From positions 1-59,793 of the forward strand of contig CALFUK010000080.1 in NCBI GenBank assembly GCA_937929945.1: a DNA stretch of 59,793 nucleotides. The letters run 5' to 3'. This DNA is from an uncultured Saprospiraceae bacterium (GTDB taxonomy: Bacteria; Bacteroidota; Bacteroidia; Chitinophagales; Saprospiraceae). Positions 1 to 59,793 of this stretch are shown one piece after another (the first letter of the stretch is position 1; the number at the start of each line of letters is the position of its first letter). A program made the position numbers and the translations under genes. Under the pieces are notes generated by a model that was not told the DNA's origin, did not search any database, and saw nothing but the letters and a program-made list of their open reading frames with translations.

Positions 1-437
1 ATGTGATCTATCAGGCGATACGCTCTTTGGTCGTAGTCGATGTACGCACAGTAGCTCTGGATGCCGTTGGTGATGACCAGATACTTGGCTTGAAGTGACT
101 GATTATACAGGGATACCTGACTGAATGTAGCGTCGCTGATTTGTTCATTATGACTCTTGCATTCGATCAGGATATGAGGTGAGAGCTCGCTGTCTAGCAC
201 CACTAAATCAAATCTCAGAGACTTCTGATTTACGAAGATTTCTCTTTCTACCTGTATTCTGTTGAGGCTGTAGCCATTAGAGTGGGTCAGGTAGTGGATC
301 ATGAGCTGACGGACATACTCTTCTGGTGATAAGATGACGAATTTTCTTCTGACAGTGTCCAATACTTCTGTATGACCAGCCTGACGTCGTAGCTTTAGCT
401 GTTCTTTATATTGATTTAATGATAGATCTATTAGCAT
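1..437 (-). CDS. HsdR N-terminal-like nuclease-domain protein (3' end cut by window)
   Basis: The reading frame runs leftward from an ATG at 437 and leaves the window without a stop, so about 145 residues are visible. The start is fixed by the stop of the upstream gene 6 bp away and by the opening MLIDLSLNQYKEQLKLRR. The protein resembles the Bacteroidota family annotated as type I restriction enzyme R protein N-terminal domain (HSDR_N_2). It has a basic N-terminus, an EEYVRQ..IHYL helix, then the PD-(D/E)XK-like core FDLVVLD...PHILIECKS, where D and E-x-K are the expected metal and catalytic residues, followed by a YLVITNG strand. Such proteins are small stand-alone nuclease folds with no methylase or helicase subunit, and their role is not established. 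The short gap implies co-transcription with the 794-aa gene. Family call good, function unknown. Confidence 0.75.
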   Translation of the reverse strand, partial: MLIDLSLNQYKEQLKLRRQAGHTEVLDTVRRKFVILSPEEYVRQLMIHYLTHSNGYSLNRIQVEREIFVNQKSLRFDLVVLDSELSPHILIECKSHNEQISDATFSQVSLYNQSLQAKYLVITNGIQSYCAYIDYDQRAYRLIDH

Positions 438-443
438 CAGCAC

Positions 444-2828
444 TTATCTTGCTACAGCGTGCTCTGCTTCGGGCACTGCTCGTGCATCAGCCTGCTCAGC
501 TATCTTCATGATATGGTAAGCGAGATCTCCTTTGACGAATAGTTCTTCGATGGAGATATTCTCGTGCTGATATCCAGCTCGCTGCATTAAGCTGATAAGG
601 TAATACTGGTACTCCAGATGATCGCAGTCATACGGATCGATCAGATGATCCTGCGTGATGTAGCTGATCTGGTCGGGATCATTCAGAAAGATATCACTGA
701 GCGAATAGTTTAGATCAAAGTCAATTAAAAATTCCTTGATGTTATAATCTATATAGACTGACTTCATGCGAGCAGCATGATCTTTATCCAAGAAGCTGAT
801 GTAGAATCGATCCTGGACTTGGAATATGGTGATTCTCTCTTTGAACTGCTCTAGCTTAGATGACAGACTGCGGGCGAACTTGAGCAGGTCTTCATCAGTT
901 CTGATTGCGGGGTGTGTGATGTATTCTTTTGTATCTATGCTCAAGATTTCTTTAGGATTGATCATCTTGTTCTGACTTAGCGCATAATGATCTATGGGGT
1001 GCTTGATTTTGATGTGCTGCTGCGCATCTATGGGGCTGATGTCTTTCTGCTTTTCGAATTTATCAGTGTCTATGTGGATGAAGCTGTCCCAGGATATACC
1101 TGAGAATACCTGATCATGCAGCTGGTTTTTACTGACGAATACAATGGGGAATAATTCGTGGACATTCACTACGCTGGATAGATTATGAATGCCAATCTCC
1201 GAATCATCATACTTCTTTTTAAAGAGTGCTTTGTACAGATTTTGGTCTACTGATTTGATCTTCTCCATCACCTGGTCAAATGCTTGTCTCTGAATAGAGT
1301 CGATGGCATCATTTTGATATTTGCTTTGATCGCTGATTCTATACTTGTACAGTGAGGCGTAGCTTTCTGATAGGCGGCTGCTGTTGATGAGCTGTTTTTC
1401 TAAAAATCGTTTGATGTAGTATTTTTTGAAGGCAGCTTGCCAGGTCTGCTGATCATCTATCTCAGAGATCAGCGCTTGGATCATTTGTGATTCGGAGGCG
1501 CTGAGATTAGATAGATAGCTTTCCCAGGTGAATACATCAGGATACTCCCGACAGAGCTGGATGCAGTAGGCTATAGACTGTAAGAGGGTAGAGAGATATT
1601 CTTTTTTATTGAGTATGTTGAATGAGTTGTCACACAGCGGCTTACTGATAAGATTAGAGTGATTTAGCTCTGTCACGTAGTTAGCTATATCACTGCAGAT
1701 GTCTTTGATGGTGTCATCACAGTTATGGATGTTCAGCTGCTCTACATTCAGGTAGCTTGCAGCGTCTCGATGGTCATTTAGCTTAGCCAGCTCGGAGCTG
1801 ATGAATCTTTCTGCGATTTTAAGATTGGCGGTCAGGGTGCTTTCTTCTGCTTGTGCGAAGACTGAGAATAGATCAGGTAGTAAGCTGGCGAAGCGGTCTC
1901 TCCATGCCTCAAATTCTACACCGATGATCTGATGGGCTTTTGACAGCGTATTTTTCTTTTTGAAGCTCGTAGATATGCCGAGCAGGCTATAGCTGTCTGA
2001 GTCGGCAGCGCCCGCCTGCAGCAGTGCGAATTTTTCCTGCAGATTATCTAATGATTGCTTCAGTTCTTGGTGGTGACTGAGTAGGTCGTTCAGTCTGGTA
2101 TTTTGCTGCTTTTGATATTTGGCCAGCCGATCATTGAGCTGATAGAGTAGGGCTTTACCCTGTTGATGGATGGCTGTCAGGTTTTCTCCTGTGTCTTGAT
2201 GGTCCGTGTCTGGACTTATTGTGATCAGGTCTTGATGTCCGATCAGATTAAAGATGGGTTTGTACAGCTCGGCTGCTCGTTTGATCATCTTTAAGTAATG
2301 GTCTAATTCGTCTACCTCAAAGCTTAGGTTCAGATTTTGCAGTGAAAATTCCAGCTCATTGATCGCTAATGTGCGATTGGCATAGTGCTGTCGCTGGATC
2401 AGGTGAATCAGTCGATCAGTACCGAAGTCTGATGAATAGAGTGATTGATAGTGACTCTTAGCTTCTGCTCGGATCTGCTGCAGTTCTTTTTGTTCTTGCT
2501 GATATGATATAGGGTCGAGGGGGCTGTGCTGATGGTTCATCCTGATCCTGAGCTTAGAGATCTGTAGTTCGTCGATCTGGGCAGTCTGGCTTAGATCTAA
2601 TAGATAGTTTTTATAGCGTTGCAGCTGTTGAATCAGCTGGGGGATAGAGGATGCATCCGATACGGAGATGAGTGTAGATTTATCCTGGAGTAGATTCTGT
2701 CTGATGACGTATTCGACATAGCTGATCAGGCAGGATTCATATTCGATGTATCGTTTTTGCTGGTCGGCGTGTGCATCTGTATCGATAGAGAATAAGGAGT
2801 CAAAAGCCAGAGTAGTCATATAATACAT
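444..2828 (-). CDS. Large coiled-coil protein of unknown function (794 aa)
   Basis: I do not recognise this protein. It is 794 residues with no signal peptide or membrane segment, so probably cytoplasmic. Residues about 20-290 are rich in Q, E, K and L with heptad-like spacing (LQQLQRYKNYLLDLSQ, later LKQSLDNLQEKFALLQ), suggesting coiled coils; the rest looks helical and globular. Around residues 520-570 the pattern LFPIVFVSKNQL...WDSFIHIDTD loosely recalls the (F/P)xxxxSxxxL...FDxVIxDEAS stretch of large superfamily-1 helicases, but D-E-A-S is not kept and no Walker A motif exists, so any relation would be to an inactive relative. It lies 6 bp upstream of the HsdR_N-like gene and is probably co-transcribed with it. 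First codon ATG at 2828; an in-frame ATG at 2819 is an alternative. Confidence 0.6.
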   Translation of the reverse strand: MYYMTTLAFDSLFSIDTDAHADQQKRYIEYESCLISYVEYVIRQNLLQDKSTLISVSDASSIPQLIQQLQRYKNYLLDLSQTAQIDELQISKLRIRMNHQHSPLDPISYQQEQKELQQIRAEAKSHYQSLYSSDFGTDRLIHLIQRQHYANRTLAINELEFSLQNLNLSFEVDELDHYLKMIKRAAELYKPIFNLIGHQDLITISPDTDHQDTGENLTAIHQQGKALLYQLNDRLAKYQKQQNTRLNDLLSHHQELKQSLDNLQEKFALLQAGAADSDSYSLLGISTSFKKKNTLSKAHQIIGVEFEAWRDRFASLLPDLFSVFAQAEESTLTANLKIAERFISSELAKLNDHRDAASYLNVEQLNIHNCDDTIKDICSDIANYVTELNHSNLISKPLCDNSFNILNKKEYLSTLLQSIAYCIQLCREYPDVFTWESYLSNLSASESQMIQALISEIDDQQTWQAAFKKYYIKRFLEKQLINSSRLSESYASLYKYRISDQSKYQNDAIDSIQRQAFDQVMEKIKSVDQNLYKALFKKKYDDSEIGIHNLSSVVNVHELFPIVFVSKNQLHDQVFSGISWDSFIHIDTDKFEKQKDISPIDAQQHIKIKHPIDHYALSQNKMINPKEILSIDTKEYITHPAIRTDEDLLKFARSLSSKLEQFKERITIFQVQDRFYISFLDKDHAARMKSVYIDYNIKEFLIDFDLNYSLSDIFLNDPDQISYITQDHLIDPYDCDHLEYQYYLISLMQRAGYQHENISIEELFVKGDLAYHIMKIAEQADARAVPEAEHAVAR

Positions 2829-2935
2829 TTATAGTCTACTCAAATATATTAATATTATTTATACATATAAATATTTATAATCTGTAATACAATGATTTAC
2901 ACTACTTAGATGTCAAATTAGCTTTAAATATTTGA

Positions 2936-3529
2936 TTATTCGTCTTTTTCGACAAGGCCACCGCTGACGACTTCTCCATCCTTGTAGATATAGGACATGA
3001 TCAGATTTTCTTCATCATCGAAGTATTCTAACGCGCCATCCAGCTTACCATTCTTATTATGGCCACTTTGGGTCAGCTTGCCCATATCACTCCAGACTCT
3101 GAATGGTCCATCTTGGGTCCCTTGGTTGTATGTGATTTCTTTCAGGGGTCTGCCATATTTATATTCTCCATAGAGACCGTGGTATTGATTATCCAGGTAT
3201 TCCACTCTTTTTTCTAACTGACCCCGATTATTGAATTCTAAGTGAGCGCCATTCAGTCCTCCATTGATGTAGGTGGTCAGCGACTTGATACTCTCGTTCT
3301 CATGGAATATGGTCCAGGGTCCGTCCTTCTGGCCATTTCTGACGATGCCTTGCTCGATCATCTTGCCCGAACCATCCTTCTTAGTGATAATGGCAGCATC
3401 TGAGTTAGGGATCTTCATCTCGGTGAATCCACTTAGATTAAGCGAGCTATTCGTTTGGCCAGAGTCTGTCGATTGCTGGCAAGCGCTCAGCAGGAAAGAA
3501 GTGCTTAGTAAGATTAAGAATATTCTCAT
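2936..3529 (-). CDS. MORN-repeat lipoprotein (YwqK-like)
   Basis: A 197-aa lipoprotein. The N-terminus MRIFLILLSTSFLLSACQQ is a signal peptide ending in a lipobox, with the lipidated Cys at about position 17. The mature part is a string of MORN_2-type repeats of about 23 residues (G.K.G.w..F...G.l....Y..G...G....), for example NGQKDGPWTIFHENESIK, NQYHGLYGEYKYGRPLKE and NGKLDGALEYFDDEENL. Proteins of this shape are often annotated as YwqK-family antitoxins because of a Bacillus homologue, but in Bacteroidota they are usually envelope proteins with no toxin partner, and none is seen here. The gene stands alone. Two copies of a 32-nt motif, also found upstream of the 57329 lipoprotein gene, lie 40-120 bp upstream of its start. 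Confidence 0.8.
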   Translation of the reverse strand: MRIFLILLSTSFLLSACQQSTDSGQTNSSLNLSGFTEMKIPNSDAAIITKKDGSGKMIEQGIVRNGQKDGPWTIFHENESIKSLTTYINGGLNGAHLEFNNRGQLEKRVEYLDNQYHGLYGEYKYGRPLKEITYNQGTQDGPFRVWSDMGKLTQSGHNKNGKLDGALEYFDDEENLIMSYIYKDGEVVSGGLVEKDE

Positions 3530-3571
3530 GAGTTTAAAATTTAGAAACTGAAGTCTGTCAGTAAGAACTAA

Positions 3572-3603
3572 GGTTAATTATCCACTTGGATGGTTTAGTT
3601 ATT
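3572..3603 (-). repeat. 32-nt motif, copy 1, upstream of the MORN lipoprotein gene
   Basis: Read on the minus strand this copy is a recognisable variant of copies at 3615-3646 and 57374-57405, all in the same orientation relative to the downstream lipoprotein gene. The shared core reads TAA..ACA(C/T)CCAA followed by T.GAT.ATT. It could be a regulator-binding site or a small dispersed repeat. The rest of the 3530-3843 gap holds only the second copy and the terminator at 3779-3813. Confidence 0.45.
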
Positions 3604-3614
3604 CAGGCCAACTA

Positions 3615-3646
3615 TTTTAAATATCCATTTGGGTGTCTTAGTTATC
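3615..3646 (-). repeat. 32-nt motif, copy 2, upstream of the MORN lipoprotein gene
   Basis: Second copy of the motif. On the minus strand it begins GATAACTAAGACACCCAAAT and is closer to the distant copy at 57374-57405 than to its immediate neighbour. It shares TAAGACACCCAA exactly with the distant copy. Confidence 0.5.
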
Positions 3647-3778
3647 CCATCATGACTTCATAAATGACTTATCACTTTCCTGAGTAAAGATAATAATCGG
3701 AGAAATGATTTGAAGAAAATAATAGAGACATTTTAGGTAGAGAGATTATCAGGAAAACTTCGCGATGGTGAACAACAT

Positions 3779-3813
3779 AAAAAAAGGGCCCAGTAAGTAA
3801 ATACTGGGCCCTT
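3779..3813 (-). terminator. Rho-independent terminator of the 2,403-aa gene
   Basis: A perfect 12-bp stem (AAGGGCCCAGTA paired with TACTGGGCCCTT, arms 3784-3795 and 3802-3813) with a 6-nt loop. On the minus strand it is followed by seven Ts (the A run at 3779-3785). It begins about 30 nt after the stop codon at 3844, so it ends the transcript of the large secreted protein. Confidence 0.92.
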
Positions 3814-3843
3814 CAACAGAGATTTTAAATTATATACGAGAGG

Positions 3844-6800
3844 CTATTTCTTTTCTTGTTCGAATACCCTCAGATTTCCATTAGAACATCCTTCGATGAA
3901 CGCATGGAACTCAGCACCTTGGACAACTTCAAATCCAGGATTTAACTCAATGCATGTGCCAGCTGTATAGTCTGTCACTGATTGATTCACTAATCCAGTA
4001 GAAGTAATCTCGATGCCAGCTTCATATCTACCTGGAGCTACAGGTACATCAGGTATATCGAGGAAGTCCACACAGCAGCTTTGTACTTCTAACTGAGCTC
4101 CGACGATATCGATACTGGCACAGACTCCTTGAGCTCTATACGCTGATCTGATATTGAATGCCGTCGATGTACCTACAGTAAACTGAGCTAAGTCAAATGT
4201 TGCTGGATTATACACGATAGAATGTATGATGTAAGCACCAGGTGTATTGATCACAAAGTTAGGACTGGTACTTCGAGCTTCCAGTACGAATCCTGCAGAT
4301 GTCAGCAAGAACTCCTGTACGAATCCAGCTGGTACATTAGCACTTACAGAGTTAGCAGACACTAATACTCCAGAAGATGCATCTATACAGCCATTTGTCG
4401 TAGCAGAATTCATAGCGCCAGCCTGCGCTAAGCAGCACTCTGATAATGATAGCCCTAATCCAGCTACCAGTAGGTCTGCACATGCACCACTATCATCGAT
4501 CAGTGCTAATACTTCAGTAGCCGTAGTGGTACCAAGCTGTACACCTGATAAATCAAGTGTATTCGGATCATAGACTAATGAATGTATGGTGTAGTCACCA
4601 GCTGAGCTGAATGCAAATGTCGCTCTTGTAGCGTCAGTCGCATCGATGGCTTCCAGTACTAATCCGGTACCCGATGTTAATACATATACGATCTCGTAGC
4701 CAGCAGGGACGACAGCTGTGCCATCAGGCGTAAATGATCTAGTAACACTTCCACCTGGGACGATACATCCACCTAAACTACCAGGTAAGAAATTACCAGC
4801 AGTAAGAGCAGGACATAAGACAATCTCAGTCGGATCATTATCAGTGACCTGTGCACCTCCACCTTGAGGCGTTGCTACTACTACCGCAGTATTGGTATAG
4901 CTAGCTGATACATTATTATCAGTACAAACATAGGTGATAACCTGACCAGCTATCATCGTACCTAAGTTATTGTTACAAGCAGGTGCTAATGCATCTGATA
5001 CAGTAACGTTAGTTAGGGTCGAACTTCCAGTGTTAGTCACGATGATCTCGAATTCTGCAGGATCACCAGGGTTGATAGTCTGGCTATCAGTACCATCCAA
5101 AGCTCTTTTGACGATATCGATACCAGGATTCAATACATTGATGGTGGTCGGGTCATCATCAGATACTTGTGGATCTCCATTAGTCGGCGTCGCTGTGACC
5201 ATAGCTATATTGATATAGTCAGCAGTTACACCAGGATCACTACATGTATAGTTGAATGATCCTCCAGGGAGTATTTGTGCAATTGAAATATTACACGCTC
5301 CAGCTTCTGGATCTGTCACAGAGATATTAGTCAATGGAATATTTCCATTATTGGTGACTGTAATGTCAAACTGTGCTGTTCCTCCAGAGACGACATCCTG
5401 GCTATCAGTGCCATCAGTCGCTCTCTTGTCGATCACGATCGAAGGATTAGGTAGGATATCTACAAAATCTTGATCCGGTACATTTCCTGCAGGAGGTACT
5501 GTTACATTATTGATCGTATTATCATTCGGGCCATCTACATCAGATACAGAGTTATATCCAGCTGGATCAGTCTCCGTGATAGTGTAGACACCTGGTGACA
5601 CGAGGAATGCATAGTCCCCATTCATATCAGTAGCCGTAGTCACTGTGATACCATTAGCATCAGTCAATGTGATCACCGCTCCAGCGATAGGCTGGTCTGG
5701 TGCACCATCTCCGTCCGTATCTTCTTCTACTGTACCTGATACGATAGCAGGTCTCTCTTCTACGAAGTCTTGATTTGGCACGTTTCCACCGATGGCTACG
5801 CTACCAGTGATCATATCATCTGTAGGGCTTCCCTCCACATCACTCACCGTGCTGAATCCAGCTGGCTGGATCTCAGTGATAGTAAATGAACCAGGAGCAA
5901 CTTCAAATTCGTAATTACCATTCACATCAGTAGTCGTGGTCTGCATAGCTCCAGAACCATCTACGATACTGATGACAACACCAGGGATATTAACTTCTCC
6001 TGCGCCATCATTGTCAATGTCTTCAGATACATTACCAGAGACAGTCGCAGGTCTTTCGTCCACGAAGTCTTGATTAGGCATATTACCACCTAGAGGTACA
6101 GTACCCATGATCATGTTATCATTAGGACCATCAATATCAGTTACAGAAGTATATCCTGCAAGATCAGCCTCAGTAATAGTGTAAGCACCAGGAGCTACTA
6201 CGAAGCTATAGTTACCCATAGCATCAGTAAGAGCAGTCTGTGTCACACCAGCACCATCTACGATGGTAATCACTACATTTCCGATACCGATATCGCCAAT
6301 GTCATCATTATCTAAATCCTGAGATACATTACCAGAGACGACAGTCGGTCTTTCATCTACGAAGTCTTGGTTTGGCATGTTACCACCTAATGGTACAGTA
6401 TCCATAATGATATTATCAGTCGGCGCACCTTGAACGTCATCTACAGAAGTATATCCTGCAAGATCAGTCTCAGTAATGGTATAAGCACCAGGTGCTACTT
6501 CGAAACTATAGTTACCCATAGCATCAGTAAGAGCAGTCTGCGTGACACCCGCACCATCAACGATAGTGATAAGAACACCAGATAAGTCTACCTCACCTGC
6601 GTCATCATTATTAGTATCCTCAGATACATTACCAGAAACAACAGTCGGTCTTTCATCTACGAAGTCTTGGTCTGGCTCATTACCACCTGGAGCAACAGTA
6701 CCCATGATGGTATTATCAGTCGGCGAACCTTCCACATCATTTACAGAAGTGTAACCTGATAGGTCACCTTCAGTAATTGTGAATGGACCAGGTGTGACAG

Positions 6801-9800
6801 TGAAACTATAGTTACCCATAGCATCTGTCAAAGCCGTCTGAGTATTACCTGAAGAGTCATTAATTGTGATAAGTACTCCTGGTATAGGATCTTCTCCATC
6901 GTCATCATTATCAATATCTTCTAAGACAGTACCAGAGACCGTTGCTGGTTGCTCATCTACAAAATCATTCATTGGTACATTGCCACCTGGAGCAACAGTC
7001 CCTGTGACAACATTGTCATTAGCTCCATCAACATCAGATACAGAGTCGAATCCAGCAGGATCTGTCTCAGTGACAGTATATGGACCAGGCGCGACTGTGA
7101 ACATGTACATTCCAGTAGCGTCAGTCATGATAGTCTGAGATACCCCAGCTCCATCAACGACTACGATGACTGCGCCCACAATAGGCGTATCACCGACACC
7201 ATCACCATTAGTATCTTCCAGTACAGTACCAGAGATCTTGGCTGGTTGTTCGATAGGTGTATTGGTCGGATCATCTGTTCCTGGAGTCTGATTTACGTCA
7301 GCAGGATTAGAAGTATCAGAATCATCTTCTACGATTTGTCCAGCTGGATCTTCTCCAGTGACAGTCGCTTGATTATCTACAAAGCCAGCTGCTATATCTG
7401 CCGGAGTAATCATATATGTCGCCGTGGCTATACCTATCCCTCCTGGATTCAGGGTGGTAGGTGACACAGCAGAAGGTACTGGTAGCGCACCTGTACCTGT
7501 GAATTGTGCCATTGTCTCGGCAACAGCCACATCAGTCAGGATGACATCTCCGCAGTTCAGTGCTTCGTATGTGTAAGTTATTACGTCACCTGCAGAAGCG
7601 ACTTGGTCAGGACCTAGATCCAATACAGATGATTTAGTCAGAGATATACATGGAACCTTAATTTCAGTTGGATCCATATCCGTCACAGCTGCACTTCCGT
7701 CTACAGGGTCACCTGTCACTAAAGCTACATTCGTAAAGTCAGCTGTTACATTGGCAATCGTACAAGTATATGTTGAAGATTGACCCGGATTCAAGGTACC
7801 GATTATGCTATTATCACAATTAGGTGATAATGGGTCAGTCACTGTTATGTTGTCAAGGGTAATGCTTCCTGTATTCGTCACTGTGATTTCGAAGGTAGCT
7901 GTATTGCCTTCTAAGACATACTGTATGTCTGAACCATCAGTTGCGCTTTTGACGATTGAGATATTTGCTTCATTATCTATTGGTGTATTCGTAGGATCAT
8001 CTGGTCCACCTGTTTCATTCGTGTCAGCAGGATTAGATGTATCCGAATCATCTTCTACAGCTTGTCCAGCAGGATCGTCACCTACGACAGATGCTTGATT
8101 GTCTACGAAGCCAGCGTTAATGTCAGCTTGAGTAATCGCGTATGTAGCTATAGCTGTACCACTATTACCAGGGGCCAGCGTAGAAGGATTTACGGCTGAA
8201 GGATTTGGCAAATTGCCTGTACCTGTAAATAATGCTTGTACTTCTGTAATGTCTACATTAGTTAATGTCGCATTTCCACAATTAGTTACCGTATAAGAAT
8301 AGGTAATGATATCACCCATAGAGGCTACTCCATCAACACCTAAGTCCAGAGAAGAACCTTTCTCTAAGCTGATGCATGGTACAATCACTTCAGTAGGATC
8401 TGTAGCAGTGACAGCTGGTCCACCACCTACTGGATCACCAGTGACGTCAGCGACATTTGTAAAGTCCGCCATCACGTTATCTATCGTACACTGATAAGAT
8501 GTGGATTGACCTGGATTCAATGTTCCTATGGTGTTATCACATAGTGGAGCCTGAGGGTCAGTGACAGTCACATTATTAAGGACTACGTCACCATCATTGG
8601 TTACTGTGATATTGAATGTAGCTGTGTTTCCAGAAAGTACATACTGTACATCTGTACCGTCAGCTGCAGTTTTATCAATTGCGATACTTGGTACAAGTAC
8701 AACGACATCTGAAGGATCACTATCATTTAATTGCGGACTACCATCAGCAGGATTACCTGTGACAGAAGCCGTATTAGTAAAACTGGCAGTAACATTAGTC
8801 AAAGTACATTCGTACATAAACATATCACCAGCTGCTAAAGTGCCAATTGTAGCATCACAAATAGGAGCTTGTGGGTCACTTACAGTGACATTATTGAGAT
8901 CGATGTTTCCTGTATTCTCTACAATGATCTTATAGGTAGCATCACCACCTTGAATAACGTCTTGTGTATCTGAACCATCAATAGCACTCTTAGTAATTTT
9001 TATTCCGGGTACAATGTCGACTACGACATCAGTCGGATCAGTATCCGTAACTGCAGGTCCACCACTTGCTGGATCGCCAGTGACATCAGCCACATTCGTA
9101 AAGTCTGCTGTCACATTAGTCGCTGTACATGTGTATGTTACGACTTGTCCAGGAGTCATGGTCCCGATGGTATTGTTACATGATGTAGACAATGGATCAC
9201 TAACTGCTACATTATTTAGATCTACGTTACCGGTATTGGTTACGACGATTTCAAATGTTGCAGTACCGCCGAATGAGACATTCTGAGTATCAGAGCCATC
9301 TACAGCTCTCTTTACAATTTCTATGCTGGGAGCAGCACATGCGTCTATGTCAGATGATATGGTCCAAGCTTTATCAGCAGGAGTTTCACAAGTAGGAGCA
9401 TTTGCCAATAAGACTAAGCCACACTCTGCATCCACTGGTGCATTCACATATGTATCTACGCTTACATTAGCATTAGCTGGTGCTATACCAGCTTCGATAG
9501 CATCTGCACATCCATCACCATCACTATCTAAATCTCTAAAGTCAGGGGTGCCATCCATATCTGTATCTACAGGGGCAGTAGCACAAAGTCCTTGTAGTAC
9601 GCCACAGTTTTCACCATTGACGATCACATAGTTACCGTCACCATTATTATCTAATCGACAGTCTTCTAAAGTCAAGTTAATATCACAACATGCTTCTATT
9701 GCATCTGGGATACCATCATTGTCAGAATCTAAATCTAAGTAATCACAAATACCATCGCCATCTGTATCTGTGCAAGAAGCAATGCTTCCAGCTGTACAGC

Positions 9801-11055
9801 CTTCTCCCCATACTAATGTATAAGATCCACCATTACCAGATGTAAGGTTATTGTTGTAAAAGGTAAGTTCAATTTGGTCTATACAACCATTGAAAGTGAC
9901 TTCGATCATGTGTGCTGGATTGCCACTAACATTTACATTGGCAGTAGAAGAAAATATATTTCCACTCTGAGCGACATTAGCACCTGTGGTAGCGGTGAAT
10001 GTGACTGGGTTACCATTACTGATACCTGAAACGACTAATTCATCTGTTCTATCAATATCCCAAATTGGTAATATTAGATTGCAGACTGGTTGGTCGAATG
10101 TATAAGTTGTTACCATATTCTCACCAGGAGAATTCGAATTTAAAAGACCTTGTCTTAGTCCGATATCTCCAGTTGTCTGGCTTGCATTTATGACATCTTC
10201 ATCAGTAGTTGCTCCGCCATTAAAGACACGGCTTGCAGTGATGATTGCATCTCCAGCCATTATATTAGCTGCATTAAAGTCAGCTATACCATTTGTGCTG
10301 TTATTAACTGAAGTAAGATCTGGAGTGCTACAGTTGTCATTGTTGAACACGAGTCCTTCATCTATATTCAGAATGCCATCATTATCAGCATCTTTATCAT
10401 CAGCATCTGCTACGCCATCATTGTCTTTGTCTGGAGGCGTACATCCTTCGCCCCAAGTGGTCGTATATGATCCACCAGCATTATTACCGCCATCGAAATT
10501 ATAGAAGGTAAATTCTGCTTGATCAATACAGTCATTGAATGTAATGACTATGGCATGTGCGGGATCGCCACTCACTTGCTGGTCTACAATAGAGGTGAAA
10601 ACATTATTATTCTGACTCACGTTGGCTCCTAAGGTAGTCACAGTGTATGATACTGGAGCACCGTTATTAAACGCCTCAATAATCATTTCATCAGTTCGGT
10701 CAATGTCCCATATTGTCATTTCTAACGGACAGACATCCTTGTCAAAATTATAGCGATTGAGCATGAAGTCGTTAGAATTATTAGAATTCTTAACTCCTTG
10801 TCTCAGCCCGATAACTCCATTGGTTTGGCTATTATTGATGATGTCTTCATCAATACTAGCAGCGCCACCAAACAGTCGGGTACCTGTTATGGTTGCATCA
10901 CCAATCATGAAATTTTCTGCATTAAAGTCTACTAGTCCGTTGGTGCTGCCATTTATGGGAGTCAAGTCCGGAGTGGAACATGACTGGCCGTAAGAATGGA
11001 CACCAAGCAAGGACACGAGTAAAATAAAAGCAGTTACGAGTGCATTTAGTTTCAT
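3844..11055 (-). CDS. Giant secreted repeat protein (DUF11, SdrD-B-like and TSP3 repeats), 2,403 aa
   Basis: Extracellular repeat protein, probably a surface adhesin or matrix component. The signal peptide is [20 protein letters not shown], with the mature part starting near residue 25. Two copies of a 190-aa module beginning CSTPDLT (about 26-205 and 241-420) are separated by thrombospondin type-3-like DxDxDG stretches (about 206-236, 425-455, 494-520) that would bind calcium. DUF11-type repeats with the VTNTGN hallmark follow (about 575-1265). Then come six 100-aa SdrD-B/prealbumin-like repeats (about 1276-1866), two more DUF11 repeats to about 2080, two Cys-rich [10 protein letters not shown] modules to about 2325, and a C-terminal [14 protein letters not shown] domain shared with the 45915 gene. 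That domain resembles GCX/3-coathanger-type ends of Bacteroidota secreted proteins, but the C-terminus is unusual in carrying 11 more residues after the GC. Single gene with its own terminator. Ligand unknown. Confidence 0.9.
5460..7240 (-). repeat. Tandem 300-nt coding repeats (six SdrD-B-like units)
   Basis: Inside the giant gene six units of about 100 codons follow one another; unit boundaries fall near 6945, 6645, 6345, 6045 and 5745, a 300-nt step. Each unit opens with V(S/T)G(T/N)V.(E/Q)D.(D/N)(N/G)D and ends GGN.P..DFV. The middle units are close at nucleotide level as well; for example, the stretches at about 6130-6260 and 6430-6560 share long identical runs. This suggests recent duplication or gene conversion and possible copy-number variation. 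Confidence 0.8.
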
Positions 11056-11117
11056 TGTGTAATTGTTAAAATGTTAATGGTAAATGTGTTAATACTGAAA
11101 ATAATAATAACGACGCC

Positions 11118-11141
11118 CTAATCTGCTAATTAGCAGATTAG
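11118..11141. promoter_or_regulatory. Perfect 24-bp palindrome upstream of the giant gene
   Basis: CTAATCTGCTAA is followed directly by its exact reverse complement. The centre is 74 bp upstream of the ATG at 11055. With no loop and no T run it looks more like an operator for a dimeric regulator than a terminator, though it could form a hairpin in a long 5' leader. No clear -7 box is visible beside it. Confidence 0.5.
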
Positions 11142-11344
11142 TATAGTTCAATAGAAGAGGGTATTCAGCAAGACATAATAGCAGAATGCGCAAGAAGAGG
11201 TATCACCGGACAATTAGATTTGGTATGCATCTTAAGTACGATCCGTGCTGGGTACTGCAAATCTATGTTATTTTTGTCGAAATTTTGTAGGTCAAATGTT
11301 AAATATTGTAGCTATTCTGTAGTATTAAGTAGTGTTCTTGTAGA

Positions 11345-11626
11345 TTATGCCGCAATATTTGCTTCATTCTCTACGGCAGCGAATGGATTTTGCCAGACTT
11401 GCTGATTACCGTTTAGATCGAACTCTATGATGCATGACTTGCAGACGTGGCTATAGCGATAAGGCCATAGATCAGATCCGCCAATCGCGAGGCTACCTTG
11501 CTTAGCTGATAGAAAAGTATCTAAAGTAGGGATGCCGTAAAATATTTCAATGACTTCTTGTTGTGATGCGCAGGATGGACATGCGCATGAAGGCATGGTA
11601 GTGGGTGTCGTGGCTGTGTGTCTCAT
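11345..11626 (-). CDS. Small zinc-ribbon protein
   Basis: A short protein with two cysteine pairs, C-x-C-P-S-C near the start and C-K-S-C about 45 residues later, separated by an IFYGIPT..TFLSAK..GSLAIGG segment. This is the layout of a small treble-clef or zinc-ribbon fold, so a structural zinc is likely; no enzymatic motif is seen. The open frame extends to a GTG at 11677, but that would begin 8 nt after the ribH stop. I prefer the ATG at 11626 (MRHTATTPTT), preceded by an AT-rich stretch and a TATGTTTG sequence matching the Bacteroidota -7 box; ATG at 11659 is also possible. It lies just downstream of ribH. Function unknown. Confidence 0.6.
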   Translation of the reverse strand: MRHTATTPTTMPSCACPSCASQQEVIEIFYGIPTLDTFLSAKQGSLAIGGSDLWPYRYSHVCKSCIIEFDLNGNQQVWQNPFAAVENEANIAA

Positions 11627-11684
11627 ATCAATTAATTTTGATACAAACATACTGGCCATCGTGCAGTCTAAATGCACGGAACTC

Positions 11685-12197
11685 TTAGAAGCCGATTTTC
11701 TTTTCTTGAAGGTCAGGATGTTGTGACAGACACATCATCTCGATGGCGGTCATGGCTGCTTCGTCTCCTTTATTACCATATTTGCCGCCAGCTCTATCTT
11801 CAGCCTGCTCTTTGGTATTTGGCGTGAGCACGCCGAAGATGACTGGCTTGCCACTCATCAGAGATAGATTCATAATGCCTGAGGCGACAGCCTGATTGAT
11901 GTATTCATCGTGCTGTGTCTCTCCTTTAATGACGCAACCTATGCATACGACGGCGTCCAGCTTATATTTACCTAATAAGAATTTTGCACCGTAGGGTAAT
12001 TCGAATGAGCCAGGGACCTTGAGTAGATGCAGGTTATCATCCTGGAGGTCATGCTCCTTAAGTGTATTAATACATGCTTGCTCTAATGATCCAGTGATGT
12101 CGTCATTCCACTTAGATGTGACGATGCCTACTTTCTTATCAGATATGTTGAGGTCTGACTTCTTATGGGAAGATAGATTTTGGTCTTTTGAAGACAT
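11685..12197 (-). CDS. ribH: 6,7-dimethyl-8-ribityllumazine synthase
   Basis: Penultimate enzyme of riboflavin synthesis. It condenses 5-amino-6-ribitylaminouracil with 3,4-dihydroxy-2-butanone 4-phosphate in the cytoplasm, usually as a pentamer or icosahedral shell. At 170 aa it has a normal length with a 20-residue polar N-terminal extension. Visible family motifs are VGIVTSKWNDDIT (substrate-binding aromatic W), VPGSFELPYGAK, CIGCVIKGETQHDEYI (catalytic His after GET) and the phosphate-binding NTKEQAEDRAGGKYGNKG. The start is ATG at 12197; the upstream TPR gene stops 24 bp away, so the two are probably co-transcribed, as is common in Bacteroidota. Confidence 0.97.
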   Translation of the reverse strand: MSSKDQNLSSHKKSDLNISDKKVGIVTSKWNDDITGSLEQACINTLKEHDLQDDNLHLLKVPGSFELPYGAKFLLGKYKLDAVVCIGCVIKGETQHDEYINQAVASGIMNLSLMSGKPVIFGVLTPNTKEQAEDRAGGKYGNKGDEAAMTAIEMMCLSQHPDLQEKKIGF

Positions 12198-12220
12198 ATA
12201 TTTTTCGGATAGGGTGGTGC

Positions 12221-12895
12221 TTAGCTATTAAGGTACTTATCCACCATCTGTCCTTCATTAGAATCAGGGAATTCTTCCTTCAGTCTCATGAATGCTTTTT
12301 GGGCTGCTTCGGTATTGCCTTGTTTCTGCTGTAGCAGGCCTAATTTATTGAGGTAGTATGGAGTGAGTAGATCATTAGTCTTGGTTTTGACAGCTTTCTC
12401 ATACATACTGATGGCCTTTTCAAATTCGCTTTTCTCAGAGTGTGCATCTGCTAATGCACCGTATTTGGTGATTGGTAAGACTTCTCCTGAGGGCTTGTAG
12501 TTATTGAGGTATTCTATAGACGCGTCATACATACCTAAGTTCAGATAGGATATACCTGCATAGTATTTAGCCAGATTAGCGGCTTTGGTACCGTTATAGT
12601 TATCAATGACATCAAGAAAGCCATCAAATCCTCCACCCGGATTTTCTAATGCCAGTGCGAAAGAATCTCTTTTGAACTGTTCTTCAGCTTTGTACATAGC
12701 GGAGGCTGCCTTCTTCTCTCTCGGTGCTTTATAGAGCAGAGAGTAGGCTAGTATGCCACCGATGATCAGTAAAATACCGACCACAGATCCTAATACTAAA
12801 AATTGATTTTTCTCTAAAAATCCTTGTGCTGATTCTTTAGCTTCTACCAGGTCTACGAGTGTTTCGTCCTGTTTTGTATTTTTCCTTCTACTCAT
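12221..12895 (-). CDS. Membrane-anchored tetratricopeptide repeat protein
   Basis: A 224-aa protein with a basic N-terminus (MSRRKNTK), one transmembrane helix at about residues 33-55 (FLVLGSVVGILLIIGGILAY), and a periplasmic or cell-surface helical part with three to four TPR units (AKYYAGISYLNLGMYDASIE, ALADAHSEKSEFEKAISMYE, YLNKLGLLQQKQGNTEAAQK). The layout is that of YfgM/TPR_21-type proteins, which bind partners at the membrane rather than catalyse. It is followed 24 bp later by ribH, a conserved neighbourhood in Bacteroidota. A well-formed -7 box lies just upstream (12918-12925). Confidence 0.85.
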   Translation of the reverse strand: MSRRKNTKQDETLVDLVEAKESAQGFLEKNQFLVLGSVVGILLIIGGILAYSLLYKAPREKKAASAMYKAEEQFKRDSFALALENPGGGFDGFLDVIDNYNGTKAANLAKYYAGISYLNLGMYDASIEYLNNYKPSGEVLPITKYGALADAHSEKSEFEKAISMYEKAVKTKTNDLLTPYYLNKLGLLQQKQGNTEAAQKAFMRLKEEFPDSNEGQMVDKYLNS

Positions 12896-12917
12896 TGGAG
12901 TTAATTCAAAATTTGCG

Positions 12918-12925
12918 CAAAATTA
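12918..12925 (-). promoter_or_regulatory. -7 promoter box for the TPR-ribH unit
   Basis: On the minus strand the sequence reads TAATTTTGC, matching the Bacteroidota sigma-ABfrA consensus TAnnTTTG(C) at all fixed positions, 23 nt upstream of the ATG. I could not find a convincing TTG -33 element, so the call rests on the -7 box and its position. Confidence 0.55.
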
Positions 12926-12993
12926 AACATTTTAACCGATACCGTATCTTAATTATATAGTTGTTTAAGAATAATATGCTAATTCTTTGTGTA

Positions 12994-14043
12994 CTATAAG
13001 TAATCTATATCTGGTGAGAAGGGGTATCTCATGATCATATTCATCGCTTTCTCGATGCTTAGCCCTTTAAAAACCACGCGGTAGATCATCTGTGTGATCG
13101 GTGTCGTCGCTTCCGTCTTTTGAGATAACTGATTGGCTATAGCGAGTGTCCGGACCCCTTCTGCGACCTCATCCACACCCTGCATGGCTTCTGCAAATGT
13201 CTGGCCTGAGCCCATTCGGTATCCGAAGCTGTAGTTCCGACTGTCCTGACTTGTAGCCGTAGCAAAGAGATCACCTATACCAGCTGTGCCCAGAAAAGAC
13301 TTCACATCCGAACCCAATAACTGGGAGATGTGGATCATTTCTCTCAGCCCTCTGGTCAGAAGCAGCGACTGGATGTTTTTACCATATCCATGACCGGCCA
13401 GTAATCCAGAACCGACCGCAATGTAATTCTTAAAAGCGCCGGCTAGCTCAGCTCCCTTCAGCCCCTTGCTACCAAAAACAAAGAAAGAATGACTGTCTAA
13501 CACCTGCCTGCCCAGCTCTATCACCTCATCAAATTCGCTCGCTACCACGGTGGCAGTGGGCTGGCCCATGATGATTTCATCGGCTATATTGGGACCAGAG
13601 AGACAGCCCACACGGACCACAGAGCTCTCATCTATGATCACTTCGCTCATTGTCATCACGTCTTCTGGACCTATATTGTCATAATCTAATCCTTGGCCAT
13701 CTCGGTCTACATCCAGGCCTTTGGTCCCATGTATCATGATGTGCTCCGGCGTGAGGTAAGGAGATAGATCGCGCATCATTGATCTGAATTTTGCCGATGG
13801 TACGATGGGGAGCAGGAGTAAGCATTCTTTAGTCAGCCTGTCTAGGTCCGAGATCACCTGAATGTTTTCTGGCAGTGACACGCCCTTATGAGTCCGGGTC
13901 TGATTGATATGAGCTGCTGTATCTGACTGTCGAGTGTACAGCAGCACCTTAGCTTTTTGGCTGATGAGCTTGGCTACAGTGGTGCCAAACTTTCCGGCAC
14001 CGATGACTCCGACAGTCCGTTGGTACTGAGATGGATTCTCCAT
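12994..14043 (-). CDS. gpsA: NAD(P)H-dependent glycerol-3-phosphate dehydrogenase
   Basis: Reduces dihydroxyacetone phosphate to sn-glycerol 3-phosphate for phospholipid synthesis. The 349 aa carry a Rossmann start VGVIGAGKFGTTVAKL (residues about 12-27), the LSGPNIADEI loop, the catalytic Lys in GAFKNYIAVGSGLLAG, and the GTAGIGDLFATATS...NYSFG segment, all expected of GpsA; length is normal. The start ATG at 14043 is 53 bp from the yidC stop, so read-through from yidC is plausible. Together with glpD (42206-43726), which runs the reverse reaction, it sets the glycerol-phosphate pool. Confidence 0.95.
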   Translation of the reverse strand: MENPSQYQRTVGVIGAGKFGTTVAKLISQKAKVLLYTRQSDTAAHINQTRTHKGVSLPENIQVISDLDRLTKECLLLLPIVPSAKFRSMMRDLSPYLTPEHIMIHGTKGLDVDRDGQGLDYDNIGPEDVMTMSEVIIDESSVVRVGCLSGPNIADEIIMGQPTATVVASEFDEVIELGRQVLDSHSFFVFGSKGLKGAELAGAFKNYIAVGSGLLAGHGYGKNIQSLLLTRGLREMIHISQLLGSDVKSFLGTAGIGDLFATATSQDSRNYSFGYRMGSGQTFAEAMQGVDEVAEGVRTLAIANQLSQKTEATTPITQMIYRVVFKGLSIEKAMNMIMRYPFSPDIDYL

Positions 14044-14096
14044 TAGCTACGTCCTTCGGTGATCTGCCCGTGGGCGATGATTGTCATAGCGGGTGC

Positions 14097-15968
14097 TTAT
14101 TTCTTTTTCTTAGATTTTTGATCTTTGGCCACTTTCTGCTGCTGTTTCATAGCTTCCTCTAATCTTGCAGAGAAACCTGATTTTTTCTTCGGTTTGGCCT
14201 TTTCCTTATTTAGTTCAGCCAGGATTTTTTCTTCGTTGAAGACGAATTTTTTCGTGATCACCGTCTGAAGTATGGTGAATAGCGTGCTAAAAAACATGTA
14301 GCAGGTCAATCCTGAAGCATAATTATTGAAGAACACTAAGAACATGATGGGCATGAAATACTGGACGTACTTCATAGCAGGGTTAGCTGACATATCCATG
14401 TGCTTCGTATTATAATAGGTGTAGATGACCTGCGTGATCGCCCATAGGATGGTGAATAAGCTGATGTGGCTTCCAGCCATAGGGATTTCAAAAGGCAGTC
14501 TCATGAAGACGTCATAAGAAGACAGGTCATCGGCCCATAAGAAAGGCACTTGTCTAAAGGTGATGTCTGCTGGAAAGAATCGAAAAAGGGCGTAGAACAC
14601 TGGCATCTGCAAGACCATAGGCAGACATCCTCCCAGTGGACTCACGCCATACTCTCGGTACAGCTTCATAGTTTCCACCTGTTTTTTCTGTGGCTCATCC
14701 TTATACTTAGCAGTCATCTTGGCGATGTCCGGCTTGAGCGCCCCCATCTTCGCCTGAGAATGCAGCATCTTGTAGTTCAGTGGATAGAGCAGCATCTTAA
14801 TGATGAAAATCAATACGATGATGACGACCCCTTTAGCTGAGAAAAACTGTGCCAGCCAATTAAAGAATGGACGAATCACATACCGATTGATCGTGCCGAA
14901 GACACTTCGTCCATAGGGGATGATCTGCTCCAGCTCTATATCCATGGCCTTCAGTCGGTCAAAGTCATTGGGGCCGATGTATAGCTGCATAGCGAATGAT
15001 TCGTCAGCACTGTGCCCGTATGGTATGCCGAGCTTAGATTCTAATTTTTTTAAGTCATCTGCCTTCTCATCCATCATCTTGATCTTGAACTCAGCACCGA
15101 CGAAAGGCTGATCTTTGGCAATGATCGAGGAGTTGAAGAATTGATTGACACCAGACACCCACTTAATGGATTCATCTTCTAGCTCTTCTTCATCATCACC
15201 TCTACAGCTGCAGTAATCCGAGTCTTCATCAATTTCTTTATAATATGTGGTGGTGTAGAATTTTTCAAAGGTTTCATTGATCTCCAGTTTGTCCAGGTAG
15301 TTCACCCAGTTCATCGTGATGACATCTGATGATCGATCGATGCTGTTTTGGAGACCGACGATATTCAGCTGGTAGTCAAGTTTGTAAGAATCCGGTATCA
15401 ACTCATAGACATGCTCTATATAGCCGTTACCAGCATTAGCTTTCAGACTGAGTTTATTCCCCGTGGTTTTTGCCTGATAGAATAGATCAGCTGTACTGAT
15501 GGATTTACCATTGATGGGGAGGATGTATTCTAGTTTATTGCGTTCGTCTTCCAGTAGTCTTAGGTTGACCTCTGTCTTGTTATAGTCTTTGTCCTGCAGT
15601 ATTTTTTTATGTTCTTTCAGAGACGCTTCTTTGATGAAGCCACCTTTGTTAGAGAAGTCTATGCTGATGAGTTCATTACTGAGTGTGTAGGATGTCTCTT
15701 CACCCATGGTACTCGATGCGAAGTCTCCATATGATGCTGCTAACTGACTCATGCGGAGGCTGTCATCGGCGGCAGTCGTGGGCTCTATGCCCTTGATATC
15801 GACCTCACCCGAGGCAGGCCCCTCTTCTGTAGCTAGATTAACCTGAGCGATCGAATCCTTAAGAAATTTTTGTCGCTCTAACTCTTCTTTTGAGGGAGCC
15901 GTCAGTACTGACCACCCAACAATGATTGCCAAAATAAGGCCGAATCCAATAAATTGATTTTTATCCAT
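14097..15968 (-). CDS. yidC: Membrane protein insertase YidC
   Basis: Inserts and folds inner-membrane proteins, alone or with SecYEG. Layout: N-terminal membrane anchor (NQFIGFGLILAIIVGWSVL), a large periplasmic beta domain to about residue 340, then the conserved five-helix core including KPDIAKMTAKYKDEPQKKQV and YGVSPLGGCLPMVLQMPVFY, and a lysine-rich C-terminus ending KDQKSKKKK. I start at ATG 15968 (MDKNQF) giving 623 aa. The frame is open to a TTG at 15992, but that overlaps a perfect TACCTTTGC promoter box, and MDKNQF matches family starts. An odd feature is an acidic, Cys-containing insert (SDYCSCRGDDEEELEDE) in the periplasmic domain. Confidence 0.95.
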   Translation of the reverse strand: MDKNQFIGFGLILAIIVGWSVLTAPSKEELERQKFLKDSIAQVNLATEEGPASGEVDIKGIEPTTAADDSLRMSQLAASYGDFASSTMGEETSYTLSNELISIDFSNKGGFIKEASLKEHKKILQDKDYNKTEVNLRLLEDERNKLEYILPINGKSISTADLFYQAKTTGNKLSLKANAGNGYIEHVYELIPDSYKLDYQLNIVGLQNSIDRSSDVITMNWVNYLDKLEINETFEKFYTTTYYKEIDEDSDYCSCRGDDEEELEDESIKWVSGVNQFFNSSIIAKDQPFVGAEFKIKMMDEKADDLKKLESKLGIPYGHSADESFAMQLYIGPNDFDRLKAMDIELEQIIPYGRSVFGTINRYVIRPFFNWLAQFFSAKGVVIIVLIFIIKMLLYPLNYKMLHSQAKMGALKPDIAKMTAKYKDEPQKKQVETMKLYREYGVSPLGGCLPMVLQMPVFYALFRFFPADITFRQVPFLWADDLSSYDVFMRLPFEIPMAGSHISLFTILWAITQVIYTYYNTKHMDMSANPAMKYVQYFMPIMFLVFFNNYASGLTCYMFFSTLFTILQTVITKKFVFNEEKILAELNKEKAKPKKKSGFSARLEEAMKQQQKVAKDQKSKKKK

Positions 15969-15989
15969 ATAGCTCTGCGAAATGCGCCG

Positions 15990-15997
15990 CAAAGGTA
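15990..15997 (-). promoter_or_regulatory. -7 promoter box of yidC
   Basis: On the minus strand TACCTTTGC, a perfect match to the Bacteroidota TAnnTTTG(C) box, lies 22 nt upstream of the ATG at 15968. Transcription would begin about 6-8 nt downstream, which rules out the upstream TTG as the start of yidC. No clear TTG at the -33 distance. Confidence 0.6.
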
Positions 15998-16224
15998 CAA
16001 TTAATCAGGTATAGTGCTAATGGTTTTGGATGATTGACTTGATATTATCTATGAACAGCTGAAATCAAAAGGAATCCATAACTGGAGCTGATAAAGCATG
16101 AATCATCGTGCATATTATAATGATGAGACACAGTAAGACCTGTCTATTCTCATGGCTGAGGCAGCTTTGAGCTCATTAAAACAGGGTTTCATAGGTCTGG
16201 TAAGCTGGTAAAAGCCTAATTTTA

Positions 16225-16851
16225 ATGTCTAATCATATGTCTATGAAATCGGTATTGTGGTTCATATTAGTCGTTATAGCGATCATCATCTTATTTGTCT
16301 TGGTCGGTCTGCTCTCTCCGGGACAGCGTGGTGAGGATGAAGTGACTGTCGATGCTCCCAGAGAGTTCGTATGGGAGCAGTACCTAGATAAGGAGCTCAT
16401 GCATAAGTGGATGCCTGGACTGCAAGAAATAGAGCTGGTGTCAGGAGCCGATGGTGAAATTGGAGCTGAATATCAGATCAAGCTATCTTCGATCAATGAA
16501 GAAGGCTCAATTATGAATCAAAAGATTACCAATATAGAAGAATACGAATCGTACGCCTTTGATTTTGACAGTGAGCACCTGACAGGTCACACAAACATCG
16601 AATTCGAGGCTGCAGCTGATACAGCGACAATCATTAAAGTCCTGAATCAATATAAGGGCAAAGTCTTTTGGACGAATTCCCTTTTGCAATTATTTCGGCA
16701 GAACATCGACAAAAACTCTAAAGAGCAATATGATGGGCTAAAAACTTTAATCGAAAAGAACTATCAGAAGCAGCTGCAATCAATGCCGCAAAAAAGTGCT
16801 GCAGACATAATAAATCCAAAAGTTACCGCAGATGAGCTTAATCAAAAGTAA
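16225..16851 (+). CDS. SRPBCC-family membrane-anchored protein
   Basis: A 208-aa protein with one transmembrane helix (residues about 9-30, VLWFILVVIAIIILFVLVGL) followed by an SRPBCC/polyketide-cyclase-like fold: DEVTVDAPREFVWEQYLDKE, MHKWMPGLQEIELVSG, the strand-rich YQIKLSSINEEGS and a long C-terminal helix (LRQNIDKNS-like). SRPBCC folds bind hydrophobic ligands in a cavity; the ligand cannot be told. A TAATTTTA box at 16217-16224 abuts the first ATG, so the true start may be the in-frame ATG at 16237 or 16243. The last 20 nt overlap the next gene, indicating translational coupling with the methyltransferase. Confidence 0.7.
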   Translation: MSNHMSMKSVLWFILVVIAIIILFVLVGLLSPGQRGEDEVTVDAPREFVWEQYLDKELMHKWMPGLQEIELVSGADGEIGAEYQIKLSSINEEGSIMNQKITNIEEYESYAFDFDSEHLTGHTNIEFEAAADTATIIKVLNQYKGKVFWTNSLLQLFRQNIDKNSKEQYDGLKTLIEKNYQKQLQSMPQKSAADIINPKVTADELNQK

Positions 16852-17518
16852 TATTGCTGAAGAATTCGATGCCTTCTCTAAGAATTATCGCGAGGATATG
16901 ATCACAGTCGTGCCTCACTACGAAGCACTGCTCTCGGCATTTTTGCAGGCTGTCCCTGCTGACAGGCATATCGACAGTGTCTTAGATGTCGGCTGTGGCA
17001 ATGGGATCGTGACGGACCTGCTGCTCACTAGATATGCAGACGCTCACTACACGCTGCTCGATGCATCCAAAGAAATGCTGGATATCTGCAGAAAGCGATT
17101 CGCTCAATATCAAGTGGACTATGTGCAGTCATATTTTAGCGACTACGCGTTTCCTGAAAGCAGCTATGATCTGGTCGTCGCTGGTTTTAGCTTGCATCAC
17201 TGTCATGCCGATGAAAAGCAGCAGCTCTACCAGAAGATACATCAGAGTCTGCAGTCCGGTGGCTGCTTAGTCATGTCAGATCTATTCATCAGTAAAAGCG
17301 ATGAAGATCATCCAGCTCTCCTCGAAGAGTGGAAGTCTCACACCCTGAGTCATGATGCCACAGGCGAGAAGTGGGCTTGGCTCTCAGAGCACTATGACGC
17401 ATTTGATTCTCCAGACAATCTGCAAGATGTGTCTGTATGGCTCCAGCAAGCTGGATTTTCAAAAATAGATATCGTGTGGCAGCAAGGTCACTGGATTAAC
17501 CTCAAGGCGACGAAGTAG
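16832..17518 (+). CDS. Class I SAM-dependent methyltransferase
   Basis: A 228-aa soluble methyltransferase. SAM-binding motif I is VLDVGCGNGIVTDLLL (residues about 48-63), followed by the acidic motif II TLLDASKEML and the motif IV region YDLVVAGFSLHHCHADEK. The LHHC and LLEEWKSH parts are typical of the Methyltransf_11/25 group, which covers small-molecule, lipid and tRNA modifiers, so the substrate cannot be assigned. The start ATG lies inside the end of the SRPBCC gene (20-nt overlap in another frame), so the two are probably translated together. Confidence 0.88.
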   Translation: MSLIKSNIAEEFDAFSKNYREDMITVVPHYEALLSAFLQAVPADRHIDSVLDVGCGNGIVTDLLLTRYADAHYTLLDASKEMLDICRKRFAQYQVDYVQSYFSDYAFPESSYDLVVAGFSLHHCHADEKQQLYQKIHQSLQSGGCLVMSDLFISKSDEDHPALLEEWKSHTLSHDATGEKWAWLSEHYDAFDSPDNLQDVSVWLQQAGFSKIDIVWQQGHWINLKATK

Positions 17519-17619
17519 TTTCTGCTTGGACATCAGCCAGATAACACATCATCGGATTTGCTAGACGAATTAAGATGATAAAGTGAATCAAATCGCCTAA
17601 CTTTAAGGGCTTAAATAAT

Positions 17620-19470
17620 ATGCACATAATGAGAATTTTCACGATTAGCTGCTTCCTTATCATCAGTCACTTATGCACATCTCAGTCTGCCGACCGATGG
17701 CAACAAAGAGCTGAGTATGACATGGACATTGACTTCGACGTCAGTCAGCATCAGTTTCAAGGAGACCAGGTGATCACCTATTATAATAATTCGCCTGATA
17801 CGCTCACTCAGGTATTCTACCATTTATACTTCAATGCTTTTCAGCCTAACAGTATGATGGATGTCAGATCAAGGACGATACCTGATCCAGATGGCCGCGT
17901 CAGCAGTAGGATCTATGCATTAGAGGATTCTGAAATAGGCTATCACAAGGTGAGCTCACTCACCCAAGATGGGATGAAGACCACATACAGTATGGAAGGG
18001 ACCATATTAGAGGTACAATTAGCCAAGCCCCTGCTGCCTGGGCAGAAGACGGTCTTAGCGATGTCATTCAGCAGTCAGGTGCCTGTGCAGATCAGGAGGT
18101 CCGGACGAAACAGCGCCGAAGGCGTGGACTACTCCATGGCCCAGTGGTATCCTAAGCTCAGCGAGTATGACTACCAAGGCTGGCATGCGAATCCCTATGT
18201 AGGGAGAGAATTTCATGGTGTCTGGGGTGATTTTGATGTGAAGATCAGCATCGACGAAGACTACGTGATAGCAGCTTCAGGTGTACTGCAGAATCCTCAA
18301 GAAGTAGGAGGTGACTATGCGCCAAACTCATCACAGGTCAAGACGATGGAAGGAAAAAAGCAGTGGCACTTCATAGCGGAGAATGTACATGACTTCGCTT
18401 GGGGAGGTGACCGTGACTATAAGATCGTACAGCAGAAAGCATACAATGGGACGAACATGATATTCGCCTATATTCCTGGAGAAAGAACGAATGAAAACTG
18501 GCAAAAACTACCAGACGTCATGGACGAAGCTTTGCGCTATTTAAATCAAAGATTCGGGGTATATCCATATCCCGTATATAACTTCGTACAGGGTGGAGAT
18601 GGTGGTATGGAGTATCCCATGCTGACCTTGATCACAGGTGAGAGACGCTTTGGAAGTCTGGTAGGTGTATCTGTACATGAGTGGGTACATAGCTGGTTTC
18701 AGATGGTGCTGGGCACTAATGAGTCGCTCTATTCCTGGATGGATGAAGGTTTCACCACCTTTGCCAGTGCCGAGACGATGAATCATCTCAAAGGAAAAGG
18801 TCTTATTGGCGAACCTCAGGTTGTCGCCAATCCTCATGAAGGGAATTACAATCGATATTATAATTTCATCAGCACGGGGATGGATGAAGCCCTGACGACC
18901 CATGCTGATCACTATCAGACGAATTCTGCCTATGGTACCGCAGCTTATACTAAGGGAGGCATATTTCTCAGACAGTTAGAATACATCATTGGAGAGGAGG
19001 CATTCACTGCAGGTATGTTGCGCTATTACAATACGTGGAAATTTAAACATCCGAATCCTAATGACTTCATCCGCGTCATGGAGAAAGAGTCTGGCATGGA
19101 GCTGGACTGGTATAAAGAATACTGGATCAACTCGACACATCACCCAGACTATGCCATCTACGCTGTAGAGCCAGCTGATGATAAGCACAAGATCGTCATC
19201 GTCAAGGATGGAGTGATGCCGATGCCGCTGGATGTAGCTGTCGAATACATGGATGGTACATCCGAGCTCTTTAATATACCCCTGCGGATCATGAGAGGGG
19301 AGAAGAAGATGGATGGTGGCCGGACCTTCAGCTACCGGCCTGACTGGCCTTGGACGCATCCTGTGTATACGCTTGTCGTGGATAAAGCCATTAAAGAAGT
19401 GAAAATAGATCCTGATCATCGGATGACTGATACGAATCGAAATAACAATAGCTGGATGCTAAATCCGTAA
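17620..19470 (+). CDS. Secreted M1-family metallopeptidase
   Basis: Zinc aminopeptidase-like protein of 616 aa with a signal peptide (MRIFTISCFLIISHLCTSQS), so periplasmic or outer-membrane exposed. The metal site H353-E-W-V-H357 is followed 19 residues later by E376 in WMDEGF, the HExxH-x18-E gluzincin pattern. Upstream, GGDGGMEYP replaces the usual GxMEN exopeptidase motif; GGMEYP is common in Bacteroidota M1 paralogues. A conserved YTKGGIFLRQLEYIIGEEAF and the C-terminal beta domain follow. A TAACTTTA sequence at 17598-17605 is a plausible -7 box. ATG at 17629 is an alternative start. Confidence 0.92.
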   Translation: MHIMRIFTISCFLIISHLCTSQSADRWQQRAEYDMDIDFDVSQHQFQGDQVITYYNNSPDTLTQVFYHLYFNAFQPNSMMDVRSRTIPDPDGRVSSRIYALEDSEIGYHKVSSLTQDGMKTTYSMEGTILEVQLAKPLLPGQKTVLAMSFSSQVPVQIRRSGRNSAEGVDYSMAQWYPKLSEYDYQGWHANPYVGREFHGVWGDFDVKISIDEDYVIAASGVLQNPQEVGGDYAPNSSQVKTMEGKKQWHFIAENVHDFAWGGDRDYKIVQQKAYNGTNMIFAYIPGERTNENWQKLPDVMDEALRYLNQRFGVYPYPVYNFVQGGDGGMEYPMLTLITGERRFGSLVGVSVHEWVHSWFQMVLGTNESLYSWMDEGFTTFASAETMNHLKGKGLIGEPQVVANPHEGNYNRYYNFISTGMDEALTTHADHYQTNSAYGTAAYTKGGIFLRQLEYIIGEEAFTAGMLRYYNTWKFKHPNPNDFIRVMEKESGMELDWYKEYWINSTHHPDYAIYAVEPADDKHKIVIVKDGVMPMPLDVAVEYMDGTSELFNIPLRIMRGEKKMDGGRTFSYRPDWPWTHPVYTLVVDKAIKEVKIDPDHRMTDTNRNNNSWMLNP

Positions 19471-19606
19471 TGACAATTATTTGATTGATCTAACTCAATG
19501 ATCATTATTCATTAATCTACTAATCATTCAAAAGAAGCTTTAACTTTTTAAGCCCTAATGTGTTTCACATTTAGTCCCATCGATGGGTTTTTATCAATAC
19601 ATTGAC

Positions 19607-19614
19607 TATTTTCG
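19607..19614 (+). promoter_or_regulatory. Possible -7 promoter box of pdhB
   Basis: TATTTTCG, one mismatch from TAnnTTTG, lies 22 nt before the pdhB ATG. A T-rich stretch lies about 20 nt upstream but no clean TTG. Confidence 0.35.
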
Positions 19615-19635
19615 CACACTTAAAACTTACGAATT

Positions 19636-20622
19636 ATGTCCAGAGTACTTACACTTAGAGATTCGCTACGAGAAGCCATGTCAGAAGAGATGAGAAGAGA
19701 TCCAGATGTCTTTCTCATGGGAGAGGAGGTAGCCGAGTATAATGGAGCCTATAAAGTGAGTAAAGGTATGCTGGATGAGTTTGGTCCAGAGCGAGTGATC
19801 GATACGCCGATTACAGAGTTAGGTTTTGCGGGAGTCGGTGTCGGAGCCGCGATGAACGGACTCCGCCCGATCATCGAATTCATGACTTGGAATTTTGCAG
19901 TCTTGGCTTTTGATCAGATTATCAATAATGCAGCGAAGACGCTTTCACAGTCTGCCGGCCAGTATCGATGTCCCATTGTATTCAGGGGTCCATCAGGTGC
20001 AGCAGGGCAGCTAGCCCAGCAGCACTCGCAGACCTTCGAATCATGGATGGCTAACTGTCCAGGGCTCAAAGTCATCTCCATCGTAGATCCTGCTGATAGT
20101 AAGGGGCTGCTAAAGTCCGCCATCAGAGATAATGATCCTGTGTGCTTCATGGAGTCAGAGATGATGTACGGCCTGAAAGGTGAAGTACCTGAAGGTGAGT
20201 ATCTAGTACCTATCGGTAAGGCTGTGGTCAGAAAAGAAGGGACAGATGTCACCATCGTCTCTTACAATAAGTCCATGGAACTCGTCAAAGAAGCAGCAAC
20301 CAAGCTGGAGGCAGAAGGCATCAGTGCCGAAGTAATCGATCTGCGTACCATACGCCCGCTGGATATAGATACCATCGTCACATCCGTGAAGAAAACGAAT
20401 CGGCTGGTGGTCGTAGATGAGTGCTGGCCCTTTGCTGGTGTCTCCGCTGAGGTAGCCTACGAAGTACAGAAATATGCATTTGATTATCTGGATGCACCAG
20501 TCACCAGAGTCAATGCTGCTGATACATCACTGCCATACGCAGCCACCTTAGTGGAGGAGTACATGCCTAATGCAGCTAAGATCATTAAGGCAGTGAAAGA
20601 GGTAAGTTATGCGGGAGTGTAG
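19636..20622 (+). CDS. pdhB: Pyruvate dehydrogenase E1 component, beta subunit
   Basis: Beta subunit of the thiamine-diphosphate E1 that decarboxylates pyruvate in the pyruvate dehydrogenase complex. 328 aa, a standard length. Motifs: LRDSLREAMSEEMRRD, MGEEVAEYNGAYKVSKG (Glu that activates ThDP), TPITELGFAGVGVGAAMNG, EFMTWNFAVLAFDQIINNAAK, and the C-terminal transketolase domain VVVDECWPFAGVSAEV. The alpha subunit and E2 are not in this window; in many Bacteroidota pdhB is detached from pdhA/pdhC. Transcribed alone from the right arm of the 16-20 kb cluster. The gene-free repeat block starts 28 bp after its stop. Confidence 0.96.
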   Translation: MSRVLTLRDSLREAMSEEMRRDPDVFLMGEEVAEYNGAYKVSKGMLDEFGPERVIDTPITELGFAGVGVGAAMNGLRPIIEFMTWNFAVLAFDQIINNAAKTLSQSAGQYRCPIVFRGPSGAAGQLAQQHSQTFESWMANCPGLKVISIVDPADSKGLLKSAIRDNDPVCFMESEMMYGLKGEVPEGEYLVPIGKAVVRKEGTDVTIVSYNKSMELVKEAATKLEAEGISAEVIDLRTIRPLDIDTIVTSVKKTNRLVVVDECWPFAGVSAEVAYEVQKYAFDYLDAPVTRVNAADTSLPYAATLVEEYMPNAAKIIKAVKEVSYAGV

Positions 20623-20649
20623 CTCACTCTTGCAAATGCTCAAGCGTCT

Positions 20650-20914
20650 AGTCATCCTGAATTTATTTCAGGATCTGGCCTTGTGCGTAGGGATGATTCT
20701 TGTACTCATCGAATATAAATGGCTTGTTACAACCCACTCCACATGGCTTACCAATCCCTGACGGGCTTAGCAATCCCAGCAGCTTCTATTTAAAGAGCAT
20801 CAGTCGGTAGACTTATTTTAATTAAAAAATGACGCCAAATTTCAAATGGGTTTGTTTGCTTAATCTGGTACCGTGTACCAGACTATCGATATTTGATGCC
20901 GCTGGCATCTTGGG
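20650..20914. repeat. 265-bp intergenic direct repeat, copy A
   Basis: Starts with a REP-like hairpin (GTCATCCTGAA, 5-nt loop, TTCAGGAT; 20651-20676) and ends with the small palindrome GATGCCGCTGGCATC. It is about 90% identical by eye to copy B 334 bp downstream. It includes a conserved stretch CCAAATTTCAAATGGGTTTG and a variable hairpin near its end (GGTACCGTGTACC here, GGTGCCATGTACC in B). No open frame covers it on either strand. Confidence 0.85.
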
Positions 20915-20983
20915 GGTATGCATACAGTTTCATTGCGAAAAAAATTAGTAAAATTAACTGGAAGCCTGTTCAATATAGCGTAT

Positions 20984-21249
20984 AGTCATCCTGAATTTAT
21001 TTCAGGATCTGGCCTTGTGCGTAGGGATGATTCTTGTACTCATCGAATATAAATGGCTTATTTTTTAACCCACCCACATGGCTTACCAATCCCTGACGGG
21101 CTTAGCAATCCGAGCAGCTTCTTTATAAAGAGCATCAGTCGTTAGACTTATTTTAATCAAAAAAAAACGCCAAATTTCAAATGGGTTTGTTTGCTTAATC
21201 AGGTGCCATGTACCAGGCTATCGATATTTGATGCCGCTGGCATCTTGGG
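20984..21249. repeat. 265-bp intergenic direct repeat, copy B
   Basis: Second copy, same orientation, separated from copy A by 69 bp of unique AT-rich DNA. Differences are scattered substitutions plus a few 1-3 base indels, mainly in the A-rich middle. It keeps the REP-like hairpin at 20985-21010 and the terminal GATGCCGCTGGCATC palindrome. Confidence 0.85.
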
Positions 21250-21449
21250 TTTTTCAAATAAATAGAGCATTTCTTAATCCGAAAGTCTTTCAAAATGAGG
21301 GGACCTCGGCTGCGCCCGAGGATGGGACTGAACGATCTGCTTGCATAATCTAAGATCCTAAATGGGTCTTAGATAGTGAGGGGGCAGACCCTCTGTGGTC
21401 GGGGTAGGAGGCAAAATCGTAAAGGAACGAAAGCCACCTCTCCAAGCCC
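21250..21449. other. Gene-free, locally GC-rich stretch with hairpins
   Basis: Between repeat copy B and the terminal hairpin, no coding frame is supported. Visible are a GC hairpin (CCTCGG...CCGAGG, 21304-21321), a second imperfect hairpin around CTAAGATCC...GGGTCTTAG (about 21350-21373) and a G-rich run near 21379-21412. It may be the remnant of a repeat or a structured RNA; nothing decides between these. Confidence 0.4.
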
Positions 21450-21475
21450 AGATGCTGAAATAAATTCAGCATGAC
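21450..21475 (-). repeat. REP-like hairpin, inverted orientation
   Basis: On the minus strand GTCATGCTGAA, 5-nt loop, TTCAGCATCT. It is the same element as the hairpins opening copies A and B, but a C-to-G change in the left arm is matched by G-to-C in the right arm, so pairing is kept. It lies 43 bp downstream of the DUF6438 gene stop and may also serve as its transcript end. Confidence 0.75.
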
Positions 21476-21517
21476 TCGCACATTTATGTTAGTAGATTGA
21501 TGTCTGTAGCGGATTCA

Positions 21518-22258
21518 CTATCGCAATGCCGCCTTGGTGTTAAATTCAGCAGATTCTACTCCTGCATGCGCTTGCACTTTATGCAGCATCATCTGGGGAT
21601 TGATCAGCTTCGTGTTATACTGCACGATCCAGGTCTTCTTATCTTGGGTCAAGGGCTTCTGAACATACATCTGGTACTCTCTGAATTCTCGCATCCAGCG
21701 GCTGATAATGGTTCCTGCCTTGAATTGGATGATGAGTTCTCTTTCTACGATTTGCTTTTCTTCCTCTTCTTCTTCCTCTGCTTCGTCGCCTTCAGCAAGG
21801 GCAGCTGGTGGTTCCAGAGATTTCCAGCCTTCAGCCTGCGCTATTTTTTCGAGCATCGATTGTAACTCCAGTAAGACTTCTGGTCTGCGCTCTTTCCCTT
21901 TCACTGTCTTGGAGAGGCCTTTATTAGTGTGAGCTATGGTGACTAGAGGCAGGTCTGCCACATCACTTTTATAATCTTCATTGAGTGCGAAGAAGTTTAC
22001 CTCGGCCAGCTTCTTAGCTATCGCCTCTAATTCAGATTTCTTGATTTTCATCTTGTGCTTACCCACTTTCTCAGTGAAGCGCTCACCATCATATATAGCA
22101 TTTCCTTCATTGTCAATGTTTAGTGTGTATACAGGGCAGCTGCCAAAGCAGGCACCTTTATGCATATTCACTTGAAAATCTTCATTGATTAAATTCTTCG
22201 TCGTACTACAACTGATTACTGTCAAGATAAGTAATCCCGTCAAAAGTCTCATATTCAT
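21518..22258 (-). CDS. DUF6438-type lipoprotein
   Basis: A 246-aa lipoprotein (MNMRLLTGLLILTVISCST, lipidated Cys at about 17). The part to about residue 145 has the DUF6438 pattern: GACFGSCPVYTLNIDNEGNAI with two close cysteines, YDGERFTEKVGKHK, then NFFALNEDY and the D.PLVTIAHTNKG strand. A very acidic linker (GDEAEEEEEEEKQ) leads to a second small domain of about 85 residues (IIQFKAGTIISRWMREFREY) not normally part of the domain. Function of the family is unknown; probably periplasm-facing. Its upstream neighbour, 21 bp away, is the metalloprotease gene, so the two are likely one transcript. Confidence 0.75.
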   Translation of the reverse strand: MNMRLLTGLLILTVISCSTTKNLINEDFQVNMHKGACFGSCPVYTLNIDNEGNAIYDGERFTEKVGKHKMKIKKSELEAIAKKLAEVNFFALNEDYKSDVADLPLVTIAHTNKGLSKTVKGKERRPEVLLELQSMLEKIAQAEGWKSLEPPAALAEGDEAEEEEEEEKQIVERELIIQFKAGTIISRWMREFREYQMYVQKPLTQDKKTWIVQYNTKLINPQMMLHKVQAHAGVESAEFNTKAALR

Positions 22259-22279
22259 GGAATGTCAGCTAATTAGTTT

Positions 22280-23512
22280 TTAGAATCCGGCTGCAAAAGT
22301 ATGAGTAAATCTCTGATTTGCGGACCGAATGGACAATATATAAACTCCTTTAGGCAGGTAATTCGTATTTAGCTCGTATTCATTCAGGATATTTAAGACT
22401 TCCTTATGTACGGGCTGACCGGAAATGCTATAAAAGTCCAGCTGTACGGGCCCTTCAATCGTGCTTTGGGGCTTGATATATAGGGTGTACGCGTCTTGGG
22501 ATATCTCAATTTCTGCTAATTCGGAAGCCAATATCGGCAGCTCATCACTCACGATGACGCCGGATCTGACGCTGGTCAGGACTGATCTCATGAGTTTGAC
22601 CTGGCCTTTGGTGAAGAATAAGAGGCATGTGTCATTCGAAAAGTCCATGAAGTTCATGTTCATGTCGACACTGCCGCATGATACTTGAGGAAATATTTCA
22701 CAGCCAGAATAGGGGCGCTCCTGCTCTGGTGTGTCATCTAATCCGTCATCATCAGTCCCACATCCATTATTGCGACCCCAGAGGTGTGTCAGGCCGAAAT
22801 AGTGTCCCAGCTCGTGGGTCATTGTCCTGCCTTTGTTGGTGATGGAGCTGTCATCTTCAAACTCTCCAAATGCTTCTGGAGTGATGATGATACCATCATC
22901 CTCAGTCCCTGCTATTTCTAATGGTGTCGTCAGTCCAAACACATCTACGGTACTGCCGATCCACACATTGATATATTGATTCGGGTCCCATGCGTCTAAG
23001 CCGCCTAAGGTGGTGTATTTGATGACTTCTTTGCGATCAGAGGACAGGACACTTCCGATATTTTCTATATCAGTCTGTCGTCGATTGATACCCGTAGTGG
23101 AAGCGCCGAAGGGATCCTCACTGGCTAATACAAAGGTAATATCTGCGGACCCGATTAAATCCTGGAATAAGTCCGGTACCAAAGCCACGTCGAGATTGAG
23201 CTGATTGAAGTCTTCGTTGATTCTGATCATCTGACTTTCGATGCGTTCATCTGAAATATTCTCAGACTCCTCCTGCCACAGGATATGAAAGACGACTTGT
23301 AGAGTGAAGCTGGATCTGGTCTCAGTCTTGAGCTGGTCAGGGCTGTGTGCTACGTCCGATCCATGATGCTGGCATCTTACTTTCTGAGCACTGGCTTGGC
23401 ATATCATAAGTAAGCATATGACCATAGCCATGATGGTTCGCAGTCGCGAATCGCTAGAATTTGGGGTATTGGATTTTATGTCTCTGTCTATGGGTTTTCG
23501 CAAAATGGACAC
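22280..23512 (-). CDS. Secreted M43-type zinc metalloprotease with T9SS-like C-terminus
   Basis: A 410-aa extracellular protease. The extended zinc motif MTHELGHYFGLTHLWG (HExxHxxGxxH, about residues 232-242) and the nearby C-G-x-D...DDTPEQ segment with the Met-turn region MNFMDFS place it in the pappalysin-like M43/metzincin group. The last 80 residues (LPILASELAEIEISQD...YLPKGVYILSIRSANQRF) are a typical T9SS type A sorting domain, so it should cross the outer membrane by type IX secretion. The frame opens at 23512, overlapping the RsmF-like gene by 59 nt. The hydrophobic signal segment begins only at ATG 23431, which would remove the overlap but lose the basic residues before it, so the start is uncertain. 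Confidence 0.88.
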   Translation of the reverse strand: MSILRKPIDRDIKSNTPNSSDSRLRTIMAMVICLLMICQASAQKVRCQHHGSDVAHSPDQLKTETRSSFTLQVVFHILWQEESENISDERIESQMIRINEDFNQLNLDVALVPDLFQDLIGSADITFVLASEDPFGASTTGINRRQTDIENIGSVLSSDRKEVIKYTTLGGLDAWDPNQYINVWIGSTVDVFGLTTPLEIAGTEDDGIIITPEAFGEFEDDSSITNKGRTMTHELGHYFGLTHLWGRNNGCGTDDDGLDDTPEQERPYSGCEIFPQVSCGSVDMNMNFMDFSNDTCLLFFTKGQVKLMRSVLTSVRSGVIVSDELPILASELAEIEISQDAYTLYIKPQSTIEGPVQLDFYSISGQPVHKEVLNILNEYELNTNYLPKGVYILSIRSANQRFTHTFAAGF

Positions 23513-24776
23513 TATTCTGACTATAAGTTAGTAAATACCATGCTTTCTGCCCATTATCAGATGGAATATCTTGATGATTCATCACTTTCAGGACTTCTTC
23601 GGCACTTAATTCTATCCTTTCTATCTGATTAGACAGGTGAATGGACTGTGCCAGTTGGGCAGCTGGTCTGAAACCTTTTTTCATGATCTGACCTATGGGG
23701 CGTCCGAAGCTGTAAATTCTGATAGAAGAAAGCTGATCAATATTGATTCTGCCCGTATAATGCACAAATTCTTCTTGATAAGTAGTGATGTCTTCTTTTT
23801 GATCTATCTGGATATATTCGCGCAGTTCTTGTAAGTCATGTTTGGAGACATCACTTTGCTTTTTGTATTTCCTCTTGTGCTCGGCCTTAGAAGCAGCTTT
23901 AGTTCCGCCTGCTTGGAGTACGGCCATAAATAGCCCTTCTCCTCGGACTCGATGAGGAAAGAATCGGTAAGCACCCTCGCTGCGGTAGATATTCCAGCTT
24001 TCAGGGATGGGGATATCTATGACTTTCATACCATACTCTTGGCAGAGCCATGCCACTTGATCTTCGTTTTCTTGCCGATTATAAGTGCAGGTAGAGTAGA
24101 TAAGGTAGGCTCCTTCTCTAAGTAAGGGGACGGCATCAGCTAAGATTCTTTTTTGCCTCAGCGCGCAGTGTTTGACGTGATCTTCTGACCAGTGGCTACT
24201 GGCTTGAGCGTCTTTGCGGAATAGTCCTTCTCCACTACACGGGGCATCCACGACGATGAGATCCAGCTCTCCTGATAAGGCCTCAAATCTGGATAGATCG
24301 CTATTCGTAACAATATGATTGCAGCCGCCCCACTTGCTCAGATTTTCATGGAGGACCTTAGCTCTGGATCTGATGACTTCATTGGCGATCAGGGTGCCAC
24401 GGGGTCCAATTCTGTCGTGCAGTATCACCGTCTTCCCGCCAGGGGCGGCACAGGCATCCAGCGCCACTGCATCATGTGGCAACTCTATTTGTGAAAGGAT
24501 GTGGGATAAAAACATGCTGGATGCTTCCTGCACATAATAGCTACCAGTATAGAAGTCTGGCTCTTGGTTAAATTTTGGGCGAGACTTGAGGAAGTAGGCC
24601 TGCGGACACCAAGGCACGGGCCCATCAAGATCGAGTGAAGCCAGTGCACTTGTTCGATGCGGATTGCAGCGGATGCTGGTGACAGGGGGGCGAGATAATC
24701 CAGATTCAAAGGCAGGATACTCCTCTGATAGGAGCACCTTCATCTGGTGTACGAAGTCTTCTGGTAATTTTGTCAT
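23454..24776 (-). CDS. RsmF/RsmB-like 16S rRNA (cytosine-C5) methyltransferase
   Basis: NOL1/NOP2/Sun-family RNA m5C methyltransferase of 440 aa. The SAM-binding part contains YYVQEASSMFLSHIL, ALDACAAPGGKTVIL (motif I), the motif IV Cys in VVDAPCSGEGLFRKD and the motif VI nucleophile Cys in YSTCTYNRQENED. The C-terminal region (about 300-440) with FVHYTGRI..DQL and GRPIGQIMKKGFRPAAQLA resembles the PUA-like end of YebU/RsmF proteins, favouring RsmF over RsmB. Start ATG at 24776. Its end overlaps the beginning of the metalloprotease frame, which may only reflect a wrongly long protease start. Confidence 0.9.
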   Translation of the reverse strand: MTKLPEDFVHQMKVLLSEEYPAFESGLSRPPVTSIRCNPHRTSALASLDLDGPVPWCPQAYFLKSRPKFNQEPDFYTGSYYVQEASSMFLSHILSQIELPHDAVALDACAAPGGKTVILHDRIGPRGTLIANEVIRSRAKVLHENLSKWGGCNHIVTNSDLSRFEALSGELDLIVVDAPCSGEGLFRKDAQASSHWSEDHVKHCALRQKRILADAVPLLREGAYLIYSTCTYNRQENEDQVAWLCQEYGMKVIDIPIPESWNIYRSEGAYRFFPHRVRGEGLFMAVLQAGGTKAASKAEHKRKYKKQSDVSKHDLQELREYIQIDQKEDITTYQEEFVHYTGRINIDQLSSIRIYSFGRPIGQIMKKGFRPAAQLAQSIHLSNQIERIELSAEEVLKVMNHQDIPSDNGQKAWYLLTYSQNSVHFAKTHRQRHKIQYPKF

Positions 24777-25157
24777 AGGCAGGGAGCTGACTGCGTCATC
24801 ATTAGTGGTATGTCGTTATGAGCACTCATAGCTAAGCTATTTGTGAATAGCATCGTAAATTTAGAAAAAGAATCTGCTAATCGAGCTCTCCGAGAAAGTC
24901 CAAACGCTATTTAAACACTCTGGTATATCATGATTAAATACCATTGTTATCCAAGAATGTTCCAGAGGGACATGATATCGGTAGCCAAAAATATGGTTTC
25001 AAGATAAGCCGTGCCGTAGGTACGGAATATTCGCTGTGGGAGGGTTGACAGAGTCGATCCTTGACTCATCCATTTTGAATAAGCCAAAAGTGCTGATCGC
25101 ACTTCTATGATCTTTTTTCCTCCATCTCATTCGAAGCAAGCTTCAATGAGCTGCATG
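24777..25157. other. Gene-free spacer with a small palindromic element
   Basis: No supported gene in about 380 bp. A compact hairpin CCGTGCC-GTA-GGTACGG lies at 25009-25025, followed by GAATATTCG. Similar short palindromes occur as dispersed elements in Bacteroidota genomes (recollection, not checked). The remainder shows nothing recognisable. Confidence 0.4.
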
Positions 25158-25189
25158 AAAAAAGCCCGAATGCTAACGCATTCAGGCTT
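25158..25189 (-). terminator. Rho-independent terminator of tRNA-Arg
   Basis: A 12-bp stem with one G-T pair (arms 25162-25173 and 25178-25189), TAAC loop region, and on the minus strand a T6 tail (25158-25163). It starts 8 nt after the 3' end of the tRNA. Confidence 0.9.
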
Positions 25190-25196
25190 ATATCTG

Positions 25197-25270
25197 TGAC
25201 CGCGGGAGGATTCGAACCCCCAACCCTCGGAGCCGAAATCCGATATTCTATCCAGTTGAACTACGCGGCC
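25197..25270 (-). tRNA. tRNA-Arg (anticodon TCG)
   Basis: A 74-nt cloverleaf on the minus strand. The acceptor stem GGCCGCG pairs with CGCGGTC (one G-T), followed by discriminator A at 25197. The anticodon stem TCGGA/TCCGA encloses the loop TTTCGGC, giving U33 and anticodon TCG, which reads CGA. The T-arm carries the normal GGTTCGAATCC. CCA is not encoded. A terminator follows directly. Confidence 0.95.
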
Positions 25271-25467
25271 GAATAGACTGCAAAGTTAATTGAAAATCTG
25301 AGCACTTAATGTGGATATGAAATAAATATTCTTTCTCTGAAATTGGGAAGTCAAATCTGTTATTCAGAACATGCGACTTTTGACTAAATATTTGACTCCC
25401 TTTCCCAATCAGTCATTCTTGCCGATAGCATATTGATCATCAGCTTTAAGGATTTTATCTTTTACAC

Positions 25468-26835
25468 TCACACTAAGGGCAGAAGATAGGAGAGGAGTAA
25501 CACCTGCACCAGCCCCACCACAGCGATCACCGCAAACATATAGGTCCAGGTCTGCAGGGCTTCTTTCTCCGTGAAGCCACTCATTTTCGAGACCACCCAA
25601 AAGCCGCTGTCATTCATCCAAGAGATGAATCCACCGCCAAATCCTACGGCTAACAAGACATACACAGGATGGTATGCCAGCGAAGATCCATTACCGATCA
25701 AGGCATACATGATGCTGGAGGCGGTGATGACTGCCACTGTGGTAGAGCCCTGAGCCGTCTTCATCACTGCGGATATGAGCCAAGCCAAGATCAAGTAGTG
25801 TATTTGGAAGTTCGCAGTGATGGCTTCTATGCTGGCGCCGATGCCGCTGTGTTTGATCATGGCACCAAAAGCACCACCGGCACTGGTGATCAGGATGATG
25901 ATGCCCGCTATTTCAAGGGGCTTAGCTGTAGCGGTCCATAGCTCCTGCAGCGTCAGTTGTTTTTGGGAGGCCCAGCTCCAGAGTGCTATGCCAGCCCCTA
26001 TGGCCATGGCTATGTTTTTATTGCCTAAAAACTCTATGACGGCGATGGGCTCCTCTTGTAAGACATTGACAAAAGAAGACGCAGCGATGAATAAAATAGG
26101 CAGGATAATGGGCAGGAGTGATTCTATGATTCCAGGTCCTGCGGTGCTTTCATCCAGCACTGCATCACTCACGCGGACGGGTATTCTGAGCTTAGCATCC
26201 ATGCGCTTTCCTAATCTAAGTGCGATGATGGATGGAATGATGCCTGACAGGATGCCCGCTATGACAGTGGTGCCAATGTCTATTTTGAGATTTTCTGCCA
26301 TGATCAAAGGGCCAGGTGTCGGAGGCACTAAGCTGTGTGTGATGACAGCTCCTGCACATATAGCGATGACATAATAGACAAAGTTTTGACCTGTCTTCAC
26401 CGCCAGTGCGATGGCAATGGGGATCAATAGGAAGAATACGGTATCAAAGAATACAGGTATCGAAAGTATGAAGCCAGAAATAAGCAAGGCCCATCCAGCT
26501 TTTGATTCTCCAAAAGAATGCAGTAAGGCAGTGACGATGCGCCTGGCAGCACCACTCTCCATCATAGCTGTGCCAATCATAGCTGCCAGAGCAATGACCC
26601 AAGCGATCTTGCCAGCCGTAGTGCCTAATTCGCGCATGGGGAGCTCTACGGCAGCGACTAAGTGATTGCTGATATCTATGGGCAGTTCGTGGGACAGTAA
26701 TCCGACAAAGATGGCCGCAAGAACGAGCGATACGAAAGGATGGATCTTACACTTGGAAATCAGTATGACTACGAATAAGATAGCCAATGATAATATGGCA
26801 AAAGGCCAATAGATATGTGAGCTTAATGCATTCAT
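25468..26835 (-). CDS. GntP-family gluconate:proton symporter
   Basis: An integral membrane protein of 455 aa, the usual length for GntP permeases, with 12-14 hydrophobic helices. Family features: VSLVLAAIFVGL near the start, VIALAAMIGTAMMESGAARRI, the conserved GFILSIPVFFDTVFFLLIPI, and ITHSLVPPTPGPLIMAE, followed later by MKTAQGSTTVAVITASSI. The substrate may be gluconate, another aldonate or glycerate; no kinase or dehydratase neighbour helps decide. It stands alone, divergent from the TonB receptor gene across a 220-bp spacer. Confidence 0.93.
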   Translation of the reverse strand: MNALSSHIYWPFAILSLAILFVVILISKCKIHPFVSLVLAAIFVGLLSHELPIDISNHLVAAVELPMRELGTTAGKIAWVIALAAMIGTAMMESGAARRIVTALLHSFGESKAGWALLISGFILSIPVFFDTVFFLLIPIAIALAVKTGQNFVYYVIAICAGAVITHSLVPPTPGPLIMAENLKIDIGTTVIAGILSGIIPSIIALRLGKRMDAKLRIPVRVSDAVLDESTAGPGIIESLLPIILPILFIAASSFVNVLQEEPIAVIEFLGNKNIAMAIGAGIALWSWASQKQLTLQELWTATAKPLEIAGIIILITSAGGAFGAMIKHSGIGASIEAITANFQIHYLILAWLISAVMKTAQGSTTVAVITASSIMYALIGNGSSLAYHPVYVLLAVGFGGGFISWMNDSGFWVVSKMSGFTEKEALQTWTYMFAVIAVVGLVQVLLLSYLLPLV

Positions 26836-27055
26836 GCGGTGAAACTAAACTTCTAAATACCTCAATATACAATGATCTGATAGATGGAGAATGGAAGTTT
26901 TCGTCGATAAATGCACTAAATTTGCTGATAATATTATTTTTGAAGCGGTCAAAAACAATGATCGTAGCTACCCACTATGATTAAAAAGAATTCTACATCT
27001 GATTAAGTCATTGATAATCAGTCTATTTATTCAACAAAATTAAATTCAAACATAT

Positions 27056-29695
27056 ATGAAAACACTATTTACACTCGTCCTATGCGCCCTTGTATCTATG
27101 AGCGCTATGGCACAGACCACCATCACTGGAAAAGTCGTGGATTCTAGTAATTTCCCCCTGATTGGCGCCAGCGTCGTGGAGAGAGGCACCACTAATGGGA
27201 CCATCACTGATATCAATGGCGACTTCTCTTTGAAAGCATCGACTAATGCGAGTTTAGAAATCTCTTATGTCGGATTTGACGATCAGATCATCTCTTTAGA
27301 TGGAAGATCTTCAGTAGACATCATCATGTCAGAAGGTGTGCAGATAGGAGAAATATTGGTGACAGGATCCAGATCCTATAACAGGTCAGCGACTGATACA
27401 CCCGTGGCAGTAGATGTCATCGATGTACAGGAGATTGCTGCCAAAAATGGGAATGCAGAATTGAATAAAATCCTCCAGTATTTAGCCCCTTCCTTCAATG
27501 CTCAAAAGCAATCAGGATCGGACGGAGCGGAGCACATTGATCCTGCATCTCTAAGAGGGCTGGGACCTGACCAGACACTGGTCCTCATCAATGGTAAGAG
27601 AAGACACCAGTCATCACTGGTCAATATCTTCGGTACCAGAGGTAGAGGAAATTCTGGTACGGATATGAATGCCATACCAGCTTCTGCCATCGAAAGAATC
27701 GAAATTCTGAGAGATGGTGCAGCAGCGCAGTATGGCTCTGATGCGATAGCAGGTGTGATCAATATCATCTTGCGAAATGAGACCAATAAGCTCACAGGAT
27801 CAGTCACTGTAGGCGGATATAATCCAAATGCACCTGACGAAAGAGGTCTGTACGCGGAGAATAGCCCAGTGCCTAATACACCTGGCAATTTCATCGACCT
27901 TGACGGCAGCGGTACTGAGCCTGGAGAAGATCCCAGCATCGATGGAGTCACCACCAAAGTAGGTCTGAACTACGGATTTGATCTGGGCGATAAAGGCGGC
28001 TTCGCTAATGTCACCACAGAATTCGTCAATAAAGAGAAGACGCTCAGACCGGGTGCTACCTTCAGAAGAGGCTTTGGAGAGGCGGAGATCAGTGGCTTCT
28101 CTGGCATGCTGAATGGAGCTGTACCAGTAGGAGATGATACAGAAGTATACTTCTTCGGTGGCAGAAACTACAGAGATACTGATGCTTATGCCTTCACCAG
28201 AAATGCGGGAGACTCTCGTGCTGTACCTTCCATTTATCCTAATGGATTCACACCGCGTATCACCTCTATCATCACTGACAATTCGCTTTCCGCTGGGATC
28301 AGAAAATCTCTGGCTGATGGCTGGAGCGTGGATTTCAATAATACCTTTGGGAAGAATGACTTTCATTATTTCATCAAGGGGACGAACAATGCCACTCTCG
28401 GTGATCGATCACCTACAGACTTTGATGCTGGTGGACACACCCTGAGCCAGAATACGACTAACCTGGATCTCTCTAAGTATTTTCAGTCTGATGATGAGAA
28501 TAAAGGCTTTAACCTGGCCTTTGGTCTAGAATACAAGACGGACAATTTCACCATTTTCGCAGGAGAGGAAGGCTCTTACCAAGCCTATGATGTGAATGGA
28601 TTGCCCATCACCAGCCCAGATCAAGAATCGACTGGTTTAGCAGCTGGTTCTCAAGGATTTCCTGGCTACAGCCCAGCTAATGAAGTAGATCGTAATCGAT
28701 CTAGTATCGCTATATATGCTGATACAGAGTTTGATCTGTCTGAGGCCTTTTTGATCAGTGCAGCATTGAGATTTGAGAATTATACGGACTTTGGTAGCAC
28801 GCTGAACTGGAAGCTCGCCACCCGCTATAAAGTCAATGATGATCTGACCTTGAGAGGTGCCTTGAGTACTGGATTCAGAGCCCCATCACTCACGCAGATC
28901 TATTACAATCTTAGATTTACAGGTTTCCAGAATGGTGTATTGACGGAGACTTTACTATCTGCTAATAACAGTCCCGTCACCAAGGGCTTTGGTATTCTCC
29001 CACTTAAAGAGGAGGAGTCACTGAATGCAAGTGTCGGAGTCGCTTACAAAGCAGGCCCTTTCAGCGCGACAGTGGATGGATATTATATCGACATCTCTGA
29101 TCGTGTCGTGATTTCAGGATTCTTTGATGCGACATTCCTTAACCAAGGAGTCGAAGGGGCACAGTTTTTTGCTAATGCGGCTGATACCAGATCTACTGGA
29201 CTGGATGTGGTCCTGTCATACAAAGCAAGTCTTTCTAACAACAGCTCCCTGACCACTACACTAGCGGGTAATCTGAATAAGCTGGAAGTGACTGAGGTTA
29301 AAAATGGCAATCTAAATGAGTCCATCTTCTTCGGCAATCGAGAGCGATCTCTCCTGGAGGACGCAGCTCCAGCCAGTAAGTTCGCGCTCAACATAAATTA
29401 TGAGACAGAAAAACTGAGTTTAGGCGTAGCGGGCACTCACTTTGGAGCGGTCAGTTATTTTTCATTTGATAATGCCACAGAGGTCAATTACGCGGCTAAG
29501 GCAGTATTTGACTTAACGGCAACGTACAGCTTCAGCAAGAGCATGAATTTTACAGTTGGGCTGAATAACCTATTCAATACTTATCCAACGCAGCAAGACG
29601 CGAACAATGACACGGATAGTGGAGGATACTTCGACGCCGTTCAGATGGGCTTTGGAGGGTCGTATTACTATGCGAGATTTGGATTCGCATTCTAA
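27056..29695 (+). CDS. TonB-dependent outer-membrane receptor
   Basis: An 879-aa receptor importing a large ligand through the outer membrane with TonB energy. Signal peptide MKTLFTLVLCALVSMSAMAQ; a carboxypeptidase-regulatory-like domain (TGKVVDSSNFPLIGASVVER, about 22-105); a TonB-box-like IGEILVTGSR; the plug domain (SLRGLGPDQTLVLINGKRR...ERIEILRDGAAAQYGSDAI); then a 22-strand-type barrel ending in an aromatic residue (YYYARFGFAF). No SusD-like lipoprotein follows, so it is not a classical glycan SusC/D pair; the ligand cannot be told. Monocistronic: a strong terminator lies 25 bp after the stop. Confidence 0.93.
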   Translation: MKTLFTLVLCALVSMSAMAQTTITGKVVDSSNFPLIGASVVERGTTNGTITDINGDFSLKASTNASLEISYVGFDDQIISLDGRSSVDIIMSEGVQIGEILVTGSRSYNRSATDTPVAVDVIDVQEIAAKNGNAELNKILQYLAPSFNAQKQSGSDGAEHIDPASLRGLGPDQTLVLINGKRRHQSSLVNIFGTRGRGNSGTDMNAIPASAIERIEILRDGAAAQYGSDAIAGVINIILRNETNKLTGSVTVGGYNPNAPDERGLYAENSPVPNTPGNFIDLDGSGTEPGEDPSIDGVTTKVGLNYGFDLGDKGGFANVTTEFVNKEKTLRPGATFRRGFGEAEISGFSGMLNGAVPVGDDTEVYFFGGRNYRDTDAYAFTRNAGDSRAVPSIYPNGFTPRITSIITDNSLSAGIRKSLADGWSVDFNNTFGKNDFHYFIKGTNNATLGDRSPTDFDAGGHTLSQNTTNLDLSKYFQSDDENKGFNLAFGLEYKTDNFTIFAGEEGSYQAYDVNGLPITSPDQESTGLAAGSQGFPGYSPANEVDRNRSSIAIYADTEFDLSEAFLISAALRFENYTDFGSTLNWKLATRYKVNDDLTLRGALSTGFRAPSLTQIYYNLRFTGFQNGVLTETLLSANNSPVTKGFGILPLKEEESLNASVGVAYKAGPFSATVDGYYIDISDRVVISGFFDATFLNQGVEGAQFFANAADTRSTGLDVVLSYKASLSNNSSLTTTLAGNLNKLEVTEVKNGNLNESIFFGNRERSLLEDAAPASKFALNINYETEKLSLGVAGTHFGAVSYFSFDNATEVNYAAKAVFDLTATYSFSKSMNFTVGLNNLFNTYPTQQDANNDTDSGGYFDAVQMGFGGSYYYARFGFAF

Positions 29696-29719
29696 ACAGC
29701 GATCAATAAAAGACATAAG

Positions 29720-29750
29720 AAGGAGATGGAGCGATTCATCTCCTTTTTTT
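29720..29750 (+). terminator. Rho-independent terminator of the TonB receptor gene
   Basis: AAGGAGATG and CATCTCCTT form a 9-bp stem (29720-29728, 29737-29745) with an 8-nt loop and a run of Ts to 29750. Confidence 0.9.
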
Positions 29751-29780
29751 ATTGTCCCAATCCTCGTACATTCGGATCAT

Positions 29781-31118
29781 ATGTTTGATAGCTTACCACA
29801 CACCCTGCGAGAATATGGTCTACCTGGAGATGTCAGGACACTACTCCTTTTGAGAAAGGCCATTGAGAAAGACTTGGTGCATACCCTTGGTGATATGTAT
29901 GTAGTCCTGAAAGGTGTCTGTGTGCGCGATCCGAAGCTATTGGGTCCATTCACTCAGGCCTTCTACAAGTATTTTTTGGAAATTAACATTGGTAAGGGCG
30001 AAAAGCTAAATGCAGCCATAGCCAGATCCAAAGCCTTCGAAGATTGGAAAGAGATGTTCATCGAGGATAATCCAGAGCGCGAAGCGATGGATATGCGAGA
30101 GCTGATCGATCAGTTTCTCAATGAGGTACACCTGACCAGTTATGAAATCAAAGACTTGCTGAAAGGGGAGGACATCCTCGCCAATGATGACCCTGACATG
30201 AAGGATGAGGGAGGCGCTGATGAGACTGCTGAAGATCATAAGCTAGACCGAGCAGCTGATTATCGGAATGTGGATCTGGAAGAACTAAGAAGACGCATGC
30301 AGAAAGTCATGGAGCAGCAGAAGGGAAAGCACTTTGGCGGCAGCCACTGGATAGGGCAGGGAGGCGTCTCTCCGTATGGTAATAGCGGGGCCGCGGAAGG
30401 AGGCATCAGAGTCGGAGGCAAGGGCGGCGGAAAGATGGCCAGAGCCGTGGTAGACGATGGTAAGTACTACCCCGTAGATCTGAACCAACGACTGAATGAT
30501 AACAATGTCGATGCCGCACTCTCGTACCTGAAAGGCATCAGAGAGGAGACGGCACAAAAAGAGCTGCACATAAAAAAGACCATCACTGAAGGCCTGAAGC
30601 AGGGAGGCCTCTTTCTGCCCATCGAGCGAGAGATCATCGAGCGAAAGCTGCAGGTGATTCTGCTGATTGACAATGGCGGCTACTCCATGGATCCCTACAT
30701 CCGATCCGTGACCTCCTTGTTTAAAAAGATGAAGACCCGATTTTCTCACGATCTGGAGACCTACTATTTTCACAATACCATCTATGACCGGGTGTACGAA
30801 GATGCCCGCCGATCTAAGCGAGTCCCTATAGATAAAGTGCTGGCCAAAGATCCTAACTACCGGATATTCGTCGTCGGAGATGCAGCCATGGCTCCTTATG
30901 AACTAAATCAAATGAGCTACAATGTCTGGACGGCCCTGAAAGAAAAATTTGATCGCATGGCCTGGCTGAATCCCATGCATAAATCAGAGTGGGCATACAC
31001 GCAGACCACCGTCTTCTTACAGAAAATTATCCCGATGTATGGGCTGACGCCTAAGGGCATCGAAAAAGCTGTGCGGGATATGAATCAGAAGAAGGATGAG
31101 CTGTATGTCATTGGGTGA
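29781..31118 (+). CDS. CoxE-like VWA-domain protein (MoxR partner)
   Basis: A cytoplasmic VWA protein of 445 aa. The frame is open upstream to 29607 inside the TonB receptor gene, but a terminator at 29720-29750 intervenes, so I start at ATG 29781 (MFDSLPHTLREYGLP). The C-terminal half carries QVILLIDNGGYSMDPYIRSV, where the MIDAS signature is D-N-G-G-Y-S rather than DxSxS, then ETYYFHNTIYDRVYED and RIFVVGDAAMAPYEL, a pattern known from the CoxE-like VWA family. A basic, glycine-rich linker (GGIRVGGKGGGKMARA) precedes it. Such proteins work with MoxR AAA ATPases in enzyme maturation; the likely partner is 19 kb away at 49874. Confidence 0.82.
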   Translation: MFDSLPHTLREYGLPGDVRTLLLLRKAIEKDLVHTLGDMYVVLKGVCVRDPKLLGPFTQAFYKYFLEINIGKGEKLNAAIARSKAFEDWKEMFIEDNPEREAMDMRELIDQFLNEVHLTSYEIKDLLKGEDILANDDPDMKDEGGADETAEDHKLDRAADYRNVDLEELRRRMQKVMEQQKGKHFGGSHWIGQGGVSPYGNSGAAEGGIRVGGKGGGKMARAVVDDGKYYPVDLNQRLNDNNVDAALSYLKGIREETAQKELHIKKTITEGLKQGGLFLPIEREIIERKLQVILLIDNGGYSMDPYIRSVTSLFKKMKTRFSHDLETYYFHNTIYDRVYEDARRSKRVPIDKVLAKDPNYRIFVVGDAAMAPYELNQMSYNVWTALKEKFDRMAWLNPMHKSEWAYTQTTVFLQKIIPMYGLTPKGIEKAVRDMNQKKDELYVIG

Positions 31119-31398
31119 TAGATTTCACAAGCTACTAGGTAGATAGATTTCGATTGGTTGATGAATCTCAGTGGACAAAGTATTTCTGTAGCTTAGGACC
31201 ATTACAAGCTCATGAGGTACTCGTAGTTTAGTCAAGAACATGCTGCTTCACATAGGTCATTTTTAATGCAATACAATAGGCTGTAACCAGCAGGGTTTAT
31301 TAAATTCCCAAGGCTTCATTTTTATTCAGTTACAAAGTTATACCTTTCAGTGATACCACATTAGCTCATTACTCTAATTGCGAATCAAATTATTCTAA

Positions 31399-33177
31399 GT
31401 GACTCGGCCTGTTCTTATATGCTCTTTGGTACTACTCTCAATTACAGCGTGCACTGATGCATCTTTAATTATTTCCATAACGCCTCCAAACGTGCTCTTG
31501 ATATTAACGGATGACCAAGGCTGGGGAGATCTTAGCATCCATGGCAACACTAATCTTAGGACACCACATATAGATCGAATATTTAAGGAAGGTATAGAGT
31601 TTTCGAGATTCTATGTCAGTCCTGTATGCTCTCCGACACGAGCCGAAATTTTGACAGGGCGTCATCATGTTAGAGGCGGTGTGTATGCCACCTCTGCTGG
31701 AGGAGAGAGGCTCGACGCTGATGAGGAGACCATTGCTGATGTCTTCCAAAGAGCTGGCTATCGCACAGGAGCTTTTGGAAAATGGCACAATGGCGGGCAG
31801 TATCCCTATCACCCCAATGGCAGAGGCTTTGACGAGTTTTACGGTTTTTGCTCAGGCCACTGGGGGCACTACTTCAGTCCGATGCTGGAGCATAATGGAG
31901 AGATCACGAAAGGTAAGGGCTACCTGACTGATGACTTCACCGATCATGCCATCGAATTTATTCGAAACAGTCATGCACAGGGTAAGCCATCGCTGACTTA
32001 CTTAGCCTATAACACGCCACACAGCCCGATGCAAGTGCCTGATGAATATTGGGATAGATTCAAGAATAAAGAGATAGACATGCAGCATCACTCTGGAAAG
32101 GAGGACCTCACACATACTCGTGCCGCACTGGCGATGTGTGAGAATATCGATGATAATGTGGGCAGGTTGTTATCAGAAATGGAAGAGCTGGGAGTGCTGG
32201 ATCAGACCATCGTGATCTACCTTTCCGACAATGGACCAAATGGTAACCGCTGGAATGGCTGTATGAAAGGGCGGAAGGGATCGACAGAGGAAGGCGGCGT
32301 CCGTTCTCCTATGGCTCTGATGTGGAAAGACAAAGTTGAGTCAATGAAGAGGACTGACCAAATAGCTTCTGCACTTGATTTGCTGCCTACCTTGACCGAA
32401 CTATGTGGTATAGATGATCAGCCTAAGCGAGTCCTTGATGGACTTAGTTTGGCAGACCTTATTTGGAAAGAAGAAGGAGCCTTAGCTGGCGACAGAAAGC
32501 TGTTTCATTATTGGAGAGATAAGATCAGTGTGAGGACTCGAGATTATAAACTCTCTCATGAAGATTATCTATATGATATGGCAGAGGATACTTGCCAGCG
32601 CAGGGATGTCTCTCTTCGTCATCCAGAGATTAAAGCTAGGCTGTTATCAGCTAAGCGTCAATGGAGAGCCGAGGTGCTCTCTGAGCTGCAGCGTGATAAG
32701 AAGCGGCCTTTCATCATCGGGCATCCTGCTATGAAGACGACACAGCTGCCCGCGCGAGATGCATTCGCTTCGGGCGATATCAGGCGCTCTAATCGATACC
32801 CCAATGATTCTTTTTATGAGAACTGGGTCAATGCATCGGACAGCATCTACTGGCCCGTGACCATCCCTGTAGCTGGTGAATATGATGTAACGATATTCTA
32901 CACAGCGCCATCTGGAAGTGAGGGCTCTCGCTATGCCGTGAGCTACGGAGATGAGGCATTAGTCAGTACGATCATAAGGTCCCATGACCCACCACTACTG
33001 GGTGCGGCCGAAGATAGGAGCCCGCGCATAGAATCCTATGTTAAAGATTTTACTTCGATGAATGCTGGTCGGATCACACTCAAAGCTGGAGAAGGGGCCT
33101 TGTCGATTAAACCCATTGAAATGAAAGGAAAGGAACTGATGGATTTTCGGCTGATGGTCTTAGAAAGAGTGCTTTAG
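31399..33177 (+). CDS. Arylsulfatase-type sulfatase lipoprotein
   Basis: Hydrolyses a sulfate ester, most likely on a sulfated polysaccharide or glycan. 592 aa, beginning at GTG: this gives a clean lipoprotein signal (MTRPVLICSLVLLSITAC) and no in-frame ATG occurs nearby. Motifs: the metal-binding DDQGWGD after NVLLILT, the formylglycine motif C77-S-P-T-R with AEILTGR, FGKWH, HSPM and YLSDNGPNG. The catalytic Cys needs a maturase, not present here. Residues about 430-590 form an extra beta domain (WPVTIPVAGEYDVTIFYTAP) as in N-acetylgalactosamine-6-sulfatase relatives. No glycoside hydrolase or SusD is adjacent. Confidence 0.92.
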   Translation: MTRPVLICSLVLLSITACTDASLIISITPPNVLLILTDDQGWGDLSIHGNTNLRTPHIDRIFKEGIEFSRFYVSPVCSPTRAEILTGRHHVRGGVYATSAGGERLDADEETIADVFQRAGYRTGAFGKWHNGGQYPYHPNGRGFDEFYGFCSGHWGHYFSPMLEHNGEITKGKGYLTDDFTDHAIEFIRNSHAQGKPSLTYLAYNTPHSPMQVPDEYWDRFKNKEIDMQHHSGKEDLTHTRAALAMCENIDDNVGRLLSEMEELGVLDQTIVIYLSDNGPNGNRWNGCMKGRKGSTEEGGVRSPMALMWKDKVESMKRTDQIASALDLLPTLTELCGIDDQPKRVLDGLSLADLIWKEEGALAGDRKLFHYWRDKISVRTRDYKLSHEDYLYDMAEDTCQRRDVSLRHPEIKARLLSAKRQWRAEVLSELQRDKKRPFIIGHPAMKTTQLPARDAFASGDIRRSNRYPNDSFYENWVNASDSIYWPVTIPVAGEYDVTIFYTAPSGSEGSRYAVSYGDEALVSTIIRSHDPPLLGAAEDRSPRIESYVKDFTSMNAGRITLKAGEGALSIKPIEMKGKELMDFRLMVLERVL

Positions 33178-33317
33178 TACATTCGCATAGTACCTTCTTA
33201 GGCTATTGACCACTATTTGATTTTACATCTCATGGTCTCTGGGCTATGATCTTATCATGTGCATAGCTTAGTTTATGCTAATAAGCTTAGCTTTAGAGGG
33301 TACTAAAACTACATCAC

Positions 33318-34913
33318 ATGGAGCGTACGAAAAAGTTCTGGGGATGGGGCTATGAAGATTATGAGATCAGCCCTCAGATGATAAATCAATATAAGGCCAT
33401 GCTTGGATTCTCCTTGGGCATCGAGACCTTTTCAGATATCCCGGAGCCTGTGTTGGGTGAGATAGAAATCAGGAAGCCTCGATTCGGACTACCTGACAGC
33501 ATCATTTCGATTTGTTCGGCCGAAAAATTTGACCGTCTTTCGCACTGTTATGGTAAGTCTTACCGAGATGTATGGAGAGGTCTCCATGGGCAATTTGACA
33601 ATCCGCCAGACTATGTAGCCTATCCGAAGGATGAATCTGACATCCTTCGCCTTTACGAGTTTGCTGCAACGGAGGGTGTATCTATCGTGCCATTCGGTGG
33701 CGGCTCCTCCGTGACTGGAGGCGTAGAGCCGACTAAGAATACTTCATATCAGGGTATCATCACCGTGGATATGAAGCACTTTGATCAAGTCTTAGAGGTC
33801 GATGTAAAAAGTAGATCAGCGCGCATTCAGGCGGGCATGTTTGGTCCTGCGATAGATCGAGCATTGAAGCCGCATGGGCTGACACTTAGACACTACCCGC
33901 AGAGTTTTGAATTTTCTACCCTGGGAGGCTGGATCGTGACTCGATCTGGGGGCCACTTTGCGACCCTATATACCCACATTGATGAGTTCGTACAGAGCGT
34001 GACTATGCTCAGTCCCAGCGGTAAGACGGTAACACGCAGGCTGCCTGGATCAGGCGCAGGGCCCAGTGAGGAGAGACTGATCTCTGGCTCAGAGGGTATC
34101 TTTGGCATTGTCACCGAGGCTTGGATGAGGCTGCAGACTATACCTGAGTACAAAGCGAAACAGAGTGTCAATTTTGCGCGCTGGGAAGATGGAGTAGAGG
34201 CCTGCCGACTCATCTCGCAGTCGGGGCTGAATCCCAGTAATGCCAGACTTGTCAGTCCTATAGAAGCATTAAATAACGGTCTCGGTAATGGATCAGACAC
34301 TGTACTCATCGTCGGATTCGAGTCTCATAATCACGCTGTGGATGCCTGGCTGAGTGAGGCTTTCAGTCTATGTACCCGCTGTGGTGGTAGCTGGACTCCT
34401 AAAGCAAATAAGCTGGATCATGATGAGTCTGCGGACTCGTGGAAAAAATCATTTCTTGCAGCACCCTACATGCGCGATGAAATATTGAAGCTGGGCTGTA
34501 TCGCGGAGACCTTTGAGACAGCTGTGACTTGGGATCAGTTTGATCATTTTCATCAGGAGCTGACGAATACTGCTACTCGAGCGATTAATGAAATCTGCGG
34601 AGCTGGTATGATCACCTGTCGATTCACCCATCTCTATCCGGATGGACCTGCTCCTTATTACACCATAATTGCTAAGGGTCAGACAGGGAAGGAGATCGAG
34701 CAGTGGGATGCTATCAAGACCATCGTCTCTCAAAAGCTGATCGAGCTGGGAGGGACCATCACCCATCATCACGCTGTGGGCAAAGACCATCAGCCATTTT
34801 ATGAGGATCAGATGTCAGCGCCATTCGAGGCAGTATTGCGATCAGTCAAGAAGACACTGGATCCTGCTGGGATTTTGAATCCAGATGTACTGATCGATAC
34901 AAAAGAACGTTAG
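33318..34913 (+). CDS. FAD-binding oxidase, alkylglycerone-phosphate synthase-like
   Basis: A VAO-type flavoprotein of 531 aa close to alkyldihydroxyacetonephosphate synthase (AGPS). Visible: the N-terminal RFGLPDSIISICS and HCYGKSYRDVWRGL typical of AGPS, FAD-binding PFGGGSSVTGGVEP (about 125-138), RHYPQSFEFSTLGGWIVTRS, and near the C-terminus CRFTHLYPDG followed by the AGPS-specific triple histidine in THHHAVGKDH (about 483-485). Animal AGPS swaps acyl for alkyl on acyl-DHAP to make ether lipids; bacterial homologues are mostly uncharacterised and could instead be alcohol or hydroxyacid oxidases. A TAGCTTTA box at 33288-33295 is a plausible promoter. An alpha/beta hydrolase follows after 7 bp. 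Confidence 0.85.
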   Translation: MERTKKFWGWGYEDYEISPQMINQYKAMLGFSLGIETFSDIPEPVLGEIEIRKPRFGLPDSIISICSAEKFDRLSHCYGKSYRDVWRGLHGQFDNPPDYVAYPKDESDILRLYEFAATEGVSIVPFGGGSSVTGGVEPTKNTSYQGIITVDMKHFDQVLEVDVKSRSARIQAGMFGPAIDRALKPHGLTLRHYPQSFEFSTLGGWIVTRSGGHFATLYTHIDEFVQSVTMLSPSGKTVTRRLPGSGAGPSEERLISGSEGIFGIVTEAWMRLQTIPEYKAKQSVNFARWEDGVEACRLISQSGLNPSNARLVSPIEALNNGLGNGSDTVLIVGFESHNHAVDAWLSEAFSLCTRCGGSWTPKANKLDHDESADSWKKSFLAAPYMRDEILKLGCIAETFETAVTWDQFDHFHQELTNTATRAINEICGAGMITCRFTHLYPDGPAPYYTIIAKGQTGKEIEQWDAIKTIVSQKLIELGGTITHHHAVGKDHQPFYEDQMSAPFEAVLRSVKKTLDPAGILNPDVLIDTKER

Positions 34914-34920
34914 TAATGCT

Positions 34921-35706
34921 ATGTTGAAATTTTTGAAGCGGATCGGCATCTTTATTATACTATTTTACCTCGTGGTTATGGCAGGGCTGTACCTCAAGCA
35001 GGAGAGTCTCTTATTCTTACCTGATCAGCTGAGTCAGGATCATCAATATCGTAAAGGGGTGGAGCACGAGATACCTGTAGCAGACGGGGTGGACATCAGT
35101 GCCTACTACCATAAGTCACCTGAAGCTAAGGGAGTCATCATCTACCTGCATGGAAATAAGGGGAGTATCAGAAGGTGCATCCGACAGGCTGATATGCTGG
35201 ATGGTATTGGTTATGACATTCTGATGCCCGACTATCGATCTTATGGGAAGAGTGAGGGCAGCATAGAGTCCGAGGCGCAGATGCTTTCTGATATGCAGAA
35301 GGTCTATGATCACGCGCTATCGATGTATGATGAGTCACAGATAGTCGTCATGGGCTATTCTATGGGCAGTGGTATGGCTTCGTATTTGGCAGCGGAGAAT
35401 GAACCGCAGCAGCTATTTTTAGTATCGCCATATAAGAGCCTGGTGGATGTGATCTGGCGGAGATTTCCATTGATTCCTTCTTTCTTAATTAAATATCACT
35501 TTTCATCTTATGATTATTTACAGAAAGTGACCTGTCCCATCACGGCTTTCTACGCCAGTGATGATACGGTTATTCCACCCGCTTCATCACTCAGCCTGCT
35601 CGATGCTAATTCATCCATTGAAATGCATGAACTAAAAAATACTTCTCACCGGGGAGCTATTTTTCACGGTAGCATCAGAGAGCAACTCAGGATGAAGTTG
35701 AAATAG
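34921..35706 (+). CDS. Membrane-anchored alpha/beta hydrolase
   Basis: A 261-aa serine hydrolase of the BEM46/ABHD13 type. The N-terminal helix (about 8-25, IGIFIILFYLVVMAGLYL) anchors it, followed by the oxyanion part IIYLHGNKGSI, MPDYRSYGKSEG, the nucleophile elbow VMGYSMGSGMA, Asp in FYASDDTVIPP and His in LKNTSHRGAIF. The start ATG is 7 bp after the stop of the AGPS-like gene, so the two form an operon, which hints at a lipid-type substrate, though this is inference only. Confidence 0.88.
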   Translation: MLKFLKRIGIFIILFYLVVMAGLYLKQESLLFLPDQLSQDHQYRKGVEHEIPVADGVDISAYYHKSPEAKGVIIYLHGNKGSIRRCIRQADMLDGIGYDILMPDYRSYGKSEGSIESEAQMLSDMQKVYDHALSMYDESQIVVMGYSMGSGMASYLAAENEPQQLFLVSPYKSLVDVIWRRFPLIPSFLIKYHFSSYDYLQKVTCPITAFYASDDTVIPPASSLSLLDANSSIEMHELKNTSHRGAIFHGSIREQLRMKLK

Positions 35707-35734
35707 CAATTGATAATGGGCAAAGCATTCCGTA

Positions 35735-37375
35735 TTAACCTATCGCATCATTCACCACACCCTGCGCTTCTTCCTGCAGTTTTTTCAAATGATCCGATCC
35801 TTTAAAGCTTTCCGCATAGATCTTGTAGATATTCTCCGTACCGGATGGTCGGGCGGCGAACCAGCCATTGGCAGTCTCTACCTTTAAGCCACCTATGGCA
35901 GCCCCATTGCCAGGCGCATTCGTCAGGATAGAAGTGATTTTCTCTCCAGCGAGTTCTGAAGAAGTGATTTTGTCTGGGGATAGTTTTTTCAGTTTGTCTT
36001 TTTGCTCTGGCGTCGCTGGGGCATCGATGCGATCATACACGGGCTCTCCATAAGCCTTCGTAAATTCTTGATAGATTTCGGCTGGATCCTTCCCCGTACT
36101 TGCCGTAATTTCACCTGCTAGCAGAGCTGCGATAATGCCGTCCTTATCCGTAGACCAGACCTCTCCCTGCCGATTTAAAAAAGAAGCTCCAGCACTTTCT
36201 TCGCCACCGAAACCTAGACTGCCATCATAGAGTCCATCCACGAACCACTTAAAGCCGACGGGGACTTCTACCAGCTTCCGTCCCAACCTCTGTGCGACAC
36301 GATCGATCATCTGACTGCTCACTAAAGTCTTTCCGATACCTGTGGTAGCTCCCCATTGTGGGCGATGCTGAAACAAGTAGTCAATGGCAACGGATAAATA
36401 ATGATTCGGCGGCATCAGCCCTCCACTCCGAGTCACGATACCATGACGATCATGGTCCGTATCACAGGCAAATGCGACGGGGAATTTATCTTTCAGCTGG
36501 ATCAAGCGCTGCATGGCGTAGCTGGAGGATGGATCCATCCTGATCTTACCATCCCAGTCCAATGACATGAAGCTGAAGGTATGATCGACAGAATCATCCA
36601 CCACTGTCAGATTGAGCTGATAGCGGTCAGCGATTCTTTGCCAATACTTGACACCTGCACCGCCGAGAGGATCGACGCCCATTTCAATACCCGAATCTCT
36701 GAGTAGGTCTGTGTCGATGACCTGACTCAGATCAGCTGTGTAGGCGTCGAGATAGTCATATCGTTTAATCGTCGGCGCGCTAAGGGAGTGATTGAGTGAT
36801 ATCCGCTTGACCTCTTGTAGCTTATTTTCTAAGATCTCATTGGCTCTGGATTCGATCCATTTGGTCACAGACCCTTCGGCGGGACCACCATTGGTCATAT
36901 TGTATTTGAAGCCACCATCTCCAGGTGGATTGTGGGATGGTGTTATGACGATACCGTCTGCCATGCCACTACTTCTTGCTTTATTATACTCTATGATGGC
37001 GTGGCTTACTGCAGGGGTTGGGGTGTACTCGTCATTAGTCGAGATCATAGTCACCAGCTCATTAGCAGCGAGTACTTCCAGTGCCGTATGCTGAGCTGGA
37101 GTGGATAAGGCGTGCGAATCAATACCGATAAAGACAGGTCCCGTGATGCCTTGCTTCTCTCGATACTGGCAGATGGCCTGTGTCGTAGCCAGTATGTGGT
37201 CTTCATTGAAGGAGTTCTTAGAGGAGGAGCCACGGTGACCTGAGGTGCCAAATGAGACTCTCTGTTCTCGCTTAGACGGATCTGGATGTTGCTTGAAGTA
37301 GTCGGTGATCAGTTGAGGAATGTGAGTCAGCTGCTCATTAGTTGCTGATTGTCCTGCTCGTGGATGAATTGACAT
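35735..37375 (-). CDS. pgm: Phosphoglucomutase (alpha-D-glucose specific)
   Basis: Interconverts glucose 1-phosphate and glucose 6-phosphate for glycogen, trehalose and cell-wall sugar pathways. At 546 aa it has the length of the Pgm type and not of ManB or GlmM. Motifs: RVSFGTSGHRGSS near the N-terminus, the phosphoserine loop VITPSHNPPGDGGFKYN (about 147-163), the metal-binding DTDHDRHGIVT, the sugar-binding GFGGEESAGASF and the C-terminal RPSGTENIYKIYAES. Start ATG 37375. It converges on the hydrolase gene with 28 bp between the stops and no recognisable terminator. Confidence 0.97.
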   Translation of the reverse strand: MSIHPRAGQSATNEQLTHIPQLITDYFKQHPDPSKREQRVSFGTSGHRGSSSKNSFNEDHILATTQAICQYREKQGITGPVFIGIDSHALSTPAQHTALEVLAANELVTMISTNDEYTPTPAVSHAIIEYNKARSSGMADGIVITPSHNPPGDGGFKYNMTNGGPAEGSVTKWIESRANEILENKLQEVKRISLNHSLSAPTIKRYDYLDAYTADLSQVIDTDLLRDSGIEMGVDPLGGAGVKYWQRIADRYQLNLTVVDDSVDHTFSFMSLDWDGKIRMDPSSSYAMQRLIQLKDKFPVAFACDTDHDRHGIVTRSGGLMPPNHYLSVAIDYLFQHRPQWGATTGIGKTLVSSQMIDRVAQRLGRKLVEVPVGFKWFVDGLYDGSLGFGGEESAGASFLNRQGEVWSTDKDGIIAALLAGEITASTGKDPAEIYQEFTKAYGEPVYDRIDAPATPEQKDKLKKLSPDKITSSELAGEKITSILTNAPGNGAAIGGLKVETANGWFAARPSGTENIYKIYAESFKGSDHLKKLQEEAQGVVNDAIG

Positions 37376-37693
37376 ATGTTATTTTATTGAAGAGGAAAAA
37401 TACCTGAGTCCAATGTAAAGAAAAAACTAAGCTTAGCCACAGAGCGGTAAGCGCAATTTTTAATGTTGAATTTTTAATGCTTTAGGACCGAATAATTTGA
37501 AAAAAGAGTCTTAGATGTAGCGGCAATTATAGTATAGGATATTTGTAGATTAAAGCATGATCGAGTCCCTATTTTCACTACGGAAAAACGAAAGATTGAA
37601 TTAGAAAAAGCTGAAATCTACGCGGCTCTTTTTTAGTGATGTAAGGTCGTTTCACTTTTTCTTATTTAATACTCATCCAGCATATGAGCTAGT
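37376..37693. other. Gene-free spacer between pgm and the amidohydrolase gene
   Basis: About 320 bp of AT-rich DNA with no supported frame. On the minus strand near pgm, TATTTTTC about 30 nt before the start is only a poor -7 candidate. I see no hairpin strong enough to call a terminator for the amidohydrolase gene. Confidence 0.4.
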
Positions 37694-39361
37694 CTACTTC
37701 TTACCCACATCATAGACCTTCTTACCGCCGACATATGTCTGTAAGACTTGGATGTCTTTAATCTTGTCTGCATTGACCCTGGTGATATCTTCCGTCAGGA
37801 TGACGAAGTCAGCCAATTTTCCAGGTATCAATGTCCCTTTGATATCCTCCTCGAAGGAAGCATAAGCGGCGTCTCTGGTGTAAGCTTTCATTGCTTGCTC
37901 AGCAGTTATTTTTTGCTCAGGCACCCATCCATCTGGATTAAGATCATCAAGCGTGCGTCTGGTCACAGCGGCATAGATTCCCATGATCGGCGATGCTGGC
38001 GCTACAGCCCAGTCGCTGCCAAATGCTAAGGTAGCATCAGCCTCCAGTAGAGAATGAAATGCGTAGGTGGTCTTGATTCTTTCTGGACCAATGTATGATT
38101 CTGCCCATCTTCCATCATCTATCGCGTGGTAGGGCTGCATACTGGCGATCACATCTAGCGCGGCAAATCTGCTAATGTCATCAGGTGCTAAGTGCTGCGC
38201 ATGTTCGATCCTAAGTCTTCTGTCTTTGGGGCCATTTTCTTCTATCACACGCTCGTAAATATCGAGTAGGGTGTGATTAGCACTGTCACCTATGGCATGG
38301 ACTAACACATGCAGCCCAGCATTGTCAGCAGCTGATATCCATTCATACAGATCGTCATTTTGATTGATGAAGAATCCCTTGTCGTCTGCTTGATCAGCAT
38401 AGTGATCGTGGAAAGCTGCGGTATGAGATCCTAATGAGCCATCGACGAATCCTTTCACACTTCCCGTTTTTATCCATATGTCGCTTTCATGTCTTAGGTC
38501 TCTGATGGTCTTCCAGTCTTGGAGTACTCCGGCAGCATAGATTCTGACCTTTAGTTTTTCTGCTTGTTGATATTTTATGGCGGTCTGCAGGCTGGCGACA
38601 TCTCGATTCAGGCCATCTACATCGTGTACACTTGTGACTCCATTTGATAGAAAATATTCCATAGCTGCTTGGAATGATTTGTCTTTGTAAGCTTCCGTCA
38701 TAGGAGGTATTTTATCCATCACTAGATTCATGGCATTGTCTTTTAGGATACCTGTCAATCTGCCTTTTGCATCTTTCTCTATGGTGCCGCCGTCCACATC
38801 TTTTGTCTTTTCAGTAATTCCCGCGAAATCCAGAGCTGCTGAGTTAGCCAGTGCCATGTGCCAGTCGAGTCTCATCAAAAGGACAGGGTTATCTCCTGTC
38901 ACTTCGTCGATCCAGTCTCTATGCGGCAGCTCACCGCCCCACAGCGTGTGGTCCCAGTTACCCTCTAAGATCCATTCTCCCTGTTCTATCGTCTGGGCAA
39001 ACTCACCAACGAGGCGGCTAAAAGCCTCAGGACTATCTGCGTGCCTCAAGTCGACACTGAGGAGGCTCCTGCCTCCAGTCATCAGGTGTACATGCGAATC
39101 TATAAATCCAGGTGCGACAAATTTCCGATTCAGATCAATGGTTTCAGTATTGTCTTTTTTGAATTTTAGAATATCAGTTTTATCACCTACAGCTATAAGT
39201 TTATCACCTTTGATCGCCATGGCTTCTGCGTAGGGCCGCTCATCGTCAGCGGTCCAGATACGAGCATTAAGAATGATCATATCTGCATCTTTGGACGGGG
39301 CATTTTGACACGAGAATAGGATTAAGCAGAATAGACTTAGAATGAAACATTTATAAGCCAT
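37694..39361 (-). CDS. Amidohydrolase-family lipoprotein (YtcJ-like)
   Basis: A metal-dependent amidohydrolase of 555 aa, exported as a lipoprotein. The frame is open back to 39463, but I start at ATG 39361, where MAYKCFILSLFCLILFSCQN gives a signal peptide with lipidated Cys18; the 34 residues before it would spoil the signal. Features: NARIWTADDERPYAEAMAIKG (beta-sandwich), GFIDSHVHLM with metal-binding H90-V-H92, VHAIGDSANHTLLDIYE, RIEHAQHLAPDD, and AFGSDWAVAPASPIMGIY with the catalytic Asp. This is the Amidohydro_3/YtcJ layout. The substrate is unknown; relatives cleave N-acyl or formyl groups. Confidence 0.9.
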   Translation of the reverse strand: MAYKCFILSLFCLILFSCQNAPSKDADMIILNARIWTADDERPYAEAMAIKGDKLIAVGDKTDILKFKKDNTETIDLNRKFVAPGFIDSHVHLMTGGRSLLSVDLRHADSPEAFSRLVGEFAQTIEQGEWILEGNWDHTLWGGELPHRDWIDEVTGDNPVLLMRLDWHMALANSAALDFAGITEKTKDVDGGTIEKDAKGRLTGILKDNAMNLVMDKIPPMTEAYKDKSFQAAMEYFLSNGVTSVHDVDGLNRDVASLQTAIKYQQAEKLKVRIYAAGVLQDWKTIRDLRHESDIWIKTGSVKGFVDGSLGSHTAAFHDHYADQADDKGFFINQNDDLYEWISAADNAGLHVLVHAIGDSANHTLLDIYERVIEENGPKDRRLRIEHAQHLAPDDISRFAALDVIASMQPYHAIDDGRWAESYIGPERIKTTYAFHSLLEADATLAFGSDWAVAPASPIMGIYAAVTRRTLDDLNPDGWVPEQKITAEQAMKAYTRDAAYASFEEDIKGTLIPGKLADFVILTEDITRVNADKIKDIQVLQTYVGGKKVYDVGKK

Positions 39362-39528
39362 CGGGTATATAATTTTGCGGCAGAGCGGCTTCACAAGTAA
39401 GAGAGACTTTATGCTTGAGTTGGTGACTTTTAAGATCTTTGCGATTATTGACATGACTGTCAAAGTAATACTAAATTACACAAGGATAGGTATACAAATG
39501 TTAGAAAGCTGTAAAATTGAATTCGTCC

Positions 39529-40068
39529 ATGGAGAAAAAGAATAAAGTATTCATAGCCCAAAGCCTAGATGGGTATATAGCTGGCAAGAATCATGAGCTG
39601 TACTGGCTGGATATGATCCCTAACCCTGATCAAGATGACATGGGCTTTGGCTCCTTTACTACTGGTATAGATGCTATCATCATGGGGCGGGTGTCATTTG
39701 AGGTGATCAGCGGATTTGATGTGGACTGGCCCTATGATAAGCCTGTATTTGTCTGGAGTCAGAGCCTTCAAGCAGCCACTGGTAGATTCCAAAATCAAGT
39801 GGAAATGATCAACGGAGATATTCATGAAATACTCAGGCTCATGCATCACAAGGGTTATGGACGGCTGTATATAGATGGGGGCCAGACTGTGCACAGCTTT
39901 CTGAAAGAAGACTTGATCGATGAGATGACGATCACTACCATGCCGATTCTACTTGGTGGAGGTATACCACTTTTTAGGGAGCTTGACCGCTCGCTTACTT
40001 TTGATCATGTGGATTCGAAGCTTTATTTGGATCAGGTAGTGCAGCATCGCTATGTGAGGCAGAAGTAG
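39529..40068 (+). CDS. Dihydrofolate reductase-fold protein (RibD C-terminal family)
   Basis: A 179-aa NADPH-dependent reductase-fold protein. I use ATG 39529 (MEKKNKVFIAQSLDGYIAG); the longer frame begins at a TTG. Motifs are SLDGYIAG, IIMGRVSFE, and the nucleotide-binding GYGRLYIDGGQTVHSFL with DEMTITTMPILLGGGIPLF. This family includes the riboflavin reductase domain of RibD and YyaP/YwjB relatives; as a stand-alone gene its substrate is not known and it is unlikely to be the main riboflavin reductase. It sits immediately before the AT-rich ATPase/HNH cassette but has normal composition itself. Confidence 0.85.
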   Translation: MEKKNKVFIAQSLDGYIAGKNHELYWLDMIPNPDQDDMGFGSFTTGIDAIIMGRVSFEVISGFDVDWPYDKPVFVWSQSLQAATGRFQNQVEMINGDIHEILRLMHHKGYGRLYIDGGQTVHSFLKEDLIDEMTITTMPILLGGGIPLFRELDRSLTFDHVDSKLYLDQVVQHRYVRQK

Positions 40069-40224
40069 TTCAAGGCTATAGCTTTTAAGCTTTGAGTGGC
40101 GATAATTATTAAAGTTATAGGTCTTTTAGAAAAAGGGATTTGAATGAGTAGATCAGCTTATCTTGAAGGTAGATTACTGTATATCCGGCTTAAAATCAGA
40201 ATAATAATATGATATCTTTACACC

Positions 40225-41523
40225 ATGAAAGTTACGGAAATTTCATTTGAAAATTTCAAGCAGTATAAGTCATTGAAGATCCGGCTGTCTGAATCTCAAA
40301 ACTCGGTTTTTATCGGAGTAAATGGTTCAGGTAAGACGACTGTCTTGGATGGGGTAGCACTTTGTCTCTCCCATGTAGTAGGTAAGCTGACCTCGCACAA
40401 GGATAGCTATAATGTGCAGTATGCTCCTGATAGTGAGTCAATTAGAAATGGAAAAACAAGAAATAGTATATCAATACAGCTGGAAGATAAAAAACAAACC
40501 ATATCGATAGGTGTAAATAAAGAGCTTGATGAAAAAGGATTTAATTACCAATTTAGTTCTGAATCAACTATCACATCAAGAAAAGAAAAACTGCTAAGTG
40601 ATGGTGTTGTAGAGTTGCCATTAATTGTGTATTACAGAACAAATAGATCATTCGTCATAGACGATACTAAGCACGCTTCCAAGTATTACCATAAAAACCT
40701 CAATGGATATCAATATGCCTTGACTGCAAGTGTATCGCCGTTTAGTTTTTTTGAAAAGTGGATATTAGATCAAGAGAATATAGAGAACGAGCAAAAGGTA
40801 GCTCTAAAAAACTTCGATTTTAATCTTGAATCCTTGTCTCCAGTCAGGGAAGCAATTGAAGTTTTCCTTTCAAAGCTCGGTGAGAGTCAATTCAAAAACC
40901 TGAGAGGAAAGAGAAAGACAGATGTTAATTTTGATTACGGAAGTGATTCGACGGGCGAGTTGTTAATTGACAAAGATGGCAAGACCATAAAATTAAATCA
41001 ATTATCATCTGGAGAGAGGTCATTGATTTCCTTGGTGTTAGACATTGCAGTCAGGTTAGTATTGTTAAATGGAGCAGCTCCAGATTCACTGAAAAAAAAT
41101 GGTGTAGCGCTAATTGATGAGATAGAAATGCACCTTCATCCGAAGTGGCAAAGAGGCGTCATACCGGCACTGGCATCAGTTTTCCCTAACGTGCAGTTTA
41201 TTATTACGACTCATTCACCTCAGATATTAAGCATGATTTCTCAGAGTGAAATAATCTTATTAGATGATAAATTAGCCTTCTCAGCTGCCACAAACCCATT
41301 AGGAAGGGATTCAAATGGCATATTGGAAGAAATATTGGGTTCATCAGCGCGACCGAAGCAAGTAGATCAACTGATATCAGAAATTTTTGAAATGCTTAAC
41401 GAGTCTCAAATTTCTGAAGTAGATGTTAAAATCGATAAATTAAAATCCAAAATTGCATCATCGGATCCAGTGCTTTTGCAAATTGAAAGTATTAGAGAAA
41501 GAATTAAATTATTGAGTGCTTGA
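40225..41523 (+). CDS. Septu-like defence ATPase (PtuA-type)
   Basis: An ABC/SMC-type ATPase of 432 aa without membrane segments. Walker A GVNGSGKT spans residues 31-38. An ABC-like signature LSSGERSLISL lies near 260, Walker B VALIDEIEMHLHP near 294-306, and the switch region FIITTHSPQIL near 328; the closely spaced lid-type layout is that of OLD/RecF-like AAA_21 or AAA_23 proteins. It overlaps by 4 nt a TIGR02646-type HNH nuclease gene, the arrangement of Septu (PtuA ATPase, PtuB nuclease), an anti-phage system also found as the effector of retron Ec78. Base composition is AT-rich compared with flanking genes (16 of 60 G+C in the line at 40501). No reverse transcriptase is present, so this is stand-alone. 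Confidence 0.8.
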   Translation: MKVTEISFENFKQYKSLKIRLSESQNSVFIGVNGSGKTTVLDGVALCLSHVVGKLTSHKDSYNVQYAPDSESIRNGKTRNSISIQLEDKKQTISIGVNKELDEKGFNYQFSSESTITSRKEKLLSDGVVELPLIVYYRTNRSFVIDDTKHASKYYHKNLNGYQYALTASVSPFSFFEKWILDQENIENEQKVALKNFDFNLESLSPVREAIEVFLSKLGESQFKNLRGKRKTDVNFDYGSDSTGELLIDKDGKTIKLNQLSSGERSLISLVLDIAVRLVLLNGAAPDSLKKNGVALIDEIEMHLHPKWQRGVIPALASVFPNVQFIITTHSPQILSMISQSEIILLDDKLAFSAATNPLGRDSNGILEEILGSSARPKQVDQLISEIFEMLNESQISEVDVKIDKLKSKIASSDPVLLQIESIRERIKLLSA

Positions 41524-42200
41524 GAAATATTACCAAAAGAAAGTCTCCCGAGGCATTTGAGGAATGGAAGAAATATAGAAAACCATTACACTGGGATGAT
41601 CTTCCAGGCAGTATTGTACCACCCAGCAGAAGGAAACATAGCGTAGTGTATTACTCTAAAATTGAGCTAAGGGCTTATCTCTTAGAAGAACAGAGTAGTC
41701 TCTGTTGCTACTGTGAAACTACAATCATAAACGATCCACTAAAAGTGAAAATAGATCACGTGCAGCCGAAACTCGGAAATACAAATCAGGAGATGTTATT
41801 CAAGTATTCAAACCTGGGACTTTCATGTAATGGGGGAGAGAGAGAAGTTAAGCCCAGAGAAATACATTGTGATACGCATAAAGGAAATCAAACGATACCA
41901 ATTACTCCTTATAATAGAAGGTCTAAAGAAGAAATAGATTATACTTTTAATGGTGGGGTCGTAGGAAAGTCGACTCAAGCACAAGAAACAATTTCTATAC
42001 TGAACCTTGATATTTACAAATTAAAAAATCTGAGATTCGCTACTTTGGCAGGCTACCTATTTCAAGATAAGAATAATACTAAACTAATATCTACATCAGA
42101 TGCCGAAACCCTTTACGCGAAGTTGACTATCAAACCACCAATAGCATATTACTCCTCTGTGATAAAATGCTTAGAACGGATATTGAGCACTACTTCATAA
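41520..42200 (+). CDS. Septu-like HNH endonuclease (PtuB-type)
   Basis: A 226-aa nuclease. The zinc/HNH core is C62-C-Y-C65, the metal-binding D79-H80 in KIDHVQPKLGN, then YSNLGLSCNGG (N98, C103) and HCDTHKGN. This matches the TIGR02646/PtuB pattern of LCCYCE...DHxxPK...NL..SC. The start is TTG at 41520: TTGA overlaps the stop of the ATPase gene by 4 nt, and no ATG occurs before residue 92, so a non-ATG, coupled start is well supported. In Septu, PtuB is thought to degrade DNA when released or activated by the ATPase during infection. The gene ends 5 bp before the convergent glpD stop. Confidence 0.82.
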   Translation: MRNITKRKSPEAFEEWKKYRKPLHWDDLPGSIVPPSRRKHSVVYYSKIELRAYLLEEQSSLCCYCETTIINDPLKVKIDHVQPKLGNTNQEMLFKYSNLGLSCNGGEREVKPREIHCDTHKGNQTIPITPYNRRSKEEIDYTFNGGVVGKSTQAQETISILNLDIYKLKNLRFATLAGYLFQDKNNTKLISTSDAETLYAKLTIKPPIAYYSSVIKCLERILSTTS

Positions 42201-42205
42201 TAAGC

Positions 42206-43726
42206 TTATTTCACGACATAATCCTGCGCAAATCGCCTAAATTCCTCCACCTGCTGCCTCTTCCAGGCCTCTGATTCGCCCAATACCTGCTGCATTAGTG
42301 AGGCGACTTTCTCAGTCGCATCAAGAGCTGCTTGAGCATTGAGGAAGAGGGCTCTGGTGCGTCTGGCCAGCACATCTTCCACAGTCTTGGCCAGCTCGTT
42401 ATCACAGGCCCACACCACCTGTGCCATGGTATAGGGAAGAGCGGGGTCTACTTTTTCTTGAAGTGCCTTATCTTTTGATTCCAGATCTTCGATTTGTGAG
42501 GCATAGCCACCGTAGACCTTGAGTCTGGCTTCTTCTGTGTCAGTGCCTCCGTGATCGAGTCTCAGGTCATGTGTGACGCAGGGACTCTCTGTGAGGGTAG
42601 ATGATTCGATGGCATCATCTATGGTGTCTTCGGCCATCTTGCGGTAGGTCGTCCATTTACCTCCCGTGATATTGATTAGGCCTGACTCGCTGACTGATAC
42701 GCCGTGGCTTCTGGAGATGGACTTAGTGTCCAGCGTCTTGCCCTGGGTGACCAGTGGCCTGATACCAGCGAAGGTGCTGAGGATGTCATCGCGGCTGGTA
42801 TCTTGTTTGAAGTAGGCATTAGCTGTCTCTATCATGAAGTCTATTTCTTGATCAGTGACCTTCGGATCATTAGAGATGCTCTCAGTATATACATCAGTGG
42901 TACCGACCAGCGTGTGATCATGCCAGGGTACGGCGAAGAGGATTCTGCCATCAGAAGTCTTCGGGATCATCAGAGCAGTGTTGCCTTCTAAGAATTTTTT
43001 ATCAAAGACAAGATGCGAGCCTTGACTCGGTGTGACGGCTATAGATACATTCGGATTGTCCATTTTCTGGAATGCTTCTGTGAAGACACCAGTGGCGTTG
43101 ATGACTACTTTACCTCGGTATTCTGTCTCCGTCTCTTTCAGCTTGTCCATGACCTTGATGCCTTCGATGCGTCCTGCCTCAGATTTGATCAGTCGGGTGA
43201 CCTCCGTGTAGTTCAGTGCTGCACCACCCATCTCGGTATAGGTGCAGAGCATACTGATCAAGAGCCTGGTATCGTCGAATTGGCCATCCTGATAGGAGAT
43301 TCCGTTTTTGAGGCCCTCGGTCTTGATATTGGGCAGTAGCTCTTCTACTTCTTCACTAGAGAGGTATTTAGAAGCGCCAAAACTGCCACTGCCTGAGAGG
43401 AAGTCATAGAGCTTCAGTCCAGTGTAGTAGTATGGTCCTCTGATCACGTCATAGTTAGGGATGACAAATTTGAGATTAGATACGAGATGAGGCGCGTTAT
43501 TGATCAGTCGCTTTCTTTCTTGCAGCGCCTCTCGGACTAAGAAGATATTACCTTGTTCGAGGTAGCGTACGCCTCCATGCACCAGCTTAGTACTTTTGCT
43601 GGATGTGCCTTTGCCAAAGTCATCCTTCTCGACGAGTAGGGTGCTGTATCCTCTGCTGGCAGCATCCACTGCACAGCCTAGTCCGGTAGCCCCACCTCCG
43701 ACTATGATAATATCATACTGTTCCAC
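42206..43726 (-). CDS. glpD: Glycerol-3-phosphate dehydrogenase (FAD, GlpD type)
   Basis: Oxidises glycerol 3-phosphate to dihydroxyacetone phosphate, feeding electrons to quinones at the inner membrane. 506 aa; FAD-binding IIIVGGGATGLGCAVDAASR begins at residue 6. Other motifs are SSKSTKLVHGGVRYLEQG, ISYQDGQFDDTRLLI, VNATGVFTEAF, the R-x-L-F...W-H-D-H-T-L-V-G-T-T-D stretch and GGKWTTYRKMAEDTID. The first codon is GTG: an in-frame TAA lies six codons upstream and the FAD motif begins immediately, so no ATG is available. A TACCTTTA box lies 24 bp upstream. No glpK or glpF is adjacent. Confidence 0.95.
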   Translation of the reverse strand: MEQYDIIIVGGGATGLGCAVDAASRGYSTLLVEKDDFGKGTSSKSTKLVHGGVRYLEQGNIFLVREALQERKRLINNAPHLVSNLKFVIPNYDVIRGPYYYTGLKLYDFLSGSGSFGASKYLSSEEVEELLPNIKTEGLKNGISYQDGQFDDTRLLISMLCTYTEMGGAALNYTEVTRLIKSEAGRIEGIKVMDKLKETETEYRGKVVINATGVFTEAFQKMDNPNVSIAVTPSQGSHLVFDKKFLEGNTALMIPKTSDGRILFAVPWHDHTLVGTTDVYTESISNDPKVTDQEIDFMIETANAYFKQDTSRDDILSTFAGIRPLVTQGKTLDTKSISRSHGVSVSESGLINITGGKWTTYRKMAEDTIDDAIESSTLTESPCVTHDLRLDHGGTDTEEARLKVYGGYASQIEDLESKDKALQEKVDPALPYTMAQVVWACDNELAKTVEDVLARRTRALFLNAQAALDATEKVASLMQQVLGESEAWKRQQVEEFRRFAQDYVVK

Positions 43727-43749
43727 TTGATTGAGTTTTTATATGTTTT

Positions 43750-43757
43750 TAAAGGTA
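43750..43757 (-). promoter_or_regulatory. -7 promoter box of glpD
   Basis: TACCTTTA on the minus strand, one base from TAnnTTTG, 24 nt upstream of the GTG start. The same TAnnTTTA form precedes the AGPS-like gene (33288-33295) and the MoxR gene (49845-49852). Confidence 0.45.
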
Positions 43758-43962
43758 TAAAAGCTTAGCCTTAATATGAATGACTGCTCTGCTCAATTGT
43801 TTTGCATGTTACACGATTTAATAAGAATAAGGTTATCATCCTATCGGTAGACAGGAGACACAGCTGATCTCTGCCATTATGAGGAATCTCGACATTGGGA
43901 TTCCTGATTCAATCATATCTTCATTAGATTTGTACCATTATGGGAAGGGTTTTAATTGCAGG

Positions 43963-44673
43963 ATGCACATAGTGAGATCGAATCGAGTGTTAGATATTAT
44001 TATTCCCGCTTGTAATGAGTACGAGAATTTGCAGACATTACTGCCCATTTTGAAGAAGGGGAGGGCTCATGACGGCGTCAAGATCACTGTGGTAGACAGC
44101 AGCTCCTCTCAAGATGATGTGCAGCAGCTCTGTAAAACTCATCAGATCCATTACCTGAAATCAGAATACACCCAGCGGAGTCGGCAGCTCAACGCAGGCG
44201 CCAACCAGACATCAGGCGATGTCATCATGTTTTTGCACGCCGATGTCATACCTCCAGCAGACTATTATGATCGAATTTTTGAAGCGGTAGATGCTGGTGC
44301 TAAGGCAGGGTTTTTTAGCTATCAGTTCCAAGATGAGCGGTTTTTACTCAAGATCAACGCCTTCTTTACTCGCTTTGATGGTCTCTTTGCTGGTGGAGGC
44401 GACCAGTGCCAGTTCTTTACCAGGGATTGCTTTGAAGACTTGGGAGGCTATGATAATGAGGCGGTGATTATGGAAGATTACGAACTGTTTGATCGGGTCA
44501 GAGCCATTGATATCCCATACCAGCTGATTCGGTCTGATGCGCAGGTGTCATCTCGAAAGTATAAGAACAACAGCTATCTCAAAGTAAACCTAGTGAACTT
44601 AATCACCTTTATGAGGTATCGGATGGGTGCTGACCCGATTAGCTTGAAGAAAAGCTATGAGCATTGGTTATGA
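43963..44673 (+). CDS. Family 2 glycosyltransferase (TIGR04283-like)
   Basis: A 236-aa GT-A fold glycosyltransferase. The frame is open to 43879, but I use ATG 43963 (MHIVRSNRVLDIIIPACNEY), preceded by GCAGG and placing the catalytic fold at the N-terminus as usual. Motifs: DIIIPACNEYENLQTLL, ITVVDSSSSQDDVQ, RSRQLNAGANQTSGDVIMFLHAD (acidic metal-binding end), then FFTRDCFEDLGGYDN and MEDYELFDRVRA. These are features of the TIGR04283 group, cytoplasmic enzymes of unknown acceptor. It has no glycan-cluster neighbours. Confidence 0.88.
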   Translation: MHIVRSNRVLDIIIPACNEYENLQTLLPILKKGRAHDGVKITVVDSSSSQDDVQQLCKTHQIHYLKSEYTQRSRQLNAGANQTSGDVIMFLHADVIPPADYYDRIFEAVDAGAKAGFFSYQFQDERFLLKINAFFTRFDGLFAGGGDQCQFFTRDCFEDLGGYDNEAVIMEDYELFDRVRAIDIPYQLIRSDAQVSSRKYKNNSYLKVNLVNLITFMRYRMGADPISLKKSYEHWL

Positions 44674-44788
44674 TCTGATTAGGATAGTATCCCAAGCAAC
44701 TCAGGTCTAGGTGTGGTGGCTGAGGAGTTATTCGTCCAGATACCGATTTTTCTGAAATAGATAGATTGTAGACAGCACTGGCGCCGCT

Positions 44789-45418
44789 CTACTGAAATGC
44801 ACCCATAATCTCCTGAGTGAAACTCTGAATAATGGATGGGTTACTGACGATGGCGAAGATGACACCATAGATCGCACCCGTGAAGTGAGCTAAATGATCA
44901 AGGTTGTCTCTGCCTTTTTCGCTGGCCCACGAAGAATAGATCAGATACCCAATGCCTAAAATGATAGCAGGAATGGCAAAGAAGGGAAAGAAAATAAAGG
45001 TCAAGCCGTGCAGCGGATAATACATGATGAAGGCGAATACGACAGCAGAAACCGCTCCAGAGGCTCCGATACTCGAGAAGCCTGGATTATGCTTATGCTT
45101 TAAGAATGTCGGTATATCTGCAATGACAATGGCCGTCAGGTAAAATATCACATAGATGATGCGGCCTAAATTCCCAAAGACCGAAACAAATTGATTCTCT
45201 ATGACTTCTCCGAACTGCAAGAGCACATACATATTGATGATTAGATGCATCCAGCTGCCATGCAGGAAGCCTGAAGTCAGCATCCGGTAGTATTCTTTGT
45301 TTTTTTCTTCGGCGACAGGGTAGTGCTTCAGCTTATCGAAGAATTCTCTGTTTTTGAATCCCTGGTAGGAGATTAAAGCCGTGATACCGACAATGACAAG
45401 TGTGATGGATAATGACAT
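44789..45418 (-). CDS. Rhomboid-family intramembrane serine protease
   Basis: A six-helix membrane protein of 209 aa from ATG 45418 (MSLSITLVIVGITALISYQG); the open frame extends 15 codons further but without a better start. Rhomboid signatures are HGSWMHLIINMYVLLQFGEVIE, the catalytic serine S120 in IGASGAVSAVVFAFI and the catalytic histidine in the last helices in HLAHFTGAIYGVIFAIV. It cleaves transmembrane substrates within the membrane; the substrate is unknown. Single gene. Confidence 0.92.
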   Translation of the reverse strand: MSLSITLVIVGITALISYQGFKNREFFDKLKHYPVAEEKNKEYYRMLTSGFLHGSWMHLIINMYVLLQFGEVIENQFVSVFGNLGRIIYVIFYLTAIVIADIPTFLKHKHNPGFSSIGASGAVSAVVFAFIMYYPLHGLTFIFFPFFAIPAIILGIGYLIYSSWASEKGRDNLDHLAHFTGAIYGVIFAIVSNPSIIQSFTQEIMGAFQ

Positions 45419-45914
45419 ATATGTGGTAGCTTCTTGTAGGTCTAATAGATTGCATGAGATCAAAAAACTTTCTAACGTAATTAGCTTTTTATAATTCCTT
45501 AAAATGTAGAAACTTTAGCTATGATAGTTGACCAATTTGGCTGGTCATCAGGATTTGACCTTAATTAAATAGCACGGGAATACTTCGATTTTAAAACTCA
45601 ATCTTGGATGCCTGCAGATGATTTTTTGAGAGCGCATAAATAACTAATTTTTGATTGCTGAGCATGATTTAAGAGATCTATGGGTTACCTATTTTAAAAT
45701 TGGGCACTTAATTACTATATAATCTACTATTGAATGAGAGTCTTCAAAACAAATATTTTAATGATTATAGTTAGATTTTGAGGATAACAAATGTCACAAC
45801 TTCCATATAGCTGGCACCATCAATATTAAGTTTGGGTAATGCCTATGTGGAAGTCAATGCATATTGATAAATTTCTTGGTCTGATCTCAGTCATGGCACA
45901 TTAAAAAGTAAAAA
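45419..45914. other. Gene-free AT-rich spacer upstream of the BNR-repeat protein
   Basis: About 500 bp with no supported gene. A stretch ending TCTCAGTCATGGCACATTA (near 45885-45903) resembles one after the 49238 stop (TCTCAGTATGGCATATTA), so a short element may flank the BNR-repeat gene. No promoter box stands out. Confidence 0.35.
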
Positions 45915-48900
45915 ATGCATCAACTCAAATTTCTCCTACACTTATTTTTTGTCTGTCAACTTACCATTGTTATAAGCCAAGATAAGCTCAGTGATACGAA
46001 CTGGCGCGAAATCCCTGGACGAGATTTTGGTGATAGGAAATGGCATGAAATCATGGATGATGTAACAGTCACTTTTCAGGAAGTTCAAAAAGCTTTTTAC
46101 AAAGAATGGGAGGATAAAAATTATGAGAAGGGAAAAGGGTATAAACAATTTAAGCGCTGGGAGATGACAATGCGAGGTCGGGAACGCGATTTCATAGATA
46201 TGAAACAAGGAAAATTAAGCACACAGTATAGCCCTAAGCTGCATAAATCGATGACTAATGCCAACTGGACAGGAATCGGGCCACTTCCAAATGGAGCTTC
46301 TAAGTTTTTTGGGATAGGTCGTGTGGATGCACTAGGTTTTGATCCTCTGAATTCTGATGTTTTATACGCTGGAACACCTAATGGTGGTATTTGGAAATCA
46401 ATAAATAATGGAGCGAGCTGGACAATCATAACCGATAATGCTTGGCTGAATCAGGCCATTGCTGATATTTGTGTGAACCCCAATGATGGTCAGAATTTAT
46501 TTGTTGCCACTGGCAATAGAGATGGAGGAATTGCCTTCACAGAAGAGGGTATTATGAAGTCTACTGATGGTGGAATGAGCTGGATACGCTTAGAGACAAA
46601 TACGCCGACATTCCGATTTTACAGATTACTCATGGACCCTAACGGTGGTGTTGGTAGTAGTAATAACAATAAGTTATTACTCGCTACGAACAATGGTATT
46701 TATTATTCTACGGATAGTGGCACAACATGGAATGCTGCCACACTGCCAGCATCAGTAAGTGGTAGAAACATATATGATATGGAGTATCAGCCCAATAATA
46801 GCAATGTAGTTTACGCAACTACTGATGGAATATTAATCAAGTCTACCAATGGAGGGCAGTCATTTGCCGTCATGACTAATGTACCATTCACAGACGCGAT
46901 AGCCGGGCGCACTTCTATCGCTGTGACGGCGGATGATCCTAATGCTGCCTACTTTATGGTCAGTGATGAAATAAATAATGGATTTTTGGGGATCTATAAA
47001 TATAACGGATCCGCTTTTAGCACAGTAACAGATGGTACAGAGTCCGTAACCTGGGTGAATGGTGATCCTTATATAAATGCGAATAATCTACGTAATTTGA
47101 AAAATACAGGATGTTGGGGACAGATATTTTATAACTGGAGCTTTGGCATCAATCCTACTGATAAGAATGATATGACTATTGGTGCTATCTGTGCTTTCAG
47201 ATCTTATGATGGAGGTTCGTCTTGGCAAGCCATTTCTACTTACTCTAATGGAGGAGGTGAAATACATGTGGATATACATGCTGTCGAATACCAGCCAGAG
47301 ACCTCGATTCCTCATATTGGAAGCGATGGAGGTGCTTATCAATGGGTGGTGGACGGATCGCCATGGAAAGCTATGTATGATATGGATATTTCGGAGCTAT
47401 ATACCTTAGCTGTTTCGGAGACGAATCCAGATCATATCATATGTGGCGCACAAGACAATGGCGGTTTCTATAGAGATGGAGGGCCGTGGCTGGAGATTGG
47501 AGCTGGAGATTGGCTTACGGTCGCCTTTGATCCTGTCGATATCAATGTCTTGTATCGGCCAATAAGTTCTTCCGATATGCGAATTCAAAAGTCTACAGAT
47601 AAGGGGAGTACCTGGAAAACAATGTTACAAGAAAGTGTCATTGGAGAGAATTCTGCATCCGTTTTTGTACAGCCTGAAATAAAACTGCATCCCTATCTTA
47701 GGCACGTCATTTATTCAGCCTTTGAGAATGTATACCAGTCTGTTGATGGTGGAGACACGTGGACTAATCTATCTAATGGAGATATTGGTAGTGGTTTTAA
47801 ATCTCTCTTAGAGATAGCTCCCTCTGATGCCAACTACATTTTTACAAGTTCGAGCTCTGTGGCTGGAGGTGGTCTATATAGAAGTATTGATGGTGGGGCA
47901 TCTTGGAATAACATAACATGGCCTGTTACTTCTTCATTTATGTCCTCCTTAGCTATCAGTGATATCAATCCCAATAATGTCTTTGTAGCCATGTCTAACG
48001 GTAAAGTATATGAATCCATGAATGGAGGAAATTCTTGGACAGACATTTCTAATGGACTCCCTGTTGGAGTTAATTTTCAGATCAAGTATTTGCATGGATC
48101 AAATAAAGAATTATACTTAGCTAAGTCAAATTCTATTTATTACAAAAATGGTTCAGCTAATTGGATACCTTATAGCACAAACTTGCCAAATACATATTGT
48201 CGTGACATCGAGCTGATGCCTGTTAATGACAAAGCTTATGTCGCTACTTATGGTCGAGGCGTATGGGAAAGTCCATTGCAAAATGCAAGTCCTGTGTGTT
48301 ATACATCGGTACCATCGATACTCCCAAGTGGTCCCATATGTGCTAATGGGAGTGCAATGCTCACATCAAGTATGGCGCCTAATGGCTACGGTTACCAATG
48401 GTATGTCGATGATCAAGCCATTAGTGGAGCGACTGCACAAACTTATGCTGCTACTACTGATGGAAATTATGCTGTGAGATTCACGGGCAATTGTAAAGGC
48501 TTTTCTTCAGAAATGGTTGTCGTGGGTACAGGCATCTCGATAGCATCTTACGAAGAAAGTTTTGAAACTAATGTTGTATTTTTTAATCAGACATCAGATG
48601 ACATTGACTGGGTGCATAATACTGGTCCAACATTCTCAAATAATACTGGGCCTAGCGCTGCAAGTCACCTGGATGGATATATATACGTCGAATCTTCACA
48701 ATCCAATTCTCCTAATAAAGTAGCAGAATTGGTATCGGATTGTTATGCCTTGACGGCCTTTAATAGCACTGTGCTGCTCGAATTCGATAGTCATCTTTAT
48801 GGTTCTACCATGGGGTCATTGGAAGTGCAAATTTCAGATAATGGGACTACGTGGTCCTCCATTTACTTTAGGTCAGGTAATCAAGGAGACCAATGGAATA

Positions 48901-49238
48901 ATGAGTCAGTTGACATATCTAATTACATTGGAGCTACAGTCTCACTTAAATTCATAGCAGTGACAGGTTCTAACTTTTTAAGCGACATTGCGATAGACCA
49001 TGTCAGATTTTCAGGGACCAGTAATTGTCCACCAGATTATGCTAATACCAATATGCTGACTGGTACACAGCTAGTCCCAACCCATTTTGAAACAGATGGC
49101 AAAATAGAGTCTGACCAAGTGATTAGTGCGGATGTTAACTATGATTCAGCTACATCTATAGAATTAATTCAGGGTTTTGAGGTGCAAATAAGTAAAGTGT
49201 TTCATGCCTATATAGACGGTTGTGGTGGCACTTTTTGA
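45915..49238 (+). CDS. Large secreted BNR/sortilin-repeat protein, 1,107 aa
   Basis: An extracellular multidomain protein. Signal peptide about 1-21. Residues about 100-790 form a beta-propeller with BNR/sortilin-type Asp boxes (SINNGASWTI, STDGGMSWIR, STDSGTTWNA, SYDGGSSWQA, SVDGGDTWTN, SIDGGASWNN, SMNGGNSWTD), as in sialidases, Vps10 and plant PSII-assembly relatives; no sialidase catalytic set is visible, so binding seems likelier than hydrolysis. Then an Ig-like domain (about 795-870), a MAM/concanavalin-like domain (about 880-1035), and a C-terminal domain ending IQGFEVQISKVFHAYIDGCG, alike in the giant 3844-11055 protein. It is AT-richer than its neighbours in places. Confidence 0.87.
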   Translation: MHQLKFLLHLFFVCQLTIVISQDKLSDTNWREIPGRDFGDRKWHEIMDDVTVTFQEVQKAFYKEWEDKNYEKGKGYKQFKRWEMTMRGRERDFIDMKQGKLSTQYSPKLHKSMTNANWTGIGPLPNGASKFFGIGRVDALGFDPLNSDVLYAGTPNGGIWKSINNGASWTIITDNAWLNQAIADICVNPNDGQNLFVATGNRDGGIAFTEEGIMKSTDGGMSWIRLETNTPTFRFYRLLMDPNGGVGSSNNNKLLLATNNGIYYSTDSGTTWNAATLPASVSGRNIYDMEYQPNNSNVVYATTDGILIKSTNGGQSFAVMTNVPFTDAIAGRTSIAVTADDPNAAYFMVSDEINNGFLGIYKYNGSAFSTVTDGTESVTWVNGDPYINANNLRNLKNTGCWGQIFYNWSFGINPTDKNDMTIGAICAFRSYDGGSSWQAISTYSNGGGEIHVDIHAVEYQPETSIPHIGSDGGAYQWVVDGSPWKAMYDMDISELYTLAVSETNPDHIICGAQDNGGFYRDGGPWLEIGAGDWLTVAFDPVDINVLYRPISSSDMRIQKSTDKGSTWKTMLQESVIGENSASVFVQPEIKLHPYLRHVIYSAFENVYQSVDGGDTWTNLSNGDIGSGFKSLLEIAPSDANYIFTSSSSVAGGGLYRSIDGGASWNNITWPVTSSFMSSLAISDINPNNVFVAMSNGKVYESMNGGNSWTDISNGLPVGVNFQIKYLHGSNKELYLAKSNSIYYKNGSANWIPYSTNLPNTYCRDIELMPVNDKAYVATYGRGVWESPLQNASPVCYTSVPSILPSGPICANGSAMLTSSMAPNGYGYQWYVDDQAISGATAQTYAATTDGNYAVRFTGNCKGFSSEMVVVGTGISIASYEESFETNVVFFNQTSDDIDWVHNTGPTFSNNTGPSAASHLDGYIYVESSQSNSPNKVAELVSDCYALTAFNSTVLLEFDSHLYGSTMGSLEVQISDNGTTWSSIYFRSGNQGDQWNNESVDISNYIGATVSLKFIAVTGSNFLSDIAIDHVRFSGTSNCPPDYANTNMLTGTQLVPTHFETDGKIESDQVISADVNYDSATSIELIQGFEVQISKVFHAYIDGCGGTF

Positions 49239-49405
49239 AAGTAACAATTAAACGCACCAACCGAAGAGGATTGAAGTATAAAAATCTCTATTCAAGAGGA
49301 TTCCCAATGGTAAATTGGTTTTTGATTGGTCTCAGTATGGCATATTACCTCCACCTATAAGTTAGGCAGTATTTACATGCTAATTTTTTTTCAATGGACG
49401 TAACT

Positions 49406-49783
49406 CTAAGTCGAAGGGGTATAGAATTCCCCAAAATGCCAAAGCACGCCCGAGGGATCATGCATGAAGCATTCGCGCCCCCACTCATACTCTACTATAG
49501 GAGTGAGACGCACGTACTTATACTTGTGATGAAGGCCTAATTCATTGAGTTCAGTCCAGTACCGCGAGACGTCATCAACTTCGAGAAAGACCATACTGTT
49601 ATTGATCCACTGCTTGACGTAATAGTCCTGCAAGTAGAATCCAAGGCTGCCATGAATAGTGAAATACGAAAACTTCTCCGATATGACTGATTCTTCAAAG
49701 CCAAGCTCACTATAAAAAGCCCTCGATTCTCTGAAGTCTTTGGCGCCGATGAAGGTTCTGATGGATTTAGCTTGATGCTGCAT
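49406..49783 (-). CDS. VOC-superfamily (glyoxalase-like) protein
   Basis: A 125-aa single vicinal-oxygen-chelate unit pair: IRTFIGAKDFRESRAFYSELGF (beta-alpha start), SLGFYLQDYYVKQW, MVFLEVDDVSRYWTELNELGL and the C-terminal ECFMHDPSGVLWHFGEF. The last motif (DPSGxLWxF) is typical of the glyoxalase/bleomycin-resistance group. The first metal-binding His expected near the N-terminus is not obvious, so enzymatic activity is doubtful. Single gene, divergent from the MoxR ATPase. Confidence 0.85.
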   Translation of the reverse strand: MQHQAKSIRTFIGAKDFRESRAFYSELGFEESVISEKFSYFTIHGSLGFYLQDYYVKQWINNSMVFLEVDDVSRYWTELNELGLHHKYKYVRLTPIVEYEWGRECFMHDPSGVLWHFGEFYTPST

Positions 49784-49844
49784 TTATTGATTTGTTCGAG
49801 GTTTTCTCTACCATTTGCACCAGCTAAAGATAGATCGAAATAGT

Positions 49845-49852
49845 TACCTTTA
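49845..49852 (+). promoter_or_regulatory. Possible -7 promoter box of the MoxR gene
   Basis: TACCTTTA lies 21 nt upstream of the ATG at 49874. This is the same form as the glpD box; no clear -33 element. Confidence 0.4.
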
Positions 49853-49873
49853 GGGAATTAATCCAAAAGAAAT

Positions 49874-50806
49874 ATGGCAGAAGTAAGTATGTGGAGTGGG
49901 TCAGATGCGTATCTATGTGATCCAGAATTAGCGCAGGCATTTCATATGGCACGAGTCTTAGGGATGCCTCTACTCATCGAAGGGGAGCCAGGTACTGGCA
50001 AGACAGAGCTGCCACTGCAATATGCTAAAAGCCTATCCTTAGACATGTTCGTCTATCCAGTCGGGTCCAAGAGCAATGTAGAAGCCTTCGTGGCTAAGTT
50101 TGATCACGTGAAGTACCTGAGAGACTCTCAGATCGAAGTGCTCAATGCACAGCGGGAAGAAAAGGGAATGGATACGAAGCTCACCACCAGTGGTCGCCAG
50201 ACAGAGAATCTGGATGACTATGTGAATCTTGGACCTGCAGCTCAGGCTTACTCTACACCAGATTCAGTCTTGCTGATAGATGAGATCGATAAGGCACCCA
50301 GAGAATTTCCTAATGATCTGCTTTATGCTCTCAGTCATCGCAAGTTTGTCTTGCCAGAATCAGGTCGCGTCATCGAGACGACGGAGGACAAAATGCCCGC
50401 CATCGTCATCACCAGTAATCGAGAGCAGGAGCTTCCCACCGCCTTCAAGGGCCGGTGCATTTATCACTACATCTCTTTTCCAGAGCCTGATGTGATGAGA
50501 GAGATCGTCCTGAAGCACTATCCTACAGCAGACGATGATATCATATCTAAAAGCATCGAAATCTTTTACCAGCTGAGAAATTTTGGCTTAGAAAGATCGC
50601 CCTCCACCAGAGAATTGCTCAATTGGTTAAAATACATGCAGCAGTTCGCTAAGGATGAGGCCATCGCCAAGATAAAATCCTTAGATGGAGTCGGTGCTCT
50701 TGTAAAGACACAAGCAGATATCGAACGAATCAAACGACAGACCCTAGGCGGGGCAGCTGATTCTGATGATCCTCCAGCATTTTATGGCAATTTCTCTAAC
50801 AGATAG
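49874..50806 (+). CDS. MoxR-family AAA+ ATPase
   Basis: A 310-aa AAA+ ATPase. Walker A GEPGTGKT (about 38-45), Walker B VLLIDEIDKAPREFPNDLLY (about 131-150), sensor 1 AIVITSNREQELP, the arginine-finger region FKGRCIYHYISFPEPD, and sensor 2 in FGLERSPSTRELLNWL. This matches the MoxR/CbbQ/NorQ class that remodels enzymes with VWA-domain partners. Its natural partner is the CoxE-like VWA protein at 29781-31118; in related genomes such genes are commonly adjacent (family knowledge), whereas here they are about 19 kb apart. Monocistronic by spacing. Confidence 0.92.
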   Translation: MAEVSMWSGSDAYLCDPELAQAFHMARVLGMPLLIEGEPGTGKTELPLQYAKSLSLDMFVYPVGSKSNVEAFVAKFDHVKYLRDSQIEVLNAQREEKGMDTKLTTSGRQTENLDDYVNLGPAAQAYSTPDSVLLIDEIDKAPREFPNDLLYALSHRKFVLPESGRVIETTEDKMPAIVITSNREQELPTAFKGRCIYHYISFPEPDVMREIVLKHYPTADDDIISKSIEIFYQLRNFGLERSPSTRELLNWLKYMQQFAKDEAIAKIKSLDGVGALVKTQADIERIKRQTLGGAADSDDPPAFYGNFSNR

Positions 50807-50976
50807 CTGCCAGGCAGAAACACTGAAGCAAGATTGCTTATTTCGCCGGTTCCCAGAAAGAAAACCCATAGATTTTACTCCATAAGTAAGATTAAAAACG
50901 TTGTTTTGCAGATCGAAAAAGCCATAAGACTAGTGCAGCTCACCTTGTTTGATGAGCTTCGTTCTTCGTTTTGCGT

Positions 50977-52347
50977 ATGAAGCATAAGAAAAGAGTTATT
51001 TTTTATTTGATTGATGGGGCAAGACCTGACGTCCTGTCCAAGCTCTTAGAAACGGGAGATCTACCTCATATCAAGACTTATTTTGCGGATGAAGGGTCAT
51101 TCGTAAAAGGGACTACATGCTTTCCTTCTACCACAGGGCCTGCATATCTGCCATACCTCACCGGAAAATTTCCAGGAGAACATCACATCACTGGCATTCG
51201 CTGGTTTGACAAGCCTGCATTCTTTCAGGGACGCTGGGCGCGTAATGCCATGCGGAGCTACTGTGGCTACGAAGCGAAGTACTTCAATGATGACATGGAT
51301 GACAGCATGCCATCACTCATGGAGACCTATGATGACTGCTATAACATTTATAACATGATTACGAAAGGGGTCAAAGAAGAGAATGACCTCACGAAAGAAC
51401 GCAAAACCAAGCTCTACTTTCGATCCCACTTCAAGCATGAGCACCATGTAGTAGATGAATATGGTCACGAGGAGCTGATGAATGCGATTGAGCAGGATTT
51501 TCAATTCACTTTTGCTGTGTTTCCGAGTATCGACTGGGACTCCCATAGCTATCACTTTGAGGATGATCGGACGAAGGAGGCCTACAAGATCGTGGATAGA
51601 AGTGTAGCAGCAGTGGTCAAGAGACTCAAGGAGCAGGGCACATATGAGGATACCATGATCATCATGGCCAGCGATCATGGACTGACCTCGACGCATTCTC
51701 ACCTGGACCTCGGAAAGTTCTTTAAAAAGCAAGGCTATCGTGTCTTAGAATATCCATCGATCTGGACCTTATTTCCTAAGGTAGCTGTCTTTATATCTGG
51801 TAATTCCTTTGCCACGCTCAGCTTCTTGGATAAGCAAGAGATGTATGACAAAGAAGCGCTCATGGCTAAGCACGGTCAGGCTATACAAGCCTTTGTCAAA
51901 GAGCCAGCGATTGACTTTATCGCCATGAGGAATGAGGCAGGTAATATCAGTATCATCACTCAGGAGGGAGAAGCAGAGGTCATAGTCTCAGAAAGTGGAG
52001 TCGGGTATCGATCCATCACTGCCAATCCTTTTGGCCTCGAGGATACGATCCAGCCACTGACAGAGGCAGAAGCATTCGAATATACTTTTGAGTCGGACTA
52101 TCCAGATAGCCTGGTGCAGTGTCAGCAGCTCTTTGCTAGTCATCGCTCTGGTGACATTGTCGTCAGTGCTCATGTGGGTTATGATCTAAGAGACTTCTGG
52201 GAGATACCAGAACATAAAGGCTCTCACGGGTCGCTCCATAAGGATCACATGCACATACCCATCCTGTGCAATAAGGCTGGTGTGCTGACTGGACCCATGC
52301 GAAGTACTGAGGTCTATCAAATCATCAGAGATCATATCGATCAATAA
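50977..52347 (+). CDS. Alkaline-phosphatase-superfamily phosphodiesterase
   Basis: A 456-aa metal-dependent phosphodiesterase/nucleotide pyrophosphatase-like protein. The frame opens at a TTG (50971); I use ATG 50977 (MKHKKRVIFYLIDGARPDVL). The first metal Asp lies in LIDGARPD, the nucleophile Thr/Ser in CFPSTTGPAYLPYLTG, then PSIDWDSHSYHF with D and H, ASDHGLTSTHSHLDLG, and HKGSHGSLHKDHMHIP (H-x-S-H-G) near the end. No signal peptide, so cytoplasmic or membrane-associated. The next gene starts at the very next base after its stop, so the pair is co-translated; its partner is a lipid-flippase-like membrane protein, hinting at a phospholipid-type substrate (inference). Confidence 0.88.
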   Translation: MKHKKRVIFYLIDGARPDVLSKLLETGDLPHIKTYFADEGSFVKGTTCFPSTTGPAYLPYLTGKFPGEHHITGIRWFDKPAFFQGRWARNAMRSYCGYEAKYFNDDMDDSMPSLMETYDDCYNIYNMITKGVKEENDLTKERKTKLYFRSHFKHEHHVVDEYGHEELMNAIEQDFQFTFAVFPSIDWDSHSYHFEDDRTKEAYKIVDRSVAAVVKRLKEQGTYEDTMIIMASDHGLTSTHSHLDLGKFFKKQGYRVLEYPSIWTLFPKVAVFISGNSFATLSFLDKQEMYDKEALMAKHGQAIQAFVKEPAIDFIAMRNEAGNISIITQEGEAEVIVSESGVGYRSITANPFGLEDTIQPLTEAEAFEYTFESDYPDSLVQCQQLFASHRSGDIVVSAHVGYDLRDFWEIPEHKGSHGSLHKDHMHIPILCNKAGVLTGPMRSTEVYQIIRDHIDQ

Positions 52348-53406
52348 ATGGGAGAAGAAAAGAAATCCATATCAATCCAAGAAGCTTTTAATCCGAAGGT
52401 GATTAAGAAGGGTATGTTTTATTTTTTCGCCATTACGATTATCGCATTTGCTGGGATCTTCTTTTATACGAATACAGGTAAGACCCTGGAGGTCTGGTCT
52501 AATTTGGACTGGAAATACTTCGTGATCTGTGCTGTAATCGTTTTCATGGATATGCTCTTAGGCGGATGGCGCAATCATATTTTCGTTAGAGAATTTGCTC
52601 CAGGAACTTCGCAGTGGATCGCCTTCAAAGCGAATCTGGCCAATATCTTCATGGGAGCAGTCACTCCTTCGCAGACGGGTGGTGGCGTGGCTCAGCTCTA
52701 TATCTTTTATAAGAATGGTGTGAAGCTCTCAGACGGGATTACCCTGAGTTTTATCAATTGGATATCGACCTTGATCTTCTTTCCCATATCGGGGGGCTTA
52801 GCTTATTTGGTCATCAAGGACCGCATACCGGAAGGCTTTATCAGCTATTTGGCTCAGTTTGGCTTTTCGATCTTTACCACCTTGTTCATTGTGGTGATAA
52901 TAGGTTTGTTCTTTCCTGCCGCCATTGGCTGGGTCGTCATTAAGATCAGCTCCTTCATTGCCTTATTTAATAAGAACTGGAAGCTCAAGCTGGAAGCCTT
53001 TGGGCGCAAAGCGAAAGAGTCACTTATAGACTACCGAGACAAATGCACCACGCTGCTCAGGCACAAGCCACAGTTGCTGCTGTACAGTCTGATCATCACC
53101 GTGCTTCTCTACTTTAATAAATACATCTTAGCTTACTTCATCGTATTAGCATTCGGTGCAGAAGCGGATTTTACCGTGATCATCTCTATCCAAGCGATAG
53201 TCTATTTACTGCTTTATTTTTCTCCCAGTCCTGGTGGCAGTGGTATAGCAGAGATCAGTATCGCAGGTCTGATGGCAGGCATCTTATCTAATGATTATTT
53301 GGCCTCCTTCACGCTCATGCAGCGCTCCTTCTTGGTCATGATCCCTGCCATGAGTGGAGCCTACGTGGTGCTGAAGCAGCTGGCCAAGTCAGCTGTGGAG
53401 AAGTAG
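52348..53406 (+). CDS. Flippase-like membrane protein (YbhN/LPG synthase TM family)
   Basis: A polytopic membrane protein of 352 aa with eight or so hydrophobic segments. Family marks are the GGWRNHIFVREF segment, ANIFMGAVTPSQTGGGVAQLYIFYKNG (conserved TPSxxGG), the helices after position 250, and SPSPGGSGIAEISIAGLMAG near the C-terminus. This is the UPF0104/YbhN-like domain seen in the flippase half of MprF, without the synthase half. Its ATG follows directly on the TAA of the phosphodiesterase gene, a strong sign of a functional pair. Substrate unknown. Confidence 0.9.
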   Translation: MGEEKKSISIQEAFNPKVIKKGMFYFFAITIIAFAGIFFYTNTGKTLEVWSNLDWKYFVICAVIVFMDMLLGGWRNHIFVREFAPGTSQWIAFKANLANIFMGAVTPSQTGGGVAQLYIFYKNGVKLSDGITLSFINWISTLIFFPISGGLAYLVIKDRIPEGFISYLAQFGFSIFTTLFIVVIIGLFFPAAIGWVVIKISSFIALFNKNWKLKLEAFGRKAKESLIDYRDKCTTLLRHKPQLLLYSLIITVLLYFNKYILAYFIVLAFGAEADFTVIISIQAIVYLLLYFSPSPGGSGIAEISIAGLMAGILSNDYLASFTLMQRSFLVMIPAMSGAYVVLKQLAKSAVEK

Positions 53407-53418
53407 TTATTCTTCATG

Positions 53419-54198
53419 TTATCCCCACCTCTTATACCGATCAAATCCGCCTTCTGAATGGATGATTTGGCCAGTGATCCAGGCAGCTTCTTCACTCGCT
53501 AAGAATGCGACTATTTTAGCTGCATCTTCAGGCTGCCCGATGCGGCCATTGGGAGACGCTTCTTTCAATTGATCTGCTAGCTCTGCAGTCATCCATCCTG
53601 TATCCGTCGGCCCTGGGTTCACCGAGTTAATGGTGATGCCTGAAGCAGCCAGTGTGGTGGCCAGAGCCTGAGTCATATGGTCTATGGCATTCTTTGTCAT
53701 GGCATACGCCAGCTCCTCTGGCATCGGGCCCAGAGACTGCCCAGAACTGATGTTGATGATTCTACCCGCCTGATTCGCTGCGATACGCTTTATGAATGCT
53801 TGTGTTAAGAGTACATTCGCCCTCACATTAACTTCGTAGTGCTGGTCAAGCATTGGCCCATTTATCGACTTGATACTGCTGGCAGTGGAATATGTGGCAT
53901 TATTGATCAGAGTGGATGCTGGTCCTAATTTTTTCTCCGCTAAGTCAAGTATGTGCATCGCAGCATCAGTCTTCCTCAGGTCCATTTCTAGATGACAGCA
54001 ACGGGCACCGATATCTCTGATCTCTTGGCTGATGATTTCGATTGAGTTGGGTTCTGCCCCCCATGGCATATCATTGTCATAAGCTTGAAAATAGCTGAAA
54101 CAGATGTCATGCCCCTGCGCCGCAAGCGCGAGGCATATCGATCGGCCAATGCCTCTTAGGCGACTGACTCCAGTGACGATAGCGACTCTTTTTTTCAT
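53419..54198 (-). CDS. Short-chain dehydrogenase/reductase
   Basis: A 259-aa SDR with the classical set: cofactor motif TGVSRLRGIGRSICLAL with extra residues in the glycine loop, NNAT after LGPASTLI, catalytic Ser in IINISSGQS, and Y-A-M-T-K in ELAYAMTKNAID, then NPGPTDTGWM. The C-terminal ITGQIIHSEGGF is typical of 3-oxoacyl-ACP reductase-like members. The cytoplasmic reductase's substrate is open. Start ATG 54198. It converges with the flippase-like gene (12 bp between stops). Confidence 0.92.
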   Translation of the reverse strand: MKKRVAIVTGVSRLRGIGRSICLALAAQGHDICFSYFQAYDNDMPWGAEPNSIEIISQEIRDIGARCCHLEMDLRKTDAAMHILDLAEKKLGPASTLINNATYSTASSIKSINGPMLDQHYEVNVRANVLLTQAFIKRIAANQAGRIINISSGQSLGPMPEELAYAMTKNAIDHMTQALATTLAASGITINSVNPGPTDTGWMTAELADQLKEASPNGRIGQPEDAAKIVAFLASEEAAWITGQIIHSEGGFDRYKRWG

Positions 54199-54469
54199 AG
54201 TAAAAACTTAGGTTTCTTTTAGTCATGACAGTGTACTTGGAGTGCTGTACAAAACATCACACAGCTTATCACAACAGTTTAGGATGGAAATTTACGAATG
54301 CTAACATTGAATAACCATCAGACTAAGCACAAAAATAATCTTTATCGATGAAAGAGATATGTTGATCGAAATACTAGATCGATAAGGCTCATAGACCGAA
54401 CTTTCGAATCTAAATATTTTGTTAATGCACTACAGATAGTCGTCATTATTAACCCGTAAACTATTGATT

Positions 54470-55723
54470 ATGAAAGTGATAGGAATTTTAATCGTCTTAA
54501 TATGTATCTCTATTTTAGTAGCGGATGTACTGATTGATAAGTTATCTCCCAATTGGAAGACCCCCTTTGATTTAGTCGATAATAGTAAGCGCTGGATGCT
54601 CGTTGTCGCAGCTGCTTTGGGACTTATATTATCAATTAATCCATTCATTCATAACAGTGCTGGGGAGCGCACCTACGTCCAAGATCCAGTGTTGGGTACG
54701 GAAAAAGTGGTCTTTGAGCCTGGCTATGCATGGGGTGGTTTCTTTGCTCGGACGGAGGCTTATCCCGATGTGATGAGTACCGTATTTGATTCAGAGAATT
54801 TGGTTGATATCAGATTTAATGATGCTACGCAAGCTACTGCCTCTGCAAATGTCAGGTGGGCACTACCCAAGGATGAGCTATCCATGATAGATCTGCATAA
54901 GTCTTATCGAAGTGCGAAGCAGCTGGCTTCACGTACATTGGAGCCATACGCGCAGGAGTGTTTGGGATTCTCCGCACAGCTGATGGAGAGTGAGACTCAC
55001 TACAGCGGTGGACAGTCTAAGCTGAAGGAAGATTTCAGAGACCAACTGCTTAATGGGCAGTACGTTTTGGAGACGAAGATAGAATATGTCAAAGACACGT
55101 TTACGAAAGAAGAAGTGAAGATCACTGACACCAACATTCGCAAGGATGCCAATGGTGTCCCAATCAGAATCCCTTCAGATGTCCAGACTTATGGCATCAA
55201 GGCCGTCTTCGCAGCCGTACCTCATGTAGACTATGAGCCCATCGTGGATCAGAAGCTACAGGCTAAGATCGATCAGTCCACCAGAGAGAGCATCGCCAAG
55301 CAGGAACTCATCACAGCGCAGCAGCAGGCGCTCACGGAGAAGGCCAAAGGGGAGCAGCTCATCGCTAAGACCAGAGCTGATGAGGAGGCATCTAAGCTAC
55401 AAGCAGTGATGCAGGCGGAAAAGGCTAAGCTGGTCGCTAAAGAAGAAGCAGAGCAGGCTAAGTACATAGCGAATCGGATCGAGGAAGAGGGCAGAGCAGA
55501 GGCAGCTAAAAATATGGCTTTGGTGAAAGCAGGACTGACGCCACAAGAGAAAGCAGAGTGGGACTACAAGACTAAGGTGGATGTGGCTAAAGAACTTGCT
55601 AAGGTCCAAGTACCCAGTATGGTCATCGGTGGCGGTGGAGCGAATGGAAGCTCTCCCATGGATGCGATCGGCATCAAATTTCTCATGGACATCAATGAAA
55701 AATTAGCCGCTTCTGGAAATTGA
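54470..55723 (+). CDS. SPFH/Band 7-domain membrane protein
   Basis: A 417-aa protein with two N-terminal hydrophobic helices (about 2-19 and 44-62) and then an SPFH/prohibitin-like domain (about 70-260: GYAWGGFFARTEAYPDV, TVFDSENLVDIRFNDATQ, SANVRWALPKDELSM). A long charged coiled coil (about 260-365) rich in A, E, K and Q repeats (EQLIAKTRADEEASKL, EKAKLVAKEEAEQAKY) precedes a glycine-rich tail. Such proteins form large membrane-linked oligomers. The frame starts at TTG 54464; ATG 54470 (MKVIGILIVLI) is the natural start. A terminator follows. Confidence 0.88.
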   Translation: MKVIGILIVLICISILVADVLIDKLSPNWKTPFDLVDNSKRWMLVVAAALGLILSINPFIHNSAGERTYVQDPVLGTEKVVFEPGYAWGGFFARTEAYPDVMSTVFDSENLVDIRFNDATQATASANVRWALPKDELSMIDLHKSYRSAKQLASRTLEPYAQECLGFSAQLMESETHYSGGQSKLKEDFRDQLLNGQYVLETKIEYVKDTFTKEEVKITDTNIRKDANGVPIRIPSDVQTYGIKAVFAAVPHVDYEPIVDQKLQAKIDQSTRESIAKQELITAQQQALTEKAKGEQLIAKTRADEEASKLQAVMQAEKAKLVAKEEAEQAKYIANRIEEEGRAEAAKNMALVKAGLTPQEKAEWDYKTKVDVAKELAKVQVPSMVIGGGGANGSSPMDAIGIKFLMDINEKLAASGN

Positions 55724-55749
55724 GTCTATAAACACCCTGCACAACAGCT

Positions 55750-55782
55750 AAGCCAGTGGAGCTGATCTCCACTGGCTTCTTT
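55750..55782 (+). terminator. Rho-independent terminator of the SPFH gene
   Basis: A perfect 12-bp stem, AAGCCAGTGGAG with CTCCACTGGCTT (55750-55761, 55767-55778), 5-nt loop, and a short T-rich tail interrupted by one C. It begins 27 nt after the stop at 55723. Confidence 0.8.
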
Positions 55783-55799
55783 GATCTCGGGAGCCCTTC

Positions 55800-57329
55800 C
55801 TAAAACTGACTCACGAAATCATCGACTTTGAGATACTGCATGAAGTCGATCATGTCTTTATTAAGATGCCCAGCTCGATCGATCACATAATAGCTGGGGA
55901 ATCCTCTTAACTCATAAGTCTGCATGACAGAGCGAGAGAGTTCTTTGTGGAGGAATATATGATCTCCTTGGATATCAGCTTCAGCTATCTTCTTTTTCCA
56001 TCGATTTTCCACAGAGTTACCATTCTCGTGGCAGAGGTAGATGATCTTGAAACCTTCATGTTCTAATAGCTCTTTCTTTATCTCTTTAGAATACTCCATA
56101 TCTGACAGACAGGGCCCACACCAGGTAGTCCAGTTGTCTAATATGATGACTGATTCAGGATGTTGTTTATGCAAGTTTTGTATTAGATCGGCTGCATTCG
56201 TTATGCTGGTCTTGTATAGATGAGTCTTCTCATTTATGCTCATCAGACTATCGGCATATATAAGGCTTGACTGAGTGAAGCGAGTATTCTTTAATTTTTC
56301 CCTGATCTTATTTACGACAGCTGTCTCTTCTGCAATATAGGTCTGCATCAAGGATTTAATCCACGGTGTTTGGATAGAGTGTATGGTCTCTTGATAGTAT
56401 TCGAGCTTATCCTCTGGATCACCATAGTCACTCACGAGTTTTAGCATGTCTTGTTTGTATACGGATATTCCCAGCGAATCTAGTTTTTGAATATACTGCT
56501 CTCCATATTGACTTCTGAGATACATGTCTAAATACCTCGAAGTACTGACTGACTCGTTATTGACAGAGCTGATAGTGTATGTAGCGGCATCTGAAAAATA
56601 CTCAGCCTCCATCTTCTTGTCGAAGTGTAGTCCAATCATTAATTCTTGGTACTGATCTAATATTTTGTGCTGCAGCAGCCACGATCTGGGATAAGAGCTG
56701 TCTTCGATAAAATCATCGACATTTGATTGCTGCCACTGATGGTATTCTTGTACTAATTTTATCTTGTCTACATCTTTGATTTCGGTGTCCCAATATGCCT
56801 CATAGAACCGGTTCATTTTATCTTCTCCTTCTAATTCGCCATAAGCGGCATCTTGATAAGATCGCAGCATGATCGCTATGTCTGCATCTGGTCCCGAAAA
56901 TGTTTTACCAGTCATCCCCATTCTCACTGTATCTTGAGCGATCTGCTGCAAGTCTAAAATGATGTGAAGGCTGTCGTGAAGGATCAGTTCTCCCAGAAAA
57001 TGTTCGCCCACCGTGAACCAAATCTGCTGATAAGGCAAGTCATAAGGAAGCTCTAAGGCAAAAGTACCATCCTGATTAATTTCGTATTCGAAGTCTTGTT
57101 GACTGTTATTTCTTAGCTGTACGAGGCTGTATTGACCCGCTTTAGGCATGGCATCTTCACTGATGATTTTTCCTGTCAATACAGGAGACTTTTGGCGAGC
57201 GATGTGATCCTCCATTTCCGAGGAGTCAAATTTTATCGGGTTAAGGTCTTGCTTATGGTCGTAGTCAGCATTTTCACACGCCCCAATCCCCATCGAGCAA
57301 ACAATCAGTAGTAAAATCAGATTTTTCAT
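55800..57329 (-). CDS. TlpA-like thioredoxin-domain lipoprotein
   Basis: A 509-aa lipoprotein (MKNLILLLIVCSMGIGACEN, lipidated Cys at 18). The first 120 residues carry a DUF4369-like beta part (VLTGKIISEDAMPKAGQYSL...ELPYDLPYQQIWF); a long helical region follows. The thioredoxin domain spans about 370-505 with the active site TTWCGPCLSDMEYSKEI near residue 403, the cis-Pro region RGFPSYYVIDRAGHL and the helix VENRWKKKIAEADI. It is likely a periplasmic thiol-disulfide reductase; its size and helical insert are typical of Bacteroidota TlpA paralogues. A 32-nt motif upstream is shared with the MORN lipoprotein gene. Confidence 0.9.
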   Translation of the reverse strand: MKNLILLLIVCSMGIGACENADYDHKQDLNPIKFDSSEMEDHIARQKSPVLTGKIISEDAMPKAGQYSLVQLRNNSQQDFEYEINQDGTFALELPYDLPYQQIWFTVGEHFLGELILHDSLHIILDLQQIAQDTVRMGMTGKTFSGPDADIAIMLRSYQDAAYGELEGEDKMNRFYEAYWDTEIKDVDKIKLVQEYHQWQQSNVDDFIEDSSYPRSWLLQHKILDQYQELMIGLHFDKKMEAEYFSDAATYTISSVNNESVSTSRYLDMYLRSQYGEQYIQKLDSLGISVYKQDMLKLVSDYGDPEDKLEYYQETIHSIQTPWIKSLMQTYIAEETAVVNKIREKLKNTRFTQSSLIYADSLMSINEKTHLYKTSITNAADLIQNLHKQHPESVIILDNWTTWCGPCLSDMEYSKEIKKELLEHEGFKIIYLCHENGNSVENRWKKKIAEADIQGDHIFLHKELSRSVMQTYELRGFPSYYVIDRAGHLNKDMIDFMQYLKVDDFVSQF

Positions 57330-57373
57330 ATATTAAAATTTTATGGCGAAATGCCAATCAGCAAATAACTTAG

Positions 57374-57405
57374 AATTAATCATCAACTTGGGTGTCTTAC
57401 TTATC
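57374..57405 (-). repeat. 32-nt motif, copy 3, upstream of the TlpA-like gene
   Basis: On the minus strand it begins GATAAGTAAGACACCCAAGT, 45-76 bp upstream of the ATG at 57329. It is nearly identical over its first 18 bases to the copy at 3615-3646 and has the same orientation relative to the gene. Confidence 0.5.
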
Positions 57406-57505
57406 TGCGTCATAGACGTTTCATATTGTAAATTTGTTATTTCTAAAGATACGAATAATTCGCTCTTTGCAGGCCTCAGTATGCAAGAGTAAGTGAAGAG
57501 GGAAT

Positions 57506-58102
57506 ATGGTAGGTGTAGTGGACTTCCTTGATCAATACTTGAGACAGCATATCTTCACATCATTAGCTATGCATGACACTCACTTCCAATTACCGCATGA
57601 GAAAATATCGCAGTTTACCACAGGCTATCGATGGAGTGCTCAAGATGGCCTCTACGCCGCAGAAGCATCAGTAGATAATCAATATATAGAGGAGGTCACA
57701 TTATTCAATGGTGGAGGAGGACTGATTTCTACGACTTTGGATTACTTACAGTTTTGTCAGATGATACTGAATTATGGTCAGCTGAATGGAGTGAGAATAC
57801 TAAGAGAAGAAACTGTCAAGCTCATGCTAACGGATCAATTAGCACAAATCAGGCTCAGCCAATCAGAGAGACTCAGATTACCTCCTGGAGAAGCGAGCTT
57901 TGGATTAGGCTTTGCTATTAGAGGCGACAGTCCAGAATCATTAGAAAGAGTCTATGGGTGGGGTGGTGCAGTGGGCACTTATTTTAAGATAGATATGGAG
58001 CATGATCTTGCCTATGTGATGATGATTCAGTTATCACCTCATCGTCAGTTGGCATTGCGTAGCAAGATTCAAGACTTTATGGATTCAGCGATCGCAAGAT
58101 AG
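57506..58102 (+). pseudogene. N-terminally truncated serine hydrolase (beta-lactamase family)
   Basis: The visible 198 residues match the C-terminal half of a penicillin-binding-protein-like serine hydrolase: FLDQYLRQHIFTSLAMHDTHF, TLFNGGGGLISTTLDYLQFCQMI, NGVRILREETVKLML, FGLGFAIRG and YGWGGAVGTYFKID. The N-terminal half with the S-x-x-K nucleophile and Y-x-N is missing, and an in-frame TGA lies four codons before the first ATG. No remnant of the lost part is visible in 57330-57505. A deletion, perhaps linked to the IS element 120 bp downstream, is the simplest reading; a protein, if made, would be inactive. Confidence 0.85.
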
Positions 58103-58223
58103 GGACAACATTTATGGCACATCTTTCCAGATGTTGTCATGACTGAGTCGGATTGAACACTAAGTAATCGATCATTAAGCATATTCAAACAAAGAAAGAG
58201 CTACTCTGATCAGAGCATTCCTT

Positions 58224-58248
58224 TGATGTCTCATGAAATACGTTGACA
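58224..58248 (+). repeat. IS3 left terminal inverted repeat
   Basis: Starts TGATGTCTCATGA and ends CGTTGACA. Pairs with 59769-59793 at 20 of 25 positions without gaps. Confidence 0.8.
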
Positions 58249-58285
58249 GCTTTGATGTGGAAAACTTTTCACAAATTACATAACG

Positions 58286-58633
58286 ATGAAAAGCAAACCA
58301 AGACAAAAGTACAGTGAAGCATTCAAGAAAGACAAAGTCAAGTTGTTAGAATCTGGAGAGGTCAGGTTAGTGGATTTAGTAAAAATGTATGGCATGAGTT
58401 ATCCTACGCTGTACAAGTGGAAGAAGAAATACGGCACTTTGCCAGCATGTGATACAATAGTCTTAGAAAAGGACAGCGAATACAAGAAAAACAAAGAATT
58501 GCGAAAGAAGATTTCTCAGATGGAAGGGCTCTTAGGTCGCCAACAAATGGAGCTTGATTATTACAAACAAGTCATCAAACAAGCGGCTGATCATTTTCAA
58601 ATAGATATTGAAAAAAAGTTCTGTACCAAGTGA
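58286..58633 (+). CDS. IS3-family transposase OrfA
   Basis: A 115-aa DNA-binding subunit. A helix-turn-helix (about 10-45, KYSEAFKKDKVKLLESGEV...YGMSYPTLYKWKKKYG) recognises the terminal repeats, and a leucine-zipper-like coiled coil (about 70-100, LRKKISQMEGLLGRQQMEL) mediates oligomerisation. Near the end the codons GAA AAA AAG hold a correctly phased slippery heptamer. Alone it is a regulator; fused to OrfB by frameshifting it gives the active transposase. Confidence 0.92.
   Translation: MKSKPRQKYSEAFKKDKVKLLESGEVRLVDLVKMYGMSYPTLYKWKKKYGTLPACDTIVLEKDSEYKKNKELRKKISQMEGLLGRQQMELDYYKQVIKQAADHFQIDIEKKFCTK
58612..58618 (+). other. Programmed -1 frameshift site (A AAA AAG)
   Basis: In the OrfA frame the codons GAA-AAA-AAG (58610-58618) contain the heptamer A AAA AAG in the phase required for -1 slippage. 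After slipping, the ribosome reads GTT CTG TAC CAA GTG ATA GGA, exactly the frame of OrfB, 12 nt before its GTG. This is the standard mechanism of IS3-family fusion transposases. No strong downstream hairpin is obvious. Confidence 0.8.
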
Positions 58634-59532
58634 TAGGAGCTATGAAAATGAAAGCAAATAAAGCTTACAGCATGGAGCAAGTGTATCAAATGACTGGCAC
58701 CTCTCGACAATGGCATGCCCAGTATGGCAGGCGGCTCTTAAAGCAAAAGCAATCTGAGCAACATATAGTTGACATTGTATTAGCTTGGAGAAAGAAGCAT
58801 CCCAGGATGGGTAGTCGCGAGATGTACTATTCATTGGTCAATCAAGCACAAGACCTTGGTGTAGGCATTAACAAATTTGAAAGCATAGTATCTGCCCGTG
58901 GATTATGTGTAGGAGTAGCAAAGAGATTCAAGCCACTAACATCTGACGGTAAAGGAAAAGACGCCTATCCAAATTTAATCAATGGACTGATTATCAATGA
59001 TATAAGTAGATTGATTGTTGGCGATATCACCTATTTTGACATCAGAGGCAGCTGGTACTATATCTTCACGCTCAAGGATGTTTACTCGCAGTATCTTTTA
59101 GCCCTACATGCTAGTGATTCACTGCAAGAAATTAATGCAATCCAAGCACTCACCGATTGCATCAGCTTAAGAGGAAGCAAATCGGTCAAAGGATGTATTC
59201 ATCATAGTGACAATGGGTCACAATACAACGGTATCCAATACAAATCCTTACTCCTATCACATCACATGCTGATCAGCCGAGCCGGAAATTGTAAACAAAA
59301 TGGATCAGCCGAGCAACTCAATCATATTGTCAAAAATATGTATCTGAAGCACTGGTCAATAGATTCACTGAGAGAACTTAAACAGGCATGTCGAGAATTA
59401 CAGTATATCAATAATCATCAGCGAACCATAGACCAATTAGGACATAAGACCCCAGTTGGTTTTGAGCAGTATATCAAATCCGTACCAATGAATCAAAGAC
59501 AAAAAAAGATAATGCATGATTTTACAAAATAG
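58630..59532 (+). CDS. IS3-family transposase OrfB (DDE integrase core)
   Basis: A 300-aa catalytic subunit. After a helical HTH_21-like region (VDIVLAWRKKHPRMGSREMY) comes the rve integrase fold: first catalytic Asp in IVGDITYFDIRG (about 132), second in IHHSDNGSQYNG (about 193), and Glu in NGSAEQLNHIVKNMYL with the Lys seven residues after it. The spacing between second Asp and Glu is 33 residues instead of the usual 35. The nominal start is GTG overlapping the orfA stop by 4 nt (GTGA), but the main product should be the OrfAB frameshift fusion. All catalytic residues are intact. Confidence 0.93.
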   Translation: MIGAMKMKANKAYSMEQVYQMTGTSRQWHAQYGRRLLKQKQSEQHIVDIVLAWRKKHPRMGSREMYYSLVNQAQDLGVGINKFESIVSARGLCVGVAKRFKPLTSDGKGKDAYPNLINGLIINDISRLIVGDITYFDIRGSWYYIFTLKDVYSQYLLALHASDSLQEINAIQALTDCISLRGSKSVKGCIHHSDNGSQYNGIQYKSLLLSHHMLISRAGNCKQNGSAEQLNHIVKNMYLKHWSIDSLRELKQACRELQYINNHQRTIDQLGHKTPVGFEQYIKSVPMNQRQKKIMHDFTK

Positions 59533-59581
59533 ACAAGTGCGAGCATGGGTTTTGAAGGCATACCAGGTTCCAAAAATAACA

Positions 59582-59619
59582 AACCAAAACAGGCTGAAAA
59601 TACTCCAGCCTGTGGTTTT
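59582..59619 (+). terminator. Possible terminator downstream of orfB
   Basis: ACAGGCTG (59589-59596) and CAGCCTGT (59606-59613) form an 8-bp stem with a 9-nt loop, followed by GGTTTTG. The flanking AACC/GGTT can extend it across a small bulge. The weak T run makes this only probable. Confidence 0.6.
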
Positions 59620-59768
59620 GACATTTTCGTCACCAGTCATGGTATTCCTTCTAAGGATGCTCCCCAGCAGAGCCTCAGTCCGCTTACATGACCACATGCA
59701 AATTGATAATTATTTATTTACTAACTTAGAAAAGTATTCCACAAGGGGGTTTAAAGTTTAAACTCAGT

Positions 59769-59793
59769 TGTCAACGAAAATCATGAGGCTTCA
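59769..59793 (-). repeat. IS3 right terminal inverted repeat
   Basis: On the minus strand it starts TGAAGCCTCATGA and ends CGTTGACA, matching the left repeat. It reaches the final base of the window, so the element ends here or within a base or two. Confidence 0.8.

What the first reader, a model, noticed from the sequence alone, without database searches (positions are those of the whole stretch)
20650..21475. Paired 265-bp intergenic repeats bounded by REP-like hairpins with compensatory changes
Two direct copies (334-bp period) with no coding potential, each starting with a hairpin GTCATCCTGAA/TTCAGGAT. A third, inverted hairpin at 21450-21475 has C-to-G and G-to-C in opposite arms, keeping the stem. 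Paired changes point to selection for the structure, or to REP/RAYT-type element families. The block also ends in a conserved GATGCC-GCT-GGCATC palindrome, so the unit may be a mobile composite (REPIN-like) or an RNA.
Basis: partly seen in the sequence, partly recalled or inferred. Interest (0 to 1): 0.5.

Follow-up and report, generated by a model that had tools for sequence, protein, structure and literature searches.

The report
CGTC-type REP hairpins in mosaic repeats
The paired repeats are a small cluster of a known class of short DNA hairpins scattered through this bacterium's genome, here built into a patchwork of repeated pieces behind two genes; what copies these hairpins is still unknown.

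Summary
Two direct copies (94-98% identical) each open with an 8-bp-stem hairpin; a third, inverted hairpin at 21452-21475 carries a compensated C:G to G:C change. The hairpin is not local: 52 exact copies in the genome, 99 at up to 3 mismatches against 2 for the reversed-pattern control; 62 of 296 genomes sampled from the phylum have it. Stem, loop and covarying pairs fit the CGTC-tagged REPs of Di Nocera 2013 (PMC3733652), not the RAYT-linked GTAG class; tag and tail fit less well. This draft genome has no Y1 transposase hit, so REPIN/RAYT fails as stated. The 265-bp unit is modules A and B; A, B and C recur on contig C142 as B-A-C, like neisserial mosaic elements. Most neighbouring copies are head-to-tail (45 of 54 pairs) and behind genes: 0 of 25 classifiable clusters lie between divergent genes, against 28 of 85 other gaps. 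Two same-genus genomes lack the block at this spot. New member of a known kind; the copying enzyme is the open question.

The parts
20651..20674 (+). CGTC-type REP hairpin 1 (tag GTC, 8-bp stem, loop TTTAT; tail CT follows)
20985..21008 (+). CGTC-type REP hairpin 2
21452..21475 (-). CGTC-type REP hairpin 3, inverted, stem pair 3 G:C instead of C:G; with hairpin 2 a head-head heterodimer in Di Nocera's terms
20650..20810 (+). module A, copy 1 (begins at hairpin 1); 87% identical to C142:16242-16402 and 89% to C142:8208-8364
20984..21145 (+). module A, copy 2 (begins at hairpin 2); 89-90% identical to two places on C142
20742..20777 (+). 36-nt dispersed element inside module A copy 1 (CATGGCTTACC...AGCAATCCC); also in arrays on C90 and C33, and on C60 and C91
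21077..21112 (+). the same 36-nt element inside module A copy 2; matches also on C37 and in the relative G025
20815..20913 (+). module B, copy 1, with the GATGCC-GCT-GGCATC palindrome at 20895-20909
21150..21248 (+). module B, copy 2, palindrome at 21230-21244 followed by a T-run (the one terminator-like site found; 0.9 expected by shuffling)
21294..21487 (+). module C, ends 12 bp past inverted hairpin 3; 76-85% identical to three places on C142
20984..21476 (.). hairpin-bounded composite A-(B)-C, 493 bp; RNA fold z -4.8
19636..20622 (+). flanking gene, transketolase pyrimidine-binding and C-terminal domains (dehydrogenase E1 beta type, by recall); ends 29 bp before hairpin 1
21518..22258 (-). 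flanking convergent gene, DUF6438; ends 43 bp after hairpin 3

Best explanation
The block is a cluster of three CGTC-type REP hairpins (two direct, one inverted with a different stem type) that bound and interleave with repeat modules A, B and C. It is an intergenic mosaic of the same general build as neisserial NIMEs. Shown: a dispersed hairpin family, a covarying stem pair, location behind genes, and local head-to-tail arrays whose spacers are mostly alike within an array and unrelated between arrays. Inferred: the hairpins are non-autonomous repeat DNA that was once spread by an enzyme recognising the hairpin in single-stranded DNA, so changes survive only when compensated. Copies then multiplied locally by tandem duplication (slippage or unequal recombination between hairpins) and were kept only where harmless, behind genes. 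The enzyme is not identified; in this draft genome neither a Y1 nor an IS110 transposase was found.
For: 52 exact and 99 copies at up to 3 mismatches, 2 in the reversed control. 60 distinct hairpins from this genome and four relatives: pair 7:23, left free by the search pattern, has both sides changed in 30 of 60 rows and is unpaired in 2; covariation score 0.202 against 0.057 in shuffles (0 of 500 as high) and at most 0.068 when slid. 62 of 296 sampled phylum genomes carry it, reversed control 0. The text of PMC3733652 on CGTC REPs: stem 8-9 bp starting AT, loop 4-5, tag often changed, heterodimers common, no linked transposase, Bacteroidetes among the phyla. Context 13 uni, 12 conv, 0 div of 25 clusters, against 48, 9 and 28 of 85 other gaps of 50 bp or more, p=0.0004. 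Spacer identity 0.77 within arrays, 0.38 between. Modules on C142 in a different order. Absent at this locus in two same-genus genomes.
Against: The base before GTC is C in only 13 of 54 copies of this genome (A in 28), though in 22 of 24 of the same-genus G002. The tail is mostly CT+N, not the published CCA. The published CGTC families are mainly head-head dimers with rare clusters; here 45 of 54 neighbouring pairs are head-to-tail (strand strings). Two of five structure measures do not beat the shuffles (pairs with change on both sides 2, reached by 246 of 500; further pair types 6, reached by 147 of 500), since only two of eight pairs could vary. Movement itself was not shown: no filled/empty pair with clean ends was found. 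Genomes with 5 or more hairpins have Y1 genes more often (34 of 39 against 175 of 257, p=0.014, kinship not corrected), so a past Y1 role is not excluded. Another inverted repeat of module B folds well in copy 1 but not in copy 2.
Confidence: 0.82

Rival explanations
1. A REPIN or REP/RAYT system proper: hairpins mobilised by a REP-associated tyrosine (Y1) transposase of the host.
For: REP-like hairpins, inverted pairs, and Y1_Tnp in 45 of 60 relatives and 209 of 296 phylum genomes; weak positive association of many hairpins with Y1 presence.
Against: No Y1_Tnp hit in this genome, and none for four other genomes with 9-39 hairpins (G306, G138, G248, G229, read from their absence in the match list; counts). 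Fourteen Y1 places fetched in G002, G038 and G018 had no exact hairpin nearby, only matches at 3-4 mismatches. 36 Y1 loci in 25 hairpin-rich genomes: one with an exact hairpin (L236), 0.51 hairpins expected; two more (L209, L235) with matches at up to 2 mismatches. No GTAG tag.
Confidence: 0.12
2. A functional RNA element: 3'-UTR hairpins that stabilise mRNA ends or end transcription of the two convergent genes.
For: Position 29 and 43 bp from two convergent stop codons; no classifiable cluster between divergent genes; strong RNA fold of the composite, z -4.8.
Against: No Rfam match above chance; no T-run after the REP hairpins; terminator-like sites are at the shuffle level (1 found, 0.9 expected); the same intergenic space in two same-genus genomes has no match to the block; part of the fold score comes from the inverted hairpin pair itself.
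Confidence: 0.2
3. A simple local duplication with no wider meaning.
For: The two copies in the window are 94-98% identical and adjacent; arrays elsewhere look like local tandem duplications.
Against: The hairpin is in 32 fetched clusters of the genome and modules A, B and C are on contig C142.
Confidence: 0.04
4. Target or recombination sites for another mobile element (as dRS3 is for a neisserial filamentous phage), kept because an integrase uses them.
For: The dRS3 precedent (PMC3898611, passages); a 23S_rRNA_IVP gene sits inside an array on C199.
Against: No IS110-type transposase in 12 of 20 hairpin-bearing genomes searched, this one included; 25 IS110 loci gave one with a hairpin pair nearby (L349); of 30 IVP loci only C199 itself had exact hairpins, two others (L313, L332) had matches at up to 2 mismatches.
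Confidence: 0.1

Closest known systems
CGTC-tagged REPs (Di Nocera, De Gregorio and Rocco 2013, PMC3733652)
   Same: GTC before a stem that starts AT; 8-bp stem and 5-nt loop; complementary stem variants; head-head heterodimers occur; intergenic, behind genes; no linked transposase; Bacteroidetes among the phyla named.
   Different: In this genome the first tag base is most often A, the tail is CT+N rather than CCA, and head-to-tail arrays prevail over head-head dimers.
dRS3 and neisserial intergenic mosaic elements, NIMEs (PMC3898611; dRS3 is a CGTC-1 family in PMC3733652)
   Same: Short hairpin repeats interleaved with longer repeat modules (30-160 bp there, about 100-190 bp here) in intergenic arrays of 200-2700 bp.
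   Different: dRS3 pattern ATTCCC-N8-GGGAAT, almost 700 copies and a known phage target; here other sequences, up to 99 matches, no integrase known.
REPINs with RAYTs (GTAG REPs)
   Same: Hairpin repeats, inverted pairs, stem variants, genome-wide.
   Different: No GTAG tag, no Y1 transposase hit in the genome, no enrichment of the hairpins beside Y1 genes of relatives.

Membership tests
CGTC-tagged REP superfamily | unpaired terminal CGTC motif (TGTC or CCTC in many) | tested here: inconclusive
   GTC was required by the exact pattern; at up to 3 mismatches most copies keep it. The base before it is C in 13 of 54, A 28, T 10, G 3 in this genome; C in 22 of 24 in G002.
CGTC-tagged REP superfamily | stem of 8-9 bp with complementary AT at positions 1 and 2 | tested here: met
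   8-bp stem ATNC(T/C)GAA; folds, pairs (AT was fixed by the search pattern).
CGTC-tagged REP superfamily | loop of 4-5 nt | tested here: met
   5-nt loop, mainly CTTGT, TTTAT, CTCGT (where the pattern fixed 5 nt; allowed 3-12 and gave almost only 5).
CGTC-tagged REP superfamily | short unpaired tail, mostly CCA | tested here: not met
   Tail CTG 35, CTT 9, CTC 7, CTA 2, TTG 1 of 54; the paper says most, not all, fit CCA.
CGTC-tagged REP superfamily | dispersed copies, mostly intergenic and behind genes | tested here: met
   99 matches at up to 3 mismatches; 0 of 25 clusters between divergent genes; one of these lies inside a 658-aa ORF (L292).
CGTC-tagged REP superfamily | no association with transposase genes | tested here: met
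   but a weak genome-level association with Y1 presence
CGTC-tagged REP superfamily | mainly head-head dimers, clusters rare | tested here: not met
   45 head-to-tail, 7 head-head, 2 tail-tail of 54 neighbouring pairs, counted from the strand strings; Neisseria and Wolbachia are the published exceptions for clusters.
REPIN/RAYT (GTAG REPs) | GTAG tag | tested here: not met
REPIN/RAYT (GTAG REPs) | Y1 transposase gene in the genome, flanked by the repeats | tested here: not met
   (0 hits; draft of 211 contigs, 99.77% complete); for relatives
NIME-like mosaic | hairpin repeats interleaved with several longer repeat families whose order varies | tested here: met
   window A-B-A-B-C, C142 B-A-C-C and B-A-C
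NIME-like mosaic | hairpin serves as integrase or recombination target | not testable with these tools
   needs strain comparison or experiment

The most novel reading that the evidence does not exclude
CGTC-type hairpins spread and stay structurally intact in this phylum without any HUH (Y1) transposase, by a mobilising enzyme not yet recognised; the composites bounded by inverted hairpins are its larger products.
Probability: 0.2. Interest if true: 0.6.

Novelty: new member of a known kind. Interest (0 to 1): 0.32.

Why it matters
The 2013 paper found no transposase for CGTC REPs, and one full-text search for later work listed a single paper, in which the passage search found 'CGTC' once, in its reference list. 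This genome and four others hold 9 to 56 intact hairpins with no Y1 transposase hit; this one and three of the four also gave no IS110 hit. They are good places to look for the real mobiliser. The head-to-tail arrays and mosaic modules also show how short hairpins may seed larger intergenic repeats.

Tried and rejected
RAYT link: not found for this genome and not seen beside Y1 genes of relatives above chance. L209 (G145) has hairpins at up to 2 mismatches on both sides of an IS200-like gene; I read it as an insertion into a repeat array, one case only.

Four-helix-bundle (PF05635) partner: suggested by the C199 array. Of the 30 loci returned (of a longer match list), only C199 itself had exact hairpins and two others matches at up to 2 mismatches; rejected as a general partner.

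IS110: no hit here; 25 loci gave one with a hairpin pair; rejected as a general mobiliser.

Rfam: one match far below its gathering score. Literature by letters: searches listed 6 and 20 (of 24) papers, unrelated by title. The search for related loci in genome contigs confirmed no relative, so the organism has no name here; Bacteroidota is inferred from a Por_Secre_tail match just below its cut-off and a SusC/TonB-like protein (recall).

Clean empty site: not obtained. In G001 the same intergenic space holds an unrelated 101-bp array, in G002 other sequence.

Full report
What is there. The intergenic space between a transketolase-domain gene (19636-20622, +) and a convergent DUF6438 gene (21518-22258, -) holds two direct copies of about 270 bp, 94-98% identical, 334-335 bp apart, and a third inverted hairpin. 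The hairpins fold as single-stranded DNA with an 8-bp stem and 5-nt loop, z -3.5 to -4.1. The pattern has no chance match in 100 shuffles of the window.

A genome-wide family. In the draft genome (5.07 Mb, 211 contigs) the loose pattern has 55 matches. The 26-nt pattern has 52 exact and 99 matches at up to 3 mismatches, against 2 for the reversed pattern. Several clusters lie within a few hundred bases of a contig end, so the count is probably low.

Covariation. Of 97 hairpins (54 of this genome, 24 of G002, 16 of G038, 2 of G018, 1 of G039; the 2 rows of G005 dropped), 60 are distinct. 99.6% of cells pair. Pair 7:23 changes on both sides in 30 of 60 rows (C:G 28, T:A 17, G:C 10, G:T 2, A:T 1, unpaired 2); pair 9:21 in 6. 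The covariation score and the share of cells paired exceed all 500 shuffles; the number of pairs changed on both sides (2) and of further pair types (6) do not (reached by 246 and 147 of 500). The search pattern left pair 7:23 free, allowed T/C against A/G at 9:21, and fixed the other six pairs, which therefore say nothing.

Distribution. 6 of 60 relatives (own genome included) have exact matches: the same-genus G002 has 23, as singles or head-head pairs in the stretches read; G038 of another family of the order has 20, partly in arrays. In the phylum sample 62 of 296 genomes (own included) have matches, up to 83 each; the reversed control is 0 in every row.

What known family. PMC3733652 (abstract, sections 5, 14, 15, part 1 of 2 of section 17, and passages; figures not held) describes CGTC-tagged REPs by the tag, stems of 8-9 bp starting AT, loops of 4-5, stem variants forming heterodimers, and no linked transposase, and names Bacteroidetes. 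The hairpin meets stem, loop, dispersal and lack of transposase; the tag's first base is loose here, the tail differs, and arrays replace dimers. It is not the GTAG/RAYT class.

Transposase tests. No Y1_Tnp hit in this genome, while 5 of 14 control genomes ring. Of 39 genomes with 5 or more hairpins, 34 have a Y1 match and 5 do not (this genome 56 hairpins, G306 39, G138 27, G248 27, G229 9; the last four are read from their absence in the match list, as most no-match genomes were not printed). Of the other 257, 175 have Y1 (p=0.014, kinship not corrected). That weak association speaks against a clean 'no Y1' reading. Close to Y1 genes the hairpins are not enriched: 36 loci with about 1 kb each side, one exact hairpin (L236), 0.51 expected, and two loci (L209, L235) with matches at up to 2 mismatches. 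The 36 were picked by eye from the places one search printed, not from all Y1 genes. 12 of 20 genomes searched, this one included, have no IS110 hit.

Arrays and place. Thirty-four places were fetched. By a two-mismatch rule 32 of them hold 86 hairpins (L301 and L302 gave none); 10 are single. Counting the strand strings by hand gives 45 head-to-tail, 7 head-head and 2 tail-tail neighbouring pairs. The rule misses some stem types: on C32 and C169 one search shows more inverted neighbours, so head-to-tail is slightly overcounted. Spacers are on average 0.77 identical within arrays (47 comparisons, single arrays as low as 0.42) and 0.38 between the first spacers of 19 arrays (171 comparisons, highest 0.67): tandem growth is local. 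Of 25 clusters with ORFs called on both sides, 13 lie between same-direction genes, 12 between convergent genes and none between divergent genes; 7 clusters could not be classed. Other gaps of 50 bp or more in the same DNA are 48, 9 and 28 (p=0.0004). Genes here are mechanical ORFs of 90 aa or more. One of the 13 (L292) has its hairpin inside a 658-aa ORF without a Pfam match, and three clusters (L290, L298, L300) overlap or enclose an ORF of 92-151 aa.

Mosaic. Module A (20650-20810, 20984-21145), B (20815-20913, 21150-21248) and C (21294-21487) occur on contig C142 as B-A-C-C and B-A-C. A starts at a hairpin and C ends 12 bp past an inverted one, so A-C is bounded by inverted hairpins three times in this genome. 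Among 60 relatives (own included) only the hairpin and the 36-nt element inside A matched outside this genome (G002, G025, G038); at most 8 candidates per genome were scored, so weak copies may be missed. The build resembles NIMEs (PMC3898611, passages).

Age. G001 and G002 of the same genus keep the two convergent genes, but their intergenic space gave no blastn match to the block; G001 instead holds an unrelated tandem array of 101-bp units. The block is therefore lineage-specific here.

Mechanism. I commit to non-autonomous hairpin DNA kept in shape by an enzyme acting in trans on the folded single strand, followed by local tandem growth and loss wherever it would hurt a gene. Family resemblance, arrays and place are shown; the enzyme and movement are inferred. 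An RNA role at gene ends remains possible: the composite folds well as RNA (z -4.8), but terminator-like sites are at chance level (1 against 0.9).

Noticed in passing
G000 C90:38246-38822 (L075) and C33:61312-61827 (L076): Other intergenic-looking arrays (periods about 180 and 160 bp) with the CATGGCTTACC...AGCAATCCC element and a GAGATCGGTGAGCTC...AGATCGCTGAGCT element; each has two half-repeats differing by ACC/AGC, and by eye the two elements look like reverse-complement relatives.
   Followed up: partly
G000 C199:365-1290 (L298): The only 23S_rRNA_IVP (PF05635) match in this genome sits inside a hairpin array; 29 such loci in other genomes have no exact hairpin nearby.
   Followed up: yes
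L174, about 768-1317 (G001): At the orthologous intergenic space a same-genus genome holds a different 101-bp tandem array with its own inverted repeats; the spot may tolerate repeats in general.
   Followed up: partly
G000 hairpin arrays (L273, L280, L281, L283, L284, L289, L300): Array periods gather near 42-43 and 84-88 bp in unrelated arrays; no explanation tested.
   Followed up: no
window 5458-7251: In-register DNA repeats of about 297-300 bp (six copies), likely a coding repeat of about 100 aa (reading frame not checked).
   Followed up: no
window 3574-3603, 3617-3646, 57376-57405: A 30-nt repeat in three copies, 80-83% alike, two close together and one 54 kb away.
   Followed up: no
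L292:3071-3094 (G000 C160): A hairpin copy inside a 658-aa ORF without a Pfam match.
   Followed up: no
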